From Shewanella dokdonensis (GTDB lineage: Bacteria; Pseudomonadota; Gammaproteobacteria; Enterobacterales; Shewanellaceae): a DNA stretch of 64,000 nt. The notes under the pieces are model-generated. The model saw only the letters and a program-made list of their open reading frames with translations. It did not search any database and was not told where the DNA came from. Below are positions 1 through 64,000 of the stretch, piece by piece. The stretch spans positions 2,852,001 through 2,916,000 of the forward strand of contig NZ_CP074572.1 of assembly GCF_018394335.1 (NCBI RefSeq), written 5' to 3'. Within the stretch, counting starts at the first letter, position 1, and every line of letters starts with the position of its first letter. The position numbers and the translations under genes are program-made.

Positions 1-905
1 CAGGTGACTGGCGGTTGCGTGATATTGCCATGATAGGAGGCTTTGGGCCCCTGCCAGCGCACCGGCATGTTGCCCGGGCTGAACAACCCCAACAAGGGTT
101 GTTGTTGATTGGCCTGTGGTACCTGTTGCAGCGCCGCCAGGTTCTCGACCACGGTAAAGCCTCGGGCATTGGCCTGTTGCAGCAGCGTTTTACCCTGCCA
201 GTCACCACTGGTGGCTAGCTCATCAAAGCTAGCTCGGCCGCCACCCAGTGTGACATCCGGTCTGGCATTCAGTAACTGCTCGGTGATGGAACCCAAACCG
301 CTATTGGCTGCTAATGCTTCTGGACATTTCTCCGCTGTTACCTTGGGGCCGTAGCATTTGCGATAAGAGATATGTGCATATTGTGCGGCTGGGGTGGCAT
401 CCTGAATTTCGGCTGTTGACACATCACCGGTCGCCAGCCCCGCCATTTTAGCGAGTTCCAGCAGTGTGACATGGGCATCCCCAAAGACATCAACACTCAG
501 CGCACCGTTGTAAGTTTTCGTCCCTGTACTCCAAGCGCTAGCAGAAGCCGCTGAATCTGTTACGTAATTGGGTTTATGGGTCTGCCTGTCCAGCGAATAA
601 TGGGTGTATTGTCCGGTGAGTGGCAGCGCATCAATACCTTTGAAAAAACCGCCAGCACCTTGCGCATAGTTACGGGCGATGGTGATTTCTGAATCGCCCA
701 TGCCATCACCAATCAGCAGAATGACATTTTTTACCTTAGCATCACTGAGCGAGGCTTTAAGATTGGCCGTAATATCTTGTTGTAAGCGCCGGGCTCCACC
801 CGTTTGCGTCAAGTCACCATTGGCTGTGCGATTTAGCCAGTCGGAGTTGTTGGCTGCCGAGGCCAAAAGCGGCAGTAATAATGCTGTTAACAGCGTGTAT
901 TTCAC
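1..905 (-). CDS. phoA: Secreted alkaline phosphatase, C-terminal part outside the window
   Basis: This is a periplasmic phosphomonoesterase that releases phosphate from organic esters, using a serine nucleophile with two Zn and one Mg ion. The reading frame opens at GTG (903-905) behind an AAGGTGA ribosome binding site and begins with a Sec signal peptide ([16 protein letters not shown]). At about residues 53-60 is the metal-binding LIGDGMGD strand, and near residues 98-112 the active-site motif [15 protein letters not shown], almost identical to the E. coli PhoA nucleophile motif. About 301 residues are present and the frame runs off the left edge, so the downstream part is missing only because of the window. 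The family call is firm; substrate range and Pho-regulon control cannot be judged here. Confidence 0.9.
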
Positions 906-1109
906 TGAGTTCACCTTTTATCGAATCGATATTGCTAACGGGCGATGGTAGGCAAGATTTATGACAATGAGGTTACTCAGCACGGTTGTCCGCAGTATTT
1001 CCCAATGGCTAAAAAGCGACTGATGATCTCGAAATCTTTGTTGATTGTGTTATTGTCAACAGCGGTAACTTATTGCAGTAACTGGCAAAAGTATAAGGAT
1101 TTCACTGCC

Positions 1110-1577
1110 ATGACTCTCTCGATCCCATCGTTGCTGTCGTCATTATCCAGCGCGGGTAAAGCGATTAAATCCATCACCGATTGGTGGAAAAAATCCCGTG
1201 GTGATACGCGTGCCTTGCTCGGTGAACTAAAAGACAATCTGATTTATCTGGAAATGGTGGGGCGTGATGGGGTTCCTTTGGCAGCGGTGATCGACCAGCT
1301 GTCGCTCAAGGAATACCAACGGCTGAGGAAAGAAGGCTTTGATTTCAATCAGCTAAAAAGAGAGATTATTATTGCGGATCCCTCGCTGACTGGCACCGAC
1401 TTACAATTCTGGGCCGGCAAAGATACTGCTGCATTGCTTGAGTCAATTTGCAGTAAAATCAATGAACTAAAATTACGTTATCCGCTACAAAAGGACGATG
1501 GACGGCAACGTTGGGGTGTGCGGGTCAACAATATCCGCAAGAAAATCTGGCTGCTGTTAAAACATACCCGTGACTGA
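1110..1577 (+). CDS. Hypothetical protein, 155 residues
   Basis: I do not recognise this gene. The chosen ATG has AAGGAT nine bases upstream; the frame is open further 5' (to 945) but without a better ribosome site. The protein starts with a serine-rich segment (SIPSLLSSLSSAGKAI), followed by a basic stretch and a predicted helical, charged body with Lys/Arg-rich end (NNIRKKIWLLLKHTRD). There is no signal peptide in the short form and no recognisable catalytic motif. It stands alone between the divergent phosphatase gene and an accessory region. A longer form starting near 1005 would add a hydrophobic N-terminus (SKSLLIVLLSTAVTYC), so export cannot be excluded. Confidence 0.6.
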   Translation: MTLSIPSLLSSLSSAGKAIKSITDWWKKSRGDTRALLGELKDNLIYLEMVGRDGVPLAAVIDQLSLKEYQRLRKEGFDFNQLKREIIIADPSLTGTDLQFWAGKDTAALLESICSKINELKLRYPLQKDDGRQRWGVRVNNIRKKIWLLLKHTRD

Positions 1578-1910
1578 GCAAGGCAGCTACGCAACGCGGT
1601 TGAAATATATTGTGGGTGAGGGATGAAGTCTCTTATTGGGGATTAAACTCTCATACTCAAAGGTGGATATCGGCGATATCATGGTCACTAATTACAAATT
1701 AAATTTTGCCCTATTCTGCTTAATTTGTGTGACTGGTAACCCACTCTGTAAGCAACAAGTTGCTCAACTTTTTGTAATGATACAAAGTCGTTATGGAATC
1801 GGCGGCAGTTCAAAGAATTATCCTTTGATGAACTGAATAGTGTATCAAGTGACATGGTTCAAGATCTTTATACTGGATTTATTGAAAGGACTTAGCTTCA
1901 AGGTAAAGGA
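1578..1910. other. Gene-poor accessory stretch with a possible coding remnant
   Basis: No convincing gene is seen. Between 1752 and 1895 one plus-strand frame without a start codon reads as plausible protein and ends ELSFDELNSVSSDMVQDLYT...ERT before a stop, so it may be the tail of a lost gene. A weak frame with a start lies at 1681-1836 but has no ribosome site. The sequence at 1769-1788 recurs, slightly changed, at 2139-2158. Confidence 0.35.
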
Positions 1911-2075
1911 ATGCGTAATATCAATAATTATATGCTTTGTGGATATTTGTTTTTTGTTGTTTTGCTGTTGTTACCTATTGATGGTGGTTTTAGGGCATTG
2001 GGAGTGATAATAGTTAATATTGTTTTATTTGCTATCTACTATTTCATTAATCGTGGTGATAAAAGCGATAACTAA
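1911..2075 (+). CDS. Small membrane protein, 54 residues
   Basis: A short gene with an excellent ribosome binding site (AAGG at 1901-1904, six bases before ATG). The product starts MRNINNYMLCGYLFFVVLLL and has two hydrophobic segments, about residues 8-22 and 30-47, separated by the turn PIDGGFRALG, ending in a charged tail RGDKSDN. It should sit in the inner membrane as a hairpin. Function is unknown; small two-helix proteins next to accessory genes are sometimes immunity or toxin proteins, but nothing here shows that. AT-rich composition matches the neighbouring accessory DNA rather than the flanking chromosome. Confidence 0.55.
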   Translation: MRNINNYMLCGYLFFVVLLLLPIDGGFRALGVIIVNIVLFAIYYFINRGDKSDN

Positions 2076-2138
2076 ATGCCCCAAGATGATTTAGCAGTGT
2101 GATTCTCGACTAACCTTTACACGCCATGATTGACCAAA

Positions 2139-2158
2139 TTTTAGTAATGAGACAAAGT
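2139..2158. repeat. Diverged copy of the 1769-1788 sequence
   Basis: TTTTAGTAATGAGACAAAGT here matches TTTTTGTAATGATACAAAGT at 1769-1788 at 18 of 20 positions, in direct orientation, with weaker similarity on both sides. The two copies bracket the 54-residue membrane protein gene. They could be remnants of a duplicated cassette end or of a small mobile element. Confidence 0.4.
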
Positions 2159-2183
2159 TGATCAAGCTTTTTGTTTTCAGGCA

Positions 2184-2250
2184 CACTTGAAGCGTTAGCG
2201 TCGCAGGTGAAAAGAGCTTGCACGCAGCCACCGCCAGCCAGCTTCAAGTG
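2184..2250. repeat. Inverted repeat, 10-bp perfect arms
   Basis: CACTTGAAGC (2184-2193) is exactly complementary to GCTTCAAGTG (2241-2250), with a 47-base spacer. There is no T-run, so a simple terminator is unlikely. It lies just upstream of an attC-like site and could belong to the end of a preceding cassette. Confidence 0.4.
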
Positions 2251-2350
2251 AGGAACAAACATTCTCAATGTTGGCGGAATACGGAGAGTTCAGATACAAG
2301 GAAGTCAAAAAGCCCATCATCATGCACATCTCCTACGTAATCTGTCACTC

Positions 2351-2401
2351 ACAAAACAAGCCACAGCAACGGACACGGAAAACCGCGCCGTTGCGTTATG
2401 T
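2351..2401 (+). repeat. attC-like integron recombination site (upstream)
   Basis: The right core is GTTATGT (2395-2401), close to the GTTRRRY consensus and preceded by GC as usual. A stem GCAACGG/CCGTTGC lies just inside it, and ACAAAAC (2351-2357) is a possible left core. The decisive feature is the pairing with the next site: the left core of the attC at 4310 (ACATAAC) is the exact reverse complement of this GTTATGT, as expected when both ends belong to one excised cassette. Confidence 0.6.
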
Positions 2402-4363
2402 GTCCAGCTAGACGAACCATAGATACTCAGTAATGGAGAGTGAACATTGAAAATATCCAGTTTAACACTTAAGAACTTTCGAGCTTATAGCAATGTTTTT
2501 GTGAAATTTGATGATAATTTCAATGTCATCATTGGTAGGAATGATGTCGGTAAATCGACAATCCTTGAAGCATTGGAAATATTCTTTAATAACGAGACAG
2601 TAAAAATAGACATAGGAGATCACAATGTTCATGTGGCTGACCCAGAGATGTCTATTCAAGTCTCTTTCAGCCCAGACGATAAGCAATATACCATAGACAC
2701 TGTGCCAACCGATTTACATAGAGAGTATCTCCTCGATGAAAACGGTGAACTAACCATTAAGAAGTCTTGGGATTGCTCGAAAGATAAACTGACTGCCACA
2801 TCATTAAAAACTTATATAATTGCTAATTACCCAAAAGTATTCGAAGAGCCTTTAATATCTTTAAAAATTGCCGACCTTAAGAAAATGCTAGATTCTTATG
2901 GGGATAAACTGGATGTTAAAGAGGTTAAAAAGAATAAGAGTTCATCTATTAGACAAGCGATATATGAAGTAGAGGATATGGCAGAATTTTCGCTTAGAGA
3001 CATTCCGATTGATAAAGAAGATGGGAAGAAAATATGGGATTCTCTTAAACTTGACCTCCCCTTGTTCTTTATATTTCAATCTGACCGTGCCAATAAGGAT
3101 TCCGATAAAAAAGTTCAAGATCCATTAAAGGCTATAACAAAAACAGCAATTGGTCAGCTCGAACAAGAATTAGAGAAAGTAAAAGAACAAATACGAATAA
3201 AAGCTGAAAATCTAGGTAATAGAACTTTAGAAAAACTAAAGGAAATGAACCCAGAAATCGCTGAAGTCCTTACTCCGCAAATGACTAATAAAGCATGGGA
3301 TTCTCTATTCTCCTTCTCGTTTAATTGTGATGATGGTATTCCGATTAACAAACGAGGAAGCGGAGTACGGCGTTTAATACTTTTAAACTACTTCAGAGCT
3401 GAAGCAGAAAGAAAAAACTCAGAGGAACGTAACGTAATATATGCAATTGAGGAGCCAGAAACATCTCAACATCCTGATTGGCAGGTCGAGTTGTTTAATG
3501 CACTTGTTGAGCTTTCTGAAAATCCAAGCACTCAAGTGCTCATAACAACTCATAGCCCGTCTTTAGCTGGGCTTGTGTGCCCAGATAATATATTGTTTGT
3601 ATACAAAAATGAGCAGGATATCAAAGTCAAGAAAGGTGGCAACGATAATCTTCAAGTTATCGCCGATACTCTTGGGCTTCTTCCTAATGTTTCAATTACA
3701 TTAGAAAGCAACGGAATTAAAGCAATATTATGTGTTGAAGGGCCTTCTGATATTGAATTCTTTAATCACATTGGCAAGCTTTTTGGTATTGATCTAGAAA
3801 ATGATGGCAGGGTTCTAGTTCTGTGCTTGGGTGGTGGGACTTTGATGCATTGGGTAAATAAAAATTATCTAGCAAAGCTAAATAAGCCCGAAATTCACAT
3901 TTATGATAACGATGTTTCCAAATATCAATTGGCTATTGATGAAGTGAATGCAAGAGGTAACGGTTGGGGAACACTCACCAATATGTGTGAAATGGAAAAC
4001 TATATTCATCCATCACTGATATCTCAGGTCTACCATATTCAAGAAGAATTCTTTCCTACACAAGGTGAGTGGCAAGAAGAGTGGAGTTCTAAAAATATTC
4101 CGAAGGAACTATCCTCATTCTTGAAGCAACTTAAAGCAAATGGTAACAATGAAATTACAGACGAAGGGCAAAGTTCAATAAAACGAATCCTTTCCAGTAA
4201 GGCAGCGCCACTAATGACAGTCGATCTACTTAAGGATTTGTCAGCATACGATGAAGTGAATGGCTGGTTTGAACAATTGAATGGGTTAATTCAATGAGTC
4301 TGAGGCCACACATAACAAGTCAAAGCGCGCGGCTGTTGCTACGCGCCGTCGGTGTTTGAGGCG
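2396..4363 (+). mobile_element. Integron-type gene cassette carrying an OLD-family ATPase gene
   Basis: The unit runs from the cleavage point G/TTATGT (2395/2396) to G/TTAAAC (4363/4364). It contains one gene in the usual orientation, a short 5' leader (about 51 bases) and its own attC at the 3' end, which is standard cassette architecture. Cassette ends are self-complementary (GTTATGT against ACATAAC). No integron integrase or attI is visible in the window, so it is either a lone (SALIN-like) cassette or a small remnant of an array. Confidence 0.6.
2447..4297 (+). CDS. OLD-family ATP-dependent nuclease (AAA ATPase plus Toprim)
   Basis: Overcoming-lysogenization-defect family protein of 616 residues: an ABC-type ATPase fused to a Toprim metal-dependent nuclease; relatives include phage P2 Old and GajA of Gabija. 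Visible motifs are Walker A GRNDVGKST (30-38), a coiled-coil region (about 215-270), a signature-like GSGVRRLILL (about 304), Walker B with the catalytic acids YAIEEPETS (about 333-340), the switch ITTHSPS, then Toprim CVEGPSDIEF (catalytic Glu about 431) and IYDNDVS (about 485). All key residues are present, so it should be active. Start is TTG with GGAGAG upstream. It is alone in an attC-bounded cassette, with no UvrD-like GajB partner. DNA is far more AT-rich than neighbours, indicating acquisition. A role in phage defence is inferred from the family. Confidence 0.88.
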   Translation: MKISSLTLKNFRAYSNVFVKFDDNFNVIIGRNDVGKSTILEALEIFFNNETVKIDIGDHNVHVADPEMSIQVSFSPDDKQYTIDTVPTDLHREYLLDENGELTIKKSWDCSKDKLTATSLKTYIIANYPKVFEEPLISLKIADLKKMLDSYGDKLDVKEVKKNKSSSIRQAIYEVEDMAEFSLRDIPIDKEDGKKIWDSLKLDLPLFFIFQSDRANKDSDKKVQDPLKAITKTAIGQLEQELEKVKEQIRIKAENLGNRTLEKLKEMNPEIAEVLTPQMTNKAWDSLFSFSFNCDDGIPINKRGSGVRRLILLNYFRAEAERKNSEERNVIYAIEEPETSQHPDWQVELFNALVELSENPSTQVLITTHSPSLAGLVCPDNILFVYKNEQDIKVKKGGNDNLQVIADTLGLLPNVSITLESNGIKAILCVEGPSDIEFFNHIGKLFGIDLENDGRVLVLCLGGGTLMHWVNKNYLAKLNKPEIHIYDNDVSKYQLAIDEVNARGNGWGTLTNMCEMENYIHPSLISQVYHIQEEFFPTQGEWQEEWSSKNIPKELSSFLKQLKANGNNEITDEGQSSIKRILSSKAAPLMTVDLLKDLSAYDEVNGWFEQLNGLIQ

Positions 4364-4369
4364 TTAAAC
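4310..4369 (+). repeat. attC integron recombination site (downstream)
   Basis: Left core ACATAAC (4310-4316), right core GTTAAAC (4363-4369, a perfect GTTRRRY), with inner boxes TCAAA / TTTGA and a central GCGCG/CGCGC stem. Length is 60 bases, the common minimum for attC. It begins 12 bases after the OLD gene stop. The sequence from here to the next gene (4370-4511) holds only a small hairpin, GAGTTAA/TTAACTC, at about 4402-4419. Confidence 0.72.
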
Positions 4370-4511
4370 CATAGAAAATTTAATCCAAAACAGACAATTA
4401 GAGTTAAGGCTTTAACTCGAAAATGTCAACAATGAGTCTGACCAGTGTTACTATGACCCGCTTGAACATAGTGAAAGCCGCTGTCCTATGTAAGTGGTGC
4501 GGTGGCTGAAC

Positions 4512-5617
4512 TCAGTAGCCGGTAAGTTCCAAGTAGCCGACGCCTTGCTGGCTGCCGCTGATACTGATGGGACCTTCCCAGTAAGCAACCGACAACGGCA
4601 TGACCGCATTGCGATTAAGCGCGGTAATATCGAGTTCCAGTTGTTCTGAGGGCAAGGATAGATGCCAATCTACCGGGTAACGGCCGCTAGCAGTTTGCTG
4701 CCAAGCGGTTGGTTGCATACTGATATCCTGGGCGCTGAGTTGTCGGCTGCGACCATCAGGGAACATACGTTTGCCGCTATAAAACGGCTTATCGTTTGTG
4801 CCACTTCCTCTTAGCTGGAACAACATCAGACTTGAGCCATCGTTAAGATGCAGCGCAAACCAGTCCCAGCCCTGCTGTTGCCGACTGAGAAATTCAGAAC
4901 TCCATTCCCTATCTAACCAGGCAACACCACTGACATGTTGCCAATCTCCCTGATGCCGCACTTTGCCATCTACCTGAATAAATGGCTGGCTGTAGTAATA
5001 GGATGCAACCTTGCCATCGGCACTTTTTCGGCTATAGCCTTGATCGCCTTGCAGAATCAAGGGCGCACTAGCGGAAAGTTGTAGTTGGTAGGCAAATTGC
5101 GCGTCAGTTACTGCAAGCGTTGCAGGTAGCAGGCCGTTATTAGGCGTATTGGGTGCCATTTGTGCCTGCCATTGCCAGTCATCCAGTCGTACCAATAATG
5201 GCGGCCCAGAGATCAGTGCGGGTGCTTGCGCGTTGTGCATTGCGCGTCCCCAGCGTTCTGCCGTGAGATGCTGAGTCTTAAATGTCAGTGCGGCGTGTGC
5301 CATAAATAACTGGTTACTGGCCCACGGTGATGGATTTTCAGGCGATGCTGCCGACAGTGCTATGCGAAACTGGGTCCACTGTAACCCTAGCGCCGTGCCG
5401 TCATCGGTGTGTAGATTGGCGGTGAGATACCACCATTCCTGACGAAACTTAGGATGTGCCTGGTGATCTTCTGGAAATACCAGCGCTTTGCCCGGCAATA
5501 CTTGGGCAAAACCGCTATCAGTCCGGCCTAAAACCTGTCCCATTGGCGTGTTTTTTTCTGCAGGATTACAGGCGGTTAACAGCAAACATAAGAGCCATAA
5601 GTAGGGGTTAACTTCAT
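4512..5617 (-). CDS. attH: AttH-like lipoprotein (CrtC/lipocalin-like domain), frameshift at start
   Basis: Outer component of an AttEFGH-type ABC export system; members are lipid-anchored proteins with a lipocalin-like (hydroxyneurosporene synthase/CrtC) fold, recognised here by FRQEWWYLTANL near the N-terminus and the LDREWSSEFLSRQQQGWDWF block in the middle. As read, the frame opens only at an internal TTG (5585). An AGGAGG site stands before an ATG at 5615-5617 that overlaps the upstream stop, but that frame ends after 13 codons. Adding one C to the CCCC run (complement of 5604-5607) joins it into a perfect lipoprotein signal, MKLTPYLWLLCLLLTAC, giving 368 residues. I therefore see a base-count error, not a broken gene. 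The substrate is unknown. Confidence 0.8.
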
Positions 5618-8143
5618 AGTACCTCCTGTTGCAGTGCTGACACCATCGAGCGGCGGCTTTGCCAGTAAAGCGGTAATAGTACTGCCAACAGACAGCATGC
5701 TAATGACAAGCTAACCACTCGGCCATATGCCAGCCAGTCCCAGTGCTGCATAATGGTCCAGCCAAAGGCTTGCAAGGTGACTTTATGGATCAGCAAATAG
5801 CCGAGAATCGCCCCTAACGGCAATGCTAATAAACAGGTGAGCAACACGGCTAGCAGCAGTTGGCAGAGCAGCATCAACCACAACTGTTTTTGTGGTACCC
5901 CTAAGCTACGCAAGATTGCCAATGGCGCTTGTCTTGATTGGGTCAGCATCAATACTGCGCTGAATAGCCCTACAGCGGCGACCAGTAATGTCAGGGTATT
6001 CAACACCAGCGTGATACTAAAGGTCTTGTTAAATACCTTAAGCGCCTGTGTGCGGATCTTCTGCTGGCTGTATATTTGTGCCGGGTTTAGTCCCAACGCA
6101 TTACCTATCTGCTGACCAAGATTATCAATGGCTTGTTGTCCACCCTCTATGCCTCCAAGTGCCAAGCTATAGGGTTGTGCGGGCAACTGCAGTTGCTGCC
6201 ATAAAGTCTGTGCCGCTAACGCTTCACCTTTGGGATTGCCATAGTCAAAATACACCCCGGCTATTTGTGTTAGATGGGGCTGCTGACATTGGCGGTCCTG
6301 ACACAAACGAACCTTATCTCCAACCTGTACAGCCAGTTTCAGCGCCAGCGGTTCGCTGATAAAAATCCCGGCGCCAGCTCCGACTTGTTGCACTGCTTGC
6401 TGCTGTTGTGAACGTCCCTCCGGTTGCTTAAATACCGTGGTTTGTGCAATCGATGTGGGGTCGCGGCTCAGCAAGTTGAGTGCCTGCACACTATTGCCGC
6501 TGGCCACATAATATGGTGCCTGGCCACTGGTAGTAACGCTTTAGTTTAGGCTCATTGACATCGAGATATTGCTGCAATGCCGCCATTTCACCGCTACCAG
6601 GGCGAATATACAGATCAGCGTGCAAGCGGGTATTGAGCCAACTGCGCAGGGTACTATCAAAACTGCCCACTAGGGTATTCATGGCAATGTTGGCACATAA
6701 CGCCAGTAGCAACGCCATCATTGCCAGCGCCAATGGCGCCGTGAGTTCGCGGGTTTCCGCAATGGCATAACGCGGCAAACCTGCGGGAGCCAAGGGCGTT
6801 AATAGGCTGAGACTGGTCTGTAATATTTGCGGAAGCAGCAGTGGTATAGCAATGGTGAGCAGCCCCATCAATGCTAGACTCTGCGCATGTTCACGGCTGA
6901 AGGGATAGAGCGCCGCCGTCAATAACAGTAGCAGTGTTCCCAACATAAACAGTCGCCGATGAATCCGCCGATGCTGCTCCTGCTGTGCAAAACGTTGGGT
7001 GCCTTGGGCAATGCTACGTTGACACAACTGCCGGTATAACGGCACACAAGCCAACAAGGCGGCAATCAGCGTTAGTCCAGCACCTTGTGCCAGCCAAGAC
7101 CATTGCCAATTGCCGGGTAACAGGGTGGCGCCATAAAGTTGCTCAAGAGTGACGGCTACCATAGGTTGCAGCCAATGGCTGAGCTGTAATGCCAACAAAA
7201 AACCGATAAAGGAACCAACGGCCACCAACAGTAACAGCTCCAGTAGCAGCGACAACATCAGTGCCCGGCGGCTGAGCCCTTGTTGCAGCAGTTGTAGTAG
7301 CAGGCGCTGCCGTTTCATCAGGCTATAACGCACACCGTTGTAGGCAATAAATAAACCCACCAGAAATGCCAGCATCCCCATGGCGTTAAGATTTAGATGG
7401 AAACTGCGGGTGAGATCGGTCAGCGCTTTGCCTTGATCTTGCTCGGTGAGCTGTAGTCCGCTCAGCGGCAGCTGGCTTTGGGCCAACTGGTGTTTTAGTT
7501 GTGCGGCATCACCGAACAAGGCGATATAACTTAAACGACCGGAAAGTTGCAGCAGCGGTTGTGCCACTGAGATATCCAGATACAAGCGATTTCCCAAATT
7601 CATGCTGTCGGGTAATGACTTTACCTGTAATAACTGACCACCAAGAGCAAGTTGTGCCGGGGCATTATCGCTAAAGCCCATTGCCCGATACTGACTGTGA
7701 CTCACCAGCACTAAGGGCTGACCACTAAGCAATGCTGTTAGCGGTAACTCACCACCATCACTGGGCGTGTGTTGTGGCAAGCTGTGCAACGCCGCGATAA
7801 TATCGCTGCCGTCTATCTGCCACTTCCGGCCTTGGCTGTCTTCAATGACACCACTGACGATCGGTAACGCGGCTATGCCTTGGCGTTTCAGCGCAAAATA
7901 CAGGGATTCATCAAGGGTGGCATCTCTTCCGGTTGCGCTGATAAACAGGCTCGCCTGTTGCGCCAACGCCTCGCCCGCATGCTGATAACTGTGGATGGCA
8001 TTATCGTTTGTTGCCTTAACCCCAATAAGCAGAGTTACGGCTAACACTACCCCCAGCAAAATAGCGCCTGCTTGCAACGGTGCCTGGCGATAATGCGCCA
8101 GATACACCCTTAGCGCTTGCCAGCCTAGGGATAAGTCATTCAT
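5614..8143 (-). CDS. attFG: AttFG-type ABC exporter permease (FtsX family), one frameshift
   Basis: Inner membrane permease of the LolCE/MacB-like FtsX class, fused from two halves. The repaired protein is 842 residues. It has an N-terminal membrane anchor followed by a large periplasmic domain, a block of FtsX helices (about 270-460), further helices in the middle, a second periplasmic domain and four C-terminal helices. The ATG at 8141-8143 overlaps the stop of the ATPase gene, so the two are translationally coupled. The frame breaks at about 6518-6524, where the text reads GCCTGGC; removing one base gives a continuous protein. It works with the ATPase upstream and the AttH lipoprotein downstream, probably moving a lipid, lipoprotein or peptide across the envelope. 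Confidence 0.8.
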
Positions 8144-8816
8144 GGACTTTACCCTGTTGCAGGTGCCAGCGCCGTTGCATGTGGGCGGCGGCGCTATCAC
8201 TGTGGGTTACCATCAAAATGGCGCTGCCAGCATCGGCGGCGAGTTTGCACAATAGCTGCATCACTTCTTCTGCGGCGTCAGCATCCAGATTACCTGTGGG
8301 TTCATCGGCCAATAGCAGTGCTGGGCGATGTGCCAGCGCCCGAGCAATCGCAACCCGTTGCTGTTGCCCACCTGATAACTGTTCTACCGGACGCTGCGCC
8401 AGTTCGCTGATGCTGAGTTTTTGCAACAGATAATCGCACCAGTCATTCCATTTTTGCCCGAGCAGCGACAACGGAAACAGGACATTGTCATGTACATTCA
8501 GTGGTGTCAGCAGGTTGAATTGCTGGAAGATCACTCCCAGATGTTGGCGACGAAAACGGCTCCATTGTGGATCGTGCCAATGGCTGCAATCGGCACCTTG
8601 TAGCCACAGTTGACCACTGTCAGGATATTCAAAACCACCGATAATATTGAGTAGCGTACTCTTACCACTGCCGCTGGGGCCCGTAAGGGCTACGGTTTCA
8701 GCTGGGTGGATCAACAGATCAAGGCAATCTAGTACCCTATGGTACTGATCTCCATCATTAAACCCTTTACAGACCTGTGAGAGTTGCACCAGTGGTGGCT
8801 GGGGGACGATGGGCAT
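8136..8816 (-). CDS. attE: ABC transporter ATP-binding protein (LolD/MacB type, AttE)
   Basis: Cytoplasmic ATPase of 226 residues that powers the FtsX-type permease encoded immediately downstream. Walker A GPSGSGKST (about 42-50), ABC signature LSGGQQQR (about 143-150), Walker B LLLADEPTGNLD (about 162-173) and the switch histidine MVTHSD are all intact. Architecture and length match the LolD/MacB-ATPase family. It is the first gene of a three-gene minus-strand operon (ATPase, permease, lipoprotein) with overlapping ends, the layout of AttEFGH clusters. Start is ATG; no strong ribosome site is obvious. Confidence 0.88.
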   Translation of the reverse strand: MPIVPQPPLVQLSQVCKGFNDGDQYHRVLDCLDLLIHPAETVALTGPSGSGKSTLLNIIGGFEYPDSGQLWLQGADCSHWHDPQWSRFRRQHLGVIFQQFNLLTPLNVHDNVLFPLSLLGQKWNDWCDYLLQKLSISELAQRPVEQLSGGQQQRVAIARALAHRPALLLADEPTGNLDADAAEEVMQLLCKLAADAGSAILMVTHSDSAAAHMQRRWHLQQGKVHE

Positions 8817-9132
8817 TCTTTGTCCTTACAACAATTGCCAGTGGCGGCAAGCTATCCTTGGGCGCTAGTTTATCTGCTGAGGGCAAAACAGTTAAGTTAA
8901 AAACGATTATTAGCTGTGAGTCTGCGCACTAAAATTGAACGCGATTATTTATAAGAAAAAGCTGTTTTGTCATTGAGTTATTAGCGTTTTTACGCATCAA
9001 GTTGCTTGCGCAAATAGCCACTGGATGATTAAATAAATTCCGTTTGTCGCAGATGTGATGTGCCGTCTGTTGTCATCTGTAAAACACATCATCCCGTGGT
9101 AATGCGACCCAGCCAAGACAGGGAATTGCCAG
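8817..9132. other. Divergent intergenic region, probable promoters
   Basis: 316 bases separate the divergent exporter operon and the hybrid kinase. AT-rich blocks suit promoters for both directions. GATGTG at about 9051 and CACATC at about 9087 form a loose inverted repeat that could be a regulator site. No RNA gene or small gene is seen. Confidence 0.35.
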
Positions 9133-12100
9133 ATGCCTGAGTTAGCCTCTTTTCAAACGTTTCGCCACCGTATTATTTCGCATTTGGCATTGCCGCTTAT
9201 CATCATGATGACCCTGCTATGTGGGATTGCTGGCTGGATTAACTATCAGGAAAAACAGCAAGCTTATTTTGCTGAATTGCGGGCAACCGCCCATAACGCC
9301 GCGCAGAAACTGCAATTTTCATTAAAGCTGGCGCAAGCTGACACGCAGACGTTGGCTTCCAGTCTCGACAATTTTGATGGTAAAAGTCGCGATATCCAGC
9401 CTAATTATCTCTACGCCATGCTGACGGAACGGCTGGAGCGTTATCCGCAGTTTTATGGTTCGGCCATTGCGTTTCGCAAGGGCTTTTTTGGTCATGACAA
9501 ACGTTTTGCCCCCTATGCTTTTCGGCGCGATAACAGCATTGTCACCATGGATATTGGGATGGATGCTTATGACTATACCGATGGAAACTGGGCGTGGTGG
9601 AGTGAAGCGTTAAAACACCCTAACGGGGTATGGACGGCACCGTATTTTGATTCTGGTGCTGGCAATACCTTGATGATCACTTTTTCACAGCCTTTCGGCA
9701 ATGAAGACAATTGGTTTGGGGTTGTCACTACCGATTTGGCGTTGTCATTATTGCCTCAGCGGCTTGGCGTCGCGGCGGATAAGCTACTGGTGGTGGATGA
9801 CAACGGTATGCTGATCTATCGGCCTGGCGCCAGCATCACCGAACAGATCGCCCTGACAGACTGGTTGGCAAAAAATGCAACTGCCGATCTGCCATCCTTG
9901 GCGACCACGCAGATCCATGAAATGCAGCTGACGGACAGGAATAACGTTGCTTATCTAGCCAGTATTGCCCCTGTTGAGCCTTTAGGATGGCATGTGGTGG
10001 TGTTGACGCCGGAGCAGCACCTGTTAACTGCCGTATTAGGCGATTCTGCCTATCTGACATTTGTGTTGCTGGGGGTGATTTTGCTGTTGCTGATCAGCAG
10101 CTTATATACCGCCAGACGGCTGACTCAGCCACTGGAGCAGTTGGCTCAGGGCATCGAAGATTTCAGCCAGGGAAAACTCCTCCGCTTAACTCCGCCGACC
10201 CGCCGAACCGTTCAGGAAGTTGCCAGCCTCAGCAGAAAGTTCAACGAGTTGGCGGATGTCTTGCAACAGCGGGAACAAGCGTTACTGGATTCCCGTGGCA
10301 ATCGGTTTGCTAGCCTGATTGATGGCATGAGCGACACGTCATTTTACTGCTCAATGGCGCCCGATGGTCAGTTAATCCAGGTGAGTGATGGGGTGGAAAA
10401 GGTGCTGGGCATCAATGCCGATACCCTGAAACGTAAATACCAGCGGTTGTTTTCCAGCAGTGCCATTAACGAGCAGAACTGGCAATACATGGAGCCAGGC
10501 ATTGCAGGGGCAAAATGTACCACCACATCAGGTGGAGATGCAGGTCGCCAATGGGCAGTTGCGGCGTCTGGATGTATTTATGCAGCCGTTCATTGATGAA
10601 CATGGACTGGTGGTGTCGGTGGAGATGCTGTTCAACGATGTCACCGAGCAGTTTTCTGCCGCTGCCTGGTCCAAGGCGGTGCTAGAAGCCGCCCCAGAAG
10701 CGATGCTGATCGTTGATGAAGATAGCCGCATAGTTTACAGCAACAGCCGCTGTCAGGAGTTGTTTGGTTATACCGCAGACGAAATGTTGGCATTATCAGT
10801 GGAAGATCTGATGCCGCCACAATTTCGTGAAGGTCACAAACGGCTCAATAACAACTTTGTTAACGGCGACAATAGCCGAACCATGGGCCTTGACCGAACA
10901 TTCCCTGCGCAACGGGCGAACGGTAAGACCTTCCCGGCACAAATAGCATTGAGTCATTTACCTCTAGCCATTGATGGCAAGCGTCAAGCGGCAGCCTCTA
11001 TCCGGGATATGACTGCGCAATTGGCGGTAGAGAAAAAATTCGTGACAGTGAAAGTCGCTTTCGTGGCCTTGTTGCCAACATCCCCGGCGCCATTTACCGC
11101 ATCCGTATTGAAGGGGATTGGATCCTCGAATATATCAGTGATCATATCGCCGATATCAGTGGTTACCCCGCAGCTACCTTTATTGAAAACAAGCGTCGAG
11201 CCTACCGCACCATTATTGTGGAAGAGGATTTGCCTAAACGCGCTTATGCCATCAATGGCGCATTAGTTGAACAACGCCCAATTGATGTGGAATATCGTAT
11301 TCGTCACCGGGATGGCAGCATCCGCTGGATCCATGAAAAAGCCAAGGCCACGTACGATGAACAAGGCGAGGCGCAGTGGTTTGATGGCAGTCTCAATGAC
11401 ATAACCGACAGCAAGTTGTCACAAGAGCGGTTGCGACAATCGCAAGAGCAACTGGAAACGATTACCGAATCCTTGCCGAGCACTGTCTATCAATTGTTGT
11501 GGAGTGACAGTGACAACCGCCGCTTTACCTTTCTCTCTAGCGCTGCGGTAGTCACTCTAGGATTGCCAAGACAGGCGGTTATGGACAACTTTAACATTGC
11601 CGCCGAACGTATCCCCGAGAGTGAACGCCAAGAGTTGCTGGAGTTACTGCGGGGAAGCCGAGGATTGCAGTGGAATACCACCTTCCGTTATCAATATCCT
11701 TCGGGTGGGGTGCGTTGGCTGGAAGCCGGTGCCCGCGGTTTGGCTCAAGCGGGGGAATTCTGTGGAATGGTTACCTGATGGATATCAGCGACCGCAAACA
11801 GATGGAACGCGAATTGGCGCAGCGCGAAGCTCATTTCCGGGCACTGTTTGACAACGCCGCTATCGGCATCGTCAATCTCGACGAGCAGGGCATGATAGTG
11901 GATTGCAATGACTGTTTCTGTCACTACATGGCCAGCACGCCAGAGGTATTAAAACGTAAACTTATCGGCGATCTGCTGTTGCCGGAACAGCGACAGGACG
12001 CGATTGCTACGTTTGATGCGTTAGTGAATGGTCAGCAAGATAGCATTTCCGGTGAATGGCGACTGTTGAATGCCAATGGTGAAATGATGTGGGCGGCGGT

Positions 12101-14378
12101 GAATGCCACGTTGCTCCAGAAACATCAGAATGGGGGCAACTCGGTAGTGCTGGCGGTGGCTAACATTAGTGACCTGAAACATCTCTCTGATGAATTAATG
12201 AATGCGAAAGATGCCGCCGATGCCGCCAGCCGTGCCAAGAGTGATTTCTTAGCCAATATGTCGCACGAGATCCGTACCCCGATGAACGCCATTATCGGCA
12301 TGTCGCAATTATGCTTGCAGACGGCATTAGATAATAAGCAGCGGGACTATGTTGAAAAAATTGAGCGTGCATCGAAGTCACTGCTGGGGATCATCAACGA
12401 TATCCTCGATTTTTCTAAGATAGAGGCCGGTAAACTGCAAATGGAATCCGTTCCCTTCCAGTTGGATGCCATTCTGGAAGATCTGGCCGATATGTTTGCC
12501 GTACGCGCCGCCGACAAACAACTGGAACTGTTATTTTCAGTCGCCCCCAATATTCCCACCTTACTGGAAGGCGATCCGCTGCGCCTGAATCAGATCCTGA
12601 TCAACCTTATCGGCAACGCCATCAAATTCACCGAACAGGGCGAAGTTGAGTTATCTATCCACCAGCTGCAACAGCAAGGGGATGAGGTGACCTTAAGGTT
12701 TGCCGTGCGCGATACCGGCATCGGCTTGACCCGCGAGCAGCAGCAGAAATTATTCCATTCGTTCAGTCAGGCCGATAGTTCTACCACCCGTAAATATGGT
12801 GGAACCGGTCTAGGGCTGGCGATAAGTCGCCAGTTGGTGGAATTAATGGGCGGTGAAATTGGTGTCGAGAGCCTGTATGGCAATGGCAGCACCTTTTTCT
12901 TCTCGGCAAAGCTGAAAGTCTCTGATAATACAGGCATTAAGGTGGCGCAAGAGCTGGAAGGCATGCAATTGCTGGTGGTGGATGATAACGCCACCGCTCG
13001 CGATATTTTACGTACTACATTGGAGAGTATGGGGTTCCTGGTTGATACCGCGCGTGGCGGTGCCGAAGCCTTGCAGAAATTTTCCGAGAAACGCTACGGT
13101 ATGGCACTGGTGGATTGGAAAATGCCGGAAATGGACGGTATCGCCACCGCACAACAGCTCAGCAAACTGGATAACAGCCCACTGATCATCATGATTTCAG
13201 CCCATGCCAGTGGCGATTTCATCAGGCAATTGCCCAGCTATGGTATCAGTGGTTATGTGGCGAAGCCTGTCAGCGCTTCGCGCTTGCTGGACAGCATTAT
13301 GTTGGCTCTGGGCAAGGGTGGCCGTCTGCCGGTGAAGCGTCGCCCTGGTAATCTCGACAGTAAGCTGTTGCAGCAGTTGCAGGGCAAACATGTGCTGTTG
13401 GTAGAAGACAATGAGATGAACCAGGAAGTGGCTTGCGAGTTCCTCGAACAAGTGGGAATCGTGCTGACGTTAGCGGCTAATGGCCAACAAGCGTTGGAAC
13501 AGTTGCAACGCCAGCGCTTCGATCTGGTGCTGATGGATTGTCAGATGCCGGTTATGGATGGTTATCAGGCCACGAGGGAACTGCGAAAAATTGACGGTTT
13601 ACAGCAACTGCCAGTGGTAGCCATGACGGCCAATGCGATGGCGGGCGACCGCGAAAAATGCTTGGCAGCGGGAATGAACGACCATATTTCCAAACCGATA
13701 GAGGTGAGTTTGCTGTACAACATGCTGTTGCAGTATCTGGGGGACGATTCGCCGTCATTCGAAGCCCCATCCGTTGCGGCCGCGGTAGTGATCGCCTGGC
13801 CGGAACATCCCTTGCTGGATATCGACCGCGGTCTGCAACTGGTGCAGAACTCTGAACGATTGTATCGTCGTATCTTCGAGCGCTTCCTCCAAGGGCAAGC
13901 GCAGGTGGTTGATAAGATCCGTAAAGCGTTGGCACAGGGCGAACAAGAAACCGCAGTGCGACTGGCTCATACTCTGAAAGGCGTTGCCGGGAATCTGAGC
14001 TGTGAACCACTGGTGGTGTTGGCGCGGACTTTGGAATCGCAACTGCAACAGCAACAGGATTGTGAAGCGATTTTACAACAGACACAGGTGTTGGTGGATG
14101 AACTGGTGGTGGCTATTGAACATTGGTTGCAACTTAATGATGTTCCAGATGCCAACACGGCAGATTTGTTGGCTCCAGAGGTATTAAAGCAGGAGTTGGA
14201 ACAACTGTTATTGCTGCTGGAGGATGCGGACGCTAGCGCTGTGCCACAGCTGCAAAAACTTCATGGTCGGGTGGATAAGCAACTGTGGCAACAGTTACAG
14301 CCAGTCAACACCATGGTGGCTAATTATCGTTTTGACGAGGCGCAGACCCTGGTGCAGTCGTTGTTGCAGCAGCTGTAA
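9133..14378 (+). CDS. Large multi-PAS hybrid sensor histidine kinase, three frameshifts
   Basis: Inner membrane hybrid kinase of about 1748 residues after repair. Order: membrane helix (about 18-38), periplasmic dCache-like sensor, second helix (about 310-328), HAMP, about five PAS domains, HisKA with [13 protein letters not shown] (phospho-His codon at about 12264), HATPase with [11 protein letters not shown] and DTGIGL, two receiver domains (acceptor Asp in [11 protein letters not shown] and [11 protein letters not shown]) and a C-terminal HPt domain ([11 protein letters not shown]). Frame breaks: an extra base at 10494-10500 (GCCAGGC), one A missing at 11033-11038, one G missing at 11751-11755; all PAS sequence reads through in the adjacent frames. 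Signal unknown. The HPt domain lets it pass phosphate to a separate regulator, most simply the REC-HD-GYP protein next door. Confidence 0.86.
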
Positions 14379-14440
14379 GCCGATACTTGGAAAATATACT
14401 TTGCCGGAGAGCCCGACAAGCAGGTGGAGGAGAGACGTGG

Positions 14441-15474
14441 ATGGAACAGGCGACCATTTTAGTGGTGGATGATACGCCAGAAAATATCGATATTCTGGTG
14501 GGGATCCTCGGTAATGACTACAAGCTCAAAGTCGCCATTGATGGCCCGAAAGCTCTCGCCGTGGCCAAGCGTGATCCGCCAGATCTGGTGTTATTGGATG
14601 TGATGATGCCAGGCATGAACGGCTATGATGTCTGCAGCGAGTTAAAAAAGATCCGCTCACCGCCCATGTTCCGGTGATTTTCGTGACGGCCTTGTCGGAA
14701 GATGCCGATGAAACCTTGGGCTTTCAGTTAGGGGCGGTGGATTACATCACCAAACCGGTCAGTGCTCCCATTGTGCAGGCGCGGGTGAAAAATCACCTGG
14801 CGTTATATGACCAAAAAAGGCTGTTGGAACAGCAGGTACAGGAACGTACCCACGAGTTACGGGAAACCCGTTTGGAAATTATCCGCCGCTTGGGGCGGGC
14901 TGCCGAGTATAAGGATAACGAAACTGGCTTACATGTTATCCGCATGAGTAACTATGCCCGTTTGCTGGCAATCCAACTAGGGTTGCCAGAACGTTTTTGC
15001 GAGCTGGTGTATAACGCGGCGCCCATGCATGACGTCGGTAAGATAGGCATTCCTGATGCGATACTGCGTAAACCGGGCAAGCTGGACGCCGAAGAGTGGG
15101 TCATCATGAAACGCCATGCAGAATTTGGCGCAGAAATTATCGGTGAGCACCCAGATCCACTATTGCAACTGTCGCGTAGCATCGCCCTGACGCACCACGA
15201 AAAGTGGGATGGTAGCGGTTATCCTAAAGGATTGACTGGCGAAGCGATCCCTATCGAAGGCCGGATTGTGGCCGTGGCCGATGTGTTTGACGCCCTCACT
15301 TCCGTTAGACCCTACAAACAGGCGTGGAGCACTGCTGACGCCATGGCTTATATTGAGGAACAGGCGGGCAAACATTTCGATCCTGAATTGGTGCGCCAGT
15401 TCCGTGAGATCCTGCCGCAGGTGACGGATGTGCGAGATCAATATCCGGAAACAGCGCTGCACAGTGGTGGGTGA
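14441..15474 (+). CDS. Response regulator with HD-GYP phosphodiesterase domain, one frameshift
   Basis: RpfG-type regulator of 344 residues after repair: a receiver domain (VVDDTPENIDIL, acceptor Asp in LVLLDVMMPGMNG) followed by an HD-GYP domain that hydrolyses cyclic di-GMP. The HD pair MHDVGKIGIPD and the motif HHEKWDGSGYP are intact, so it should be an active phosphodiesterase. The start ATG at 14441 follows GGAGGAGAGACG. The break lies in a run of six A at 14644-14649; seven A would give the expected LKKDPLTAHVPVIFVTA. It lies 62 bases after the hybrid kinase in the same orientation, so the pair probably forms one phosphorelay controlling c-di-GMP. Confidence 0.88.
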
Positions 15475-15500
15475 CACAAGCGCACTCTTGGCGAGGTAAG

Positions 15501-15524
15501 AAAAGGGCGTCATTGACGCCCTTT
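15501..15524. terminator. Bidirectional terminator between convergent genes
   Basis: Stem AAAGGGCGTCA / TGACGCCCTTT between the HD-GYP regulator (plus) and ygfZ (minus), with A/T runs on both sides, so it can serve both genes. Confidence 0.75.
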
Positions 15525-15530
15525 ATGTTA

Positions 15531-16489
15531 TTACTCTTCCAGCACATAAGGTCTGGGTTGCAGCGTCAACTGACTTTGCGGATCTTCGGCAATCCTGAAA
15601 ACTGCATCATCTGCCGTGTCGTTTGGCAGCACAGCTGTCAGCAGCAACTGACCGTCAATCTGCACCGCTTCCAGAATCGTACCTTGTGGACGAAAACCTT
15701 CGGCTAATGCCAGTTCCAACGTGGACTCAGGAGTGACCGACACGCTCGCTTGGCCTTTAAGAATATACAGTGCCCGTTTATTACCACCACGGTATTTCAT
15801 CCGTGCCACAGTTTCCTGCCCCATGTAACAGCCTTTGGTAAAGCTGATACCGTCTAGTGCCTGGCAAGTTACACATTTGCGGTACGAATTGGCCTCGATG
15901 CGCCGCCGATAAGCCAGGATAGCCCGCCAGCATCTCCAATGCCTGCCAAGCACTGTGATGATACAGTGACTGCGCTTGCAGCAGTTCGGTGGCAATGGCT
16001 GTTGGCAACACTAACAGAAAACGTCCGTTATCGTTCAGCACTACGCCCTGTGGCAAAGCACATACTTGATGTGCAGTGCTAAATGCTGGGAAATGGCCTT
16101 TAATCCATGATTCGGCGTTGTTTCCGGTAACACCAAGTACCGTCCACGCGTCTGAGACATCATCGAGTTCGGCTTTGCTAAATACCGCATATTTACGAAA
16201 TTCTGGCAGGTCGCTGGCAACCGTATCTCGTGGCATCAGCAACATTAATGTGTCTGCTACCGCAAACAGGCGAAAGGCTGACAACATCTTGCCTTTAGGG
16301 TCGCAATGCGCGCCCCAACACCAGTCGGTAGCCGCGAGCGCATTAACATCGGCAGTAATCTGCCCGTGAATAAAACTACGATTCTGTTCGCCGGTCACCT
16401 GGATCAGGCCGAGATGAGACAGGGGAGATCAGCAGTTCCGGTAACTGGGTATTGGGTGCCCAGGAAAGTTGAGGAGCGGTGAGACTCAT
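15531..16489 (-). CDS. ygfZ: YgfZ, folate-dependent Fe-S/tRNA-modification protein, two frameshifts
   Basis: YgfZ is a GcvT-like tetrahydrofolate protein that supports Fe-S enzymes such as the tRNA methylthiotransferase MiaB. The repaired protein is 318 residues. The signature KGCYMGQETVARMKYRG (E. coli KGCYTGQEMVARAKFRG) with its key Cys is intact, and HGQITADVNAL near the N-terminus matches the E. coli protein. Start ATG at 16487-16489 follows AGGATGATCCT. Frame breaks are at 16422-16425 (one G too many) and 15859-15865 (GCCTGGC, one base too many); the joined sequence FVPQMCNLQALDGISFTKGC fits the family. Convergent with the HD-GYP gene and upstream of nothing in operon with serA. Confidence 0.85.
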
Positions 16490-16553
16490 AGGATCATCCT
16501 GATATTAACAACAGCAAAAGTGCTTCGATTGTAACGGATTTGGCGTAAATAAA

Positions 16554-16576
16554 CAGGGCGCCAAATGGGCGCCCCG
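16554..16576 (-). terminator. Terminator of serA
   Basis: Read on the minus strand the stem GGGGCGCC/GGCGCCCT, loop CATTT, is followed by TTTATTT, 26 bases after the serA stop. Confidence 0.65.
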
Positions 16577-16601
16577 TCAAAACATTCACCGATGCCGCAA
16601 C

Positions 16602-17831
16602 TTAGTACAGCAAGCGGGTACGAATAGTTCCTTCGATGTTTTTCAGCTCTTCTAGGGCTTCTGCCGCCTGATCGGTATGGACTTCCATCACCACATAACC
16701 TATGTCAGCGGTGGTTTGCAGGTATTGGCCGCCAATGTTGATGCCTTTTTCGGAAAACGCCTGGTTGATCTTCAGCAGTATGCCGGGGCGGTTGCGGTGG
16801 ATATGCAGCAGGCGTGAAGTGCCGTGTTGCTGTGGCAGTGATACTTCGGGGAAGTTCACGGCGGTTACTGTCGAACCGTTGTCGGAGTATTTTGCCAGTT
16901 TCCCTGCCACTTCGATGCCGATGTTTTCCTGGGCTTCTTCGGTGCTACCACCCACGTGCGGTGTCAGGATGACATTGTCAAAACCGCGCAGTGGAGTCTG
17001 GAATTCATCATCATTAGATTTAGGTTCAACCGGGAACACATCGATTGCTGCCCCTGCTAAATGCTTGGATTCCAGTGCCGCGGCGAGCGCGTCAATATCC
17101 ACGACTGTTCCGCGGGAGGCGTTGATCAGAAAGCTGCCAGGTCGCATGGCTTCAATCTGCGCTGCGCCAAACATCAACTTGGTTTGGGGCGTTTCCGGTA
17201 CATGCAGGCTTACCACATCCGCTTGCGCCAGCAATTCGTTCATAAACCGCAACTGGTGCGCGTTACCCAGTGGCAGCTTGTCTTCAATGTCGTAGAACAC
17301 CACGCGCATGCCTAAAGTCTCGGCCAGAATGCCGAGCTGGGTGCCAATATGACCATAACCAATCACCCCGAGGGTTTTCCCGCGGACTTCATAGCTGCCT
17401 TTGGCACTCTTGATCCAGCCACCTTTGTGAGCAGATGCGTTACGTTGTGGAATGCCGCGCATCAGCATGATGATTTCGCCAATAACCAGTTCGGCAACAC
17501 TGCGGGTATTGGAAAACGGTGCGTTGAACACCGGGATCCCCAGCAACTCTGCGGCTTTAAGATCTACCTGGTTAGTGCCAATACAGAAGCAACCGATACC
17601 CACCAGTTTCTCAGCCTGATCCAGCACTTCCTTGGTGAGGTGAGTGCGAGAGCGAATACCGACAAAATGTGCATCCTTAATGGCCGCTGCCAATTCATCA
17701 CCGGATAACGAGCCCTTGTGGTACTCAATATTGTTATAACCGGAGTTTTTCAGCACATCTAAGGCTGATTGATGAACGCCTTCCAACAACAGGATCTTGA
17801 TTTTATCCTTGTCCAGCGAGTGTTTCGCCAT
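16602..17831 (-). CDS. serA: D-3-phosphoglycerate dehydrogenase
   Basis: First enzyme of serine synthesis: oxidises 3-phosphoglycerate to 3-phosphohydroxypyruvate with NAD+. The 409-residue protein matches E. coli SerA (410). NAD-binding GVIGYGHIGTQLG (about 154-166), the substrate/catalytic segments SRGTVVDIDAL and the catalytic His in LTPHVGGSTEEAQ are present, and the C-terminus (about 335-409) is an ACT domain for serine feedback (HRNRPGILLKINQAF). I start at the ATG ending at 17831, preceded by GAGGGG, rather than an upstream start six codons earlier. In E. coli serA lies close to rpiA and ygfA; here it is separated from them by over 30 kb. Confidence 0.95.
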   Translation of the reverse strand: MAKHSLDKDKIKILLLEGVHQSALDVLKNSGYNNIEYHKGSLSGDELAAAIKDAHFVGIRSRTHLTKEVLDQAEKLVGIGCFCIGTNQVDLKAAELLGIPVFNAPFSNTRSVAELVIGEIIMLMRGIPQRNASAHKGGWIKSAKGSYEVRGKTLGVIGYGHIGTQLGILAETLGMRVVFYDIEDKLPLGNAHQLRFMNELLAQADVVSLHVPETPQTKLMFGAAQIEAMRPGSFLINASRGTVVDIDALAAALESKHLAGAAIDVFPVEPKSNDDEFQTPLRGFDNVILTPHVGGSTEEAQENIGIEVAGKLAKYSDNGSTVTAVNFPEVSLPQQHGTSRLLHIHRNRPGILLKINQAFSEKGINIGGQYLQTTADIGYVVMEVHTDQAAEALEELKNIEGTIRTRLLY

Positions 17832-17943
17832 GATATCGGTACCCCTCAATTTATGAATCTGCTAGTGAACAAAGTGTAGTGTGTTAAGCTTCCCCAAGCT
17901 GTCAGCTCACGTTAGCACCTTTTTTGCTGCTGTGGAGGTCTGG

Positions 17944-18000
17944 ATGGCTAAAGTGTTTATTTTAGATCATGAACAATCCGTAATTTGGGGCAGATATTGA
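17944..18000 (+). CDS. 18-codon leader frame, or true N-terminus of the next gene
   Basis: An ATG with a near-perfect GGAGG site five bases upstream opens an 18-codon frame (MAKVFILDHEQSVIWGRY) whose TGA overlaps the TTG start of the YjdF-like gene. Either it is a leader peptide coupling translation to the next gene, or one G is missing from the GGGG run at 17987-17990, in which case it is the real start of that gene (...SVIWGQILKNPLIW...). Given how many runs are short by one base in this sequence, both are open. Confidence 0.4.
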   Translation: MAKVFILDHEQSVIWGRY

Positions 18001-18608
18001 AGAATCCACTGATTTGGCTGGCATTTTATGGGGCGGTGCTGTTGTGGTCGGCATGGCAGCCAAATGATGGTGTTACCTGGTGGATGGAAGCTATCCCGGC
18101 ATTAATCGCCGTGCCACTGCTGTTATGGTGTCGGCGGGTATTTCCATTAACGCCACTGCTGTCACTATTAATTCTGTTGCACTGCTGTGTGTTGTTTGTT
18201 GGTGCCCACTATACCTATGCGCAGGTGCCGCTGTTTGACTGGTTGTCAGACTGGTTCGGCTGGGGCCGCAATAATTACGACAAATTAGGGCATTTTGCCC
18301 AAGGTTTTATCCCGGCCATGATTGCGCGAGAAGTATTACTACGTAAACAAGTGCTACGCCCGGGGGCCTGGTGTAGCTTTCTTTGTTGCTGTTTTGCCCT
18401 GGCGCTGTCGGCGTTTTATGAGCTGGTGGAGTGGTGGGTGGCGGTGTTAACCAACGATGGCGCCGAAGCCTTCCTGGGCACTCAAGGTTATGTTTGGGAT
18501 ACCCAGTCTGACATGTTATTTGCCTTGATCGGCGCTATCTGTGCGGTATTGACGCTGTCGGCGACTCATGACCGTCAATTAGCGAAATTGGTGATACCCA
18601 AGCGCTGA
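17997..18608 (+). CDS. YjdF-like inner membrane protein (DUF2238)
   Basis: Integral membrane protein of about 203 residues from the TTG at 17997, with about six hydrophobic helices starting at LIWLAFYGAVLLW. The conserved DUF2238 blocks are visible: WGRNNYDKLGHFAQGF at about residues 86-101 and SAFYELVEWWVA near 138, with WDTQSDMLFALIGA at the C-terminal end. Charged and aromatic conserved residues at helix ends suggest a transport or enzymatic role but the family has no established function. There is no good ribosome site at the TTG itself; the strong site belongs to the overlapping leader frame at 17944. Alone between serA (divergent) and a thioesterase gene 48 bases downstream. Confidence 0.8.
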   Translation: MKNPLIWLAFYGAVLLWSAWQPNDGVTWWMEAIPALIAVPLLLWCRRVFPLTPLLSLLILLHCCVLFVGAHYTYAQVPLFDWLSDWFGWGRNNYDKLGHFAQGFIPAMIAREVLLRKQVLRPGAWCSFLCCCFALALSAFYELVEWWVAVLTNDGAEAFLGTQGYVWDTQSDMLFALIGAICAVLTLSATHDRQLAKLVIPKR

Positions 18609-18656
18609 GCAGGCGCTAGACTAGCCTGGGACATTATCATAAGGAAACGCACACAT

Positions 18657-19115
18657 ATGAGTATCTGGTTCAGAGATGTCACGCTTGCAGATTGTGCCCG
18701 CCTAGATTTAGGGCAGGGCGGCAAAGGTACCCTGATGCAGACCTTAGGCATCAAAGTGACTGAAATAGGTGACGATTATCTGGTGGCGACCATGCCGGCC
18801 ACACCCGCTATTCACAATCCCATCGGTATGGTACATGGCGGTGCCAACGTGGTACTGGCAGAAACCGTTGCCAGTTACGCGGCTAACTTTGCTGTGGATT
18901 TTGAACAATATTACTGCGTCGGGCAGGAGATCAACGCTAATCATATCCGCGCTGCCCGGCATGGTGAACTGAAGGCGGTAGCTCGCCCCATTCATCTAGG
19001 AAAACGTACCTCAGTATGGGAGATCCAGATTTACAACAGTGCTGGGGAACTGACCTGCATATCTCGAATGACGGCCGCTGTTGTGCGCCGTCCCGACAGC
19101 AAACATGCGGGCTAA
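18657..19115 (+). CDS. Hotdog-fold acyl-CoA thioesterase (PaaI/YdiI type)
   Basis: Cytoplasmic thioesterase of 152 residues with one hotdog domain. The conserved helix start HNPIGMVHGGANVVLAETVAS (residues about 50-70, with the Gly-Gly and catalytic Glu) and the downstream INANHIRAARHGELKAVARP strand are typical of the YdiI/PaaI branch, which hydrolyses aryl- or 1,4-dihydroxy-2-naphthoyl-CoA. The exact substrate cannot be read from sequence; MenI activity in menaquinone synthesis is one possibility. Start ATG at 18657 follows AAGGAAA. It probably shares a transcript with the membrane protein 48 bases upstream. Confidence 0.85.
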   Translation: MSIWFRDVTLADCARLDLGQGGKGTLMQTLGIKVTEIGDDYLVATMPATPAIHNPIGMVHGGANVVLAETVASYAANFAVDFEQYYCVGQEINANHIRAARHGELKAVARPIHLGKRTSVWEIQIYNSAGELTCISRMTAAVVRRPDSKHAG

Positions 19116-19130
19116 TCAGCATTGATAGCT

Positions 19131-19158
19131 AATGACCGCAGCCTAGGATGCGGTCATT
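19131..19158 (+). terminator. Hairpin after the thioesterase gene
   Basis: Perfect ten-base stem AATGACCGCA / TGCGGTCATT with an eight-base loop, 16 bases past the stop codon. It lacks a T-run, so termination would be weak or the hairpin may protect the 3' end. The remaining 250 bases up to the catalase gene hold only its AT-rich promoter region. Confidence 0.5.
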
Positions 19159-19410
19159 GTGGCCCAGCAACAGATTTTTACTCTCTTTCACGCCCACGCT
19201 TCTAAACTTATCTGCGCCCATTAGTTTTGGTTTTTAATTCAAATATTGGATTGTAGTAATCAATTTTAATCGTTTTATTGATTGTTTGACTTTCTCTACC
19301 ATGCTCTCAACGCCTGATGCTTTAACTCGCAGTTTAGGGAGGCCGTATGGCCACAATCGTTGATTTAATCGAACTTTGGTTAAACCAGAAAAAATCGTAA
19401 GGAGCGCAAG

Positions 19411-20872
19411 ATGACCCAGCACTATATTACCAGCCAGAACGGTGCCCCCGTTGCCGATGATCAGAATTCTTTGTCTGTTGGTGAACGTGGCCCATTGTTG
19501 TTACAGGATTTTCATCTGATTGAAAAACTGGCACATTTTAACCGCGAGCGGATCCCTGAGCGGGTCGTGCATGCCAAAGGCACCGGGGTTTATGGTACCT
19601 TCACCCTGACCAATGATATGAGCCGTTACACCATTGCCGAGCATTTCAACGGCGTGGGTAAACAGACCGAAGTGTTTGTGCGTTTTTCTACTGTGGGTGG
19701 TGAGATGGGCTCTGCCGATGCCGAGCGTGACCCTCGCGGTTTTGCCGTGCGCTTTTACACCAACCGCGGTAATCACGATATTGTCGGTAATAACACCCCC
19801 ACGTTTTTCCTGCGGGATGGCATCAAATTCCCAGATTTTATTCATACACAGAAGCGTAATCCGCACACCAATCTTAAAGATCCGCCAGGCAATGTGGGAT
19901 TTCTGGGCACTGAATCCAGAAGCGATGCATCAGGTAACTGTGCTGATGTCTGATCGGGGTATTCCGGCAAACTATCGGCAGATGCACGGCTACGGTTCAC
20001 ATACCTACTCTTTCTGGAATGCCAAAGGTGAGCGCTTCTGGGTGAAATTTCACTTTAAGAGCGAGCAGGGCATTGCCAACCTGACCGAAGAACAAGCCGC
20101 CAAAATGAAAGGTATCGATCCCGATCATGCTCAGCGTGACATGGTGGCCGCCATTAGTGATGGTCATTTCCCACGCTGGAAATTGCAGGTACAGATCATG
20201 CCCGAAGCTGATGCTAACCATTATCATATCAATCCTTTTGATCTGACCAAGGTGTGGCCGCACCAGGATTACCCATTGATTGAAGTCGGGGTGATGGAGC
20301 TGAACCGCTTGCCGCAGAACTATTTTGCTGAAGTGGAGCCAGGCGGCTTTTGCGCCGAGCAATATGGTTCCAGGGGTGGGTGCGTCACCGGATAAAATGC
20401 TGCAAGCGCGTCTGTTTGCTTATGCCGATGCCCAGCGTTATCGCGTTGGCGCCAATTACAACCAACTGCCCGTGAATTGCCCACACGCGACCACTGCTAA
20501 CCATCATCAACGTGCCGGGGCGATGGCCGGAACGCAGTGCCCATACCATCACAGCCAGACTGGTGCGGATAGTAGCGCTAACTACGGCCCGAACTCCAGC
20601 GCCAACAGTTTGCAGGATGCTACCGAGTTCCGTGAACCGCCATTACAGCTAGAGGGGAAGCGGCGCGTTATAGCCGTTACGATCAGGATGACTACACTCA
20701 GGCGGGTAATCTGTATCGCTTGTTCAGTGAAGCGGAAAAAGCGCGGCTGGTCAGCAATATCTGTGGCACCTTGAGCCAAGCAAGCCGCGATGTGCAATTG
20801 CAGATGGTGGCGCATTTCACTAAAGCCGATGCCGACTATGGGGCTCGTGTAATGGCGGGATTAGCTAAGTAA
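19411..20872 (+). CDS. katA: Clade-3 type haem catalase, three frameshifts
   Basis: Monofunctional catalase that converts hydrogen peroxide to water and oxygen. The repaired length is 486 residues. Catalytic His lies in [16 protein letters not shown] (about 47-62) and the Asn in [15 protein letters not shown]; the haem-ligand Tyr region is [14 protein letters not shown]. Start ATG at 19411 follows AAGGAG. Breaks: extra base at 19884-19890 (GCCAGGC), extra base at 20338-20344 (GCCAGGC) and one G missing at 20654-20657; corrected joins read [20 protein letters not shown] and [14 protein letters not shown], exactly as in KatA proteins. Three independent breaks in an otherwise perfectly conserved enzyme argue for base-calling errors. 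OxyR control is likely for the family but no operator was identified. Confidence 0.88.
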
Positions 20873-20897
20873 CTTAGCTCTGCCTAAGGTGGATTAG

Positions 20898-20926
20898 AAA
20901 GCCCAACGGTAACGTTGGGCTTTTTT
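20898..20926 (+). terminator. Terminator of katA
   Basis: Stem AAAGCCCAACG / CGTTGGGCTTT followed by TTTTTT, 26 bases after the catalase stop. Confidence 0.85.
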
Positions 20927-21030
20927 GCATCTGCCGATGCGGGGAAGTCGGCGGCTTGTTTCTGCGGTTACATTTCGCAATTTGAGTTCGCTGAGAGCTA
21001 GTCGCACTAAATCGCCTGCCGCGGGCGTAT

Positions 21031-21120
21031 GCACAGATGCTCCAGTGACACGCTGTGAACCCATCCATGGGCGCTCGGCCTCGGAATCCATTCCTCGGAC
21101 GGTCACTGGTTCATCTGTGC
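21031..21120. repeat. Palindromic intergenic element (about 90 bp)
   Basis: Two nested perfect arm pairs, GCACAGATG/CATCTGTGC (outer) and CCAGTGAC/GTCACTGG (inner), enclose a 52-base GC-rich centre. Together they make a long hairpin. This looks like a small non-coding repetitive element (MITE- or REP-like). The GC-rich DNA from 20927 to 21030 may belong to the same repeat. A related element, roughly in opposite orientation, lies at 22160-22290. Confidence 0.6.
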
Positions 21121-21165
21121 TGAGGAATCATGGTGTAGTCCTGTTGAATTTGATTTTGGCTAACT

Positions 21166-21982
21166 TTACTCATCTTCTGGATCAAATGTGTATTCAGGGT
21201 AGTACTGGAGCACTTTATAAATTTTGGGAACCCCTCTCACCGTTTCCACTTCAACATCGACAACATAAGCTAATTCATGCCACTGCTTCTTTAGATGTTC
21301 TGGCGGATGAAGCATTTCATTTTTTACAGCATTATTCTCAAAAATCACTTTCATGCTCTTTTTGGAAATATCATCAATGATGGCTCTATTACCTGTTTCT
21401 GAGTTAGGGTCAAACTTTGCTTGATACCAATACATAACTTTTCGACGATGGATGTGATCCTCTGGCTCATCTATTTGCTCAATTTTTTTACTAATTTCAT
21501 TCTGGATGGCATTAGCTTGGGTTGAATTGATTGTAAAGTTGTTAATTACAGTTCCACCATCAGAAACTATGATATTAAGTTGCGAGCCATGATCTTTAGC
21601 GACAGGTTCAACAAATTTATTCCACTCTTGAAGGTCTTGCTTTGTGACTTCTTTGGGGGATTGTTGGTCTTGCCCAGTAACCAGTTACAAATGCCTTGGA
21701 CAATATTTGACCATTGCGAAAGCGTTCCCCTTCCCAAAGTAAAGGAACAATAGGAGCTGCTTGAGACACAAGTTCGATAACTATTGATCCCTTTCGTACT
21801 TCCTTAATTAGGAGCTCTGTACTTACTTCTGTTTCTTTCGATGTTTCAGATTCAATGAATTTATGAAACTGATGATTAAAAGAAAGTAGTGAAAGTGAAA
21901 GATCTTTAAGAGCTACTGGGTTTCGGTTGTTGATTTTTATTTCTAATTTCTTGTCTAAATCAATTTCGAGAATGTTATTCAT
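21166..21982 (-). CDS. Hypothetical AT-rich protein, one frameshift
   Basis: I do not recognise this gene. The two frames 21617-21982 and 21166-21700 join into one protein of 271 residues if one base is removed near 21675-21690. The N-terminus (MNNILEIDLDKKLEIKINN) is followed by a helix, an extended strand-rich segment (STELLIKEVRKGSIVIELVS) and a short hydrophobic patch (APIVPLLW). The C-terminal half is charged and ends VPKIYKVLQYYPEYTFDPEDE. No signal peptide, clear membrane helix or catalytic motif is seen. It stands alone, is AT-rich, and is flanked by palindromic repeats, so it is probably acquired DNA. The start ATG at 21982 follows AAGGAACG. Confidence 0.6.
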
Positions 21983-22159
21983 AACGTTCCTTGTTGTTAC
22001 CTTTCCAGTTATTCCTCAATTGATAGTTAATATGTGACGATAAAAAAATTTGGTCAACTAACATACACATTATTGTGTAATGGCAATTTCAATTTGTGTG
22101 AATGGAGTAGCTTAACGTTCAAGTACAGTTGATCTAGGAGAAGTACTCTGATAATTCCC
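21983..22159. other. AT-rich upstream region
   Basis: Promoter region for the hypothetical minus-strand gene; TTGTGTGAATG and TTATTGTGTAATGG motifs lie around 22070-22105 but no regulator site can be named. Confidence 0.25.
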
Positions 22160-22290
22160 AGCACATGCGGACTTGTGGCTGTCGCCAGCATGGATGCTGG
22201 CGTCGAGCTTACATGGAGGTACTTGCAGCGCGCCACATGGATGCGTGTGCATAAGCCTGCGGCCAGGCAAGTAATCGCTGCCGGGCAACA
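22160..22290. repeat. Intergenic repeat element with palindrome
   Basis: GC-rich element in AT-rich surroundings. It contains the perfect palindrome GCCAGCATGGATGCTGGC (22185-22202) and a second half with GCGCGCCACATGGATGCG and CCTGCGGCCAGG. Parts resemble the reverse complement of the element ending at 21120 (GCCTGCCGC...GTATGCACA). Similar sequences are, to my knowledge, dispersed between genes in Shewanella genomes. The short frames across it are not genes. Confidence 0.5.
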
Positions 22291-22339
22291 AAGCAATGTT
22301 GCAGCATTCATAAAAAATGTAGGCAGCATCAGCATCAAT

Positions 22340-22366
22340 AAAAAGAGGCTCGGAAGCCTCTTTTTT
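22340..22366. terminator. Bidirectional terminator after the GDT1-type gene
   Basis: Stem AAGAGGCT / AGCCTCTT with a tetraloop-size loop and T-runs on both strands, 28 bases beyond the minus-strand stop at 22394. Confidence 0.8.
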
Positions 22367-22393
22367 GCAAACGAATCAGGCCGTAAGGCTTAC

Positions 22394-22951
22394 TTACGCC
22401 CACACCAGCGTTGCTATACCCAACAAGAAAAACAGCACGGCACAGATCCGATGAATAAGGGTTACTGGTAACTTACCCGCGCCCATGCTGCCGGCTATCA
22501 CCACTGGCACATTGGCCAGCAAGATGCCTAAGGTTGTTCCGGCAATTACCCAAGCTAAGGATTGATACTTAGCCGCCAACACCACAGTGGCAACTTGGGT
22601 TTTGTCGCCCATTTCGGCCAGGAAGAATAAGACAAAGGTTGCCAGAAATGGGCCATTGCGATAGAAGCGGCTGTCTTCAGCGTCAGCTTTATCTGGCACG
22701 AGTATCCATAAGGCGATGGCAAAGAAGCTAAAGGCCACGAGATAACGGGCGAGTTCTGGTGTTAGCCAGGTAATCGCCCAATGACCAAACCACGCTGCCA
22801 ACAAATGATTTGCCAGTGTTGATAGCAAGATCCCGCCGATAATTGCCGTTTTATTTTTGAATCTGGCGGCTAATAACAGTGCCAGTAGTTGGGTCTTATC
22901 GCCAATTTCAGCAATAGCAACAGAGAGAGCAGACGTGAACAGCGCTTCCAA
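22394..22951 (-). CDS. mneA: GDT1/TMEM165-family manganese exporter (MneA-like, UPF0016)
   Basis: Inner membrane cation exporter of about 185 residues, six helices in two inverted repeats. Both halves carry the family metal-binding motif E-x-G-D-K-T: AEIGDKTQLLALLLAAR near the N-terminus and AEMGDKTQVATVVLAAKY in the middle. Relatives export Mn2+ in Vibrio and Shewanella. I start at the TTG ending at 22951, seven bases after a GAGGA site; an in-frame ATG at 22996 lies inside an upstream hairpin and has no ribosome site. The upstream leader contains a yybP-ykoY riboswitch, which supports Mn2+ as the substrate: the gene should be switched on by excess Mn2+. Confidence 0.88.
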   Translation of the reverse strand: MEALFTSALSVAIAEIGDKTQLLALLLAARFKNKTAIIGGILLSTLANHLLAAWFGHWAITWLTPELARYLVAFSFFAIALWILVPDKADAEDSRFYRNGPFLATFVLFFLAEMGDKTQVATVVLAAKYQSLAWVIAGTTLGILLANVPVVIAGSMGAGKLPVTLIHRICAVLFFLLGIATLVWA

Positions 22952-22963
22952 AATGCAATCCTC

Positions 22964-23004
22964 AGGGGTGACCTTTAACCGGGCACAACACGCCATTCAC
23001 CCCT
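22964..23004 (-). promoter_or_regulatory. Hairpin next to the ribosome binding site of mneA
   Basis: On the minus strand AGGGGTGA pairs perfectly with TCACCCCT, whose 3' end abuts the GAGGA site. This hairpin between riboswitch and start codon could be the switchable part of the expression platform, hiding or exposing the ribosome site. Confidence 0.5.
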
Positions 23005-23021
23005 GTTAAATGGTGCGCTGT

Positions 23022-23126
23022 GCTCAGGTCTTGCCAGGCAAGTCAGACTTGCTGCATTCACCATGGCATGTGGCCAAGTTTGTTGATGAATGCCCTCACA
23101 AACAGTGAGGCGGCTACTCCCCCAAG
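23022..23126 (-). ncRNA. yybP-ykoY manganese riboswitch
   Basis: The leader of the Mn2+ exporter gene contains the conserved yybP-ykoY elements in order on the minus strand: GGGGGAGTAGCCGCC (about 23111-23125), hairpins including CCTCACTGTTTGTGAGG, and the closing GGCAAGACC (about 23028-23036). The first motif is the Mn2+-binding L1 loop sequence also found before E. coli mntP and alx. A 78-codon frame (23058-23294) overlaps it and should not be annotated as protein. The 3' boundary and the expression platform are estimates. Confidence 0.8.
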
Positions 23127-23388
23127 AACTAGAGAGGCGCTCATTATATCCAGATATTTATCTGCGGCAATCATCAATTGCAGATTGTTCTTATAATCGA
23201 CGATATTTTTTCCGATTTTAAAGGTAAATCTGTTCTTGCCCGCAGCAAATGGCTCTGATAATGTCAAAACCGTGTCGATTTTTCGGAATAGCATTCAGGC
23301 ATTTTTGCTCTGAGCACGTACTCTAACTGCATTCCGTTATGGAAAATCCGGCCATCAGAAAAATAACAATGACAACAGGATCTAGTCC

Positions 23389-24574
23389 GTGAATCTTAAA
23401 ATAGTTGGATCGATTGCGATCGTGGCCGGTACTGCCATTGGTGCCGGTATGTTGGCCTTGCCATTGGCTACTGCGGCCATGGGCCTAATGCCCGCTTTAC
23501 TGCTGATGATAGTGGTCTGGGCAATTTCGGCATATACCTCGTTGCTGATGCTGGAAGTGAATTTACGCTCCGGTACCGGTGACAATCTGCACGTGATTAC
23601 CGGTAAATCTCTTGGGCGTAAGGGCCAGATAATCCAGAGTCTGTCGTTTCTGAGTTTGCTGTTTGCGTTAACGGCGGCGTATCTCACTGGTGGTGCGGAT
23701 TTGCTGACGCTAAAAGCTAAGGCCTGGTTTGATGTTGAGTTAAGCAATCAAACGGCGGTGTTACTGTTTACCTTTGTTCTGGGTGGCTTTGCGGCATTGG
23801 GCGTGCACTGGATTGATAAACTGTCGCGGGCACTTTTTTCTGCCATGGTGGTTCTGCTGGCGCTGGTATTAGTGTTTCTGTTACCTGAGGTCAGCCCTAG
23901 CGCTCTGGCACAGCGGGCGGCAACCAATTCTCTGACCGCCGTCTGGCTCAGTGCTATCCCGGTGGTGGTGACATCTTTTGGTTTCCATGTCTGTATTGCC
24001 ACGCTAGTGCGTTACTTGGACGGTGACGTAGCTTCATTACGCAAGGTATTGCTGATTGGTTCCACCATCCCATTATTTTGCTATGTACTGTGGTTGTTGG
24101 TGACGCTCGGAACTGTGGGGGGAAGCTATTGCCGGGTTTAATGGATCGTTATCGAAACTTATCAGTGCCTTGCAGGAGATCTCCTCACAACCGTTGATCA
24201 GCAAATTTATTGGTTTGTTCGCCGATTTTGCGCTGATCACCTCGTTCCTCGGTGTCACCATGAGTTTGTTTGATTTTAACGCCGAGCTGATCCGTGCCCG
24301 CGACTCTTGGAGTGGCAGGGCACAAACCTGGTTACTAACCTTTATGCCGCCGCTGGCTTGTGCGCTGTTTGTCCCGGAAGGTTTTATCGCTTTGCTGGGG
24401 TTCGCCGCCGTACCGCTGGTGGTGATAACCATCTTTTTGCCTGTCATTATTGCTATGAAACAACGGTTACAGGGGGCAGCGGGCTATCAGGTAAGCGGTG
24501 GTAATCTGGCGTTGTGGTTGCTGATGTTGCTGGGCATAGTGATCATCGTGGCGCAACTGTATGCCGCAACTTAA
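23389..24574 (+). CDS. tyrP: Aromatic amino acid permease (TyrP/Mtr family), one frameshift
   Basis: Proton-coupled tyrosine/tryptophan importer of the HAAAP family with eleven predicted helices; repaired length 394 residues (E. coli TyrP 403). The N-terminal family signature VAGTAIGAGMLALPLATA is intact, and SFGFHVCIATLVRYLDGD and FADFALITSFLGVTMSLFDF are characteristic later blocks. Start is GTG at 23389 with AGGA upstream. The frame breaks in a run of six G (24117-24122); five G give LGTVGEAIAGFNGS and a continuous protein. Tyrosine versus tryptophan preference cannot be decided. Confidence 0.85.
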
Positions 24575-24657
24575 CGCGCTTTGTAAGCAAGTTTGTCCAT
24601 AGCCACTGTCTTGTAAGCGAGTTTTTCAGGCTACAGTGCAGCTGTTATGTTTGTGTT

Positions 24658-24684
24658 AAAGTCGGGTTCGGCCCGGCTTTTATT
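24658..24684 (+). terminator. Terminator of the aromatic amino acid permease gene
   Basis: Stem AAGTCGGG / CCCGGCTT (one G-T pair) with a five-base loop, then TTTATTT. It lies directly before the peptidase fragment, showing that the fragment has lost its own promoter. Confidence 0.65.
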
Positions 24685-24689
24685 TAACG

Positions 24690-25289
24690 ATGATCCGTTT
24701 TGCCGTTGCCATGTATGACACCAACAAACAGTTGCGTGATGCTGACAAACAGTTAAAGGGTGAACTGACGAAAGTGCGGCCGCACTATATGGCAGCAATC
24801 ATTGCTTACTATAAGAGCTTGGGCAAACCTGTGTATGCCGATGCCAACTCTAGCCTGCGGGTCACTTATGGGAACGTGAAAGGCTATTCGCCTAAAGATG
24901 GTCTATACGCAGTACCGTTCACCCGTTTGCAGGGCATTACCCAGAAAGACACCGGCGTTGAGCCGTTTGATGCGCCCAAGGCTGAGTTGAAGCTCATCAA
25001 AGACAAAGCTTACGGGGATTTCTATGTGAAATCATTGGATTCCGTGCCAGTTAACTTCCTGTCGACCGTGGACACTACCGGCGGAAACTCTGGTTCGCCC
25101 ACACTAAATGGCCGGGCTGAGCTGGTTGGCCTACTGTTTGATGGGGTGTATGAAAGCATTATTGGCGACTGGAATTATGACGATAACATCAACCGTTCAA
25201 TCCATGTCGACAGTCGTTATATGTTGTGGGTGATGAAGTATCTTGACCATGCCGACAACCTAGTGGATGAAATGGTAATCACTCACTAA
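24690..25289 (+). pseudogene. 5'-truncated S46 dipeptidyl-peptidase remnant
   Basis: This 199-residue frame matches only the C-terminal part of S46 peptidases (DPP7/DPP11, about 700-720 residues). The nucleophile motif TTGGNSGSPTLNG is kept, as is the C-terminal HVDSRYMLWVMKYL block. The N-terminal two thirds, with the catalytic His and Asp and the signal peptide, are absent; the sequence upstream is the permease gene and its terminator. A deletion therefore fused the fragment to unrelated DNA. Unlike the other broken genes here, this cannot be explained by one missing base. The peptide may be made but cannot be an active exopeptidase. Confidence 0.85.
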
Positions 25290-25310
25290 TCACAGGTCAT
25301 CACTGATTAA

Positions 25311-25346
25311 CAAAGCCCTGACAGCCCTATCAGGGCTTTGTTTTTT
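25311..25346. terminator. Terminator between the S46 remnant and the MATE gene
   Basis: Stem AAAGCCCTGA / TCAGGGCTTT with loop CAGCCCTA, followed by a run of T on the plus strand and preceded by A-rich bases for the convergent MATE gene. Confidence 0.8.
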
Positions 25347-25351
25347 GGGGA

Positions 25352-26716
25352 TCAATGACCCGCCGATGGTAGCGGTTCTACCAACACTTTGCTTTGCCAA
25401 CGGCGGCTGCGCCAGCGCCAGTACATGGCCAGACCGCGCACCCATTCATCACACGCCAATGCCAGCCAGATCCCCACCAGGCCATAGCCCAAATGAATGC
25501 CCAGTAACCAAGCCAGCGGTACGGCAATGCCCCACATGGAAAACAGTGCCATCATCAACGGGAAACGGGCATCACCAGTCGCTCTGAGTGCGTTGATCAC
25601 AATCAAGTTAAACGTCCGGCCCGGTTCCATGAATACGCTGATCACAAACAGTGGGGCGATCAGCGATAACACGCCCTCATCGCCAGTAAACAAGGCGATA
25701 ATGCTACGGCCACTCAACGCGAAACATAATGCGATAATCACAGTGGCAAACAGCCCGAGCTTGAGGGTCTTTAATAATCTGCTATAGGCCAGTTCAAACA
25801 GTCGGCCTCCGGCTAGGTGACCAATGATGATCTCATTACCCATGCCAATGGATAAACCGAACAGCATGATAAAGGTACAGATCTGAAAATAGTAAGAGTG
25901 GGTTGCCAGTGCTTTATCGCCCATCAGGCCAACAAATGAGGTGACCACCATAAATTGCAGTAACCAGGAAAGATTCTCTCCGGCTGCGGGCAGACCGATT
26001 TTCAAGACTTTGGCAAGCATTTCGCGCCGTGGGCGCAACAGCTCTGCGGGCAACAAACGAATACCGGTATTGCGTTGCAGTAACCAGACTAATAGCACCA
26101 AGCCAACTAGGCGTCCGGCAACGGTACTGATGGCAACACCGGCAACGCCCAGCTGCGGCAGTCCAAACCAGCCGTAAAGCAGCAGCAGATTACTGCCAAA
26201 GGTGATCAAGTTGACCAAGGCGGTCGCATACATCGCCTCGCGGGTATATCTGTGGGCACGCAAGGTGGCTGCCAGACAGAGCGCTGCGGCTTCTGGCAAC
26301 AGACACAAACCGATAATCATCAGGTATAAACGACCATCTGCCAGCAGATCCTGTGGCAGGTTCATCATGGTCAAGATAGGTGCCGCACCACTGATAACCC
26401 CAATGGCTGCGAGTAGCCCCACCACCAGATTGAAACTGATTGCGGTGTGGATCACCGTACGGGCCTTGGTTCTGTTACCCGCCCCGAGATACTGCGTAAT
26501 CACCACGCTGGTGCCAATACTGACAAAGCTGAATAAGGTGATAGCCAGACTGAACACCTGGTTGCCGACGGCTAATGCTGCCACTTCCCGATAGGAGATA
26601 TGGCTGACCATAAAGGTGTTGATAGCGCCAGTGAGAAAGTGTAACGACAGATCAATAAATAGCGGCCAGCTCAGCATAAACAGCGAGCCTGGCCCCTGAC
26701 GATGTGGGGTGTGCAT
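25352..26716 (-). CDS. MATE family multidrug/cation efflux pump
   Basis: Inner membrane Na+- or H+-driven antiporter of 454 residues with twelve predicted helices, normal for the NorM/DinF superfamily. Typical blocks include ALAVGNQVFSLAITLFSFVSIGTSVVITQYLGAGN in the first half (about residues 45-80) and the inverted counterpart FGLSIGMGNEIIIGHLAGG in the second. I use the ATG at 26716; a frame continues to 26842 but the extra 42 residues are Cys/His-rich and unlike the family. The gene is convergent with the S46 remnant and divergent from the DUF481 gene. Substrates cannot be predicted. Confidence 0.88.
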   Translation of the reverse strand: MHTPHRQGPGSLFMLSWPLFIDLSLHFLTGAINTFMVSHISYREVAALAVGNQVFSLAITLFSFVSIGTSVVITQYLGAGNRTKARTVIHTAISFNLVVGLLAAIGVISGAAPILTMMNLPQDLLADGRLYLMIIGLCLLPEAAALCLAATLRAHRYTREAMYATALVNLITFGSNLLLLYGWFGLPQLGVAGVAISTVAGRLVGLVLLVWLLQRNTGIRLLPAELLRPRREMLAKVLKIGLPAAGENLSWLLQFMVVTSFVGLMGDKALATHSYYFQICTFIMLFGLSIGMGNEIIIGHLAGGRLFELAYSRLLKTLKLGLFATVIIALCFALSGRSIIALFTGDEGVLSLIAPLFVISVFMEPGRTFNLIVINALRATGDARFPLMMALFSMWGIAVPLAWLLGIHLGYGLVGIWLALACDEWVRGLAMYWRWRSRRWQSKVLVEPLPSAGH

Positions 26717-27011
26717 TAAAATTTCCAGCGCAAGATAACCGGGAACCCGGCAGTAACTATCCGAACATGCCACCCATAACATCCTGTGGGCACAGGTGCT
26801 GACGGCGTGTGGCATGACCCGGTTATTGTAACTCACTGGCAAATAAATCCAGCTGTTTGCCGCTAAAAATTATTTGGGTGTTGAAATAATGTTGCGGTTA
26901 TACATGGTTTGCTGTGGATAACTGCAGTTTATTTCACAATTTTTGCGGTTGAATGTTAAGATCCGGGCGTTTTTAGTGGGATAACTTTCTGTTTTACAAT
27001 TGGAGAATGAT

Positions 27012-27749
27012 ATGAAATCACTGCTCGGGATGGCCGCGTTGTTAGCCATTGCCCCCTGTACCCATGCGGCGTCCGACTTTGTGAAAGGCGATGCAACCTT
27101 TGCCGGCGAAGCTGAGTTAGGTGCCACAGTGACCACAGGTAACACTGATACCACCTCAGTTAAAGGCCGACTGGCAATGAAGCAAGAACTCGGCAACTGG
27201 GAAAATCAGTATCTTATTGAAGGTCTGTACAAGGAAGACACCGACGAAGTCACTGCCAAACGTTATCTTGGCAGTATCCAGGGCAACTATCGCTTTGATG
27301 GCCGCAGTTATCTGTTTGCTACGGGTGGCTACGAAGTTGACCCTTTTACGGGTTATGACTACAAATTCAATACCGCGGCAGGTTACGGCTACCGTCTGTA
27401 TCAAGGCAACGGCAGTTTCCTTGATGGCGAAATCGGTCCTGGCTATCAGTATCAGCGTTTGGACAGTGAGCAGCGCCAGGAACTGGGTTATACCTCTGAA
27501 GCCAGTTGGGTGGCCCACGGCGTATTGAACTATGAACTTGAGATCAGTGAAACTTCCAAGTTCAAGCAGATGTTTGTTGCCGATTATGGTGATAAACTGG
27601 ACGCCCGTTCTGAAACTTCCATCACGGCTAACATCATCGGCGCACTGGCGATGAAATTTGCTGTGGTTGTACGCTACAACAGTGATCCGCTGGATGACAA
27701 GAAAAGCACTGATACAGAAACCAACATGACGCTACTGTACTCTTTCTGA
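27012..27749 (+). CDS. DUF481 outer membrane beta-barrel protein (YdiY-like)
   Basis: Outer membrane protein of 245 residues with a signal peptide (MKSLLGMAALLAIAPCTHAA). The mature part is a series of amphipathic strands typical of DUF481/YdiY, including FAGEAELGATVTTGNTDTTS at its start and the C-terminal TETNMTLLYSF ending in Phe, the usual barrel-assembly signal. YdiY in E. coli is acid/salt inducible but has no proven function. Start ATG at 27012 follows GGAG. Alone, with its own terminator. Confidence 0.88.
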   Translation: MKSLLGMAALLAIAPCTHAASDFVKGDATFAGEAELGATVTTGNTDTTSVKGRLAMKQELGNWENQYLIEGLYKEDTDEVTAKRYLGSIQGNYRFDGRSYLFATGGYEVDPFTGYDYKFNTAAGYGYRLYQGNGSFLDGEIGPGYQYQRLDSEQRQELGYTSEASWVAHGVLNYELEISETSKFKQMFVADYGDKLDARSETSITANIIGALAMKFAVVVRYNSDPLDDKKSTDTETNMTLLYSF

Positions 27750-27776
27750 GTTCAGGCGCTTATTCTGTGATCAACT

Positions 27777-27799
27777 AAAAGGCACCTTCGGGTGCCTTT
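27777..27799 (+). terminator. Terminator of the DUF481 gene
   Basis: Stem AAAGGCACC / GGTGCCTTT closed by a TTCG tetraloop, 30 bases after the stop. Confidence 0.8.
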
Positions 27800-27970
27800 G
27801 TGATCTTGGTCTCAGCATGGGATCATGACCACAAAAAACAGTTGATCGCGTGGCTGGATAACAGATTATCTGCTATGCCGAGTCACCAGAAGTTGACTGA
27901 TCATCCATCACGACCACTGCGGGGCTATGGTAGTTTCTAATAAAAATCCCTTCCCATATGAGAGATAAAA

Positions 27971-29425
27971 ATGAAGTTGAAGCATATGTACCGAGGACCT
28001 GCAGTCGTTCTGGCGTGCTTGCTGGCCATGGTTTCTCCCGCCGTATTGGCAGGTACTGAAGCTGAGGCACAGTTGTCACTGACCCACTCCGGCGTAGGCT
28101 ATTTCGCAGTCGCGATGTTCGTCCTGGCCTACCTGATGGTCATGATGGAGGAAAAACTACACATCCGAAAATCCAAGCCAGTGATTGTGGCGGCGGGATT
28201 AATCTGGGGTGTTATCGGCTTTATCTATACTCAGCACGGCATGCCGCATATTGCGGAAACCGTGTTCAAAGATGATTTACAAGAGTATGCCGAGCTGTTC
28301 CTGTTCCTGCTGGCGGCTATGACCTATATCAACGCAATGGAAGAGCGGCGATTGTTTGATGCTTTGCGTGCCTGGATGGTGGGCAAAGGCTTTACACTGC
28401 GGCAGGTATTTTGGATTACCGGATTCCTGGCATTCTTTATTTCACCTATCGCTGACAACCTGACCACCGCACTGCTGATGTGTGCTGTTGTCATGAAAAT
28501 GGCCGGCGACGATAAACGCTTTATTACGGTGGCCTGTATCAACATAGTGGTTGCCGCCAATGCTGGCGGTGCCTTTAGCCCCTTTGGCGATATCACTACC
28601 TTGATGGTATGGCAAAAAGGTGTTGTTGAGTTTTCGCAGTTCTTTGATCTGTTTATCCCCTCACTGGTGAACTTTGTTGTCCCTGCCGCCATTATGAGTT
28701 TCTTTATCTCTAACCATGGTAGTTCTGCGATGGTTGAGAAAGTCCATATGAAACCCGGTGCTCGACGTATTGTGGCGCTGTTCCTGTTCACCATCTGTTT
28801 AGCTGTGTGTGCCCACTCCTTCATGGGAATGCCGCCAGTATTGGGGATGATGACTGGTTTGGGGCTGTTACAATGCTTTGGTTTCTATCTGCGTCGTAAC
28901 TTTAATAAAGCGGTGGCGCGTATCCGCCAAGAAGCAGAAAGTGCACACGATGAAAAACGTCTGGCAAATGTGGGTGAACTGGTGCCATTCGATGTGTTCT
29001 CCCGTATCGCGCGCGCTGAGTGGGACACACTATTGTTCTTCTATGGCGTGATCATGTGTGTCGGTGGCCTAGGCTTTATTGGCTATCTGGCGAGTGTTTC
29101 AGAGGCTCTGTATGGTCACTGGAATCCAACCTATGCCAACGTTGCCATCGGTGTACTGTCATCTGTGGTCGATAACATTCCGGTGATGTTCGCGGTCTTG
29201 ACCATGAACCCCGATATGTCTACTGGCCAGTGGTTGTTGGTGACCATGACCGCAGGTGTCGGTGGTAGCTTGTTGTCTATCGGTAGTGCTGCTGGGGTAG
29301 CGCTGATGGGACAAGCCCGTGGTATTTATACCTTTGGTTCACACCTGCGTTGGACACCAGTGATTGCACTTGGCTACATCGCGAGTATTGTAGTGCACCG
29401 TCTGCTTAACAGTGGGCTGTTTTAG
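27971..29425 (+). CDS. nhaD: NhaD-type Na+/H+ antiporter
   Basis: Inner membrane sodium/proton antiporter of the NhaD (IT superfamily) type, 484 residues, about twelve helices, preceded by a cleavable-looking N-terminal segment (VVLACLLAMVSPAVLAG). Family hallmarks are FFISPIADNLTTALLMCAVV (about 156-175, with the essential Asp) and NAGGAFSPFGDITTLMVW (about 197-214), plus SVVDNIPVMFAVLTM near the C-terminus. It gives Na+/Li+ tolerance at alkaline pH in marine bacteria. Start ATG at 27971 follows GAGA. About 170 bases upstream are non-coding and include a small stem AGTCA/TGACT (about 27882); they may hold regulation. Confidence 0.92.
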   Translation: MKLKHMYRGPAVVLACLLAMVSPAVLAGTEAEAQLSLTHSGVGYFAVAMFVLAYLMVMMEEKLHIRKSKPVIVAAGLIWGVIGFIYTQHGMPHIAETVFKDDLQEYAELFLFLLAAMTYINAMEERRLFDALRAWMVGKGFTLRQVFWITGFLAFFISPIADNLTTALLMCAVVMKMAGDDKRFITVACINIVVAANAGGAFSPFGDITTLMVWQKGVVEFSQFFDLFIPSLVNFVVPAAIMSFFISNHGSSAMVEKVHMKPGARRIVALFLFTICLAVCAHSFMGMPPVLGMMTGLGLLQCFGFYLRRNFNKAVARIRQEAESAHDEKRLANVGELVPFDVFSRIARAEWDTLLFFYGVIMCVGGLGFIGYLASVSEALYGHWNPTYANVAIGVLSSVVDNIPVMFAVLTMNPDMSTGQWLLVTMTAGVGGSLLSIGSAAGVALMGQARGIYTFGSHLRWTPVIALGYIASIVVHRLLNSGLF

Positions 29426-29505
29426 TTAACTGCTTGTTTCAAAAACTTGTCGGCAGTTTTAGCCTCAGTCCGACAGCTTGAGAAGTGGATCACGCTTCTC
29501 GAATA

Positions 29506-29552
29506 AAGCGACGGCACCGTGCTGGATCACTCAGTTTCGGTGCCGTTGCTTT
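29506..29552 (+). terminator. Terminator of nhaD
   Basis: Long stem AAGCGACGGCACCG / CGGTGCCGTTGCTT with an 18-base loop, followed by TTTTTT. A second small hairpin, GAGAAG/CTTCTC, lies just upstream (29479-29499). Confidence 0.75.
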
Positions 29553-29587
29553 TTTATAATCGTGGCATTAACAATCACGGGTGGGTT

Positions 29588-30200
29588 ATGCAACTCGGTA
29601 ACTATTGGTATGCCGCACAACAGGGCGAACTGCGTTCTCTGGCTGGCAATGAATGTCAGCGGTTACGGCTGGCTGAACGGCGCTTATTGAACGCCCTGCT
29701 GCAACATCGGGAACAAGTGGTATCTCGCTATCAGCTGATGCAGAGTCTGGGGTCCACCAATGAGCAGTTGTTGGTGCGCGGCATCGTTCGACTACAGCAA
29801 AAGCTGGGGGATCCGCAGGGGCATCTGTTGGAACGCGTTGCTACAGAAGGCTATATCCTGCATCAACAGCTGCAGCCGCGGCTTAACAGCGGAGGTTTCG
29901 GTGGCTTGCGGATTTCGTGGCAACACTATGGCGCTATTATTGCGATGGCGCTGTTGGTGATGACTATGCTCTGGCAACTGCCAAGAGAAACGCCTGATTG
30001 GTGGTCGCATCATCCATCAGATACGCCTGCGTTAGCCCAGTCAGTTAAGCATAGTGCGCATCCGGCTTGTTGTTGCCAATGCCGCAATACTCTCCTGCGT
30101 CATAGCTGCACCTGTCATGAGACGCACAACGTCTGTTAAATCCAGTGCTCCCCAAGCTAAATTACCAACCTTTGGTATGGATCACTATTTCGCAAATTGA
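29588..30200 (+). CDS. ToxR-like membrane-bound transcription factor, probable frameshift
   Basis: N-terminal OmpR/ToxR-type winged helix (about residues 10-100; LLVRGIVRLQQKLGDP and LLERVATEGYILH are the recognition-helix and wing region), then one membrane helix (YGAIIAMALLVMTMLW, about 118-134) and a short periplasmic tail. As read, the frame ends at 30139 in a Cys/His-rich tail unlike a protein end. Removing one C from the CCC at 30036-30038 gives instead LASQLSIVRIRLVVANAAIL and a stop at 30200, total 203 residues, which is much more protein-like. Start ATG at 29588. The two following membrane-protein genes are probable partners, as ToxS is for ToxR. Confidence 0.7.
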
Positions 30201-30341
30201 TCTGTAAATCACATGATTTCCGGTTACCAGGATCACAGTACCGCTAGTTTTCACTGCCTATACTGAGCGCCAATGGCAAAAACCTATCACACGGGTGGCT
30301 GCCGCAACCTTATGTTGATAACGGAAACGATCCCGAAATTT

Positions 30342-30815
30342 ATGCTTAACTCATTATCTCAGCCCCAACCGCCAAAGTATGTGTTGGGTGAGCAAATCAA
30401 TCCCGCACCTCGTATGGTGGTGGTGATCATGTTGTTGCTGCTGATGCTCGGAATTAGCGTCTATTTCATTAAGAAATTTCCGGTCAGTGACGCGATATTG
30501 CCGTTGGCACAACAAACCGTTACTTTGCCATCTGGACAATCAGTGCAGTTGTTGCTGTTTGCCAATAGCAGAGTGAATAATCACTTGCTGCAAGCCACCG
30601 CCAATACTGTCTCTGCCGCCTTACTCCAGTGCCATCAATCACCTTGGCAGCAGGTCTATCTGTCGATTTCCCATGAGAAGCAGATACTGAATATCAGCCT
30701 CAAGGGTGAGCGTAATGGTCACTTAGTCTTACGTAATATCAAGGCGGGTGATAGCGGTCGGCAAGTGGGGTTTATCAATCAACAATGGCTCCAGGGGGTT
30801 CATCTCTGTGACTAA
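30342..30815 (+). CDS. Hypothetical single-pass membrane protein
   Basis: About 157 residues with a cytoplasmic N-terminus rich in Pro/Gln, one membrane helix (MVVVIMLLLLMLGISVYFI) and a periplasmic domain of about 115 residues (SISHEKQILNISLKGERNG). No family recognised. The start is uncertain: in-frame ATGs occur at 30273, 30312 and 30342, none with a strong ribosome site. The stop overlaps the GTG of the next gene (GTGACTAA), so the two are translationally coupled. It follows the ToxR-like gene and may be its signalling partner; this is inference from position and topology. Confidence 0.65.
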   Translation: MLNSLSQPQPPKYVLGEQINPAPRMVVVIMLLLLMLGISVYFIKKFPVSDAILPLAQQTVTLPSGQSVQLLLFANSRVNNHLLQATANTVSAALLQCHQSPWQQVYLSISHEKQILNISLKGERNGHLVLRNIKAGDSGRQVGFINQQWLQGVHLCD

Positions 30816-31308
30816 AGCCTGGCCCTGGCTACTGCTGGCGTTATTGGCATTAGTGGCGGTAGCCAATACTTATTATGGCGGTCAGCGTCAGCCGCGTCAG
30901 TTGCTGCTTAATTGCAGTTCTGAGCTGTATGATCATGATGACCAGCAGCAGACCCAGTATTTTCTGTTGTTCGACTTACAGGCATCGGGTCGTGATGCGC
31001 TGGTCAATTATCGCTACTTTCACACCGATGGTTCTGCCGCGGGCAGTGTGATGATGCACGGCCAGCTCACCCGTGGTGCGGCGGGTATCAACTATCAGAT
31101 TGCGGTGAGTGATAAACAGGAGCAGCAGGCTAATGGCCCAGCACCTGAGCACATGCAGTACCTGTCCTATATCAGTGGTCTTAACCTCAAAAACCGTGCA
31201 GTACATCCTATGACGCTGGAAGTGCTGGATGCTGACGACAAACAACATTACGCCGTGGTGCGGGTACAGCCGGGTAATGGTGTTTATGCTTGTCGCCTAC
31301 AGCAATAA
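30808..31308 (+). CDS. Hypothetical membrane-anchored periplasmic protein
   Basis: About 166 residues from the GTG at 30808, which overlaps the previous stop. One N-terminal membrane helix (AWPWLLLALLALVAVANTYY) is followed by a periplasmic domain with a beta-rich pattern (YFLLFDLQASGRDALVNYRY; VMMHGQLTRGAAGINYQIAV). Two Cys residues (NCSSEL and YACRLQ) could form a disulfide. No family recognised. It is the last gene of a three-gene group headed by the ToxR-like regulator and probably acts in the same envelope-sensing unit. Confidence 0.65.
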   Translation: MTKAWPWLLLALLALVAVANTYYGGQRQPRQLLLNCSSELYDHDDQQQTQYFLLFDLQASGRDALVNYRYFHTDGSAAGSVMMHGQLTRGAAGINYQIAVSDKQEQQANGPAPEHMQYLSYISGLNLKNRAVHPMTLEVLDADDKQHYAVVRVQPGNGVYACRLQQ

Positions 31309-31402
31309 CCCTTTAACTGCATCCCTAAACCCGCTATTCTCTCCTCTCATTATTGAACTATTATGATGATTCATAAGAATTTTGTGGGAGAAGTCAGGCA
31401 GC

Positions 31403-32907
31403 GTGTCAAAACTACGGATCAAGCAGGAAGAACAGCTTTCCATTAAATTCAGCCATCTGTTAGGTGTGGGTGAACGGCGTAAGCTGGATCTGTACTTTTC
31501 GTTGCCCAAAGAGATGGGGATTGGCCCGCAGAGCCTAGACGAAGAAGAATATTACTTCAGTGCCGTGTTGGGGCGCCGTTCTTATTATTCCCAAGGGCTA
31601 CACCTGCCACTGGTGCAATCGCGTTTCATCAGTCAGAAAAAGCGCACGCTGGAAGAGTATCGTCTGTACATGAACCTGTTCGCTTATCAGTTTGTGGTGG
31701 CGATGGAAAATGATGCCAAGGAGCTGTCGCGCCAGACGGATACACCACAGTTTTATCAGGATCTCAATGAGCTGACGGTACACTGTGCCACATTATTGCG
31801 CCGTTTCCGCCGTAATGCGCCTGCCGATACCAAATGGAAACATTACTTTGAGAATGCCGATAACTACCTTTCCTGGTTTTGCGAGCAGCAACTGCTGAAA
31901 TTGTTGAAAGATGCGCCGCAGCCGGAGCAATACCAACATGTGCATGGCAAGGTGTTGTCGCTGTGTCACATGGAGCAGCATCACCGTGAAAATCACAAAT
32001 ATAACTCGTCACAGACGATGACCGAGCCTAACCGCATCGCCAATAAGATGTTGTTGCTGCGGCGCTTAATCCAGCAAGGGGTTGTGCTTAAAGAGGAACT
32101 CAAACCCTTAGGCGTTGGCCTGAAAAAACTGACTACGGGTTTGGCTACGGCCTTGGTGATGCTGGTGGTGTCATCCCTTATCATCAAAGCGCAGGGGTTT
32201 TTAACGGTGTCACCATGGTGATGGTGTTGGTGTTAGCGCTGATCTACGGCGCTCGTGAAATCTTTAAAGATGATGTGCGTAATGCCATGTGGCGTTATGT
32301 GCAGCGCGGGCGCCCACGGTGGAGCCGCATCCTGCGCGACACTACCACGCAGAATCTTATCGCCAAACAGTTGGTTTGGCTCGAATTCATGCGCCAGAAG
32401 GACTTACCCGAGGCGGTGCAGGAGATCCTGCGGCGGCGCCATAGTCAGAACAAAGTTGAGGCGGAGATCCTGCATTATGGGATCAGTACCAAGGTGGAAG
32501 ATACTGATTTTCTGTCGGGATATAACACCATTCAGGAACAGGTGATCTTCAGCCTAGTGCCGTTTGCCCGCTATCTGGAACGGGGTAAGGACAAAATCTA
32601 CTCGGAAGACAACGGCACTATCAGTTCAGAAGCGGTGGAACGGCGTTATCAGATCAATTTGGTGGTGGTCTGCCGGAAAGAGAAACAACCGCCACAATAT
32701 GCCCGTTTCAAAATCACCATGAACTGGTCGCAAATCGTGGATTTAAGTCTCAGTGATATTCCCGACACACTGCCTATGATTGATGAGCTGGTGGACGAAG
32801 CCACTTTACCGGCGGCAACCACCCGGCTGGATAATAGTACGGCGCCGCGCATCAGCGATTACCCGGCAAATGGTGATAGCGCCGCTAAAGATAGCCATCA
32901 AGCCTGA
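31403..32907 (+). CDS. Unknown protein with central membrane hairpin, one frameshift
   Basis: Two frames join into one 501-residue protein if a sixth T is added to the TTTTT run at 32198-32202; the joined sequence IIKAQGFFNGVTMVMVLVLA then spans two adjacent membrane helices (about 245-290). The N-terminal half (KLRIKQEEQLSIKFSHLL) and the C-terminal half (DVRNAMWRYVQRGRPRWSR) are soluble, helical and charged, presumably both cytoplasmic. I do not recognise the family. The start GTG at 31403 is weakly supported. It follows the ToxR-like group by 94 bases and is convergent with the PAS sensor gene, so its partner is unclear. Confidence 0.65.
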
Positions 32908-35114
32908 CGGGTAAATGCCTGACAGATATTGCGCTCGCCGCTCTGTTTGGCGCGTTTGAGGGCAATTTCAGCGTTATTGAGGAACTGTTGCAACGTCTGC
33001 CCCGTCACATAGGCGGCAATGCCGATACAGATGCCATCGGCCAAACCGTGCTGCGCAAGATTTTCCAAGGTCGCGGCGGCAAAGTGATGGCATGCGGTCG
33101 CATCGGTATCTGGTACCAGCACCACAATTTTGCCTAACTGCCAGTTCACCATCTGATAGCCCCGTGGCAAATCGTTGAGTACCTGAATTTCCACCTGCTG
33201 CTGGCGGCTTTCCAGCGACTCAATCTCACTCATATGGCTCAGCAGCGCTTCAGGACTGATATCCAATAACATCAGACAACTGTGTTGCTGCTCTGGCACT
33301 GACATGGCATTGAAGAAGTTTTCCAGATCTTCCAGTTCAGGCATCACCTTGGTGCGATGCGGAATGCGCGGGCCCGGTAATTCCCGCACATTGGTGGCAC
33401 GTTCAAGCGTACATATCAGATAACTCAGCTCGCCTTCTCGGTCCTGATAGCTCTTCAATGTGGCCTGTATGCAGCCGGGACGGTGTTCTTGGCAGAGGAT
33501 CTGTCCCTGCCACAGTCCATGGGTTGATACTAGCTGCATGATGCGTGGCCATTGATTATCTAGGTCGTTTTGTAGCAATTCACTGAGCGTGTGTTGCAAG
33601 CTCCCGTCGAGTTGCAGCAACTGATCGAAGGTATCGTTGACGCGTACCAATTTGCCAGTGGGGGTGAGCAGTGCGGTAGCAACGGCTGAATCGCTGAGCA
33701 ACTGATTGAGGAAGGCATCCTGACGTACTTGTTTGAGTTCACTGATATCTTCAAAGGAGATCAGCGCGTAGCCATCGCGGCCTTCGCCTACTACCCGAAT
33801 ATTGAAGCGCAGCACTATGTTGTCCAAGGCTTGTAATTGGACTTCACCATGCCAGACCTTGTTCTGTTGCAGTTGTTGTCGCACAGACTCATACCACTGC
33901 TGATCTTGCTCTAATAATTTTTGCAGACTGCGATTTTCAATCTCTTGCTGGCGCTGTTTGAGGATCTCGGTCGCCCGGTCGTTAGCACAGATAATTCGGC
34001 CACCTTCGTTGACCAGCAGACAGCCAAAATCGGCACGAAACAGTCCATCAGCCAGCAAAATACTGCCGAGGCGGGCTCGTTGCTCCAAGCGGAACAGATG
34101 CATAAAGATCATCGCCAGCGCCGCCAGCAATGTGACGACCACTGCGGTCACTAGCAGAATGTTGCGCCACTGCGCAAAACGGGCGCTGATATCTTCATTG
34201 CGAATATAAGACAGCAACATATATTCGCTGTCTTTTTGGCTGGCGGATGCCAAAGGGATTTTCAGATAGACAAAAGTGGCTTGTTCACCATGAAACTCAC
34301 CAAAATTATTGGTGGCTAAATCCCGCCATAACTGTGGGTAACTCTGGCGCAGACTACTGCCGAGTGTATCTGGGATCCCTGTCAACGGGTCGAGGTTAGA
34401 GGCGCCAGCATAGAGCTGCCCCTGTTCATCCAGCAATAAAAGCGGGGAGTCGTTGCTGGAAAATGCCGGCTTGATGGACTGTAGCATCTGGCTGACAGAG
34501 TTATAAGTCACCAGATAACCGCGAATGCTCTGATCGGCATTTTCCAGCCAAGCCATCTGCATCTGATAGGCTTCTAATCTGTCTTCAACTGGCGCAAATT
34601 CCACTGTTGAGGTGTAAATATCATTGCCACCCATACTGCGGATACTGTCCAGCAAGGTCTTTGATAACGGGGTGTTGCTAAAATTACCGCTGCTGGCAAG
34701 GCGCAATTTGCCGTTGGCGTCATACACGGCAATATCTATCAATTCTGGAATATTGTTTTTTAGGCTCTGCCAGCTCTGCTGCAACCGCTGTTCTTCCTGA
34801 TGGCCAGGATTATCGAGATAATGTTTGAGTGGCTCCGCGCGTGAAAACATCTGGGTACGAAACTGCTGAAAGGAGATTTTGTCAGCCAGCAGGGTGCCAA
34901 CCGTCTGTAGTTCACTGTAACGTTGTACCGCCCATTCTTCCTGCAAACGGCGTTCACCTAGCGTGATCAGCACATTGGTGATCAAAAAAACGGTGATGAT
35001 CAGCATGCTCAGCTGACTGGCAATAGCCAATAACCTTTGACGGGACCAGTGAACACCGCGAAGGTGGTACAACAATCGCGAGTCCGCTGAAGTGGGATTC
35101 TTTTTCAACATCAA
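32898..35114 (-). CDS. Membrane PAS sensor with degenerate GGDEF domain
   Basis: Inner membrane protein of 738 residues. Helix 1 (ASQLSMLIITVFLITNVLI, about 33-52), a periplasmic sensor of about 250 residues, helix 2 (ILLVTAVVVTLLAALAMIF), then two PAS domains (about 355-470 and 475-575) and a C-terminal domain that ends like a diguanylate cyclase (NAEIALKRAKQSGERNICQAF). The active-site GGDEF strand is replaced by WQLGKIVVLVPD, so it cannot make cyclic di-GMP; it may bind nucleotide or act as a signalling scaffold. The gene end overlaps the convergent gene by ten bases. Start is the first of two adjacent ATG codons. Confidence 0.8.
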   Translation of the reverse strand: MMLKKNPTSADSRLLYHLRGVHWSRQRLLAIASQLSMLIITVFLITNVLITLGERRLQEEWAVQRYSELQTVGTLLADKISFQQFRTQMFSRAEPLKHYLDNPGHQEEQRLQQSWQSLKNNIPELIDIAVYDANGKLRLASSGNFSNTPLSKTLLDSIRSMGGNDIYTSTVEFAPVEDRLEAYQMQMAWLENADQSIRGYLVTYNSVSQMLQSIKPAFSSNDSPLLLLDEQGQLYAGASNLDPLTGIPDTLGSSLRQSYPQLWRDLATNNFGEFHGEQATFVYLKIPLASASQKDSEYMLLSYIRNEDISARFAQWRNILLVTAVVVTLLAALAMIFMHLFRLEQRARLGSILLADGLFRADFGCLLVNEGGRIICANDRATEILKQRQQEIENRSLQKLLEQDQQWYESVRQQLQQNKVWHGEVQLQALDNIVLRFNIRVVGEGRDGYALISFEDISELKQVRQDAFLNQLLSDSAVATALLTPTGKLVRVNDTFDQLLQLDGSLQHTLSELLQNDLDNQWPRIMQLVSTHGLWQGQILCQEHRPGCIQATLKSYQDREGELSYLICTLERATNVRELPGPRIPHRTKVMPELEDLENFFNAMSVPEQQHSCLMLLDISPEALLSHMSEIESLESRQQQVEIQVLNDLPRGYQMVNWQLGKIVVLVPDTDATACHHFAAATLENLAQHGLADGICIGIAAYVTGQTLQQFLNNAEIALKRAKQSGERNICQAFTRQA

Positions 35115-35188
35115 ACTGCTTGAACGGCGACCAGAGATGGCAGTTATGTTAACACGAAAAAGGCGAACAGCCAGTGCTGCTTATACTC

Positions 35189-35800
35189 TCAACCGAGCGC
35201 GCCTAACTTGCGGTATTTAAAACGGCAGCCCGCAGCTTCTACCAATGCCTGACAAGCGTGAATATCTACCCCTTCCAGACCATCAATGGCAGATACTTGA
35301 ACGTCGGCAATATAGTGTGGCGCTTGCTGCATAAAAGCATTCACTGCTTGCCAACTGCCTTTAAGTTTTGGCTGGCAATGCAGTTGGTATAAGGCTTCGT
35401 TCTGGGCATTGAGCGATATGGATAAGGCATCTACCCACTCGCTCAGTTCCGGCAGAATATTGCGTCGATGAAACAGATTGCCCAAGCCATCGGTGTTGAC
35501 GCGCACTCTACCGCCGCGTTGTTTGATCTCCTTGGCGACCGCCAACAAGGTTGGCAAATTGAGTGTTGGTTCGCCATAGCCACAGAAAACATATTCAATG
35601 AACTGGCTAACATCACCTAATAGTGGCGTGATTTCGTTGGCCGATGGCTGATGGTCTAACGCCAGTTGGTACTGGTGGAGCTGCTTGCTGCCGTTATTTT
35701 TCGGGCAGAAAGTGCAGCGCAGGGTGCAGCGGCCAGTAATATTCAGATAACGGCTTTGGCGGATATCATAGACCAAGGTACTGTTTGCTTGAGTGTTCAT
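35189..35800 (-). CDS. Radical SAM protein, TatD-associated type
   Basis: Short radical SAM enzyme of about 203 residues. The [4Fe-4S] cluster motif CTLRCTFC (C-x3-C-x2-C) follows YLNITGRC near residue 25, and the SAM-binding FCGYGEPTLN (GGE-like) lies at about 78-87. Length and the pattern CPKNN fit the family usually found beside tatD-type nucleases, but no tatD is present here. The reaction is unknown. I start at ATG 35800; an upstream in-frame start adds four residues. No convincing ribosome site is visible. Confidence 0.8.
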   Translation of the reverse strand: MNTQANSTLVYDIRQSRYLNITGRCTLRCTFCPKNNGSKQLHQYQLALDHQPSANEITPLLGDVSQFIEYVFCGYGEPTLNLPTLLAVAKEIKQRGGRVRVNTDGLGNLFHRRNILPELSEWVDALSISLNAQNEALYQLHCQPKLKGSWQAVNAFMQQAPHYIADVQVSAIDGLEGVDIHACQALVEAAGCRFKYRKLGALG

Positions 35801-35875
35801 AGTTAACGGCAATAAAAATGGATGCCAGCAGTGTAGTGCCTCTCGCTGGATGTGAATGTCACCCGGATCAGAAAA

Positions 35876-36241
35876 TCAGGACTCAGCCACGGTTTCAGAC
35901 CAGACCGCAAACTCATTGCCGCTTGGTTCCAGAAAATGAAAGCGGCAGCCACCGGGAAAATTGAATAACGGTTTGATGATGCGGCCGCCATGTTCAGTAA
36001 TTTTCGCCTGTGTTGCCAGAATATCTTGGCTATAAAACACCAGTAGCATACTGCCATTACTGGTGGTGGCTGCCATTGGTGCCCGGTAAAAGCCGCCATC
36101 AATACCGGCACCGTCAAAAGCGCAGTAGTCCGGCCCATAATCCACAAAGCGCCAACCAAAGACTTCCGCAAAAAAGGCTTTGGTGGCTTCGGGGGCAACC
36201 GCTGGAAATTCCAGATAATTCAGTTTCTCATGAGCTGGCAT
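35876..36241 (-). CDS. VOC-superfamily (glyoxalase/bleomycin-resistance fold) protein
   Basis: Small cytoplasmic protein of 121 residues with the two beta-alpha-beta-beta-beta modules of the vicinal oxygen chelate fold. LNYLEFPAVAPEATKAFFAEVFGW at the N-terminus and FHFLEPSGNEFAVWSE at the C-terminus (with the metal-ligand Glu position) are typical. Substrate is unknown; members include lyases, dioxygenases and resistance proteins. Start ATG at 36241 follows AGGAGA. It is separated from the RND operon by a terminator, so it has its own transcript. Confidence 0.82.
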   Translation of the reverse strand: MPAHEKLNYLEFPAVAPEATKAFFAEVFGWRFVDYGPDYCAFDGAGIDGGFYRAPMAATTSNGSMLLVFYSQDILATQAKITEHGGRIIKPLFNFPGGCRFHFLEPSGNEFAVWSETVAES

Positions 36242-36262
36242 GGCGTTTCTCCTAGGCGGTGA

Positions 36263-36292
36263 TAAAAATGCCGGTCAAAGGACCGGCATTTA
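36263..36292 (-). terminator. Terminator of the RND efflux operon
   Basis: Stem AATGCCGGTC / GACCGGCATT with loop AAAG; on the minus strand it is followed by TTTTTATC, just past the pump gene stop at 36295. Confidence 0.8.
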
Positions 36293-36294
36293 CA

Positions 36295-39200
36295 TTAGGA
36301 TTGCTCTTCCGTCACAGGTGTTGTGACTTTGGCTGCGGGTTTCCACCACCAAGTATAGAAACGGCGGAACCCCCGTTTAATGTCCTCTAGAATAATATAG
36401 AGCATGGGCACCAAGATCAGTGTTACCACGGTAGAAAACAGGATCCCGAAGGCCAGCGACACCGCCATGGGGATGACGATTTTTGCCTGCAAGCTTTTTT
36501 CCATAATGATAGGAACCAGCCCGACAAAGGTGGTCAATGACGTCAGGATAATGGCCCGGAACCGCTCACAGCCTGAGTTAATCGCCGCTTTCAGCGTGGA
36601 GTGGCCCTCTTCCCTTGCTCGGTTGACAAAGTCCACCAAAATCAGTGAGTCGTTTACCACCACCCCGGCCAGCGCCACAATACCACACAGACTCAGCACG
36701 CTCATCGACAGTCCAAGTATCAGGTGACCAAACAGCGCACCAATCATGCCGAACGGAATAACTGACATGATGATCAGCGGTTGGCTGTATGAGCGCAGCG
36801 GAATTGCCATCAGAGCATAAATGGTGAAGATGGCGAAGATAAAGCCCTTGGCCAGACCGACAACTGCGTCCTGTTCATCCTGGCTGGCACCGTCTAGGGT
36901 AGTAGCGAGATCGGGATACTTTTTCTGTAGTTGCGGAATAAATTGCTCTTGGATCTCACTGACTATCTTGGCTGGTTCAGCCTTTTGCTTGTTAGCATTG
37001 GCGGTAATGGTGATTGCACGGCGACCATTCACCCGGGTAATCGAGTTGTAGGAGTCACCTATTTCAATGGCGGCCACACTGCTGAACGGCACAGATTTGC
37101 CATTGGCGGTGCGGATCAACATGTTTTCCAGATAACCCACAGTGCGGCGCTGTTCCTGCGGATAGCGCACCATCACTTTCACTTCTTCCTTGTTGCGCAG
37201 AATACGTTGGGCTTCGTAACCATAAAAGCCGTAACGTACTTGGCGGGCAAGGTCTGACAAGGTCAATCCCAGCGCTTCCGCTTCAGGGCGGATTTTCAAG
37301 CGGATTTCATGACTGCCAGAAGAGAAATTATCGGCAATATCGTACACACCATCGTAAGTTGCGAGCTTCTGTTTCAGTTCCGCTGCCGCCGCTGACAACT
37401 CTTCCAGATTGGCTGAAATCAGCCGGAAAGAGATATCACCACCGCCACCATTGGTGCTGGCATTGATATTGAGGTTTTTCACCGCCACCATTTCTGGCAG
37501 TTGCGCTCGCCAAGCATCAGCAATCGCCACACCGTCTACGGCACGGTCTTCAGCCTTGGTGAGTTCGGCAAAAATGAAGGCAGAGGTACGGCTATCCATG
37601 TTGATGAAACTATGGTTGACCACTGGGTAGCCCAGCTCTTTTTCCATCTTGTCATTCATGGCATACAGCGCATCTTCTACCTGTTGCGTCACTTTCAGAG
37701 TATTGGTTTCGGAGCTGCCTTCATCCATTTCTAGCTGTACTTGAATGAAATCAGAAGGAATATCCGGAAAAAACACCCAGCGCACATGGCCGGTTTGCAC
37801 TAAGGCAATGGAGATCAGCAAAATACCAATAAATACCGCAACCACACTGTAGCGATGCGGGATCATCCGCTCCATAAAGTTGCGGTAACTGTGGTTGATA
37901 AAGTGCTGCACTCTGGAATTGAATGCCTGGCGGAAGCGCCCCATCCAGCCTGGCTTGGCGTGGTTCTGTTTCATGTGTGCCAGATGCGCTGGCAGAATGA
38001 ATTTCGACTCAATCAACGAGAAGCTAAGACACAAGGTGACAATCAAGCCAATAGAGATCCAGATGATGCCCATCGGCCCTGGCACCATCAGCATCGGGAT
38101 AAACGCCGCAATCGTGGTCAGTACCCCAAAGGTTGCTGGCATCGCCACTTTTTAGCGCCGCGGATAACATTGTCAACTGAGAAACCTTTCTCTTCCACTT
38201 CGGTATGGGCGCTTTCACCGATAACAATGGCATCGTCTACCACAATCCCCAACACCAGAATAAAGGCAAATAGCGTCAACATGTTAATCGACAGATTAAA
38301 CGGCTCCAGCGGCATCAATGCCAGCGACCCGAGGAAACAGACTGGCAATCCCATCATCACCCAGAAGGCCAGTTTGATATCGAGGAACAAGGCCAAAATG
38401 ATGAATACCAACAGTGCCCCATAGGCCATATTGGACAACATCATGCTGAGGCGACCTTTGAGGTAATGGGTTAAATCACCCCAATAGTCCAGTTGCGCGC
38501 CAGCAGCAGGGTGGCTTTGCGTTTGGCAATGTAGGCTTTCACCTGATCAGCAATCGTCAGCGCGTTCTGATCGTCAATGCTGGTGACTTCAATGATGGCC
38601 GCAGGTTTCTGGTCAAAACGAGTGTAGTCCAGCCGTTCTTCAAAGCCATCTTTAATCTCTGCCACCATGGGCAGCATGATGCGGCTGCCGTCAGGCCGAG
38701 TCTTTACCACGATTTTAGCAAAATCGTCGGCGGTATAAGCTTGCCCTTTGGTACGCAGCAGAATGTCACCATCTTCGGCACGAATCGCGCCACCGGGTAA
38801 ATCTAGAGAGGAGTTCTGTACTGCCTGGGCCACTTCAGTAAAGGTCAGCCCGTATTCGCGCATCTTGTCTTCAGAAACTTCAATGCCGATTTCGTAATCC
38901 CGTACCCCGGTGACTTTCGCCTGGGTTACCGCTGGTAGACTGGTGAGTTCATCACGAATGGTCTTGGCCAGCTCTTTCATCTCATGCGGTGCTAAGTCGC
39001 CATATACAGAGACCCAGATAACGTTATTTTCCGGCCGAATGCGATAGATGTTGGGTTTTTCAATGGCAGCCGGGAAGGTGGAAATCGCATCCACTCGCAG
39101 TTTGGCTTCATCCAGAACATCTTTGGGATCATAACCATCCTGCACTTCAAGGGTGACGTTACCTACACCATCACCAGCAACCGAGGTGATTTTTTTGATG

Positions 39201-39439
39201 CCAGGCACATCCCGCAAGGCTTCTTCAATCTTAATGGTGATCCCTTCTTCAATCTCCTGTGGTGCGGCACCTGGGTAGGCTACTGAAATCCGCAGATAGT
39301 TGAGATCAAAAGTGGGAAACACCTCTTTATTGATGGTAAATGCTGATACCAGACCACCAATAATGAGGATCCACATCAACAGGTTGGCCGCAACGTTGTT
39401 GCGGGCAAACCAGGCAATAATTCCGGTTTCCTTTTCCAT
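36295..39439 (-). CDS. RND efflux pump inner membrane subunit (AcrB-like), two frameshifts
   Basis: Proton-driven trimeric exporter, 1048 residues after repair, the normal AcrB size with twelve helices and two large periplasmic loops. Visible blocks are the first helix FARNNVAANLLMWILIIGGL, GAAPQEIEEGITIKIEEAL (porter domain), the proton-relay helix LGIVVDDAIVIGES (Asp-Asp) and the second-half equivalent LAGVVVNDSLILVDFVNRAR. Breaks: one base missing near 38503 (restores ATLPAGAQLDYWGD) and one base missing in the T run at 38149-38153 (restores RGAKKVAMPATFGVL). The start overlaps the adaptor gene stop by one base (TGATG). No outer-membrane TolC-like gene is present in the operon. Confidence 0.88.
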
Positions 39440-40646
39440 CAGCGTTCCCCGGCATTAGCTAGACGCTGCTCATCCGGTGCGTCCTGTGGTGAATGGGAGG
39501 AGCCTTTATCTTGACCCGCCACCTTTACCAACTGACCTGTACTCATATTGTTGAGCGTTGTCAGCGATACCCGTTCACCGTCTTTCAAGCTGTCTTTTAC
39601 ATAGACGGAGTCCAGATCGGTACGGACAACATTGACCTTACGCATCTCCACCTTGCTGTCTGCGCCAATAACGGCCACTTGATTGTTACGCACCAGATAG
39701 CTAGGCAGTTTGACAACATCATCTACGGAGCGCCCTTGAATTGCCGCATCGACGAAACTGCCAAACTTCAGCGGCAGTTGTCCGGGTTCACGGTATTGGC
39801 GCAGATAGGGATCTTTTACTTCAGCAACCAGATACACCATGCGATTGTCTGGATCTATGACCCCTTCACTCCGTACCACGGTAGCGCGCCAGTTGAGGGT
39901 TTTGCCACCAAGCTGAGTGCTGAGTGTGACTTCGGTAAATGGATGATCGATGGATTCCAGATATGCCAGATCTTTGTTCGCCAGTGGCAAGCGCACTTCG
40001 GCGATGGCGGTGTCATACAGTTCACCCAGTTCATTACCCACACTGACATACTGGCCTAAATCCACATTGCGGCTGTGAACCAAGCCATCAAACGGCGCGC
40101 GGATAACGGTACGTTCCAGATTACGTTTGGCACGATCCAGGGCGGCTTCCGCATATTTGACATTCGCCTGGGCTTCTTTCAATTGCGGTACCCGTAAGCC
40201 GAGTTCCGGCGGGACGCCTTTAAAGCCAGAAAAATCCACTTTGGCCACTTTACCGCGGGCGATCTCTTCATCCAGTGCCGCTTTGTTTTGTGCCAGCGTG
40301 GCTTCTGCCTGACGCAGGTCGGCCTGATAATCAAAAGGTTCGATCACTGCTAGTTCATCACCAGCTTTGACCATACCACCGGCAACAAAGCTTGGCGCAA
40401 TAGTGACGATACGGCCTTTTACTTCACTGACCAGTTGCGTTTTGAACTTGGGATTAACAGTGCCATAGGATGGCAATGACAGTGATACGGTTTGTGGCTT
40501 CACCGTTAACACATCCACCACCGGGATTGGGGTTTCTTCCGGCTTTTGCGGTGGTGTTTTTTAGTGGCAAACAACACACCGACTACAACAATCGCCACTA
40601 GGATAATTGCAATAGGAGGGAGCACTCGTCTCAAAAAGATATTCAT
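39439..40646 (-). CDS. RND efflux membrane fusion protein, one frameshift
   Basis: Periplasmic adaptor that links the inner membrane pump to an outer membrane channel; 402 residues after repair. A membrane anchor (AIILVAIVVVGVLF) is followed by the barrel-lipoyl-hairpin architecture: VKGRIVTIAPSFVAGGMVKAG (lipoyl), a coiled-coil hairpin rich in Ala/Glu/Lys (about 90-170), and RAPFDGLVHSRNVDLGQYVS (second lipoyl half). The start ATG is at 40646. The frame breaks in a run of six T on the plus strand (40557-40562); a seventh restores ATKKTPPQKPEETPIPVVDV. It is the first gene of the operon; a regulator is not adjacent. Confidence 0.87.
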
Positions 40647-40779
40647 ACGCTTTTTCTGTCCATATTGGCAGCGAATCTGCGGCCTAAATTACCAGAGACA
40701 CCACGGCCGATAAACGAGTTTTTGTAAAGTAAATGTATCAAAAACTAACGGCGCATTGGTGGGATAATGACCATCCTGG

Positions 40780-40806
40780 AAAAAAGGAACCCAGAGGTTC
40801 CTTTTT
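40780..40806. terminator. Bidirectional terminator after srmB
   Basis: Stem AAAAAAGGAACC / GGTTCCTTTTT with loop CAGA, 11 bases from the srmB stop; the minus-strand read ends in a T-run. Confidence 0.75.
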
Positions 40807-40816
40807 CACTTATATA

Positions 40817-42046
40817 TTAAGACTTGCTAATTTTTGCTTTGTTTTTATTTAGTTTTTTTGTATTAGCCTTGTTCACTTTCTTTTTCACTGGCACTCGCGC
40901 TTCTTTATGCTTGGGGCGCAGCGCTTCAATGACGCGACGTTTCAGTTTCTGCTCGGTATAGCGCTCGATTTTACTCAGCACTAACATATCGTGGGCTTCG
41001 ACCAGTGATATTGCCGTGCCTTTCTTGCCCGCGCGGCCAGTACGACCAATGCGGTGCACGTAAATATCGGCGGTACGCGGCATATCAAAATTGATTACAT
41101 GGGTGATATCGTCCACATCAATGCCGCGGGCGGCAACATCGGTGGCAAGCAATACCTTGACTTCACCTTTGGTAAAACGTCCCAGCGCTTGAAAGCGTTT
41201 TTTCTGTTCCATATCGCCGCGCATAAAGGCGGTGGGAATACCAGCCTGTAGCAGTTGGCCTTCAAGACTTGCCACTATTTCGCGGGTTTTGGCAAAGACA
41301 ATGGCGCGGCTTACGTCTTCCTGTTTGAGAATATGGCACAGCAGCGCAAATTTATGCTCTTTGTCATCGGCCAAGTGCACCCACTGATGAATCTTAGCTT
41401 TTTCACTGCGCGGCGGTTCGGCTTCGACAAAAACGGGATCTTCCAGCAATTCGTTAGCAAAACTGCGGACACCATTTCCTTCCAAGGTGGCAGAAAACAG
41501 TAACGTTTGCTTACGTTTTTGCGCTTCAATCACAATGGATTTCACCACTTGAGCAAAGCCCATATCGAGCATGCGGTCGGCTTCATCAATCACCAGTATT
41601 TCGACTTCGGTGGCGCTGAATAGCCCTTTATCCATGTAATCCAGCAAGCGGCCAGGGGTAGCGACCATCAGATCGATATTACCGCGCAAAGCCTGTTCCT
41701 GTGGCCCGTAGGGAACGCCTCCGGTCACTATGCCCATTGTGAGCTCAACATGGGTTGCCAGATGGCTGGCATAACGGTGCACCTGACTGGCGAGTTCCCG
41801 CGTTGGTGTCAATACCAATACCCGCGCTTGACCTGGATGCCGTCTTGGAAAGTCCAGCAGATGTTGTAACGCTGGCAACAAGTAGCTGGCGGTCTTACCC
41901 GTACCTGTAGGGGCATGGGCTAATAGATCACGCTGCTCCATTGCCAACGGAATGGTCAGTTGCTGAATCGTTGTCGGGGTGTTATGCCCCATGTTTTTCA
42001 AGGATGCCAGCAGTTCTGGCTCCAGTTCGAACTCTTCAAATTGCAT
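40817..42046 (-). CDS. srmB: DEAD-box RNA helicase SrmB
   Basis: ATP-dependent RNA helicase that helps early 50S ribosomal subunit assembly. 409 residues with all DEAD-box motifs: Q motif (TPTTIQQLTIPLA), I APTGTGKT (about 44-51), Ia PTRELASQ, II VIDEADRMLD (DEAD), III SATLEG, V ATDVAARGID and VI HRIGRTGRAG. The C-terminal tail after about residue 370 is very Lys-rich (KKKVNKANTKKLNKNKAK), as expected for rRNA contact. The E. coli assignment to SrmB rather than RhlE is supported by the adjacent trmN6 gene, also its neighbour in E. coli. Confidence 0.88.
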   Translation of the reverse strand: MQFEEFELEPELLASLKNMGHNTPTTIQQLTIPLAMEQRDLLAHAPTGTGKTASYLLPALQHLLDFPRRHPGQARVLVLTPTRELASQVHRYASHLATHVELTMGIVTGGVPYGPQEQALRGNIDLMVATPGRLLDYMDKGLFSATEVEILVIDEADRMLDMGFAQVVKSIVIEAQKRKQTLLFSATLEGNGVRSFANELLEDPVFVEAEPPRSEKAKIHQWVHLADDKEHKFALLCHILKQEDVSRAIVFAKTREIVASLEGQLLQAGIPTAFMRGDMEQKKRFQALGRFTKGEVKVLLATDVAARGIDVDDITHVINFDMPRTADIYVHRIGRTGRAGKKGTAISLVEAHDMLVLSKIERYTEQKLKRRVIEALRPKHKEARVPVKKKVNKANTKKLNKNKAKISKS

Positions 42047-42125
42047 GCAGGAACTCTCTGTGAATATCGCGCGGCAGTATACCTGCTCGCCAGTGATCTT
42101 TATAGCTTAGCCGTGCAGTTTAACG

Positions 42126-42824
42126 TCAGAGCTTAAGATAAAAATCGCGGGTGAGCTGCTGCATGGCGGTGGAATAGCGGCCATCACTAGCGCGGATCGA
42201 GATGACTGGCATTGCCTGTGGCTCAATAACCGCTTGCTTGCTGACCAGCAATAGGCTGCGATTAGGCGCTTTGTCGGGGCGACCGCTCACATCTTGTCGT
42301 TGCGCTAGATGCAGACCAACGAGTTGTAACTGGCGGTTCAGTGACGCGACTTGATCCCAGGGCAGGATCAGGCTGGCTTGCCCCAGCGGTAGTAACAACC
42401 TTGCTAGGGCGGCGGCCAGATCCGCATAACTCAGATAATCGGTGTGGCGGGCACTGGCGCGGCTGGCGGCTGTCGCCTGTGGGCCGTTTTCGAAATAGGG
42501 CGGATTACACAAAATATGATCATAGGCCGATGCGGTGAATTGCTGGATACCACACAGATGCAGTTGTAGCCGATGATGCCAGGGGCTAGCCGCAAAATTT
42601 TTCAGGCAGACGCTTGCGGCTTGAGGATCAATTTCTACCGCGTCAATCTGCGCTTGGCTGCGCTGCGCTGCCATCAGACTCAGCAAACCACTGCCAGCAC
42701 CAATATCCAGCACTTTTTGGGCGTGTTGCAGTGGTGCCCAAGCACCCAGTAGTACACCATCGGTACTCACTGGCATACCACAACCGCTGTCATCGACATG
42801 GAATTGTTTGAAACTGAAGCCCAC
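42126..42824 (-). CDS. trmN6: tRNA1(Val) adenine-37 N6-methyltransferase
   Basis: SAM-dependent methyltransferase (YfiC) that makes m6A37 in tRNA-Val. The SAM-binding motif LDIGAGSGLLSLMAAQR and the N6-adenine motif CNPPYFENG are intact, and FSFKQFHVDDSGCGMPVSTDG at the N-terminus matches the E. coli protein. I start at GTG 42824, which has AGGA eight bases upstream; an ATG three codons earlier (42833) has no such site, and both give about 233-236 residues. Same strand as srmB with 79 bases between, probably a separate transcript. Confidence 0.87.
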   Translation of the reverse strand: MGFSFKQFHVDDSGCGMPVSTDGVLLGAWAPLQHAQKVLDIGAGSGLLSLMAAQRSQAQIDAVEIDPQAASVCLKNFAASPWHHRLQLHLCGIQQFTASAYDHILCNPPYFENGPQATAASRASARHTDYLSYADLAAALARLLLPLGQASLILPWDQVASLNRQLQLVGLHLAQRQDVSGRPDKAPNRSLLLVSKQAVIEPQAMPVISIRASDGRYSTAMQQLTRDFYLKL

Positions 42825-42833
42825 GATTAACAT

Positions 42834-43211
42834 CCTGAAACACAAAAATTTCGGCAGCGCATTGTAATCGGTGATGACATTTTTGTCCTGCGGCGATAGT
42901 CGCAACGGCTATGTTTTGCTGTTTGATGCGGCGGCTAACGCTAGCGGCCATAGTCGCGACAGCAGATTTTTTTATCTGGGTGCTCTTGCCCCTGTCGATT
43001 GGCTTTGGTAATAGTGAAAGCCGCAAAGACACATATATGAAACAAAACAGCGTCAGCAGCTGTGGGGCCGTCAGTTTTCTGAGGCTTGTCTGTTGTCTGA
43101 AGGTTAATTCGCTGATGATGTTTTCAGCCGATTTCAGATGGCAAACTGCTGACATTCATGCCGTTTATAACCATAACTTTATATAAGAACATAAAAAGAC
43201 AGAGGCATCTT
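42834..43211. other. Divergent intergenic region upstream of trmN6 and brnQ
   Basis: About 380 bases with no believable gene; a 91-codon plus-strand frame (42911-43186) has no ribosome site and Cys/Leu-rich random composition. It contains promoters for both directions, perhaps with amino-acid-responsive control of brnQ, but no operator is identifiable. Confidence 0.4.
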
Positions 43212-44621
43212 TTGCAAGATAAACAATTGACGGTCGGTGACATCCTGGGCCTGGGATTCATGACGTTCGCCTTTTTCTGGGCGCAGGTAATCTGATTTTT
43301 CCGCCTTTCGCTGGCTATCAGGCAGGTGATCACAGCTATACCGCTATGCTGGGATTTCTGACTACCGCCGTGGGATTGCCACTGGCAGGATTGATTGCGG
43401 TTGCCAAAGCTAAGGGGCGGGTGATGCGCATGTTGCCTGCCACTGCTGCGACGCTGTTTGCGGCGGCCATCTACATTATTATTGGCCCCGCTTTTGCTGC
43501 ACCACGTACCAGCTTGGTCGCTTTTGAAATCGGTGCCCGGCCTTTTTTGTCGGATGTGGCAAGCACGCTCACGCTGGGGGGCTAGTGCTCAATGAAGCAC
43601 AGTTGTACTTCACTGCGGCTTTTTTGTGGTGGTAATGCTGTTAGCCGCTTTTCCTGGCAGGTTGATGGATAGTGTGGGCAAGGTGTTAACGCCTGTGTTG
43701 TTGCTGCTGTTGGTCGCGTTAGCGTTATCTGTGGTGGGCTTTATTGGCAATCCCATGCCTGCGGCCACCGGAGATTATGTGTTACATCCTCTGAGTAAAG
43801 GGATTGTGGAAGGGTATAACACCATGGATACATTGGCATCGCTGATGTTTGGGGTGTTGATTATTGACCTACTGCGGCAAAAAGATATTCATGATACCCA
43901 GTTGCAAACCCGCTATCTGATCCGCGCTGCATTTATTGCCGCCGCAGGTCTAGCGTTTGTTTACGTGTCGCTGTTTATTCTGGGCGCTACCGCCGGTGAC
44001 TTGGCCAAGGGAACAGAAAATGGCGGTCAGATCTTAACTAATTATGTGACCCATCAATTCGGCTTTGCTGGAACGATTGCCTTGTCTGTGGTGGTCAGCC
44101 TAGCTTGTTTGACCACGGCAGTAGGGCTGGTCAGTGCCTGTTCCGATTTTTTCAGCACCTTGATCCCCGGACTGACGTATCGCATGTTAGTGGTACTGTT
44201 AAGTGTTGTCTGTGCCATTGTGGCAAACGTTGGTTTGAGTCAGTTGATCTCTATCAGTATTCCGGTATTGATGATGGTTTATCCCGTGGCCATTGCCTTA
44301 GTGCTGGTCACCTTTGTTAACAACTGGTTCCGCAACCCACAGTTGGCGCACCGGGTGGCACTCACTGTGGCATTGATTTTTGGGATTTTTGATGGGCTTA
44401 AAGTGGCGGCCGCATCCTTGCAGTCCTTTGATGTAAAATCAGAAAGTTCAGTTGCCACCGCACTGGTGCATTTTGTCGAAACGGTTTCACCCGTGATGTC
44501 GAAGATGCCATTGTATGATCAAGGGATGGCTTGGCTGGTGCCGACACTGCTGGTGATCCTAGTCTGTTTCTTCTTCGGTAAAAAACGGCCGTTAACCACT
44601 GATATAGTATCGCTGCGTTGA
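43212..44621 (+). CDS. brnQ: Branched-chain amino acid:cation symporter BrnQ, three frameshifts
   Basis: LIVCS-family importer of Leu/Ile/Val with twelve helices; repaired length about 470 residues (E. coli BrnQ 439). Recognisable segments are LGFMTFAFFLGAGNLIFPP (after repair, the N-terminal signature), GFLTTAVGLPLAG, GPAFAAPRTSLVAFEIG and YNTMDTLASLMFGVLIIDLL. Breaks: one C missing at about 43277, one G missing in the run 43576-43581 and one T missing in the run 43620-43625; each correction restores the expected BrnQ sequence. The start TTG (43212) follows AGAGG but is tentative. Stop lies 46 bases before the xerD start. Confidence 0.87.
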
Positions 44622-44667
44622 CGGCGCTATGCTGTTGGCCGTTATCGCAGCGAAGGTTTCTGATTTT

Positions 44668-45573
44668 ATGGCACAGCCATCTTACTATCCTGATCCATTA
44701 ATTGAGGGTTTTCTTGATGAACTCTGGTCTGCCAGAGGGCTCAGTGATAATACTCTCAGTGCTTACCGCAGCGATTTGCAGCATTTTGATGAATTTCTGC
44801 AACAACGTCAGGTGTCATTACGTGATGCGGGACGCGAGGTGATCCAAGATTACCTTGGCTGGCGCTTTGACCAAGGTGCCGCCAGTACGTCCAGTGCCCG
44901 TTTGCTCTCCAGTCTGCGACGTTTTTACGGCTTTTTGCTCACCAAGCAGATGATTACGGATGATCCGCTAGCGCTGATAGCCTCTCCTAAACTGCCGCGC
45001 AAGCTGCCGGATACCCTAAGTGAAGCGGATGTGGAAGCGTTGCTGGCCGAACCAAACAACGAAGACACAGTGGAAGGGCGCGATAAAGCGATGTTGGAGC
45101 TGCTGTATGCCACCGGTTTACGTGTGAGTGAGTTGGTGGCATTAACCTTGGAGCAGATAAGTCTGCGACAGGGGCTGGTACGAATTACCGGTAAAGGGGG
45201 CAAGGAGCGCTTGGTGCCCATGGGGGAAATGGCTATTAGCGAACTGGAGCGTTATCTGCAACAGAATCGCCCCGCACTGCTGGCATATGGTCAGAGTGAT
45301 GTGGTCTTTCCTTCTAATCGCGCCCGCATGATGACCCGCCAGACTTTTTGGTACCGCATCAAGTTATATGCCCAGCGAGCCGGGATAAGCAAAGCGTTAT
45401 CACCACACACTCTGCGCCATGCTTTTGCTACGCATCTGCTGAATCACGGTGCCGATTTACGGGTTGTGCAGTTGCTGCTGGGACACAGTTCGTTATCGAC
45501 TACCCAAATTTACACCCATGTTGCTAATGCACGCTTACAGGCTTTGCATACGGCACATCATCCGCGAGGTTAA
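44668..45573 (+). CDS. xerD: Site-specific tyrosine recombinase XerD
   Basis: With XerC it resolves chromosome dimers at dif under FtsK control. 301 residues (E. coli 298): an N-terminal SAM-like DNA-binding domain (DNTLSAYRSDLQHFDEFL) and a catalytic domain with Arg in ATGLRVSELVAL, Lys in ITGKGGKERLVP, His/Arg in HTLRHAFATHLL, LGHSSLSTTQIYTHV with the nucleophile Tyr. Start ATG at 44668; an upstream frame to 44629 is unlikely. It heads the xerD-dsbC-recJ group seen in E. coli. Confidence 0.94.
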   Translation: MAQPSYYPDPLIEGFLDELWSARGLSDNTLSAYRSDLQHFDEFLQQRQVSLRDAGREVIQDYLGWRFDQGAASTSSARLLSSLRRFYGFLLTKQMITDDPLALIASPKLPRKLPDTLSEADVEALLAEPNNEDTVEGRDKAMLELLYATGLRVSELVALTLEQISLRQGLVRITGKGGKERLVPMGEMAISELERYLQQNRPALLAYGQSDVVFPSNRARMMTRQTFWYRIKLYAQRAGISKALSPHTLRHAFATHLLNHGADLRVVQLLLGHSSLSTTQIYTHVANARLQALHTAHHPRG

Positions 45574-45670
45574 GTGAGTTGCTTTATTGCACACTTGGCT
45601 GTAACTTTCCCACAATGAATCGGTCTGAAGTGATAACAGGTGTACTGCAGACCATAACCAAGGAATTATC

Positions 45671-46387
45671 ATGAAGTTTTCCCGTACACTTTCTCTGTGT
45701 TTGGCGCTGGCGGTGGCACCTCTGGTGCATGCTGAATCTTCGGGCCAGACCGAGCAACTGAAACAAAAGTTAACTAGCGCGCTAGGGGTTGAAGTGCAAT
45801 CGCTCACTGCCGCGCCAATCCCTGGGCTATTGCAGGTGCTTACCAGCCATGGCGTATTGTATGTCAGTGAAGATGGTAGCAAATTGTTTCATGGCAATAT
45901 CTATGACCTGAACAATGGCATGGCAAACCTTACCGAGGCAGCAATGGCCGGGCCGCGTTTGCAAATGCTTAAGCCATTTGAAGACAAGATGCTGGTGTAT
46001 AAAGCCAAAGATCAGAAGCATGTGGTGACCGTGTTTACCGATGTTACCTGTGGCTATTGCCGCAAACTGCACAGTCAGATGCAGCAGTATAACGATTTGG
46101 GCATCACCATTCGTTACTTAGCTTATCCGCGGCAGGGGGTTCCATCCGCCGTGGCCGATGAAATGGAAGCCGTTTGGTGCTCCAAAGATCCCAAAAAGGC
46201 CATGGATGAAGCCAAAGCGGGTAAAAACATTACTGTTGCCAAATGCGATGCCGATATTGCTGGGCAATATCAGTTAGGCGAGAAAATGGGCATCACTGGC
46301 ACTCCATCGATGATTTTGGAAGATGGTTCAATGGTTCCGGGATATCTGCCGCCGCAGCAGTTACTGCAAAGCTTGAGTGCACACTAA
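45671..46387 (+). CDS. dsbC: Thiol:disulfide isomerase DsbC
   Basis: Periplasmic disulfide isomerase of 238 residues. A signal peptide (MKFSRTLSLCLALAVAPLVHA) precedes the dimerisation domain (about 22-80) and a thioredoxin fold with the active site DVTCGYCRKLH (about 125-135). The cis-Pro segment ITGTPSMIL is intact, as is a second Cys pair (WCSKD...AKCDAD). Kept reduced by DsbD. Between xerD and recJ, as in E. coli. Start ATG follows AAGGA. Confidence 0.94.
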   Translation: MKFSRTLSLCLALAVAPLVHAESSGQTEQLKQKLTSALGVEVQSLTAAPIPGLLQVLTSHGVLYVSEDGSKLFHGNIYDLNNGMANLTEAAMAGPRLQMLKPFEDKMLVYKAKDQKHVVTVFTDVTCGYCRKLHSQMQQYNDLGITIRYLAYPRQGVPSAVADEMEAVWCSKDPKKAMDEAKAGKNITVAKCDADIAGQYQLGEKMGITGTPSMILEDGSMVPGYLPPQQLLQSLSAH

Positions 46388-46405
46388 GCAATAAAGTGGC
46401 GGGTC

Positions 46406-46436
46406 AAAAAGGCGAGCAAAATGCTCGCCTTTTTGC
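46406..46436 (+). terminator. Hairpin terminator between dsbC and recJ
   Basis: Stem AAAAAGGCGAGCA / TGCTCGCCTTTTT with a three-base loop, 20 bases after dsbC. It may limit read-through to recJ, which begins only 39 bases later. Confidence 0.75.
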
Positions 46437-46474
46437 TATCTTGCCTACAGCATTTGTAAGCCAATGAAATCGCC

Positions 46475-48205
46475 TTGAACCAGAAAATTGTGCGCCGTCC
46501 CCATGTGGATGACAGTCATTTACCCGCCTATTTGCCGCCACTTTTGAAACAGATTTACGCGAGTCGCGGTCTTTGTTCCGAGGATTGCGAACTGCTGCTG
46601 TCTCGGCTGTTACGGCCAGAGACCATGCTGGGATTAACCCATGCGGCGCAACTGTTGGCTGATGCCCTGATACAACAACAGCGGATTGTGATTGTGGGGG
46701 ATTTTGATGCTGATGGTGCCACGTCCACCAGTGTCTGCCTGTTGGCATTAAGGGCGATGGGGGCTCGCCACTGTGATTTTCTGATCCCCAACCGGTTTGA
46801 TTATGGTTATGGACTCAGCCCCGAGATAGTTGCCGTTGCTGCGGCGCAAGCGGCTGAAGTGCTGGTCACCGTAGATAACGGTATCTCCTCTATTGAAGGT
46901 GTCGCTGCGGCTAAAGCGGCGGGTATGACGGTGATCATTACTGACCATCATCTGCCGGGGCAGCAACTGCCGGTCGCCGATGCCATCGTTAATCCCAATC
47001 AGCCGGGGTGCCAATTTGCGTCGAAATCCATCGCGGGCGTTGGCGTCGCATTTTATCTGATGACAGCGTTACGGGCTGAATTACGTGGCCGGGGGTATTT
47101 TGCCAGCCACGGCATAGAGATGCCTAACCTTGGGCAATTGCTGGATTTAGTGGCCTTGGGCACGGTAGCTGATGTGGTCGCTTTGGATACCAACAACCGG
47201 ATTATGGTAGAAGCAGGGATTAAACGGGTACGGAGCGGGCAGTGTCGTCCGGGGATTACCGCCCTGCTGGAAGTGGCCCGGCGCGAACCGCAACGGCTGG
47301 TTGCGGCAGATTTTGGTTTTGCCGTGGGGCCACGGCTTAATGCCGCAGGTCGACTGGATGATATGGCCTTAGGTGTGGCCACTTTACTGTGTGATGAGCT
47401 TTACCAAGCCCGGCGGATGGCGGCAGAACTGGATGGTCTGAACAGTGAGCGCCGTGAGCTGGAAGCCGGAATGCAGCAAGAGGCGTTGAAGTTCCTTCGC
47501 GCGATGGATTTTGCTGAGCAGCAACTGCCGTGGGGCATCGCTTTATATCAGCCAGATTGGCATCAGGGCGTAATTGGTATTCTGGCATCGCGTATCAAAG
47601 ATCGTTACCACCGTCCGGTGATTGCCTTTGCTGAAGCCTCTGACAGCGAGATCAAAGGTTCAGCGCGTTCCATCAGCGGGTTACACATGCGTGACTTGCT
47701 GGAACTGATCAACAGCCGTCATCCGGGGATGATCATCAAATTTGGCGGACACGCTATGGCGGCCGGGCTCACTTTAGCCAAAGCAGCATTCAGCGACTTT
47801 GCGCGGGCTTTTGACGACACGGTACGCGAGCTGTTAGCGGAAGAAGACCTGCAAGGGCAACTGTGGTCAGACGGTGAACTGGCAACCGAATATTTCACCT
47901 TGGATACCGCCCAGCTATTGCGTGATGCTGGGCCTTGGGGCCAAGCGTTTCCCGAACCAAGTTTTGATGGCACATTTCGAATACTGCAACAGCGACTGGT
48001 GGGTGAGAAACATCTGAAATTAGTCTTAGAAACCGAGTGCGGCACAGTGATGGCGGATGCGATTGCTTTCAATGTTGATTTAAACATCTGGCCAGATGCT
48101 AGCATTGAGCGCGTTAGATTGTTGTACAAGCTGGACGTCAATGAATTTCGCGGCAACAGCAGCTTGCAATTGTTAGTGGAGCAATTGGAACCGCTTAAAA
48201 GTTAA
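46475..48205 (+). CDS. recJ: Single-strand-specific 5'-3' exonuclease RecJ
   Basis: DHH-family, Mg/Mn-dependent exonuclease of the RecF recombination and mismatch/base-excision repair pathways; 576 residues against 577 in E. coli. Catalytic motifs are VVGDFDADGATSTS (about 70-83), TVDNGIS, TDHHLPG (DHH, about 159-165), NPN, and DLVALGTVADVV. GPRLNAAGRLDDM and the DHHA1 block KFGGHAMAAGL follow. The start TTG at 46475 has a weak site but places the N-terminus in register with the E. coli protein. No frame break despite its length. Confidence 0.94.
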   Translation: MNQKIVRRPHVDDSHLPAYLPPLLKQIYASRGLCSEDCELLLSRLLRPETMLGLTHAAQLLADALIQQQRIVIVGDFDADGATSTSVCLLALRAMGARHCDFLIPNRFDYGYGLSPEIVAVAAAQAAEVLVTVDNGISSIEGVAAAKAAGMTVIITDHHLPGQQLPVADAIVNPNQPGCQFASKSIAGVGVAFYLMTALRAELRGRGYFASHGIEMPNLGQLLDLVALGTVADVVALDTNNRIMVEAGIKRVRSGQCRPGITALLEVARREPQRLVAADFGFAVGPRLNAAGRLDDMALGVATLLCDELYQARRMAAELDGLNSERRELEAGMQQEALKFLRAMDFAEQQLPWGIALYQPDWHQGVIGILASRIKDRYHRPVIAFAEASDSEIKGSARSISGLHMRDLLELINSRHPGMIIKFGGHAMAAGLTLAKAAFSDFARAFDDTVRELLAEEDLQGQLWSDGELATEYFTLDTAQLLRDAGPWGQAFPEPSFDGTFRILQQRLVGEKHLKLVLETECGTVMADAIAFNVDLNIWPDASIERVRLLYKLDVNEFRGNSSLQLLVEQLEPLKS

Positions 48206-48404
48206 TCAAGATCAAAAAAGCGCGTTTTTTCGGGGTTATAACCGAACTCAGACCACAATTTTCATCAATAATTCCTCACAGAATAGAAAAGATGTAAATA
48301 ATTTGTTTACGTCTTTACAACACTCACAAGATCCTGTGTATTGTCTCAGGGGCGAGTTGACCGTGCGATCCTGCGGTGGATCGGTGCGAGGAGATGAAAG
48401 TTAA

Positions 48405-48945
48405 ATGAAGTATTTGTTTGTGGTATTACTGTTGTTATCTGGCTGTTCTGCCGTACCCTTGTCAACACTGACGCATTTTGCCACTTTTGACGAGCAGGAC
48501 TTTGCTGCATTGGATCCCGGGCAGATCCGCGCGCGGTTGGTGGTGGATGATTTTGTTAAACTCAAGGACATTACCTTGAAGGCGCAAATTAACGCCAGCG
48601 AAGGTGTGCAGCAGTTAGAATTCCCACTAAAACTGATTTCCAAAGAGATCCTGCCGGTACGTAAAAGCTGGATTTTTACCACACAGGTGCGTGCCCGCTA
48701 CCAGTATGAGCTGTCTCCTCAGGCCCAGCAGAATTTTGTCAAGTTGCAGGGCGCTGCTGAAAGGGCAAAAATATAACTGCGATGTCAACGTAGTGTTTGA
48801 TAAACATACGCCGCCGCAGCCTTTCAAATACACAGTGAAGTTGATGCTGGATCCCGATAACGGCTATATCACCATGATTGATAATCGGGAGATGGATATC
48901 GGCAAAGCGGATTTAGCCGCGGGCAACTCAGAGATGTTACGTTGA
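48405..48945 (+). CDS. Hypothetical lipoprotein, one frameshift
   Basis: The N-terminus MKYLFVVLLLLSGCSA is a clear lipoprotein signal with lipobox LLSGC. The repaired product is 179 residues. As read it stops at 48776, but the next frame continues with a convincing beta-rich sequence (NCDVNVVFDKHTPPQPFKYT) to 48945. The junction at 48746-48752 reads GCAGGGC; removing one G gives FVKLQALLKGQKYNC. No family is recognised. ATG 48405 follows GAGGAG at a distance of eight bases or so. Its stop overlaps the cupin gene start by four bases, so the two are probably translated together. Confidence 0.75.
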
Positions 48946-49253
48946 ATCTGTTTGCATCATTGCCAGCACAACTGATGGCTGAGCAATTTGATGAGCTGTT
49001 GTCGAGAGCCAACGTCCGGGTTGAACGTATTCTGTCTTACGGGCAAGTGACACCCGCTGAGCAGTGGTACGATCAAGTTGAACACGAATGGGTGTTGGTG
49101 CTACAAGGTGCGGGCCGTATCCAGTATCAAGATGGCAGCGAAGTTATTCTTAATGTGGGTGATAGTGTCGATATACCAGCGCATTGTCGGCATCGGGTTA
49201 GTTGGACGGCACCGCAGCAACTGACCATCTGGCTGGCGGTGTTTTATCGATAA
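48942..49253 (+). CDS. Cupin-domain protein
   Basis: Small cytoplasmic protein of 103 residues with a single cupin barrel: VEHEWVLVLQGAGRIQYQDG (first motif, with the metal-ligand His/Glu pattern) and GDSVDIPAHCRHRVSW (second motif, His ligands). Such proteins bind a metal or small ligand; substrate unknown. The TTG start at 48942 overlaps the preceding lipoprotein stop (TTGA). Convergent with rpiA across a shared terminator. Confidence 0.82.
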   Translation: MNLFASLPAQLMAEQFDELLSRANVRVERILSYGQVTPAEQWYDQVEHEWVLVLQGAGRIQYQDGSEVILNVGDSVDIPAHCRHRVSWTAPQQLTIWLAVFYR

Positions 49254-49281
49254 ATACGCGCCAACCATTATGCTCATCCAA

Positions 49282-49310
49282 CAAAAACAGCCACATTTGT
49301 GGCTGTTTTG
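49282..49310. terminator. Bidirectional terminator between cupin gene and rpiA
   Basis: Stem AAAACAGCCACA / TGTGGCTGTTTT, loop of two to four bases, with A-run before and T-run after, 30 bases from each stop codon. Confidence 0.8.
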
Positions 49311-49331
49311 CTAATGAACAAGGCGCTGCAC

Positions 49332-49988
49332 TTATTCTATGGTATTGACCCCAGTCTGGGTGCCGACCAGTACGGTATCGGCGCCACGGGCTGCAAACAG
49401 GCCAACGGTTACCACACCCACGATATTATTGATCTGTTTTTCCAGCGTTTTAGGATCAAGGATCTTCAGATTGTACACATCCAGGATCACGTTGCCGTTA
49501 TCGGTGATAACACCTTCACGATATACCGGATCGCCACCCAGTTTCACCAGTTCTCGTGCCACGTAAGAACGTGCCATCGGGATCACTTCCACCGGTAATG
49601 GAAATGCGCCAAGAATATCCACCTGTTTGCTTTCATCGACGATACAAACAAACTTTTTGGCAACCGCTGCCACGATTTTTTCGCGGGTCAGCGCCGCACC
49701 ACCACCTTTGATCATCTCTTTGTGATGATTGATCTCATCTGCACCGTCGACATAAACCGACAGTGAATCGACACTGTTCAGGTCAAATACCGGAATGCCG
49801 GCGGCCTTCAGGCGGGCAGCAGAGGCTTCTGAGCTCGATACCGCACCTTCAATGTCAGCCTTGATAGTGGCCAGCGCATCAATGAAATGGTTAACGGTGG
49901 AACCGGTACCTACACCCACAATACTGTCGGATTCTACATATTTCAGGGCAGCCCAGCCGACCGCTTTTTTCAGTTCATCTTGGGTCAT
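49332..49988 (-). CDS. rpiA: Ribose-5-phosphate isomerase A
   Basis: Interconverts ribose 5-phosphate and ribulose 5-phosphate in the non-oxidative pentose phosphate pathway. 218 residues, the usual length. [16 protein letters not shown] (about 24-39), [25 protein letters not shown] (catalytic Asp and Glu, about 80-105) and [16 protein letters not shown] are the family blocks. Start ATG at 49988. Near ygfA, zapA and ygfB as in E. coli, but separated from them here by a DUF808 gene and sodC. Confidence 0.95.
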
Positions 49989-50155
49989 GTTTGCAATCCA
50001 TTAGAGAAGGAAATTCGCTGCCGCCATTATAAACTGTCCGGGCACAGATTGCGGCAGCTTTTACCGATAAATGTGGATTTATACTGCGCGGATCTTGGCG
50101 CTTGGGTAACATGAGCCAAGATTGCATAAAACTGAATAATAACGGGGAGTTTTTA

Positions 50156-51105
50156 ATGGCAGGAGCAAGTCTGCTGATGTTGCTGGATGATATTGCTACC
50201 CTTCTGGACGATGTGGCCGTGATGAGTAAAGTGGCTGCCAAGAAAACCGCCGGGATGCTGAGTGATGACTTAGCGCTGAACGCACAACAGGTGACCGGCT
50301 TTAGCGCTGACCGCGAATTACCCGTGGTATGGGCTGTGGCCAAAGGTTCATTGCGTAATAAAGCGATTTTGGTGCCTGCGGCATTGTTGATCAGCGCGGA
50401 GGTGCCTTGGTTAATTTTGCCGTTGTTGATGTTAGGGGGCTTATTTCTGAGCTTCGAGGGGTTTGAAAAGGTCTGGCATAAGTTGACGCACCCCACAGAA
50501 AACAGTGCTGACGAAGCAGCCAAAGCCGAAAAGGCTCTGGAACAAGTGAAAGATCTGCAAGCGTGGGAAGCGCGAAAAGTAACAGGTGCCATCAGGACTG
50601 ATTTTGTCCTGTCGGCGGAGATCATTGTACTGACGCTCGGCATTGTGGCCGACCAAGTGTTTTTACCCAATTGGCAACGCTGGTGATTATTGCCGTGGTG
50701 ATGACAGCCGGAGTCTATGGCGTCGTTGCTGCCATTGTGAAGCTGGATGACGTTGGGCTTTATCTCAGTCGCCGTAAAGGGCATTCGGTTTTGATGTCGT
50801 TGTTGCGACGTTTGGGATTGACGTTAGTGAGCGCGGCACCCAAGCTGATGAAGTTTCTGACGGTGATTGGCACTATTGCCATGTTTCTGGTCGGCGGCGG
50901 TATCCTGGCTCACGGCATTGCACCATTGGCGGCATTGGAACATCACCTAACAGACGCCGTAGCCGCAGTGGCTACCTATGGCGGGCTGTTATCCCATCTA
51001 TTGCCATTACTGCTGCAAATTATCTATGGCCTGATAGCCGGAGCTTTAGTGTTAATCGTGATGACAGTGCTGGGCGGGTTACGCGCCAAATTTAGCGCTA
51101 AATAA
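50156..51105 (+). CDS. yedI: YedI-like inner membrane protein (DUF808), one frameshift
   Basis: Integral membrane protein of 316 residues after repair. N-terminus [20 protein letters not shown] with the family DDIA repeat, then [20 protein letters not shown] and helices at [12 protein letters not shown] and [20 protein letters not shown]. The frame breaks in TTTTT at 50660-50664; a sixth T gives [17 protein letters not shown] and the conserved second half. Start ATG at 50156 follows GGGGAG; the upstream frame is not needed. The function of DUF808 proteins is unknown. Confidence 0.85.
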
Positions 51106-51122
51106 CTTGTCAGATTTTGGCT

Positions 51123-51150
51123 AACAAACGCTGCCGTAGCAGCGTTTGTT
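51123..51150. terminator. Terminator between yedI and sodC
   Basis: Stem AAACGCTGC / GCAGCGTTT with loop CGTA, between the convergent stops at 51105 and 51165. Confidence 0.7.
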
Positions 51151-51164
51151 ATGAACGGTCAAAT

Positions 51165-51691
51165 TTACTCGATGACACCACACGCCATGCGAGCACCACC
51201 ACCACCCAATGGTTTTGGATTGTCGGAGAAATTATCACCGCCAGCATGGATCATCAGTGCATGCCCTTTGACATCGGCCACTTTCAATCGGGGCGCTAAT
51301 ACAGGCACTGTGGCATTGCCATCTTCAGTGACGACTAACGGTGGCAGATCACCTTTGTGATTGCCATCGGTCCATGGGTAACCATGTTTCCCAGTTTTAT
51401 CGGGATCAAAGTGGCCGCCAGCCGCACCACCCAGCACGGTTTTGCCATCTTTAGTTGAAGCATCACAGCTGCCATTGGCATGAATATGGAAGCCATGTAC
51501 CCCGGGGTCAGCTCATGCAGATTGGGTGTCAGTACCAGCCCATAGGCAGAATCGCTCAAGGTCACGGTACCCACAGGAGTATTACCTTTATCGGAGAGCA
51601 GGGACACACTGACTTCTGCCTCCGCGGCCATGGTCGCAGTAGAACACAGCAGTGATGCCAAACCGAGGGTAACAATTGATTTTCTGATCAT
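51165..51691 (-). CDS. sodC: Periplasmic Cu/Zn superoxide dismutase, one frameshift
   Basis: Dismutates superoxide in the periplasm. Repaired length 175 residues with signal peptide ([21 protein letters not shown]). Metal ligands lie in [14 protein letters not shown] (His pair, restored after repair), [18 protein letters not shown] and [13 protein letters not shown]; the C-terminal [13 protein letters not shown] carries the disulfide Cys. The break is at 51500-51503, where one base is missing from a run of four (CCCC on the plus strand). Start ATG at 51691 follows GGAGAGG. Confidence 0.9.
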
Positions 51692-51787
51692 ATAAACCTC
51701 TCCATTGGTTAACGATGTAATCACAGTGAAATAATACGTAAAAGTGTGATCTATGACACCTTTTCAGCTTATCCTTAAATAACAGGT

Positions 51788-52462
51788 TCAGCAATCAACC
51801 AAAAGTGGAGTGCGGTTATCCAGTAGGCGGGTCGGCGTAACAATGATTGGTAATTGTTGATCCCAAGGTGCTAATGGTAGCGTTGCAACTTGCTGACAAT
51901 CGTGCGCATAACCCACGGCCAATGCTTGCAGCTGTGGATTGGCTAAGGTGCGGTCATAGTAGCCACCGCCCATGCCTATACGATTGCCCTTGCTATCAAA
52001 GGCAACTAACGGCGTGAGTAGCAGCTCCAGTTGTGACGGTAACAGGAGTTGCCGTACATCCAAGCGGGGTTCTGGAATACCAAAACGGTTGCGGAACATT
52101 GGGGTGTCAGCTTGATAACGCAGAAACAGCAAATTACCAGGAGAGAAAGGATGCAGCACTGGCAGATAGGTTTGAATCTGGCGTTGCCACAGCGCGGTAA
52201 ATAATGCGCTGGTATCCAGTTCGCCATCACAGCTGAAATACAGCGACATGGTACTGACGGCTCGTCCACTCAGCGCCAGTTCATCCAGCAACTGCAACAA
52301 CCGCTGCTGTGCTTGTGCGGCCGCCTGTTGCTGAAACTCATGGCTCAGCGCGCGCCGTTGTTTGCGGATATTACGCCGGAGTTGCAGACACGCCTCATCA
52401 CGCTCAGGCCATAAATCCTGATGTTGGGCATGATGGCTGATGGCCGTAGGCAAAGAAGTCAT
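51788..52462 (-). CDS. ygfA: 5-formyltetrahydrofolate cyclo-ligase (YgfA)
   Basis: Converts 5-formyl-THF to 5,10-methenyl-THF with ATP. 224 residues; the ATP/folate-binding motif GNRIGMGGGYYDRTL (about 160-174) and TPLVAFDSKG are intact. The first 20 residues are longer than in E. coli and the true start may be internal. It lies directly downstream of the 6S RNA gene, the conserved ssrS-ygfA arrangement, so it is probably transcribed from the 6S RNA promoter by read-through. Confidence 0.92.
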   Translation of the reverse strand: MTSLPTAISHHAQHQDLWPERDEACLQLRRNIRKQRRALSHEFQQQAAAQAQQRLLQLLDELALSGRAVSTMSLYFSCDGELDTSALFTALWQRQIQTYLPVLHPFSPGNLLFLRYQADTPMFRNRFGIPEPRLDVRQLLLPSQLELLLTPLVAFDSKGNRIGMGGGYYDRTLANPQLQALAVGYAHDCQQVATLPLAPWDQQLPIIVTPTRLLDNRTPLLVDC

Positions 52463-52476
52463 AGGCGCTGTAGTTA

Positions 52477-52662
52477 GGATGCTCCCCGGCGATGCCGGTG
52501 TCGGTGTAAGCCCTTGAACCTAACAGTTCAAGGCGGGCTGCTGGTTACCTCCTAAGGCTTCTCGGTCAAGCCGAGCATGCGCAATGTCAGTAAGAAAGTA
52601 GCCCTTTTTCAAAAATATCGGCACAGGGACATTACCGACTATCGTACACCCCAGGGAGCAAA
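52477..52662 (-). ncRNA. ssrS: 6S RNA
   Basis: Regulatory RNA that binds sigma-70 RNA polymerase by mimicking an open promoter. Position between zapA and ygfA is diagnostic. On the minus strand the closing stem pairs GCTCCC near the 5' end with GGGGAGC near the 3' end (52479-52486). CCGATATTTTT, GCATGCTCGG...CCGAGAAGCCTTA and the 3' arm CCTTGAAC...GGTTCAAGGG match E. coli 6S RNA closely; the large central bulge lies between. Ends are estimated to within a few bases. Confidence 0.9.
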
Positions 52663-52691
52663 TTCGGTTGGGGTTAACCCTTAATCTCAGT

Positions 52692-53000
52692 TTAGTCTTC
52701 TCTGTGGCTGCGCTCAACTAGCGCTTGCTCCAGAGTGTGTTGTAACAAACGGATACGGTCATCCATCTGCTGCATATAATCCTGATTTTTACGCTGCTCA
52801 ACATAGAGTTCATGACCAATATTGAGCGCCGCCATCAACACCATATCTTCACGGCTAAGGTTAGGTGTGCGGGCTTTAATCTGTTCCAGTTGCTGCTCTA
52901 ATTGTCGGGCAACACTCTGCAAGGCCTGCTCTTGTCCTTTCGGACAGGCAATCGAGTATGTGCGCCCCATTAGGGTGATATCTACGGCACAGTTACTCAT
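52692..53000 (-). CDS. zapA: Cell division protein ZapA
   Basis: FtsZ-binding protein that bundles and stabilises the Z ring. 102 residues. The N-terminal ZapA head has VDITLMGRTYSIACPKGQEQ (about 5-24), and the rest is a long coiled coil (QLEQQLEQIKART ... DRIRLLQHTLEQAL) forming the tetramer. Start ATG at 53000. Upstream of 6S RNA and divergent from ygfB, as in E. coli. Confidence 0.92.
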   Translation of the reverse strand: MSNCAVDITLMGRTYSIACPKGQEQALQSVARQLEQQLEQIKARTPNLSREDMVLMAALNIGHELYVEQRKNQDYMQQMDDRIRLLQHTLEQALVERSHRED

Positions 53001-53226
53001 TGTTGCGGGGCTTTCCTTTTGTCAGGCTCTTGGGGCGGACTATATAAGCCTCGCTGCTAAAGTGCAAGTTGCCTGGGCTCAGTTTGTCACTGTTGCCGCG
53101 TGATTGCCGATTCCCTGAGCAGTCGCTGAGAATCATGCTAATAACCGCAGTTTTCCTTGCTGCCCTTGGTGCAAAGTCACAGTTCTGATAGCATGGCAAG
53201 GTATTTACCTATTGGACAATTTGGTT

Positions 53227-53802
53227 ATGGCAACTCCTCCTTCACTACGCATTGACAATCTCCAGTCAGCACTGGATAACGCCGAAATCGGCCAGCATCC
53301 GGTAGAGGTGCATGGGGCGCTGGTAGGTATCATCTGTGGCGGCGCGGTAAAGTCGCAGGACTGGCATCAACCATTGCTGGAATTAATGAATGACGGGCAA
53401 CCGTTGCCCCAGGATTTGGCTGGACTGATCCAAGAGTTGGCGCAAGATACCGTTAATCGCTTGCAAGATGCTGAATTTGGCTTTGCCCTGCTGTTACCAG
53501 AAGAGGAAGAAGCCTTAGCAACGCGTTTGGAAGCCTTGTCTTTGTGGACCCAGAGTTTTCTGACCGGAATCGCCATCGCGCAGCCGGGACTGAATCAGGC
53601 ATCAGAAGATGTGCGCGAAGTGATCAAGGATCTGGCAGAGATCACTCAGGTCGATCTTAATGTCACTGAAGACGATGAGTGTGAGCAGGCATTCCAGGAG
53701 TTGCTGGAGTTTGTGCGTATGTCCGCTATTTTGTGTTATTCCGAATTTGTACTGCATCAACAAACAGATACCGAGTCTCAGGAGCAGGGCATACTGCATT
53801 AA
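53227..53802 (+). CDS. ygfB: YgfB/YecA family protein (UPF0149)
   Basis: 191-residue helical protein of the UPF0149 family. PVEVHGALVGIICGG (about 22-36) is the typical N-terminal block, LWTQSFLTGIAIAQPG the central one and the C-terminal acidic end is normal. The ATG at 53227 is preferred over a TTG five codons earlier. YgfB homologues in Pseudomonas repress the ampDh3 operon; the function here is unproven. In E. coli the next gene is pepP; here ubiH follows after 32 bases, so pepP is missing from the cluster. Confidence 0.9.
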   Translation: MATPPSLRIDNLQSALDNAEIGQHPVEVHGALVGIICGGAVKSQDWHQPLLELMNDGQPLPQDLAGLIQELAQDTVNRLQDAEFGFALLLPEEEEALATRLEALSLWTQSFLTGIAIAQPGLNQASEDVREVIKDLAEITQVDLNVTEDDECEQAFQELLEFVRMSAILCYSEFVLHQQTDTESQEQGILH

Positions 53803-53834
53803 TACTGGTCGCTTGTGCGGCCCAGTGAGGATGA

Positions 53835-55079
53835 ATGAATCCGCAATCCACTGACGTTGATATTGCCATTGTTGGCGGCGCTATGGTGGGCGCTTCGCTG
53901 GCACTGGCGTTGGATAATCTTGGCCGTCAGCTACAACGACCATTAAAACTGGCACTGATTGAACGCCATCAACCCGGCACTGGCGAGTCTGGATTTGATG
54001 CCCGCGCCATTGCGGTGGCACATGGCTCGCGTCATACCCTGCAACAACTGGGGATCTGGCCGAAACTGGCACATCTTGCTACCCCAATTCATGATATCCA
54101 CGTGTCTGATCGTGGTCATTTCGGCATGACCGAAATCAACTGCCGCAGTTTTAACCTCGATGCCTTAGGCGCAGTGGTAGAGCTGGAACGGGTGGGGCAA
54201 ACGCTATTTGCTGCGTTGGCAAAAACAGATATTGCGGTTTTTTGTCCTGCGGAACTCACTAGCATCGCTAGCGAAACACAAGGGCATATCCTGACCTTGA
54301 GCGATGGTCAGCAACTGCGCTGTAAATTGCTGGTGGCTGCCGATGGCGCTAATTCCAAGGTACGGCAACTGCAACAACAGCCGCAGCAAATCAGTGCGTT
54401 TGGCCAGAGTGCCATCATTGCCAATGTTGCCAGCAAGCGTCCACATCAGGGCATGGCCTGGGAACGTTTTACCGAACACGGCCCGATTGCACTATTGCCG
54501 ATGGCCGATAGTAATGGTCAGCCGCGACTGTCTCTAGTGTGGGCTATGCCGGAACAGGCGGTGGCGGAGCGCTTGGCATTAGCCGATAACGACTTTCTTG
54601 ACGCATTACAGCAGGCTTTTGGCAATCGCGCCGGACAGTTTACTGCCGTTGGCAGCCGTCATAGCTATCCGCTGGCATTAAGTTATATGCCGCGGCCAGC
54701 GTTTCATCGCACCTTGTATGTTGGTAATGCGGCGCAGACGCTGCATCCCATTGCGGGTCAGGGTTTTAACTTAGGACTCAGAGATATCAGCGGCTTGCTG
54801 GCGGTGCTGGCGCCCGTGCTGCAACAGGGCGGTGATGTGGGGGCGGTGACAGTGATCCATCAATATCTGGCCTGTCGTGAAAATGATCGGCGGCAGACCA
54901 TTAACAGTATTGAATTTCTGGTACGTGGTTTTTCCAACCAGTACTGGCCGTTAGTGGCTGGTCGTAATCTCGGTTTGCGGTTGTTATCTTGGTTGCCGCC
55001 ATTAAAGGTTCCCGTGGCACATCGGGCGATGGGTTGGCACGGCCGCGAAGCCTGTATTGCCTCAGCAAGGAGTCGATGA
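53835..55079 (+). CDS. ubiH: 2-octaprenyl-6-methoxyphenol hydroxylase
   Basis: FAD-dependent mono-oxygenase for the C1 hydroxylation of ubiquinone precursors. 414 residues: Rossmann motif VDIAIVGGAMVGASLALAL at the N-terminus, the NAD(P)H/FAD DG motif LVAADGANSKVRQL (about 168-181), and the second FAD motif YVGNAAQTLHPIAGQGFNLG (about 292-311), which has the UbiH-specific Asn where relatives have Asp. Start ATG at 53835. The stop overlaps the ubiI start (ATGATG), so the two are coupled. Confidence 0.93.
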   Translation: MNPQSTDVDIAIVGGAMVGASLALALDNLGRQLQRPLKLALIERHQPGTGESGFDARAIAVAHGSRHTLQQLGIWPKLAHLATPIHDIHVSDRGHFGMTEINCRSFNLDALGAVVELERVGQTLFAALAKTDIAVFCPAELTSIASETQGHILTLSDGQQLRCKLLVAADGANSKVRQLQQQPQQISAFGQSAIIANVASKRPHQGMAWERFTEHGPIALLPMADSNGQPRLSLVWAMPEQAVAERLALADNDFLDALQQAFGNRAGQFTAVGSRHSYPLALSYMPRPAFHRTLYVGNAAQTLHPIAGQGFNLGLRDISGLLAVLAPVLQQGGDVGAVTVIHQYLACRENDRRQTINSIEFLVRGFSNQYWPLVAGRNLGLRLLSWLPPLKVPVAHRAMGWHGREACIASARSR

Positions 55080-56302
55080 TGTTTAAATCGCAAAGCTATG
55101 ATGTGGCCATTGTGGGTGGTGGCATGGTGGGGCTGGCGACCGCTTGTGGTTTGGCCGATGCCGGATTATCTGTATTAGTGATTGATGCCTCGGCAGCCAC
55201 AGCCGTCAGCGGTGAACCTAAGCTGCGGGTCAGCGCTATCAACGCGGCTAGCCGCACGTTATTAGAGCATCTTGGCGCTTGGAGTTACCTGCCAACGGCG
55301 CGATTGGCACCCTATAGCAAGATAGCTGTGTGGGACAAGGATGGCATGGGCAGTATTCAGTTTGATGCTGAACAGTTAAGTGCCGATAGTCTCGGTGCCA
55401 TTATCGAGAATGATGCTATCCATTATGCTTTGGCACAGCGCGCCGCTGAGCTAGACAGTCTGACACTGCTGGAAAATACGCGCCTGCAACGGTTGGCGTT
55501 TGGCGAGCGCGAAGCCTGGTTGACGTTAGAAAATGGCGACAATCTGTCAGCGACACTGGTGGTTGCCGCCGATGGTGCCAATTCCTGGGTGCGGCAGCAA
55601 TGTCAGATCCCGCTGACGTTCTGGGATTATGATCACCACGCCATAGTGGCCACTATCCGCACCCAGTTACCGCATGGCAATTGTGCCCGTCAGGTATTTT
55701 CAGCCGCAGGCCCGCTGGCATTTCTGCCGTTATATGATGCGCATTTGTGCTCTATCGTTTGGTCACTGCCGCCGGAGCAGGTCAATGAACTACTGGCGTT
55801 AACACCACCGCAGTTCAGCCAACAGCTAACGGCCGCATTTGATGGCAAACTGGGGTTATGTGAACTGGTTAGTGAACGTCAGAGTTTTCCGCTACGGATG
55901 CGTTATGCCCGCCATTTCGCCCGGCATCGATTGCTGCTGGCGGGAGATGCCGCGCATACCATTCACCCGCTGGCCGGACAGGGCGTGAATCTGGGCTTTT
56001 TGGATGCGGCGGCGATTATCGACACAGTCGCCAAATTGCACGATGCAGGTAAAGATATCGGCGCCTATGAAAACCTACGATCACTGGAGCGCTGGCGTAA
56101 AGCCGATGCGATGCAGATGATTGGTGCGATGGAAGGCCTGAAGCAGTTGTTCAGTGGTAGTCATCCGCTGAAAAAAGCGTTACGCGATATCGGCCTCAAT
56201 CTGGTGAATAATACTGCTCCTGTGAAAACAGTGTTCATGCAACAGGCCATGGGACAAAAATTCAACTTACCGCCGCTGTGTCGCGTCGATCAAGAGAGTT
56301 GA
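55076..56302 (+). CDS. ubiI: 2-octaprenylphenol hydroxylase (UbiI/VisC)
   Basis: FAD mono-oxygenase for C5 hydroxylation in aerobic ubiquinone synthesis. 408 residues: VAIVGGGMVGLATACGLADAG (FAD-binding), VVAADGANSWVRQQ (DG motif) and LLAGDAAHTIHPLAGQGVNLG with the usual Asp. Overlaps the end of ubiH by four bases; both genes probably form one operon with ygfB. The terminator 22 bases downstream ends the transcript. Confidence 0.93.
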   Translation: MMFKSQSYDVAIVGGGMVGLATACGLADAGLSVLVIDASAATAVSGEPKLRVSAINAASRTLLEHLGAWSYLPTARLAPYSKIAVWDKDGMGSIQFDAEQLSADSLGAIIENDAIHYALAQRAAELDSLTLLENTRLQRLAFGEREAWLTLENGDNLSATLVVAADGANSWVRQQCQIPLTFWDYDHHAIVATIRTQLPHGNCARQVFSAAGPLAFLPLYDAHLCSIVWSLPPEQVNELLALTPPQFSQQLTAAFDGKLGLCELVSERQSFPLRMRYARHFARHRLLLAGDAAHTIHPLAGQGVNLGFLDAAAIIDTVAKLHDAGKDIGAYENLRSLERWRKADAMQMIGAMEGLKQLFSGSHPLKKALRDIGLNLVNNTAPVKTVFMQQAMGQKFNLPPLCRVDQES

Positions 56303-56322
56303 ATAAATTTCAGTAACCCCTT

Positions 56323-56361
56323 AAAAACAGCCCGGAAAATCACAGTTTCCGGGCTGTTTTC
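56323..56361 (+). terminator. Terminator of the ubiH-ubiI operon
   Basis: Stem AAAACAGCCCGGAAA / TTTCCGGGCTGTTTT, 15 base pairs with a seven-base loop. Confidence 0.88.
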
Positions 56362-56413
56362 GTTTATAACCGCGCATCTAGGTGAATTATATTCAGGCTA
56401 TTGATTAAAAAAA

Positions 56414-56436
56414 CTAATCCGAAACTTTCGGATTAG
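56414..56436. promoter_or_regulatory. 23-bp perfect palindrome upstream of gcvT
   Basis: CTAATCCGAAA and TTTCGGATTAG are exactly complementary and separated by a single C. A one-base loop cannot form a normal hairpin tip, so a dimeric regulator operator is more likely than a terminator; on the minus strand it is followed by TTTTTTT. It lies about 107 bases before the gcvT start, with a likely -10 (TATACT, about 56469) between. No glycine riboswitch motif is present. Confidence 0.5.
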
Positions 56437-56543
56437 AAATTTCCCATGTATACATCTTTATCACGCAAGGTATACTTTTCCAGCACTTCAAACCGATGTC
56501 AGGTGTGCTAAATACCTGAAGGCCCCGACAGAAAGGGATAACA

Positions 56544-57638
56544 ATGGCTAATAAAACTGTACTCTTTAACAAGCATCTTGAAAGCAATGCCAAGATGGTT
56601 GATTTTCACGGTTGGGACATGCCTCTGCATTATGGTTCCCAGATTGAGGAACACCACGCTGTCCGTAATGACGCCGGTATGTTCGATGTTTCCCACATGA
56701 CAGTGGTAGACGTAACTGGCAATGGTGCCCGTGACTTTTTGCGTTATTTGCTGGCCAATGATGTGGCCAAACTGCAACAGCCTGGTAAAGCCTTGTACAG
56801 CGGCATGCTGAACCAACAGGCCGGGGTGATTGATGACCTGATCACTTATTACCTGAGCGACACCTATTATCGGGTGGTGGTGAACTCCGCTACTCGTGAA
56901 AAAGACCTGGCATGGATCAATGCTCAGGCCAAAGCTTTTGCCGTTGCCATCACCGAACAGCCACAGTTGGCGATGATTGCCGTGCAGGGCCCGAATGCCA
57001 AGGCCAAAGCGGCCACGGTTTTCAGTGATGCCCAAAAAGCCGCCGTTGCTGGCATGAAACCTTTCTTTGGCGTACAGGCAGAGAACCTGTTTATTGCCAC
57101 CACAGGTTACACCGGTGAAGCCGGTTACGAAATCATGGTGCCAGAAAACGAAGCCGCCGCACTGTGGCAAGCACTGAAAGATGCTGGCGTAGCACCTTGT
57201 GGTTTAGGCGCGCGTGATACTCTGCGTCTGGAAGCCGGGATGAATCTTTACGGTCAGGATATGGACGAAACCATCAATCCGCTGGCGGCCAATATGGGCT
57301 GGACCATTGCTTGGGAACCTGCCGACCGTGACTTTATCGGCCGCGCCGCGCTGACTGCCATTAAAGCGCAGGGCAGCGATAAATTAGTGGGTCTAGTGAT
57401 GGAAGAAAAAGGCGTATTGCGCCACGACATGCCAGTATTCTTCACTGATGCGGCAGGTAACGAGCAGCAGGGCGTGATCACCAGTGGTTCCTTCTCGCCC
57501 ACATTAGGCTATTCTATTGCCATGGCACGGGTTCCTGCATCAATCGGGGATTCGGCCGAGGTGGAAATGCGTAAAAAACGCGTAGCAGTTAAAGTGATTG
57601 CGCCCAGCTTTGTGCGCAACGGCAAACAAGCATTCTGA
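56544..57638 (+). CDS. gcvT: Aminomethyltransferase, T protein of the glycine cleavage system
   Basis: Transfers the aminomethyl carbon from H protein to tetrahydrofolate, releasing ammonia. 364 residues as in E. coli. [20 protein letters not shown] (about 15-34) and [16 protein letters not shown] carry the folate site; [12 protein letters not shown] and [22 protein letters not shown] (with the key Asp) follow. Start ATG at 56544 follows AAAGGGAT. First gene of the gcvTHP operon. Confidence 0.95.
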
Positions 57639-57661
57639 AACACGGGAAAGGAACAATAAGA

Positions 57662-58051
57662 ATGAGCGATATTCCTAACGAATTACTGTACACATCTTCG
57701 CACGAGTGGGTACGCCAGGAAGCTGATGGCAGCTACACCATCGGTATCACTGAACACGCACAGGAACTGCTGGGCGACATGGTATTTGTAGAGCTGCCAG
57801 AAGTGGGCGATACCATTGATGCCGGTGATGATTGCGCCGTGGCTGAATCTGTAAAAGCCGCATCCGACATCTATGCGCCATTGTCTGGCGAAGTGATTGC
57901 GGTTAACGAAGCACTGGAAGACAGCCCTGAGCTGGTCAACAGTGATGCTTACGGTGATGGCTGGTTCTTCCGCATCAAGCCTTCCGATGCGTCTGAGCTG
58001 GACAACCTGCTGGACGCAGAAGCCTATCAGGCTGTCATCGACGAAGAATAA
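57662..58051 (+). CDS. gcvH: Glycine cleavage system H protein
   Basis: Lipoyl carrier protein of 129 residues that shuttles the aminomethyl group between P and T proteins. The lipoylation Lys lies in [20 protein letters not shown] (about residue 65), the standard motif; the N-terminal [19 protein letters not shown] block is also intact. 23 bases after gcvT, with AAGGAA upstream of the ATG. In the operon with gcvP. Confidence 0.95.
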
Positions 58052-58063
58052 TCGTTGCTGTCA

Positions 58064-58088
58064 ACGAAGCCCTTTTAAGGGCTTCGTG
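58064..58088 (+). terminator. Hairpin between gcvH and gcvP
   Basis: Stem CGAAGCCC / GGGCTTCG with loop TTTTAA, without a T-run. It may stop part of the transcripts or stabilise the gcvTH message, giving unequal amounts of H and P. Confidence 0.45.
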
Positions 58089-58159
58089 CGCTTAAAAAGA
58101 GACCGATACAGCGCCGCCCTACGGCAACATATCGGCGATTACAGAAACTAAGGTTAATC

Positions 58160-61048
58160 ATGACCAAGCAAACCCTCACTCAGCTAGAGCAGCACGATCT
58201 CTTTATCCGCCGCCATATTGGCTCCGATGAGACCCAGCAACAGCAGATGCTGGATTATGTCGGTGCCGAGTCTTTGGACGATTTGACCGCGCAGATAGTC
58301 CCAGGATCGATTCGTCTGAACCGGGAACTGGCACTGGATGACGCTTGTGGCGAAGCCGCCGGTACTGAGTCAATCAAGCTGATTGCTGCTAAGAACAAAG
58401 TGTTCAAAAGTTATATCGGTATGGGCTACTACGGTACTGAAGTGCCAGCGGTTATTCAGCGCAACGTGCTGGAAAACCCCGGTTGGTACACCGCTTACAC
58501 ACCGTATCAACCCGAAATTGCCCAAGGCCGTTTGGAAGCCATTCTTAACTTCCAGCAACTGTCGATGGATTTGACCGGTTTGGATCTGGCCTCCGCCTCA
58601 CTGCTGGATGAAGCCACCGCCGCTGCCGAAGCTATGGCCATGGCTAAGCGTATTTCCAAAGCCAAAAAAGCCAATATCTTTTATGTGGCGGATGATGTAT
58701 TCCCACAAACACTCGACGTGGTGAAAACCCGTGCCGAATGTTTTGGTTTTGAGGTGCTGGTCGGCCCGGCTGACGAAGCCGTTAACCACGAAATTTTTGG
58801 CGCGCTGTTCCAGTACAGCAATAAGCAGGGCGCTATCCGTGATTACACCTCACTGTTTGCCCAACTGCACCAACAGAAAGCCGTTGTTGCCGTCGCTGCT
58901 GACATCATGTCGCTGGTGCTGTTGAAGTCTCCTGGCAGCATGGGCGCAGATATCGCCTTTGGTAACACCCAGCGCTTTGGTGTGCCTATGGGTTACGGTG
59001 GCCCACACGCGGCGTATTTCGTCACTAAAGACGAACATAAACGCTCTATGCCTGGCCGCATCATTGGCGTATCTAAAGATACCCGCGGTAACGTGGCACT
59101 GCGTATGGCAATGCAGACCCGTGAACAGCATATCCGCCGTGAAAAAGCTAACTCCAATATCTGTACGGCGCAGATCCTGCTGGCCAACATGGCATCTTTC
59201 TACGCCGTGTACCATGGCCCCGATGGTCTGAAAACCATCGCTAATCGCATTCATCGGCTGACCGATATTTTGGCTGCCGGACTGCAAGCCAAAGGCGTAA
59301 CACTGCTAAATAGCACTTGGTTCGATACCTTAACATTCAAGGTGGCAGACAAAGACGCGGTTATCGCCCGCGCGCTGGCGGCACAAAGCAACCTGCGTAT
59401 TGATGCCGATGGTGCCCTGGGTGTGAGCCTGGATGAAACCACCACTCGCGCCGATGTTGCTACGCTGTTTGATATCATCCTCGGTACTGGTCACGGGCTG
59501 GATATCACCGCGCTGGATACCGCAATTGTGGCGACGGGCAGCAATTCGATTCCTGCTGCACTACTGCGTGATGACGCCATCCTTACCCATCCGGTGTTTA
59601 ACCGCTATCACAGCGAAACCGAGATGATGCGTTACATCAAGCACCTGGAAAACAAAGATCTGGCGCTGAACCATTCAATGATTTCCCTCGGTTCTTGCAC
59701 CATGAAGCTCAACGCCGCGGTGGAAATGCAACCGATCAGCTGGCCAGAATTTGCTAATCTGCATCCATTCTGCCCACAGGTTCAGGCTGAAGGTTATCAC
59801 GAGCTGGTACAGAACCTGAGTGACTGGCTGGTGGAAATCACCGGTTACGATGCCGTATGTATGCAGCCAAACTCTGGCGCCCAAGGCGAGTACTCTGGCT
59901 TGCTGGCAATTCGTCGATACCATCAATCCCGTGGTGAAGCACACCGTAACGTGTGTCTGATCCCGCAGTCTGCCCACGGCACTAACCCCGCATCCGCTCA
60001 CATGGCGGGCATGCAGGTGGTAGTGGTGGAGTGTGACAAGCAGGGTAACGTGGACATGGACGACCTTCGTGCCAAGGCGAGTGATATGGCCGCCAATCTG
60101 TCCTGCATCATGATCACTTACCCTTCAACGCACGGTGTGTATGAAGAAACCATCCGCGATATCTGCCAAGTGATCCATCAGCACGGTGGTCAGGTGTATC
60201 TCGACGGTGCCAACATGAACGCGCAGGTGGGCATTACCTCACCCGGATTTATCGGCGCTGACGTGTCACACCTCAACCTGCATAAAACCTTTGCTATCCC
60301 GCACGGCGGTGGCGGCCCAGGCATGGGCCCTATCGGTGTCAAAGCACATCTGGCACCGTTCGTTGCTGGTCACAGCGTGGTAAAACTGGGTAAAGCCTGT
60401 GATAACAATGGCGCGGTTGCGGCGGCGCAGTACGGTAGCGCTGGCATCCTGCCCATCAGTTGGATGTACATCAAACTGCTGGGCGCCAAAGGACTGCGGT
60501 TATCCACTCAGAATGCCATGCTCAACGCTAACTATCTGGCGAAGAAGCTGTCTGAGCACTATCCCGTATTGTACCGTGGCCGTAACGACCGCGTGGCACA
60601 CGAATGTATCATCGATTTGCGTCCGCTCAAGGAAGCTTCCGGTGTCACTGAAATGGATATTGCTAAGCGCTTGAACGACTACGGTTTCCATGCGCCAACC
60701 ATGAGCTTCCCAGTCGCGGGTACGCTGATGATTGAGCCAACTGAATCTGAATCAAAAGTGGAACTGGATCGCTTCATCGACGCCATGGTGTCTATCCGTA
60801 GCGAAATCGCTAAAGTTGCAGCCGGTGAATGGCCAGCGGACAATAACCCGCTGCACAACGCACCGCACACCATGGCTGACATCATGGACCCAGCGTTTGA
60901 CGAACGGCCTTACAGTCGTGAATTGGCTGTGTTCCCATGCGATGCCGTGCGTGCCAACAAGTTCTGGCCGACCGTGAATCGTATCGATGACGTGTACGGC
61001 GACCGCAACCTGTTCTGTAGCTGTGTGCCGATGGAAGACTATAAGTAG
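58160..61048 (+). CDS. gcvP: Glycine dehydrogenase (decarboxylating), P protein
   Basis: PLP-dependent decarboxylase of the glycine cleavage complex. 962 residues (E. coli 957), no frame break. The PLP lysine lies in [20 protein letters not shown] (about 704-723). Other blocks are [16 protein letters not shown] (about 92), [14 protein letters not shown] and [15 protein letters not shown]. Start ATG follows AAGG at 58150. Last gene of the operon; followed by a terminator and an AT-rich accessory module. Confidence 0.96.
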
Positions 61049-61135
61049 CCTGTTCATGGCGACTTAGCCTTGCTAACATGGCGTTTGCATCGGCAGTCAC
61101 GGCATTTAGCTTGGTTGCATAGATTGGATATTTTG

Positions 61136-61163
61136 AAGGCGAACCGAAAGGTTCGCCTTTTTT
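61136..61163 (+). terminator. Terminator of the gcvTHP operon
   Basis: Stem AAGGCGAACC / GGTTCGCCTT closed by GAAA, followed by TTTTTT. Confidence 0.88.
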
Positions 61164-61302
61164 ATCAATTGGCAAATATGTGATATAGATTGCGTTGCTG
61201 AATAGCTACAAAACAGAAATAAGGTTGAATAATTTTAATGTTAACATTAGTTTAAGCATAGATAATGATACAAGGTGTCATCTTGGATAATTGGAACTTG
61301 GT

Positions 61303-62317
61303 ATGGTATATACTTTTACAAAAACAGAGAGAAATAATTTAAAAGCTTCAACCTTTGAGACTAAGTCTCTTTTGTTTTTGGCATCATCTAATAAGAAATA
61401 CAAAGATATTAGCGTATTGACTATCGATTGTTTTAATGATGTGGCAGGTATGAGTGATACTGAAGAATTGTGGGATGTACAAGCTAAAGGAGAGAAGAAT
61501 CTTACACCAATGAAAATTGGTAAATACTTAATTACTCTCTATGAAAATCACATGTCAGAATTCAGCGAGTTCTATAAGGAATTTATTTTCTTTATGCCTA
61601 AACTTGAAGAGAGATATTTGTTCGATTCCTCCTTGTCGAGTTACGGTTTTGATAATTTTAAGGATGAGTATCAGGATAAAATTACTCAAGGACTTTTGTC
61701 CGTTTGTTCTTCCAAACAGCATGTTATGGATGATTTTTTAAAAAAGTGCTTTTTGTTGAAGATAGAACAAATGAAAGCACATATATAAAAGGGATTATGA
61801 AATTTAAATCATCTAAATTAAATGATCAAAACTTTTACTCTGAAATGTTCAAAGAAATAAGGGATAAACAGACAGTTCTTAAGAATTCGTATATTGAAAA
61901 TACCCAAGTGGCTAGACCGAAAGAAGTTCTAAAATTAGCTAGGCATTTAACTAGTCAGGATTTACAGGTTTTTGTTTTAAATAGGTTGGTTGGTGGTGAT
62001 ATTTTTTCAAAAGGAACTCAATCCCATTAAGTTATAGCTCCTTTGTTAATGGGCTAGATGATGAGGAAATTGAGGATCATATTTTTAAACAAAATGCATC
62101 TTTGAGCAAAGCTTTTTTTGATAAAAGTAATCAGAAAAATTTTTGGAAACTATTTGAAAGTATTTTTCTATCATTTTCTGAAGATTCACGGAAGAAAGTT
62201 TCTCAGGTAATTAATGAGTTAGATGAAAAATTAATTGAACGTACAGAGCACATGGATATGGATTCAACTAGGTTTCTAGTTGCAATAGTAAGGGATGGTT
62301 TGATAATTGAAAATTAA
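61303..62317 (+). CDS. Nuclease-like protein of a two-gene defence module, two frameshifts
   Basis: As read, three short frames; adding one A to 61740-61745 and one C to 62023-62025 joins them into one 338-residue protein. The N-terminal domain (about 1-130) has TFETKSLLFLASSNKKYKD, ISVLTIDCFNDVAGMS and LWDVQAKGEKNLTPMKIGKY, an acid...QxK pattern like PD-(D/E)xK or Cap4/DUF4297-type nucleases. The remainder is helical and charged and ends TRFLVAIVRDGLIIEN. It overlaps the ATPase gene by 11 bases. DNA is very AT-rich. A nuclease effector partnered with an SMC-like ATPase is the layout of Lamassu and ABC-three-component systems; the family call is inference from motif pattern and context. Confidence 0.62.
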
Positions 62318-63911
62318 AAAGTTTGCATTCGGAAATGAAATTGAAGCGTTTATTGAAACAAGGCTTAGCGAACGCGTAAATATTATCTTTAGTGATGACA
62401 ATAACAAAGGTAAGACATTGGTATTGCAAGGGATGATGTTTTCATTAGGGAATGAACCAATATTCCCTGCTGGATTTGATTATAAAGACTACTATTTTTA
62501 TATTGAATTTATTCATGATGGGAATTTATTTAGGATATTAAGGAAAAATAATACATTCTCAATAATTAGTGAGAATGGTTTGAGTATTTTTGAATCCACA
62601 TCTGAATTCAAATATTTTTTTGATGAAAATATTTATAAACTGCCAGAAATTGTTCATAGAGAATTACCAAAGTTAGTTGACTTAAGTCTTTTCATACAAA
62701 TGTTTTTTGTCGGTCAGGATAAGCGGGATACTTCTAGTATTTTTAATAGTGGGTATTATAACAAATCAGACTTCATAGATATGTTATTTTCTTTGAAAGG
62801 GGTTTACGGCGGTGAATTATCTAATGAACAGATAACTGAACTTAAGGATAGATTGAAGCAGTTAAGAATAAGTGAGAGAAAACTTGTAAAAGAGATTGAT
62901 CGTTTTAACATTAATAAAGCTGTTCTTGAAAATGTTAAAAAATCAGCAAGTTTTAAAGAGTTCCAAGAGCAAGAGAAATTCCTTAAAGAACTGCATGGAA
63001 GAATTTCAGAAATCAGAAAGAAGAGATATTCTGAAGTTTCTAGGTTGAATAACTATATTAATTTAGAGTTGGAACTTAACTCTCTGAATCGAGCCATTTC
63101 TTTTGGGCGTGTTTCATGCGAGGATTGTGGTAGTGAGAATATTACATATAAGTCAAAAGATATCACTTTTGATATCAGCAATTTAGAGGTTAGGAAATCC
63201 ATTCTAAAATCTCTGAAAGGAACTATAGATTATAAAAAGGAAGCTATTTCTAGAATAGATTATGATTTGTCAAGTTTACAAGAAAAAATGTCGGATAATT
63301 TAGGTAAGGTCTCTCCTACATTAAGAGATGTTATTTTGTTTAGAGATGAGCTTAATGGTACTGGGAAGTTAGATAAAGAACTTCAAGAAAAACAGAGGGA
63401 AATAGAGTTAGTTACTAGGCAGATAAATGAATCAAATGTCAAAAAAGAAGGGGTTTCAGAAAAGCAAAGAAAACTAATTGATGAAATAGTTAAAGTAATG
63501 AATAAAATTTATAGAGTGATTGATGAGGATGGTTTGCAAACATTTCATGATTTGTTTACCAAAAGATCAGTTAATTATTCTGGTAGTGAAGAGCAAGAGT
63601 TCTATTTTTCAAGGGTTTACGCATTGCTTTTAGTTATGAAACACGAGTTTCCAATAGTTATTGATTCATTTAGAGATCGTGAACTGTCTAGTCTAAAAGA
63701 AATGAAAATGATTGACGCTTTTGAGTCATTAGATAATCAGGTTATTATATCTGCGACTCTTAAAAAAGAAGAATATACGAGTGACAAATATGAAACGCAT
63801 GGAGCCATTACAGCCATTGATTATAGTGCCAATGCTAATGGTCGAATTCTATCTGATTCATTCAAGAATGACTTTGTAAGTATTTGCCGTGATTTTGGTG
63901 TGAGATTCTAG
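62307..63911 (+). CDS. SMC/Rad50-like ATPase with zinc-hook-like Cys pair
   Basis: 534-residue ABC/SMC-type ATPase. An unusual P-loop FSDDNNKGKTLVLQG lies at about 28-42; the first Gly of Walker A is missing but NKGKT is kept. Two coiled-coil segments (about 175-255 and 290-400) flank a C-x2-C-G motif (CEDCGSENITYKSKD, about 271), like a small zinc hook. The C-terminal lobe has a signature-like YSGSEEQEFYFSRVYAL, Walker B PIVIDSFRDRELSS (about 450) and a switch segment QVIISATLKKE. It starts at TTG inside the end of the preceding gene, so the two proteins are coupled. Composition is strongly AT-rich. A sensor/ATPase role in a phage-defence pair is inferred. Confidence 0.75.
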   Translation: MKIKKFAFGNEIEAFIETRLSERVNIIFSDDNNKGKTLVLQGMMFSLGNEPIFPAGFDYKDYYFYIEFIHDGNLFRILRKNNTFSIISENGLSIFESTSEFKYFFDENIYKLPEIVHRELPKLVDLSLFIQMFFVGQDKRDTSSIFNSGYYNKSDFIDMLFSLKGVYGGELSNEQITELKDRLKQLRISERKLVKEIDRFNINKAVLENVKKSASFKEFQEQEKFLKELHGRISEIRKKRYSEVSRLNNYINLELELNSLNRAISFGRVSCEDCGSENITYKSKDITFDISNLEVRKSILKSLKGTIDYKKEAISRIDYDLSSLQEKMSDNLGKVSPTLRDVILFRDELNGTGKLDKELQEKQREIELVTRQINESNVKKEGVSEKQRKLIDEIVKVMNKIYRVIDEDGLQTFHDLFTKRSVNYSGSEEQEFYFSRVYALLLVMKHEFPIVIDSFRDRELSSLKEMKMIDAFESLDNQVIISATLKKEEYTSDKYETHGAITAIDYSANANGRILSDSFKNDFVSICRDFGVRF

Positions 63912-64000
63912 CGAATATTTGCATTGAGATCTTTACATGTGTTAGTACAGGTTTGAAAAGTCGCTAATTCGTGGCTGTTTTGAATTTGATAGCGAAATGA
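63912..64000. other. Right edge, no gene seen
   Basis: 89 bases after the ATPase gene. No terminator, RNA or start of a further gene can be supported. Confidence 0.4.

Follow-up and report, generated by a model that had tools for sequence, protein, structure and literature searches.

The gcvP gene of Shewanella dokdonensis is followed by two overlapping genes of foreign composition, which raises the question of what such a pair does and whether both of its members are still functional in this strain. The analysis was based on a window of 64,000 nucleotides, the whole stretch of DNA to which positions refer unless another record is named. Judging from their matches, the two genes, referred to as A and B, constitute a member of PDC-M22, a family of phage defence candidates already catalogued in PADLOC 2.0.0. 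They very probably encode an anti-invader system of two proteins, akin to type I Lamassu, with B as the sensor and A as a caged nuclease that is released on target DNA.

The order on the forward strand is gcvP (58160-61048), a hairpin with a T run, gene A, and gene B (Table 1). The hairpin follows the gcv genes where the initial annotation had placed a terminator, and is missing from the output of the consensus terminator scan. The GC content of 61200-63911 is 30.4%, compared with 49.4% for the whole window, in line with the AT-richness that had been pointed out, and the stop codon of B leaves 89 bases to the window edge, near which the pair had been said to end. The open frame carrying the first part of A extends over 61291-61788 (165 codons), with the family start at 61303, and the overlap between A and B amounts to 11 bases. 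Around the module, 10 promoter-like sites were counted against a shuffle mean of 13.5, that is, no excess. Neither tRNA genes within the 64-kb window nor Rfam matches across the 19 kb around the module were found, so no integration site of these kinds was seen. Past gene B, the next long frame is convergent and appears PLD-like by eye.

Table 1. Features of the PDC-M22 module and its upstream boundary in the window.
Feature	Position	Strand	Evidence
Hairpin then T run; probable gcvTHP operon terminator, upstream boundary of the module	61135..61160	+	RNA fold -18.9 kcal/mol, z -5.3
Gene A (PDC-M22A; predicted LmuA/Cap4-like PD-(D/E)xK nuclease), three frames in the assembly	61303..62317	+	Pieces match PDC-M22A separately; intact near-identical P0141
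Gene A, frame 1; core of the nuclease (residues E, D, D, and QAK)	61303..61788	+	PDLC04520 positions 1-152, E 4.7e-57; residues checked on P0141
Gene A, frame 2; middle part	61746..62030	+	PDLC04520 positions 162-240, E 1.1e-31
Gene A, frame 3; C-terminal helical part	62102..62317	+	PDLC04520 positions 270-337, E 2.8e-17; match starts at about 62003
Gene B (PDC-M22B; LmuB-like SMC/Rad50-type ATPase), intact frame of 534 aa starting with TTG	62307..63911	+	PDLC04526 E 2.2e-200; LmuB PDLC00254 E 2.5e-19
P-loop SDDNNKGKT, B residues 29-37	62391..62417	+	S-x-[DE]-NN-[KR]-GKT in 70/70 B proteins
CEDCG hook motif, B residues 271-275	63117..63131	+	CxxC in 70/70; no variation at C271 and C274 across 50 rows
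ABC signature YSGS, B residues 424-427	63576..63587	+	No variation at S425 and G426 across 50 rows
Walker B strand and loop PIVIDSFR, B residues 449-456; serine replaces the catalytic glutamate after the aspartate	63651..63674	+	D-[SCYAF]-[FY]-R in 68/70 B proteins, those caught by the pattern

The PADLOC check recommended in the initial annotation assigned the genes to PDC-M22A and PDC-M22B, which lie side by side on the forward strand and show no difference from the listed family; intact relatives of A match the PDC-M22A model over their length. Such PDC systems are described as unpublished candidates in PMC11811056, where PDC-M46, which B matches as well, was seen together with Lamassu in one instance. 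PADLOC lists PDC-M22 without a mechanism, and a survey of mainly open-access literature found neither the name PDC-M22 nor a study or measured activity of any member. Other detection tools, for instance, may already count the family as Lamassu.

Since gene A occupies three frames, either the gene is broken or the assembly is faulty. The three frames, searched separately, all led to the single family PDC-M22A, and in the genome search the pieces span positions 1-172, 146-242, and 237-336 of the 340-position profile, a nearly complete span that is far beyond chance and indicates that little of A is missing. Additionally, a different record, consisting of one contig of 446,782 bases, encodes the near-identical intact protein P0141 (338 aa), which carries the active-site residues and is 96, 100, and 100% identical to the three pieces over 153, 79, and 71 residues, respectively, so an unbroken copy of A exists. 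Its length agrees with the 338 residues that had been proposed for the repaired protein, and the QAK residues of the proposed nuclease core are present in P0141. Homopolymer runs are found in the parts of A where the frame shifts.

A yardstick for the assembly was provided by the RND pump family PF00873, whose genes were counted by grouping adjacent same-strand rows by hand; two rows within a common open frame counted as a single unbroken gene, and isolated rows with E above 1e-10 were disregarded. In the genome of the strain, 10 of 14 such genes are split, including one in three pieces within the window (36295-39439), while the corresponding counts are 0/13 (G005), 0/13 (G013), and 0/14 (G020) in three congeners, and 3/14 in G035. 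Two near-identical copies, at 1221277-1224369 (+) and 1851469-1854561 (-) of the genome, have an identical four-piece break pattern, which independent read errors are unlikely to give; they are perhaps a repeated or decayed element, and the tally without them is 8 of 12. The splitting of long genes into neighbouring frames across the window and the genome points to many small indel errors in the assembly, and the breaks in A are probably not real in the strain. The two run-length errors assumed by the initial annotation are in this way supported, though not proved. A further long gene of the window, at 9133-14378, lies in neighbouring frames and apparently encodes a multi-PAS sensor kinase.

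It might instead be that A is truly inactivated in this strain, so that only B is produced and the locus is a remnant, a situation that can coexist with the Lamassu-like reading of the family as a whole. Besides the three frames themselves and the shared break pattern in two of the ten split yardstick genes, this reading can draw on 5 of the best 80 of 101 other loci, in which A is interrupted (L005, L023, L053, L059) or truncated (L079) next to a whole B, a disruption that may reflect nuclease toxicity or assembly errors. It is nevertheless unlikely in view of the excess of split RND genes over the other four genomes, the nearly full profile span of the pieces, the unbroken copy in the other record, and the intact state of B.

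Gene B corresponds to the 534-residue ATPase overlapping A that had been described earlier, with coiled coils, a CxxC hook, and the P-loop motif DDNNKGKT; its predicted fold combines an ABC head with short coiled coils and the CxxC motif. It matches the LmuB models of PADLOC (best E 2.5e-19, residues 21-485) and the LmuB sequence of structure 9ux7 (E 4.7e-11), and LmuB is also its best match by fold, with 16% identity to 9ux7 LmuB on the structural alignment. The Pfam and NCBIfam results for B were set aside as unusable, consisting of weak, mostly coiled-coil matches, with AAA_23 in 3 of 50 B members. The motifs were compared among 70 B proteins, taken from those of the best 80 of 101 loci in which A and B are both whole. 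As the P-loop form occurs in all 70, what had been called non-canonical is the family's own form, and 9ux7 LmuB reads SKGNTKGKS at this position, likewise without the first glycine. The earlier suggestion that a short ATPase with an odd P-loop represents a divergent subtype did not hold, since 9ux7 LmuB, with 562 residues compared with 534 in B, is similar in both respects.

In the 68 of the 70 B proteins that the pattern caught, the Walker B aspartate is followed by S, C, Y, A, or F, and 9ux7 LmuB has DSF, with serine after the aspartate. In PMC10586767, by comparison, LmuB has about 650 residues and generally carries glutamine in place of the Walker B glutamate, and little or no hydrolysis is suggested for the Vibrio system. 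From this report and the replaced glutamate we infer that B may serve as a switch rather than a motor.

For gene A, a structural model was obtained from an intact relative that is 66% identical to P0141, not from the window sequence, and it consists of a PD-(D/E)xK core and a helical C-terminal part. The model matches the folds of LmuA, DUF4297, and Cap4, with LmuA 9hr5 as the best Foldseek match, and it aligns through model residues 14-337 to 267 of 304 residues of 9ux7 chain C, taken as LmuA, so the C-terminal part is spanned; the identity on this alignment is 9%. The TM scores between A and LmuA are low, and HerA-associated DUF4297 and Cap4 score about equally (Z within 3). Searches of the three pieces and four intact relatives with the PADLOC LmuA models gave no match at E<=1, the profile of A retrieved no PDB sequence at E<=5, Pfam and NCBIfam yielded no convincing family, and the SAVED family is absent among the 25 of 33 family matches listed for A. 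The modelled fold alone ties A to LmuA, and A is predicted to be a PD-(D/E)xK nuclease effector.

Several features of Lamassu can be recognized in the module, including the SMC-like LmuB ATPase, the zinc-hook CxxC that is found in many but not all LmuB proteins, and an adjacent effector whose N-terminal enzymatic domain is followed by an additional C-terminal part, which in A would dock on B. The Walker B glutamate is also replaced, but by residues other than the usual glutamine, as is the case for the serine of 9ux7. The initial annotation had recognized the Lamassu design in the pair, and the folds of A and B agree with it. The closest likeness is to the LmuAB-DNA complex 9ux7, which is read as type I from its title and from 9uxh, 'type II Lamassu, LmuACB with DNA'; both structures probably stem from a 2025 preprint by Li M et al., which PMC12409362 cites. 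Like this complex, the A-B module has two genes and no LmuC, and B shares with 9ux7 LmuB the P-loop form, the CxxC hook, the SG signature, and the DSF Walker B motif, whereas the low identities and the position of A outside the PADLOC LmuA models set the two apart. Type II Lamassu, DdmABC, and ABC-three-component systems (9hqx, 9hr5, 9nxx, 9uxh) likewise combine a Cap4-type nuclease effector with an SMC-like ATPase, but they possess the middle gene LmuC, which is absent between A and B. Cap4 of CBASS is partnered by a cyclic-nucleotide synthase and HerA-associated DUF4297 by a HerA hexamer, while the partner of A is an SMC-like ATPase. PDC-M22 is judged type I Lamassu-like on account of B, the number of genes, and the fold of A; because its effector lies outside the PADLOC LmuA models, which represent the detection rule of one database, it is named Lamassu-like and its formal name stays PDC-M22. 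Lamassu effectors are described as variable in PMC10586767.

The likeness to Lamassu could also have arisen separately, if a Rad50-like ATPase recruited a DUF4297/Cap4-type nuclease into a two-gene conflict system of its own, in which case the resemblance would be convergent in A and reflect no more than distant homology in B. We consider this improbable, as B matches LmuB in sequence over most of its length and no further ABC family reached E<=1, the P-loop form, hook, and DSF motif are common to B and 9ux7 LmuB, and the alignment of A to chain C includes the C-terminal part.

The pairing of the two genes is close. Of 101 genome loci encoding a relative of B, the best 80 were retained, and A sequence lies directly upstream of B in 78 of these 80; the exceptions are L076, where B begins at a contig end, and L024, with no A within 686 upstream bases. 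The initial annotation had made its reading depend on a PD-(D/E)xK fold in A, an ABC head in B, and the linkage of their homologues, all of which were observed, the first in the model of an intact relative. Contig ends cut A in L052 and L074, and the B match falls into two segments in L020. Over the 70 loci in which A and B are both complete, their distances correlate with r=0.88, a value reached in 0 of 2000 permutations (highest 0.14); shared inheritance would account for part of this correlation. The tree of B over these loci spans nine phylum-level groups and requires 13 label changes, against a minimum possible of 8. In the whole-gene loci among the best 80 of 101, A and B overlap or abut, leaving no room for a third gene, and no widely recurring third gene was found in the flanks, which comprised up to 4 kb, some cut by contig ends, and frames of at least 80 codons. 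By eye, the commonest flank cluster in these 80 loci is recombinase-like, apparently of serine recombinases (13 loci), and the other clusters reach at most 6 loci, one of them integrase-like (5 loci). A defence search of 120 of the 148 frames picked from 328 flank frames of 180-900 codons returned, among the 25 of 137 families listed at E<=1e-10, methyltransferases in three frames and PDC-S41, PDC-S02, and bSEFIR in two each, numbers that come without a control and imply no enrichment.

The presence of the module is patchy. Among 369 genomes of the class, only the genome of the strain itself gave a full-length match, next to four other weak partial ones, and a search for LmuB in the same genomes gave weak or partial matches apart from the strain's own gene; among 59 other relatives there was no full-length match and one weak partial match. 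A DNA-level search of E. coli genomes found no match, 0 of 50,697 phage records carry the module, and 2 of 72,556 plasmid records contain a match. Two loci come from viral contigs, both with A sequence upstream of B, one of them (L121) cut by the contig end. The other, L122, is a 47-kb IMG/VR contig on which the pair, with both frames open, occupies 6913-9605 amid long open stretches that for the most part share one strand, so (pro)phages may carry the module.

This distribution bears on whether A and B could be a housekeeping DNA-repair pair of the Mre11-Rad50/SbcCD kind, a role that was rejected given the results for the 59 relatives and the 369 genomes. It is highly improbable also in light of the AT-rich composition, the scatter over nine phylum-level groups, the replaced Walker B glutamate, and a partner that is a PD-(D/E)xK nuclease instead of an Mre11 phosphoesterase.

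A defence mechanism of the type I Lamassu kind would operate as follows. B is expected to dimerise via its ATPase heads and cysteine hook and, when bound to ATP, to act as a Rad50-like sensor of abnormal phage or plasmid DNA, such as ends, hairpins, or stalled replication products. A, as a putative PD-(D/E)xK DNase effector, would be kept in an inactive state by attachment of its helical C-terminal part to B; once B clamps target DNA, A could be freed or rearranged, multimerise via its Cap4-type domain, and cut DNA, whereby the invader would be stopped and the cell probably harmed. DNA-end sensing, the caging and release of A, multimerisation, and abortive infection are carried over by analogy from Lamassu work, where hairpin or DNA-end sensing is reported or proposed (PMC10586767, PMC12904381) and LmuA release with tetramer assembly is reported (addendum in PMC12409362). 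Through the solved LmuAB complex, the PDC-M22 candidate gains a testable mechanism. Two-gene Lamassu is widened by a branch that the PADLOC LmuA models miss, suggesting that Lamassu counts from such models overlook relatives. With its Walker B glutamate consistently lost, the family also offers a small system for testing directly whether Lamassu sensing requires ATP hydrolysis. As a more tentative and somewhat doubtful extension, PDC-M22 could be a separate two-gene Lamassu branch over many phyla, whose ATPase, lacking the canonical catalytic glutamate, is a one-shot ATP-dependent latch that cages a Cap4-type nuclease directly without LmuC. If so, it would rank among the simplest protein pairs converting a DNA end into nuclease release.

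The position of the module was compared with that in congeners. In the nearest one, G005, gcvP is 96% identical, and homology ends at the 3' end of gcvP and restarts 7.8 kb further on in the genome of the strain (L084 positions 2034 and 9845); between the end and the restart the comparison shows 3.6 kb of different DNA. Conflict-type genes directly follow gcvP in three of the other four congeners, namely an AT-rich gene that partially matches PDC-M36A in G015 (L146), a set of nSTAND, trypsin-like, and Trypco1 genes in G023 (L147; Pfam only, none by PADLOC), and a TIR protein adjoining a protein with weak WD40 matches in G013 (L148); in G012, no conflict-type gene was seen by eye in the listed frames. 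As the conflict-type genes at this one site differ, the region downstream of gcvP is a possible defence hotspot. The 7.8-kb stretch missing from G005 also holds, outside the window and about 3.2 kb past B, a class A beta-lactamase-like gene (L084 8111-8992, reverse strand; Pfam Beta-lactamase2, E 6.6e-43). Within the window, 57 kb from the module, the frame at 2447-4297 (+) matches AAA_15 and the AriA, GajA, and Old models, the GC content of 2300-4300 being 37%, and its product is a putative OLD-family nuclease or AriA-like defence protein.
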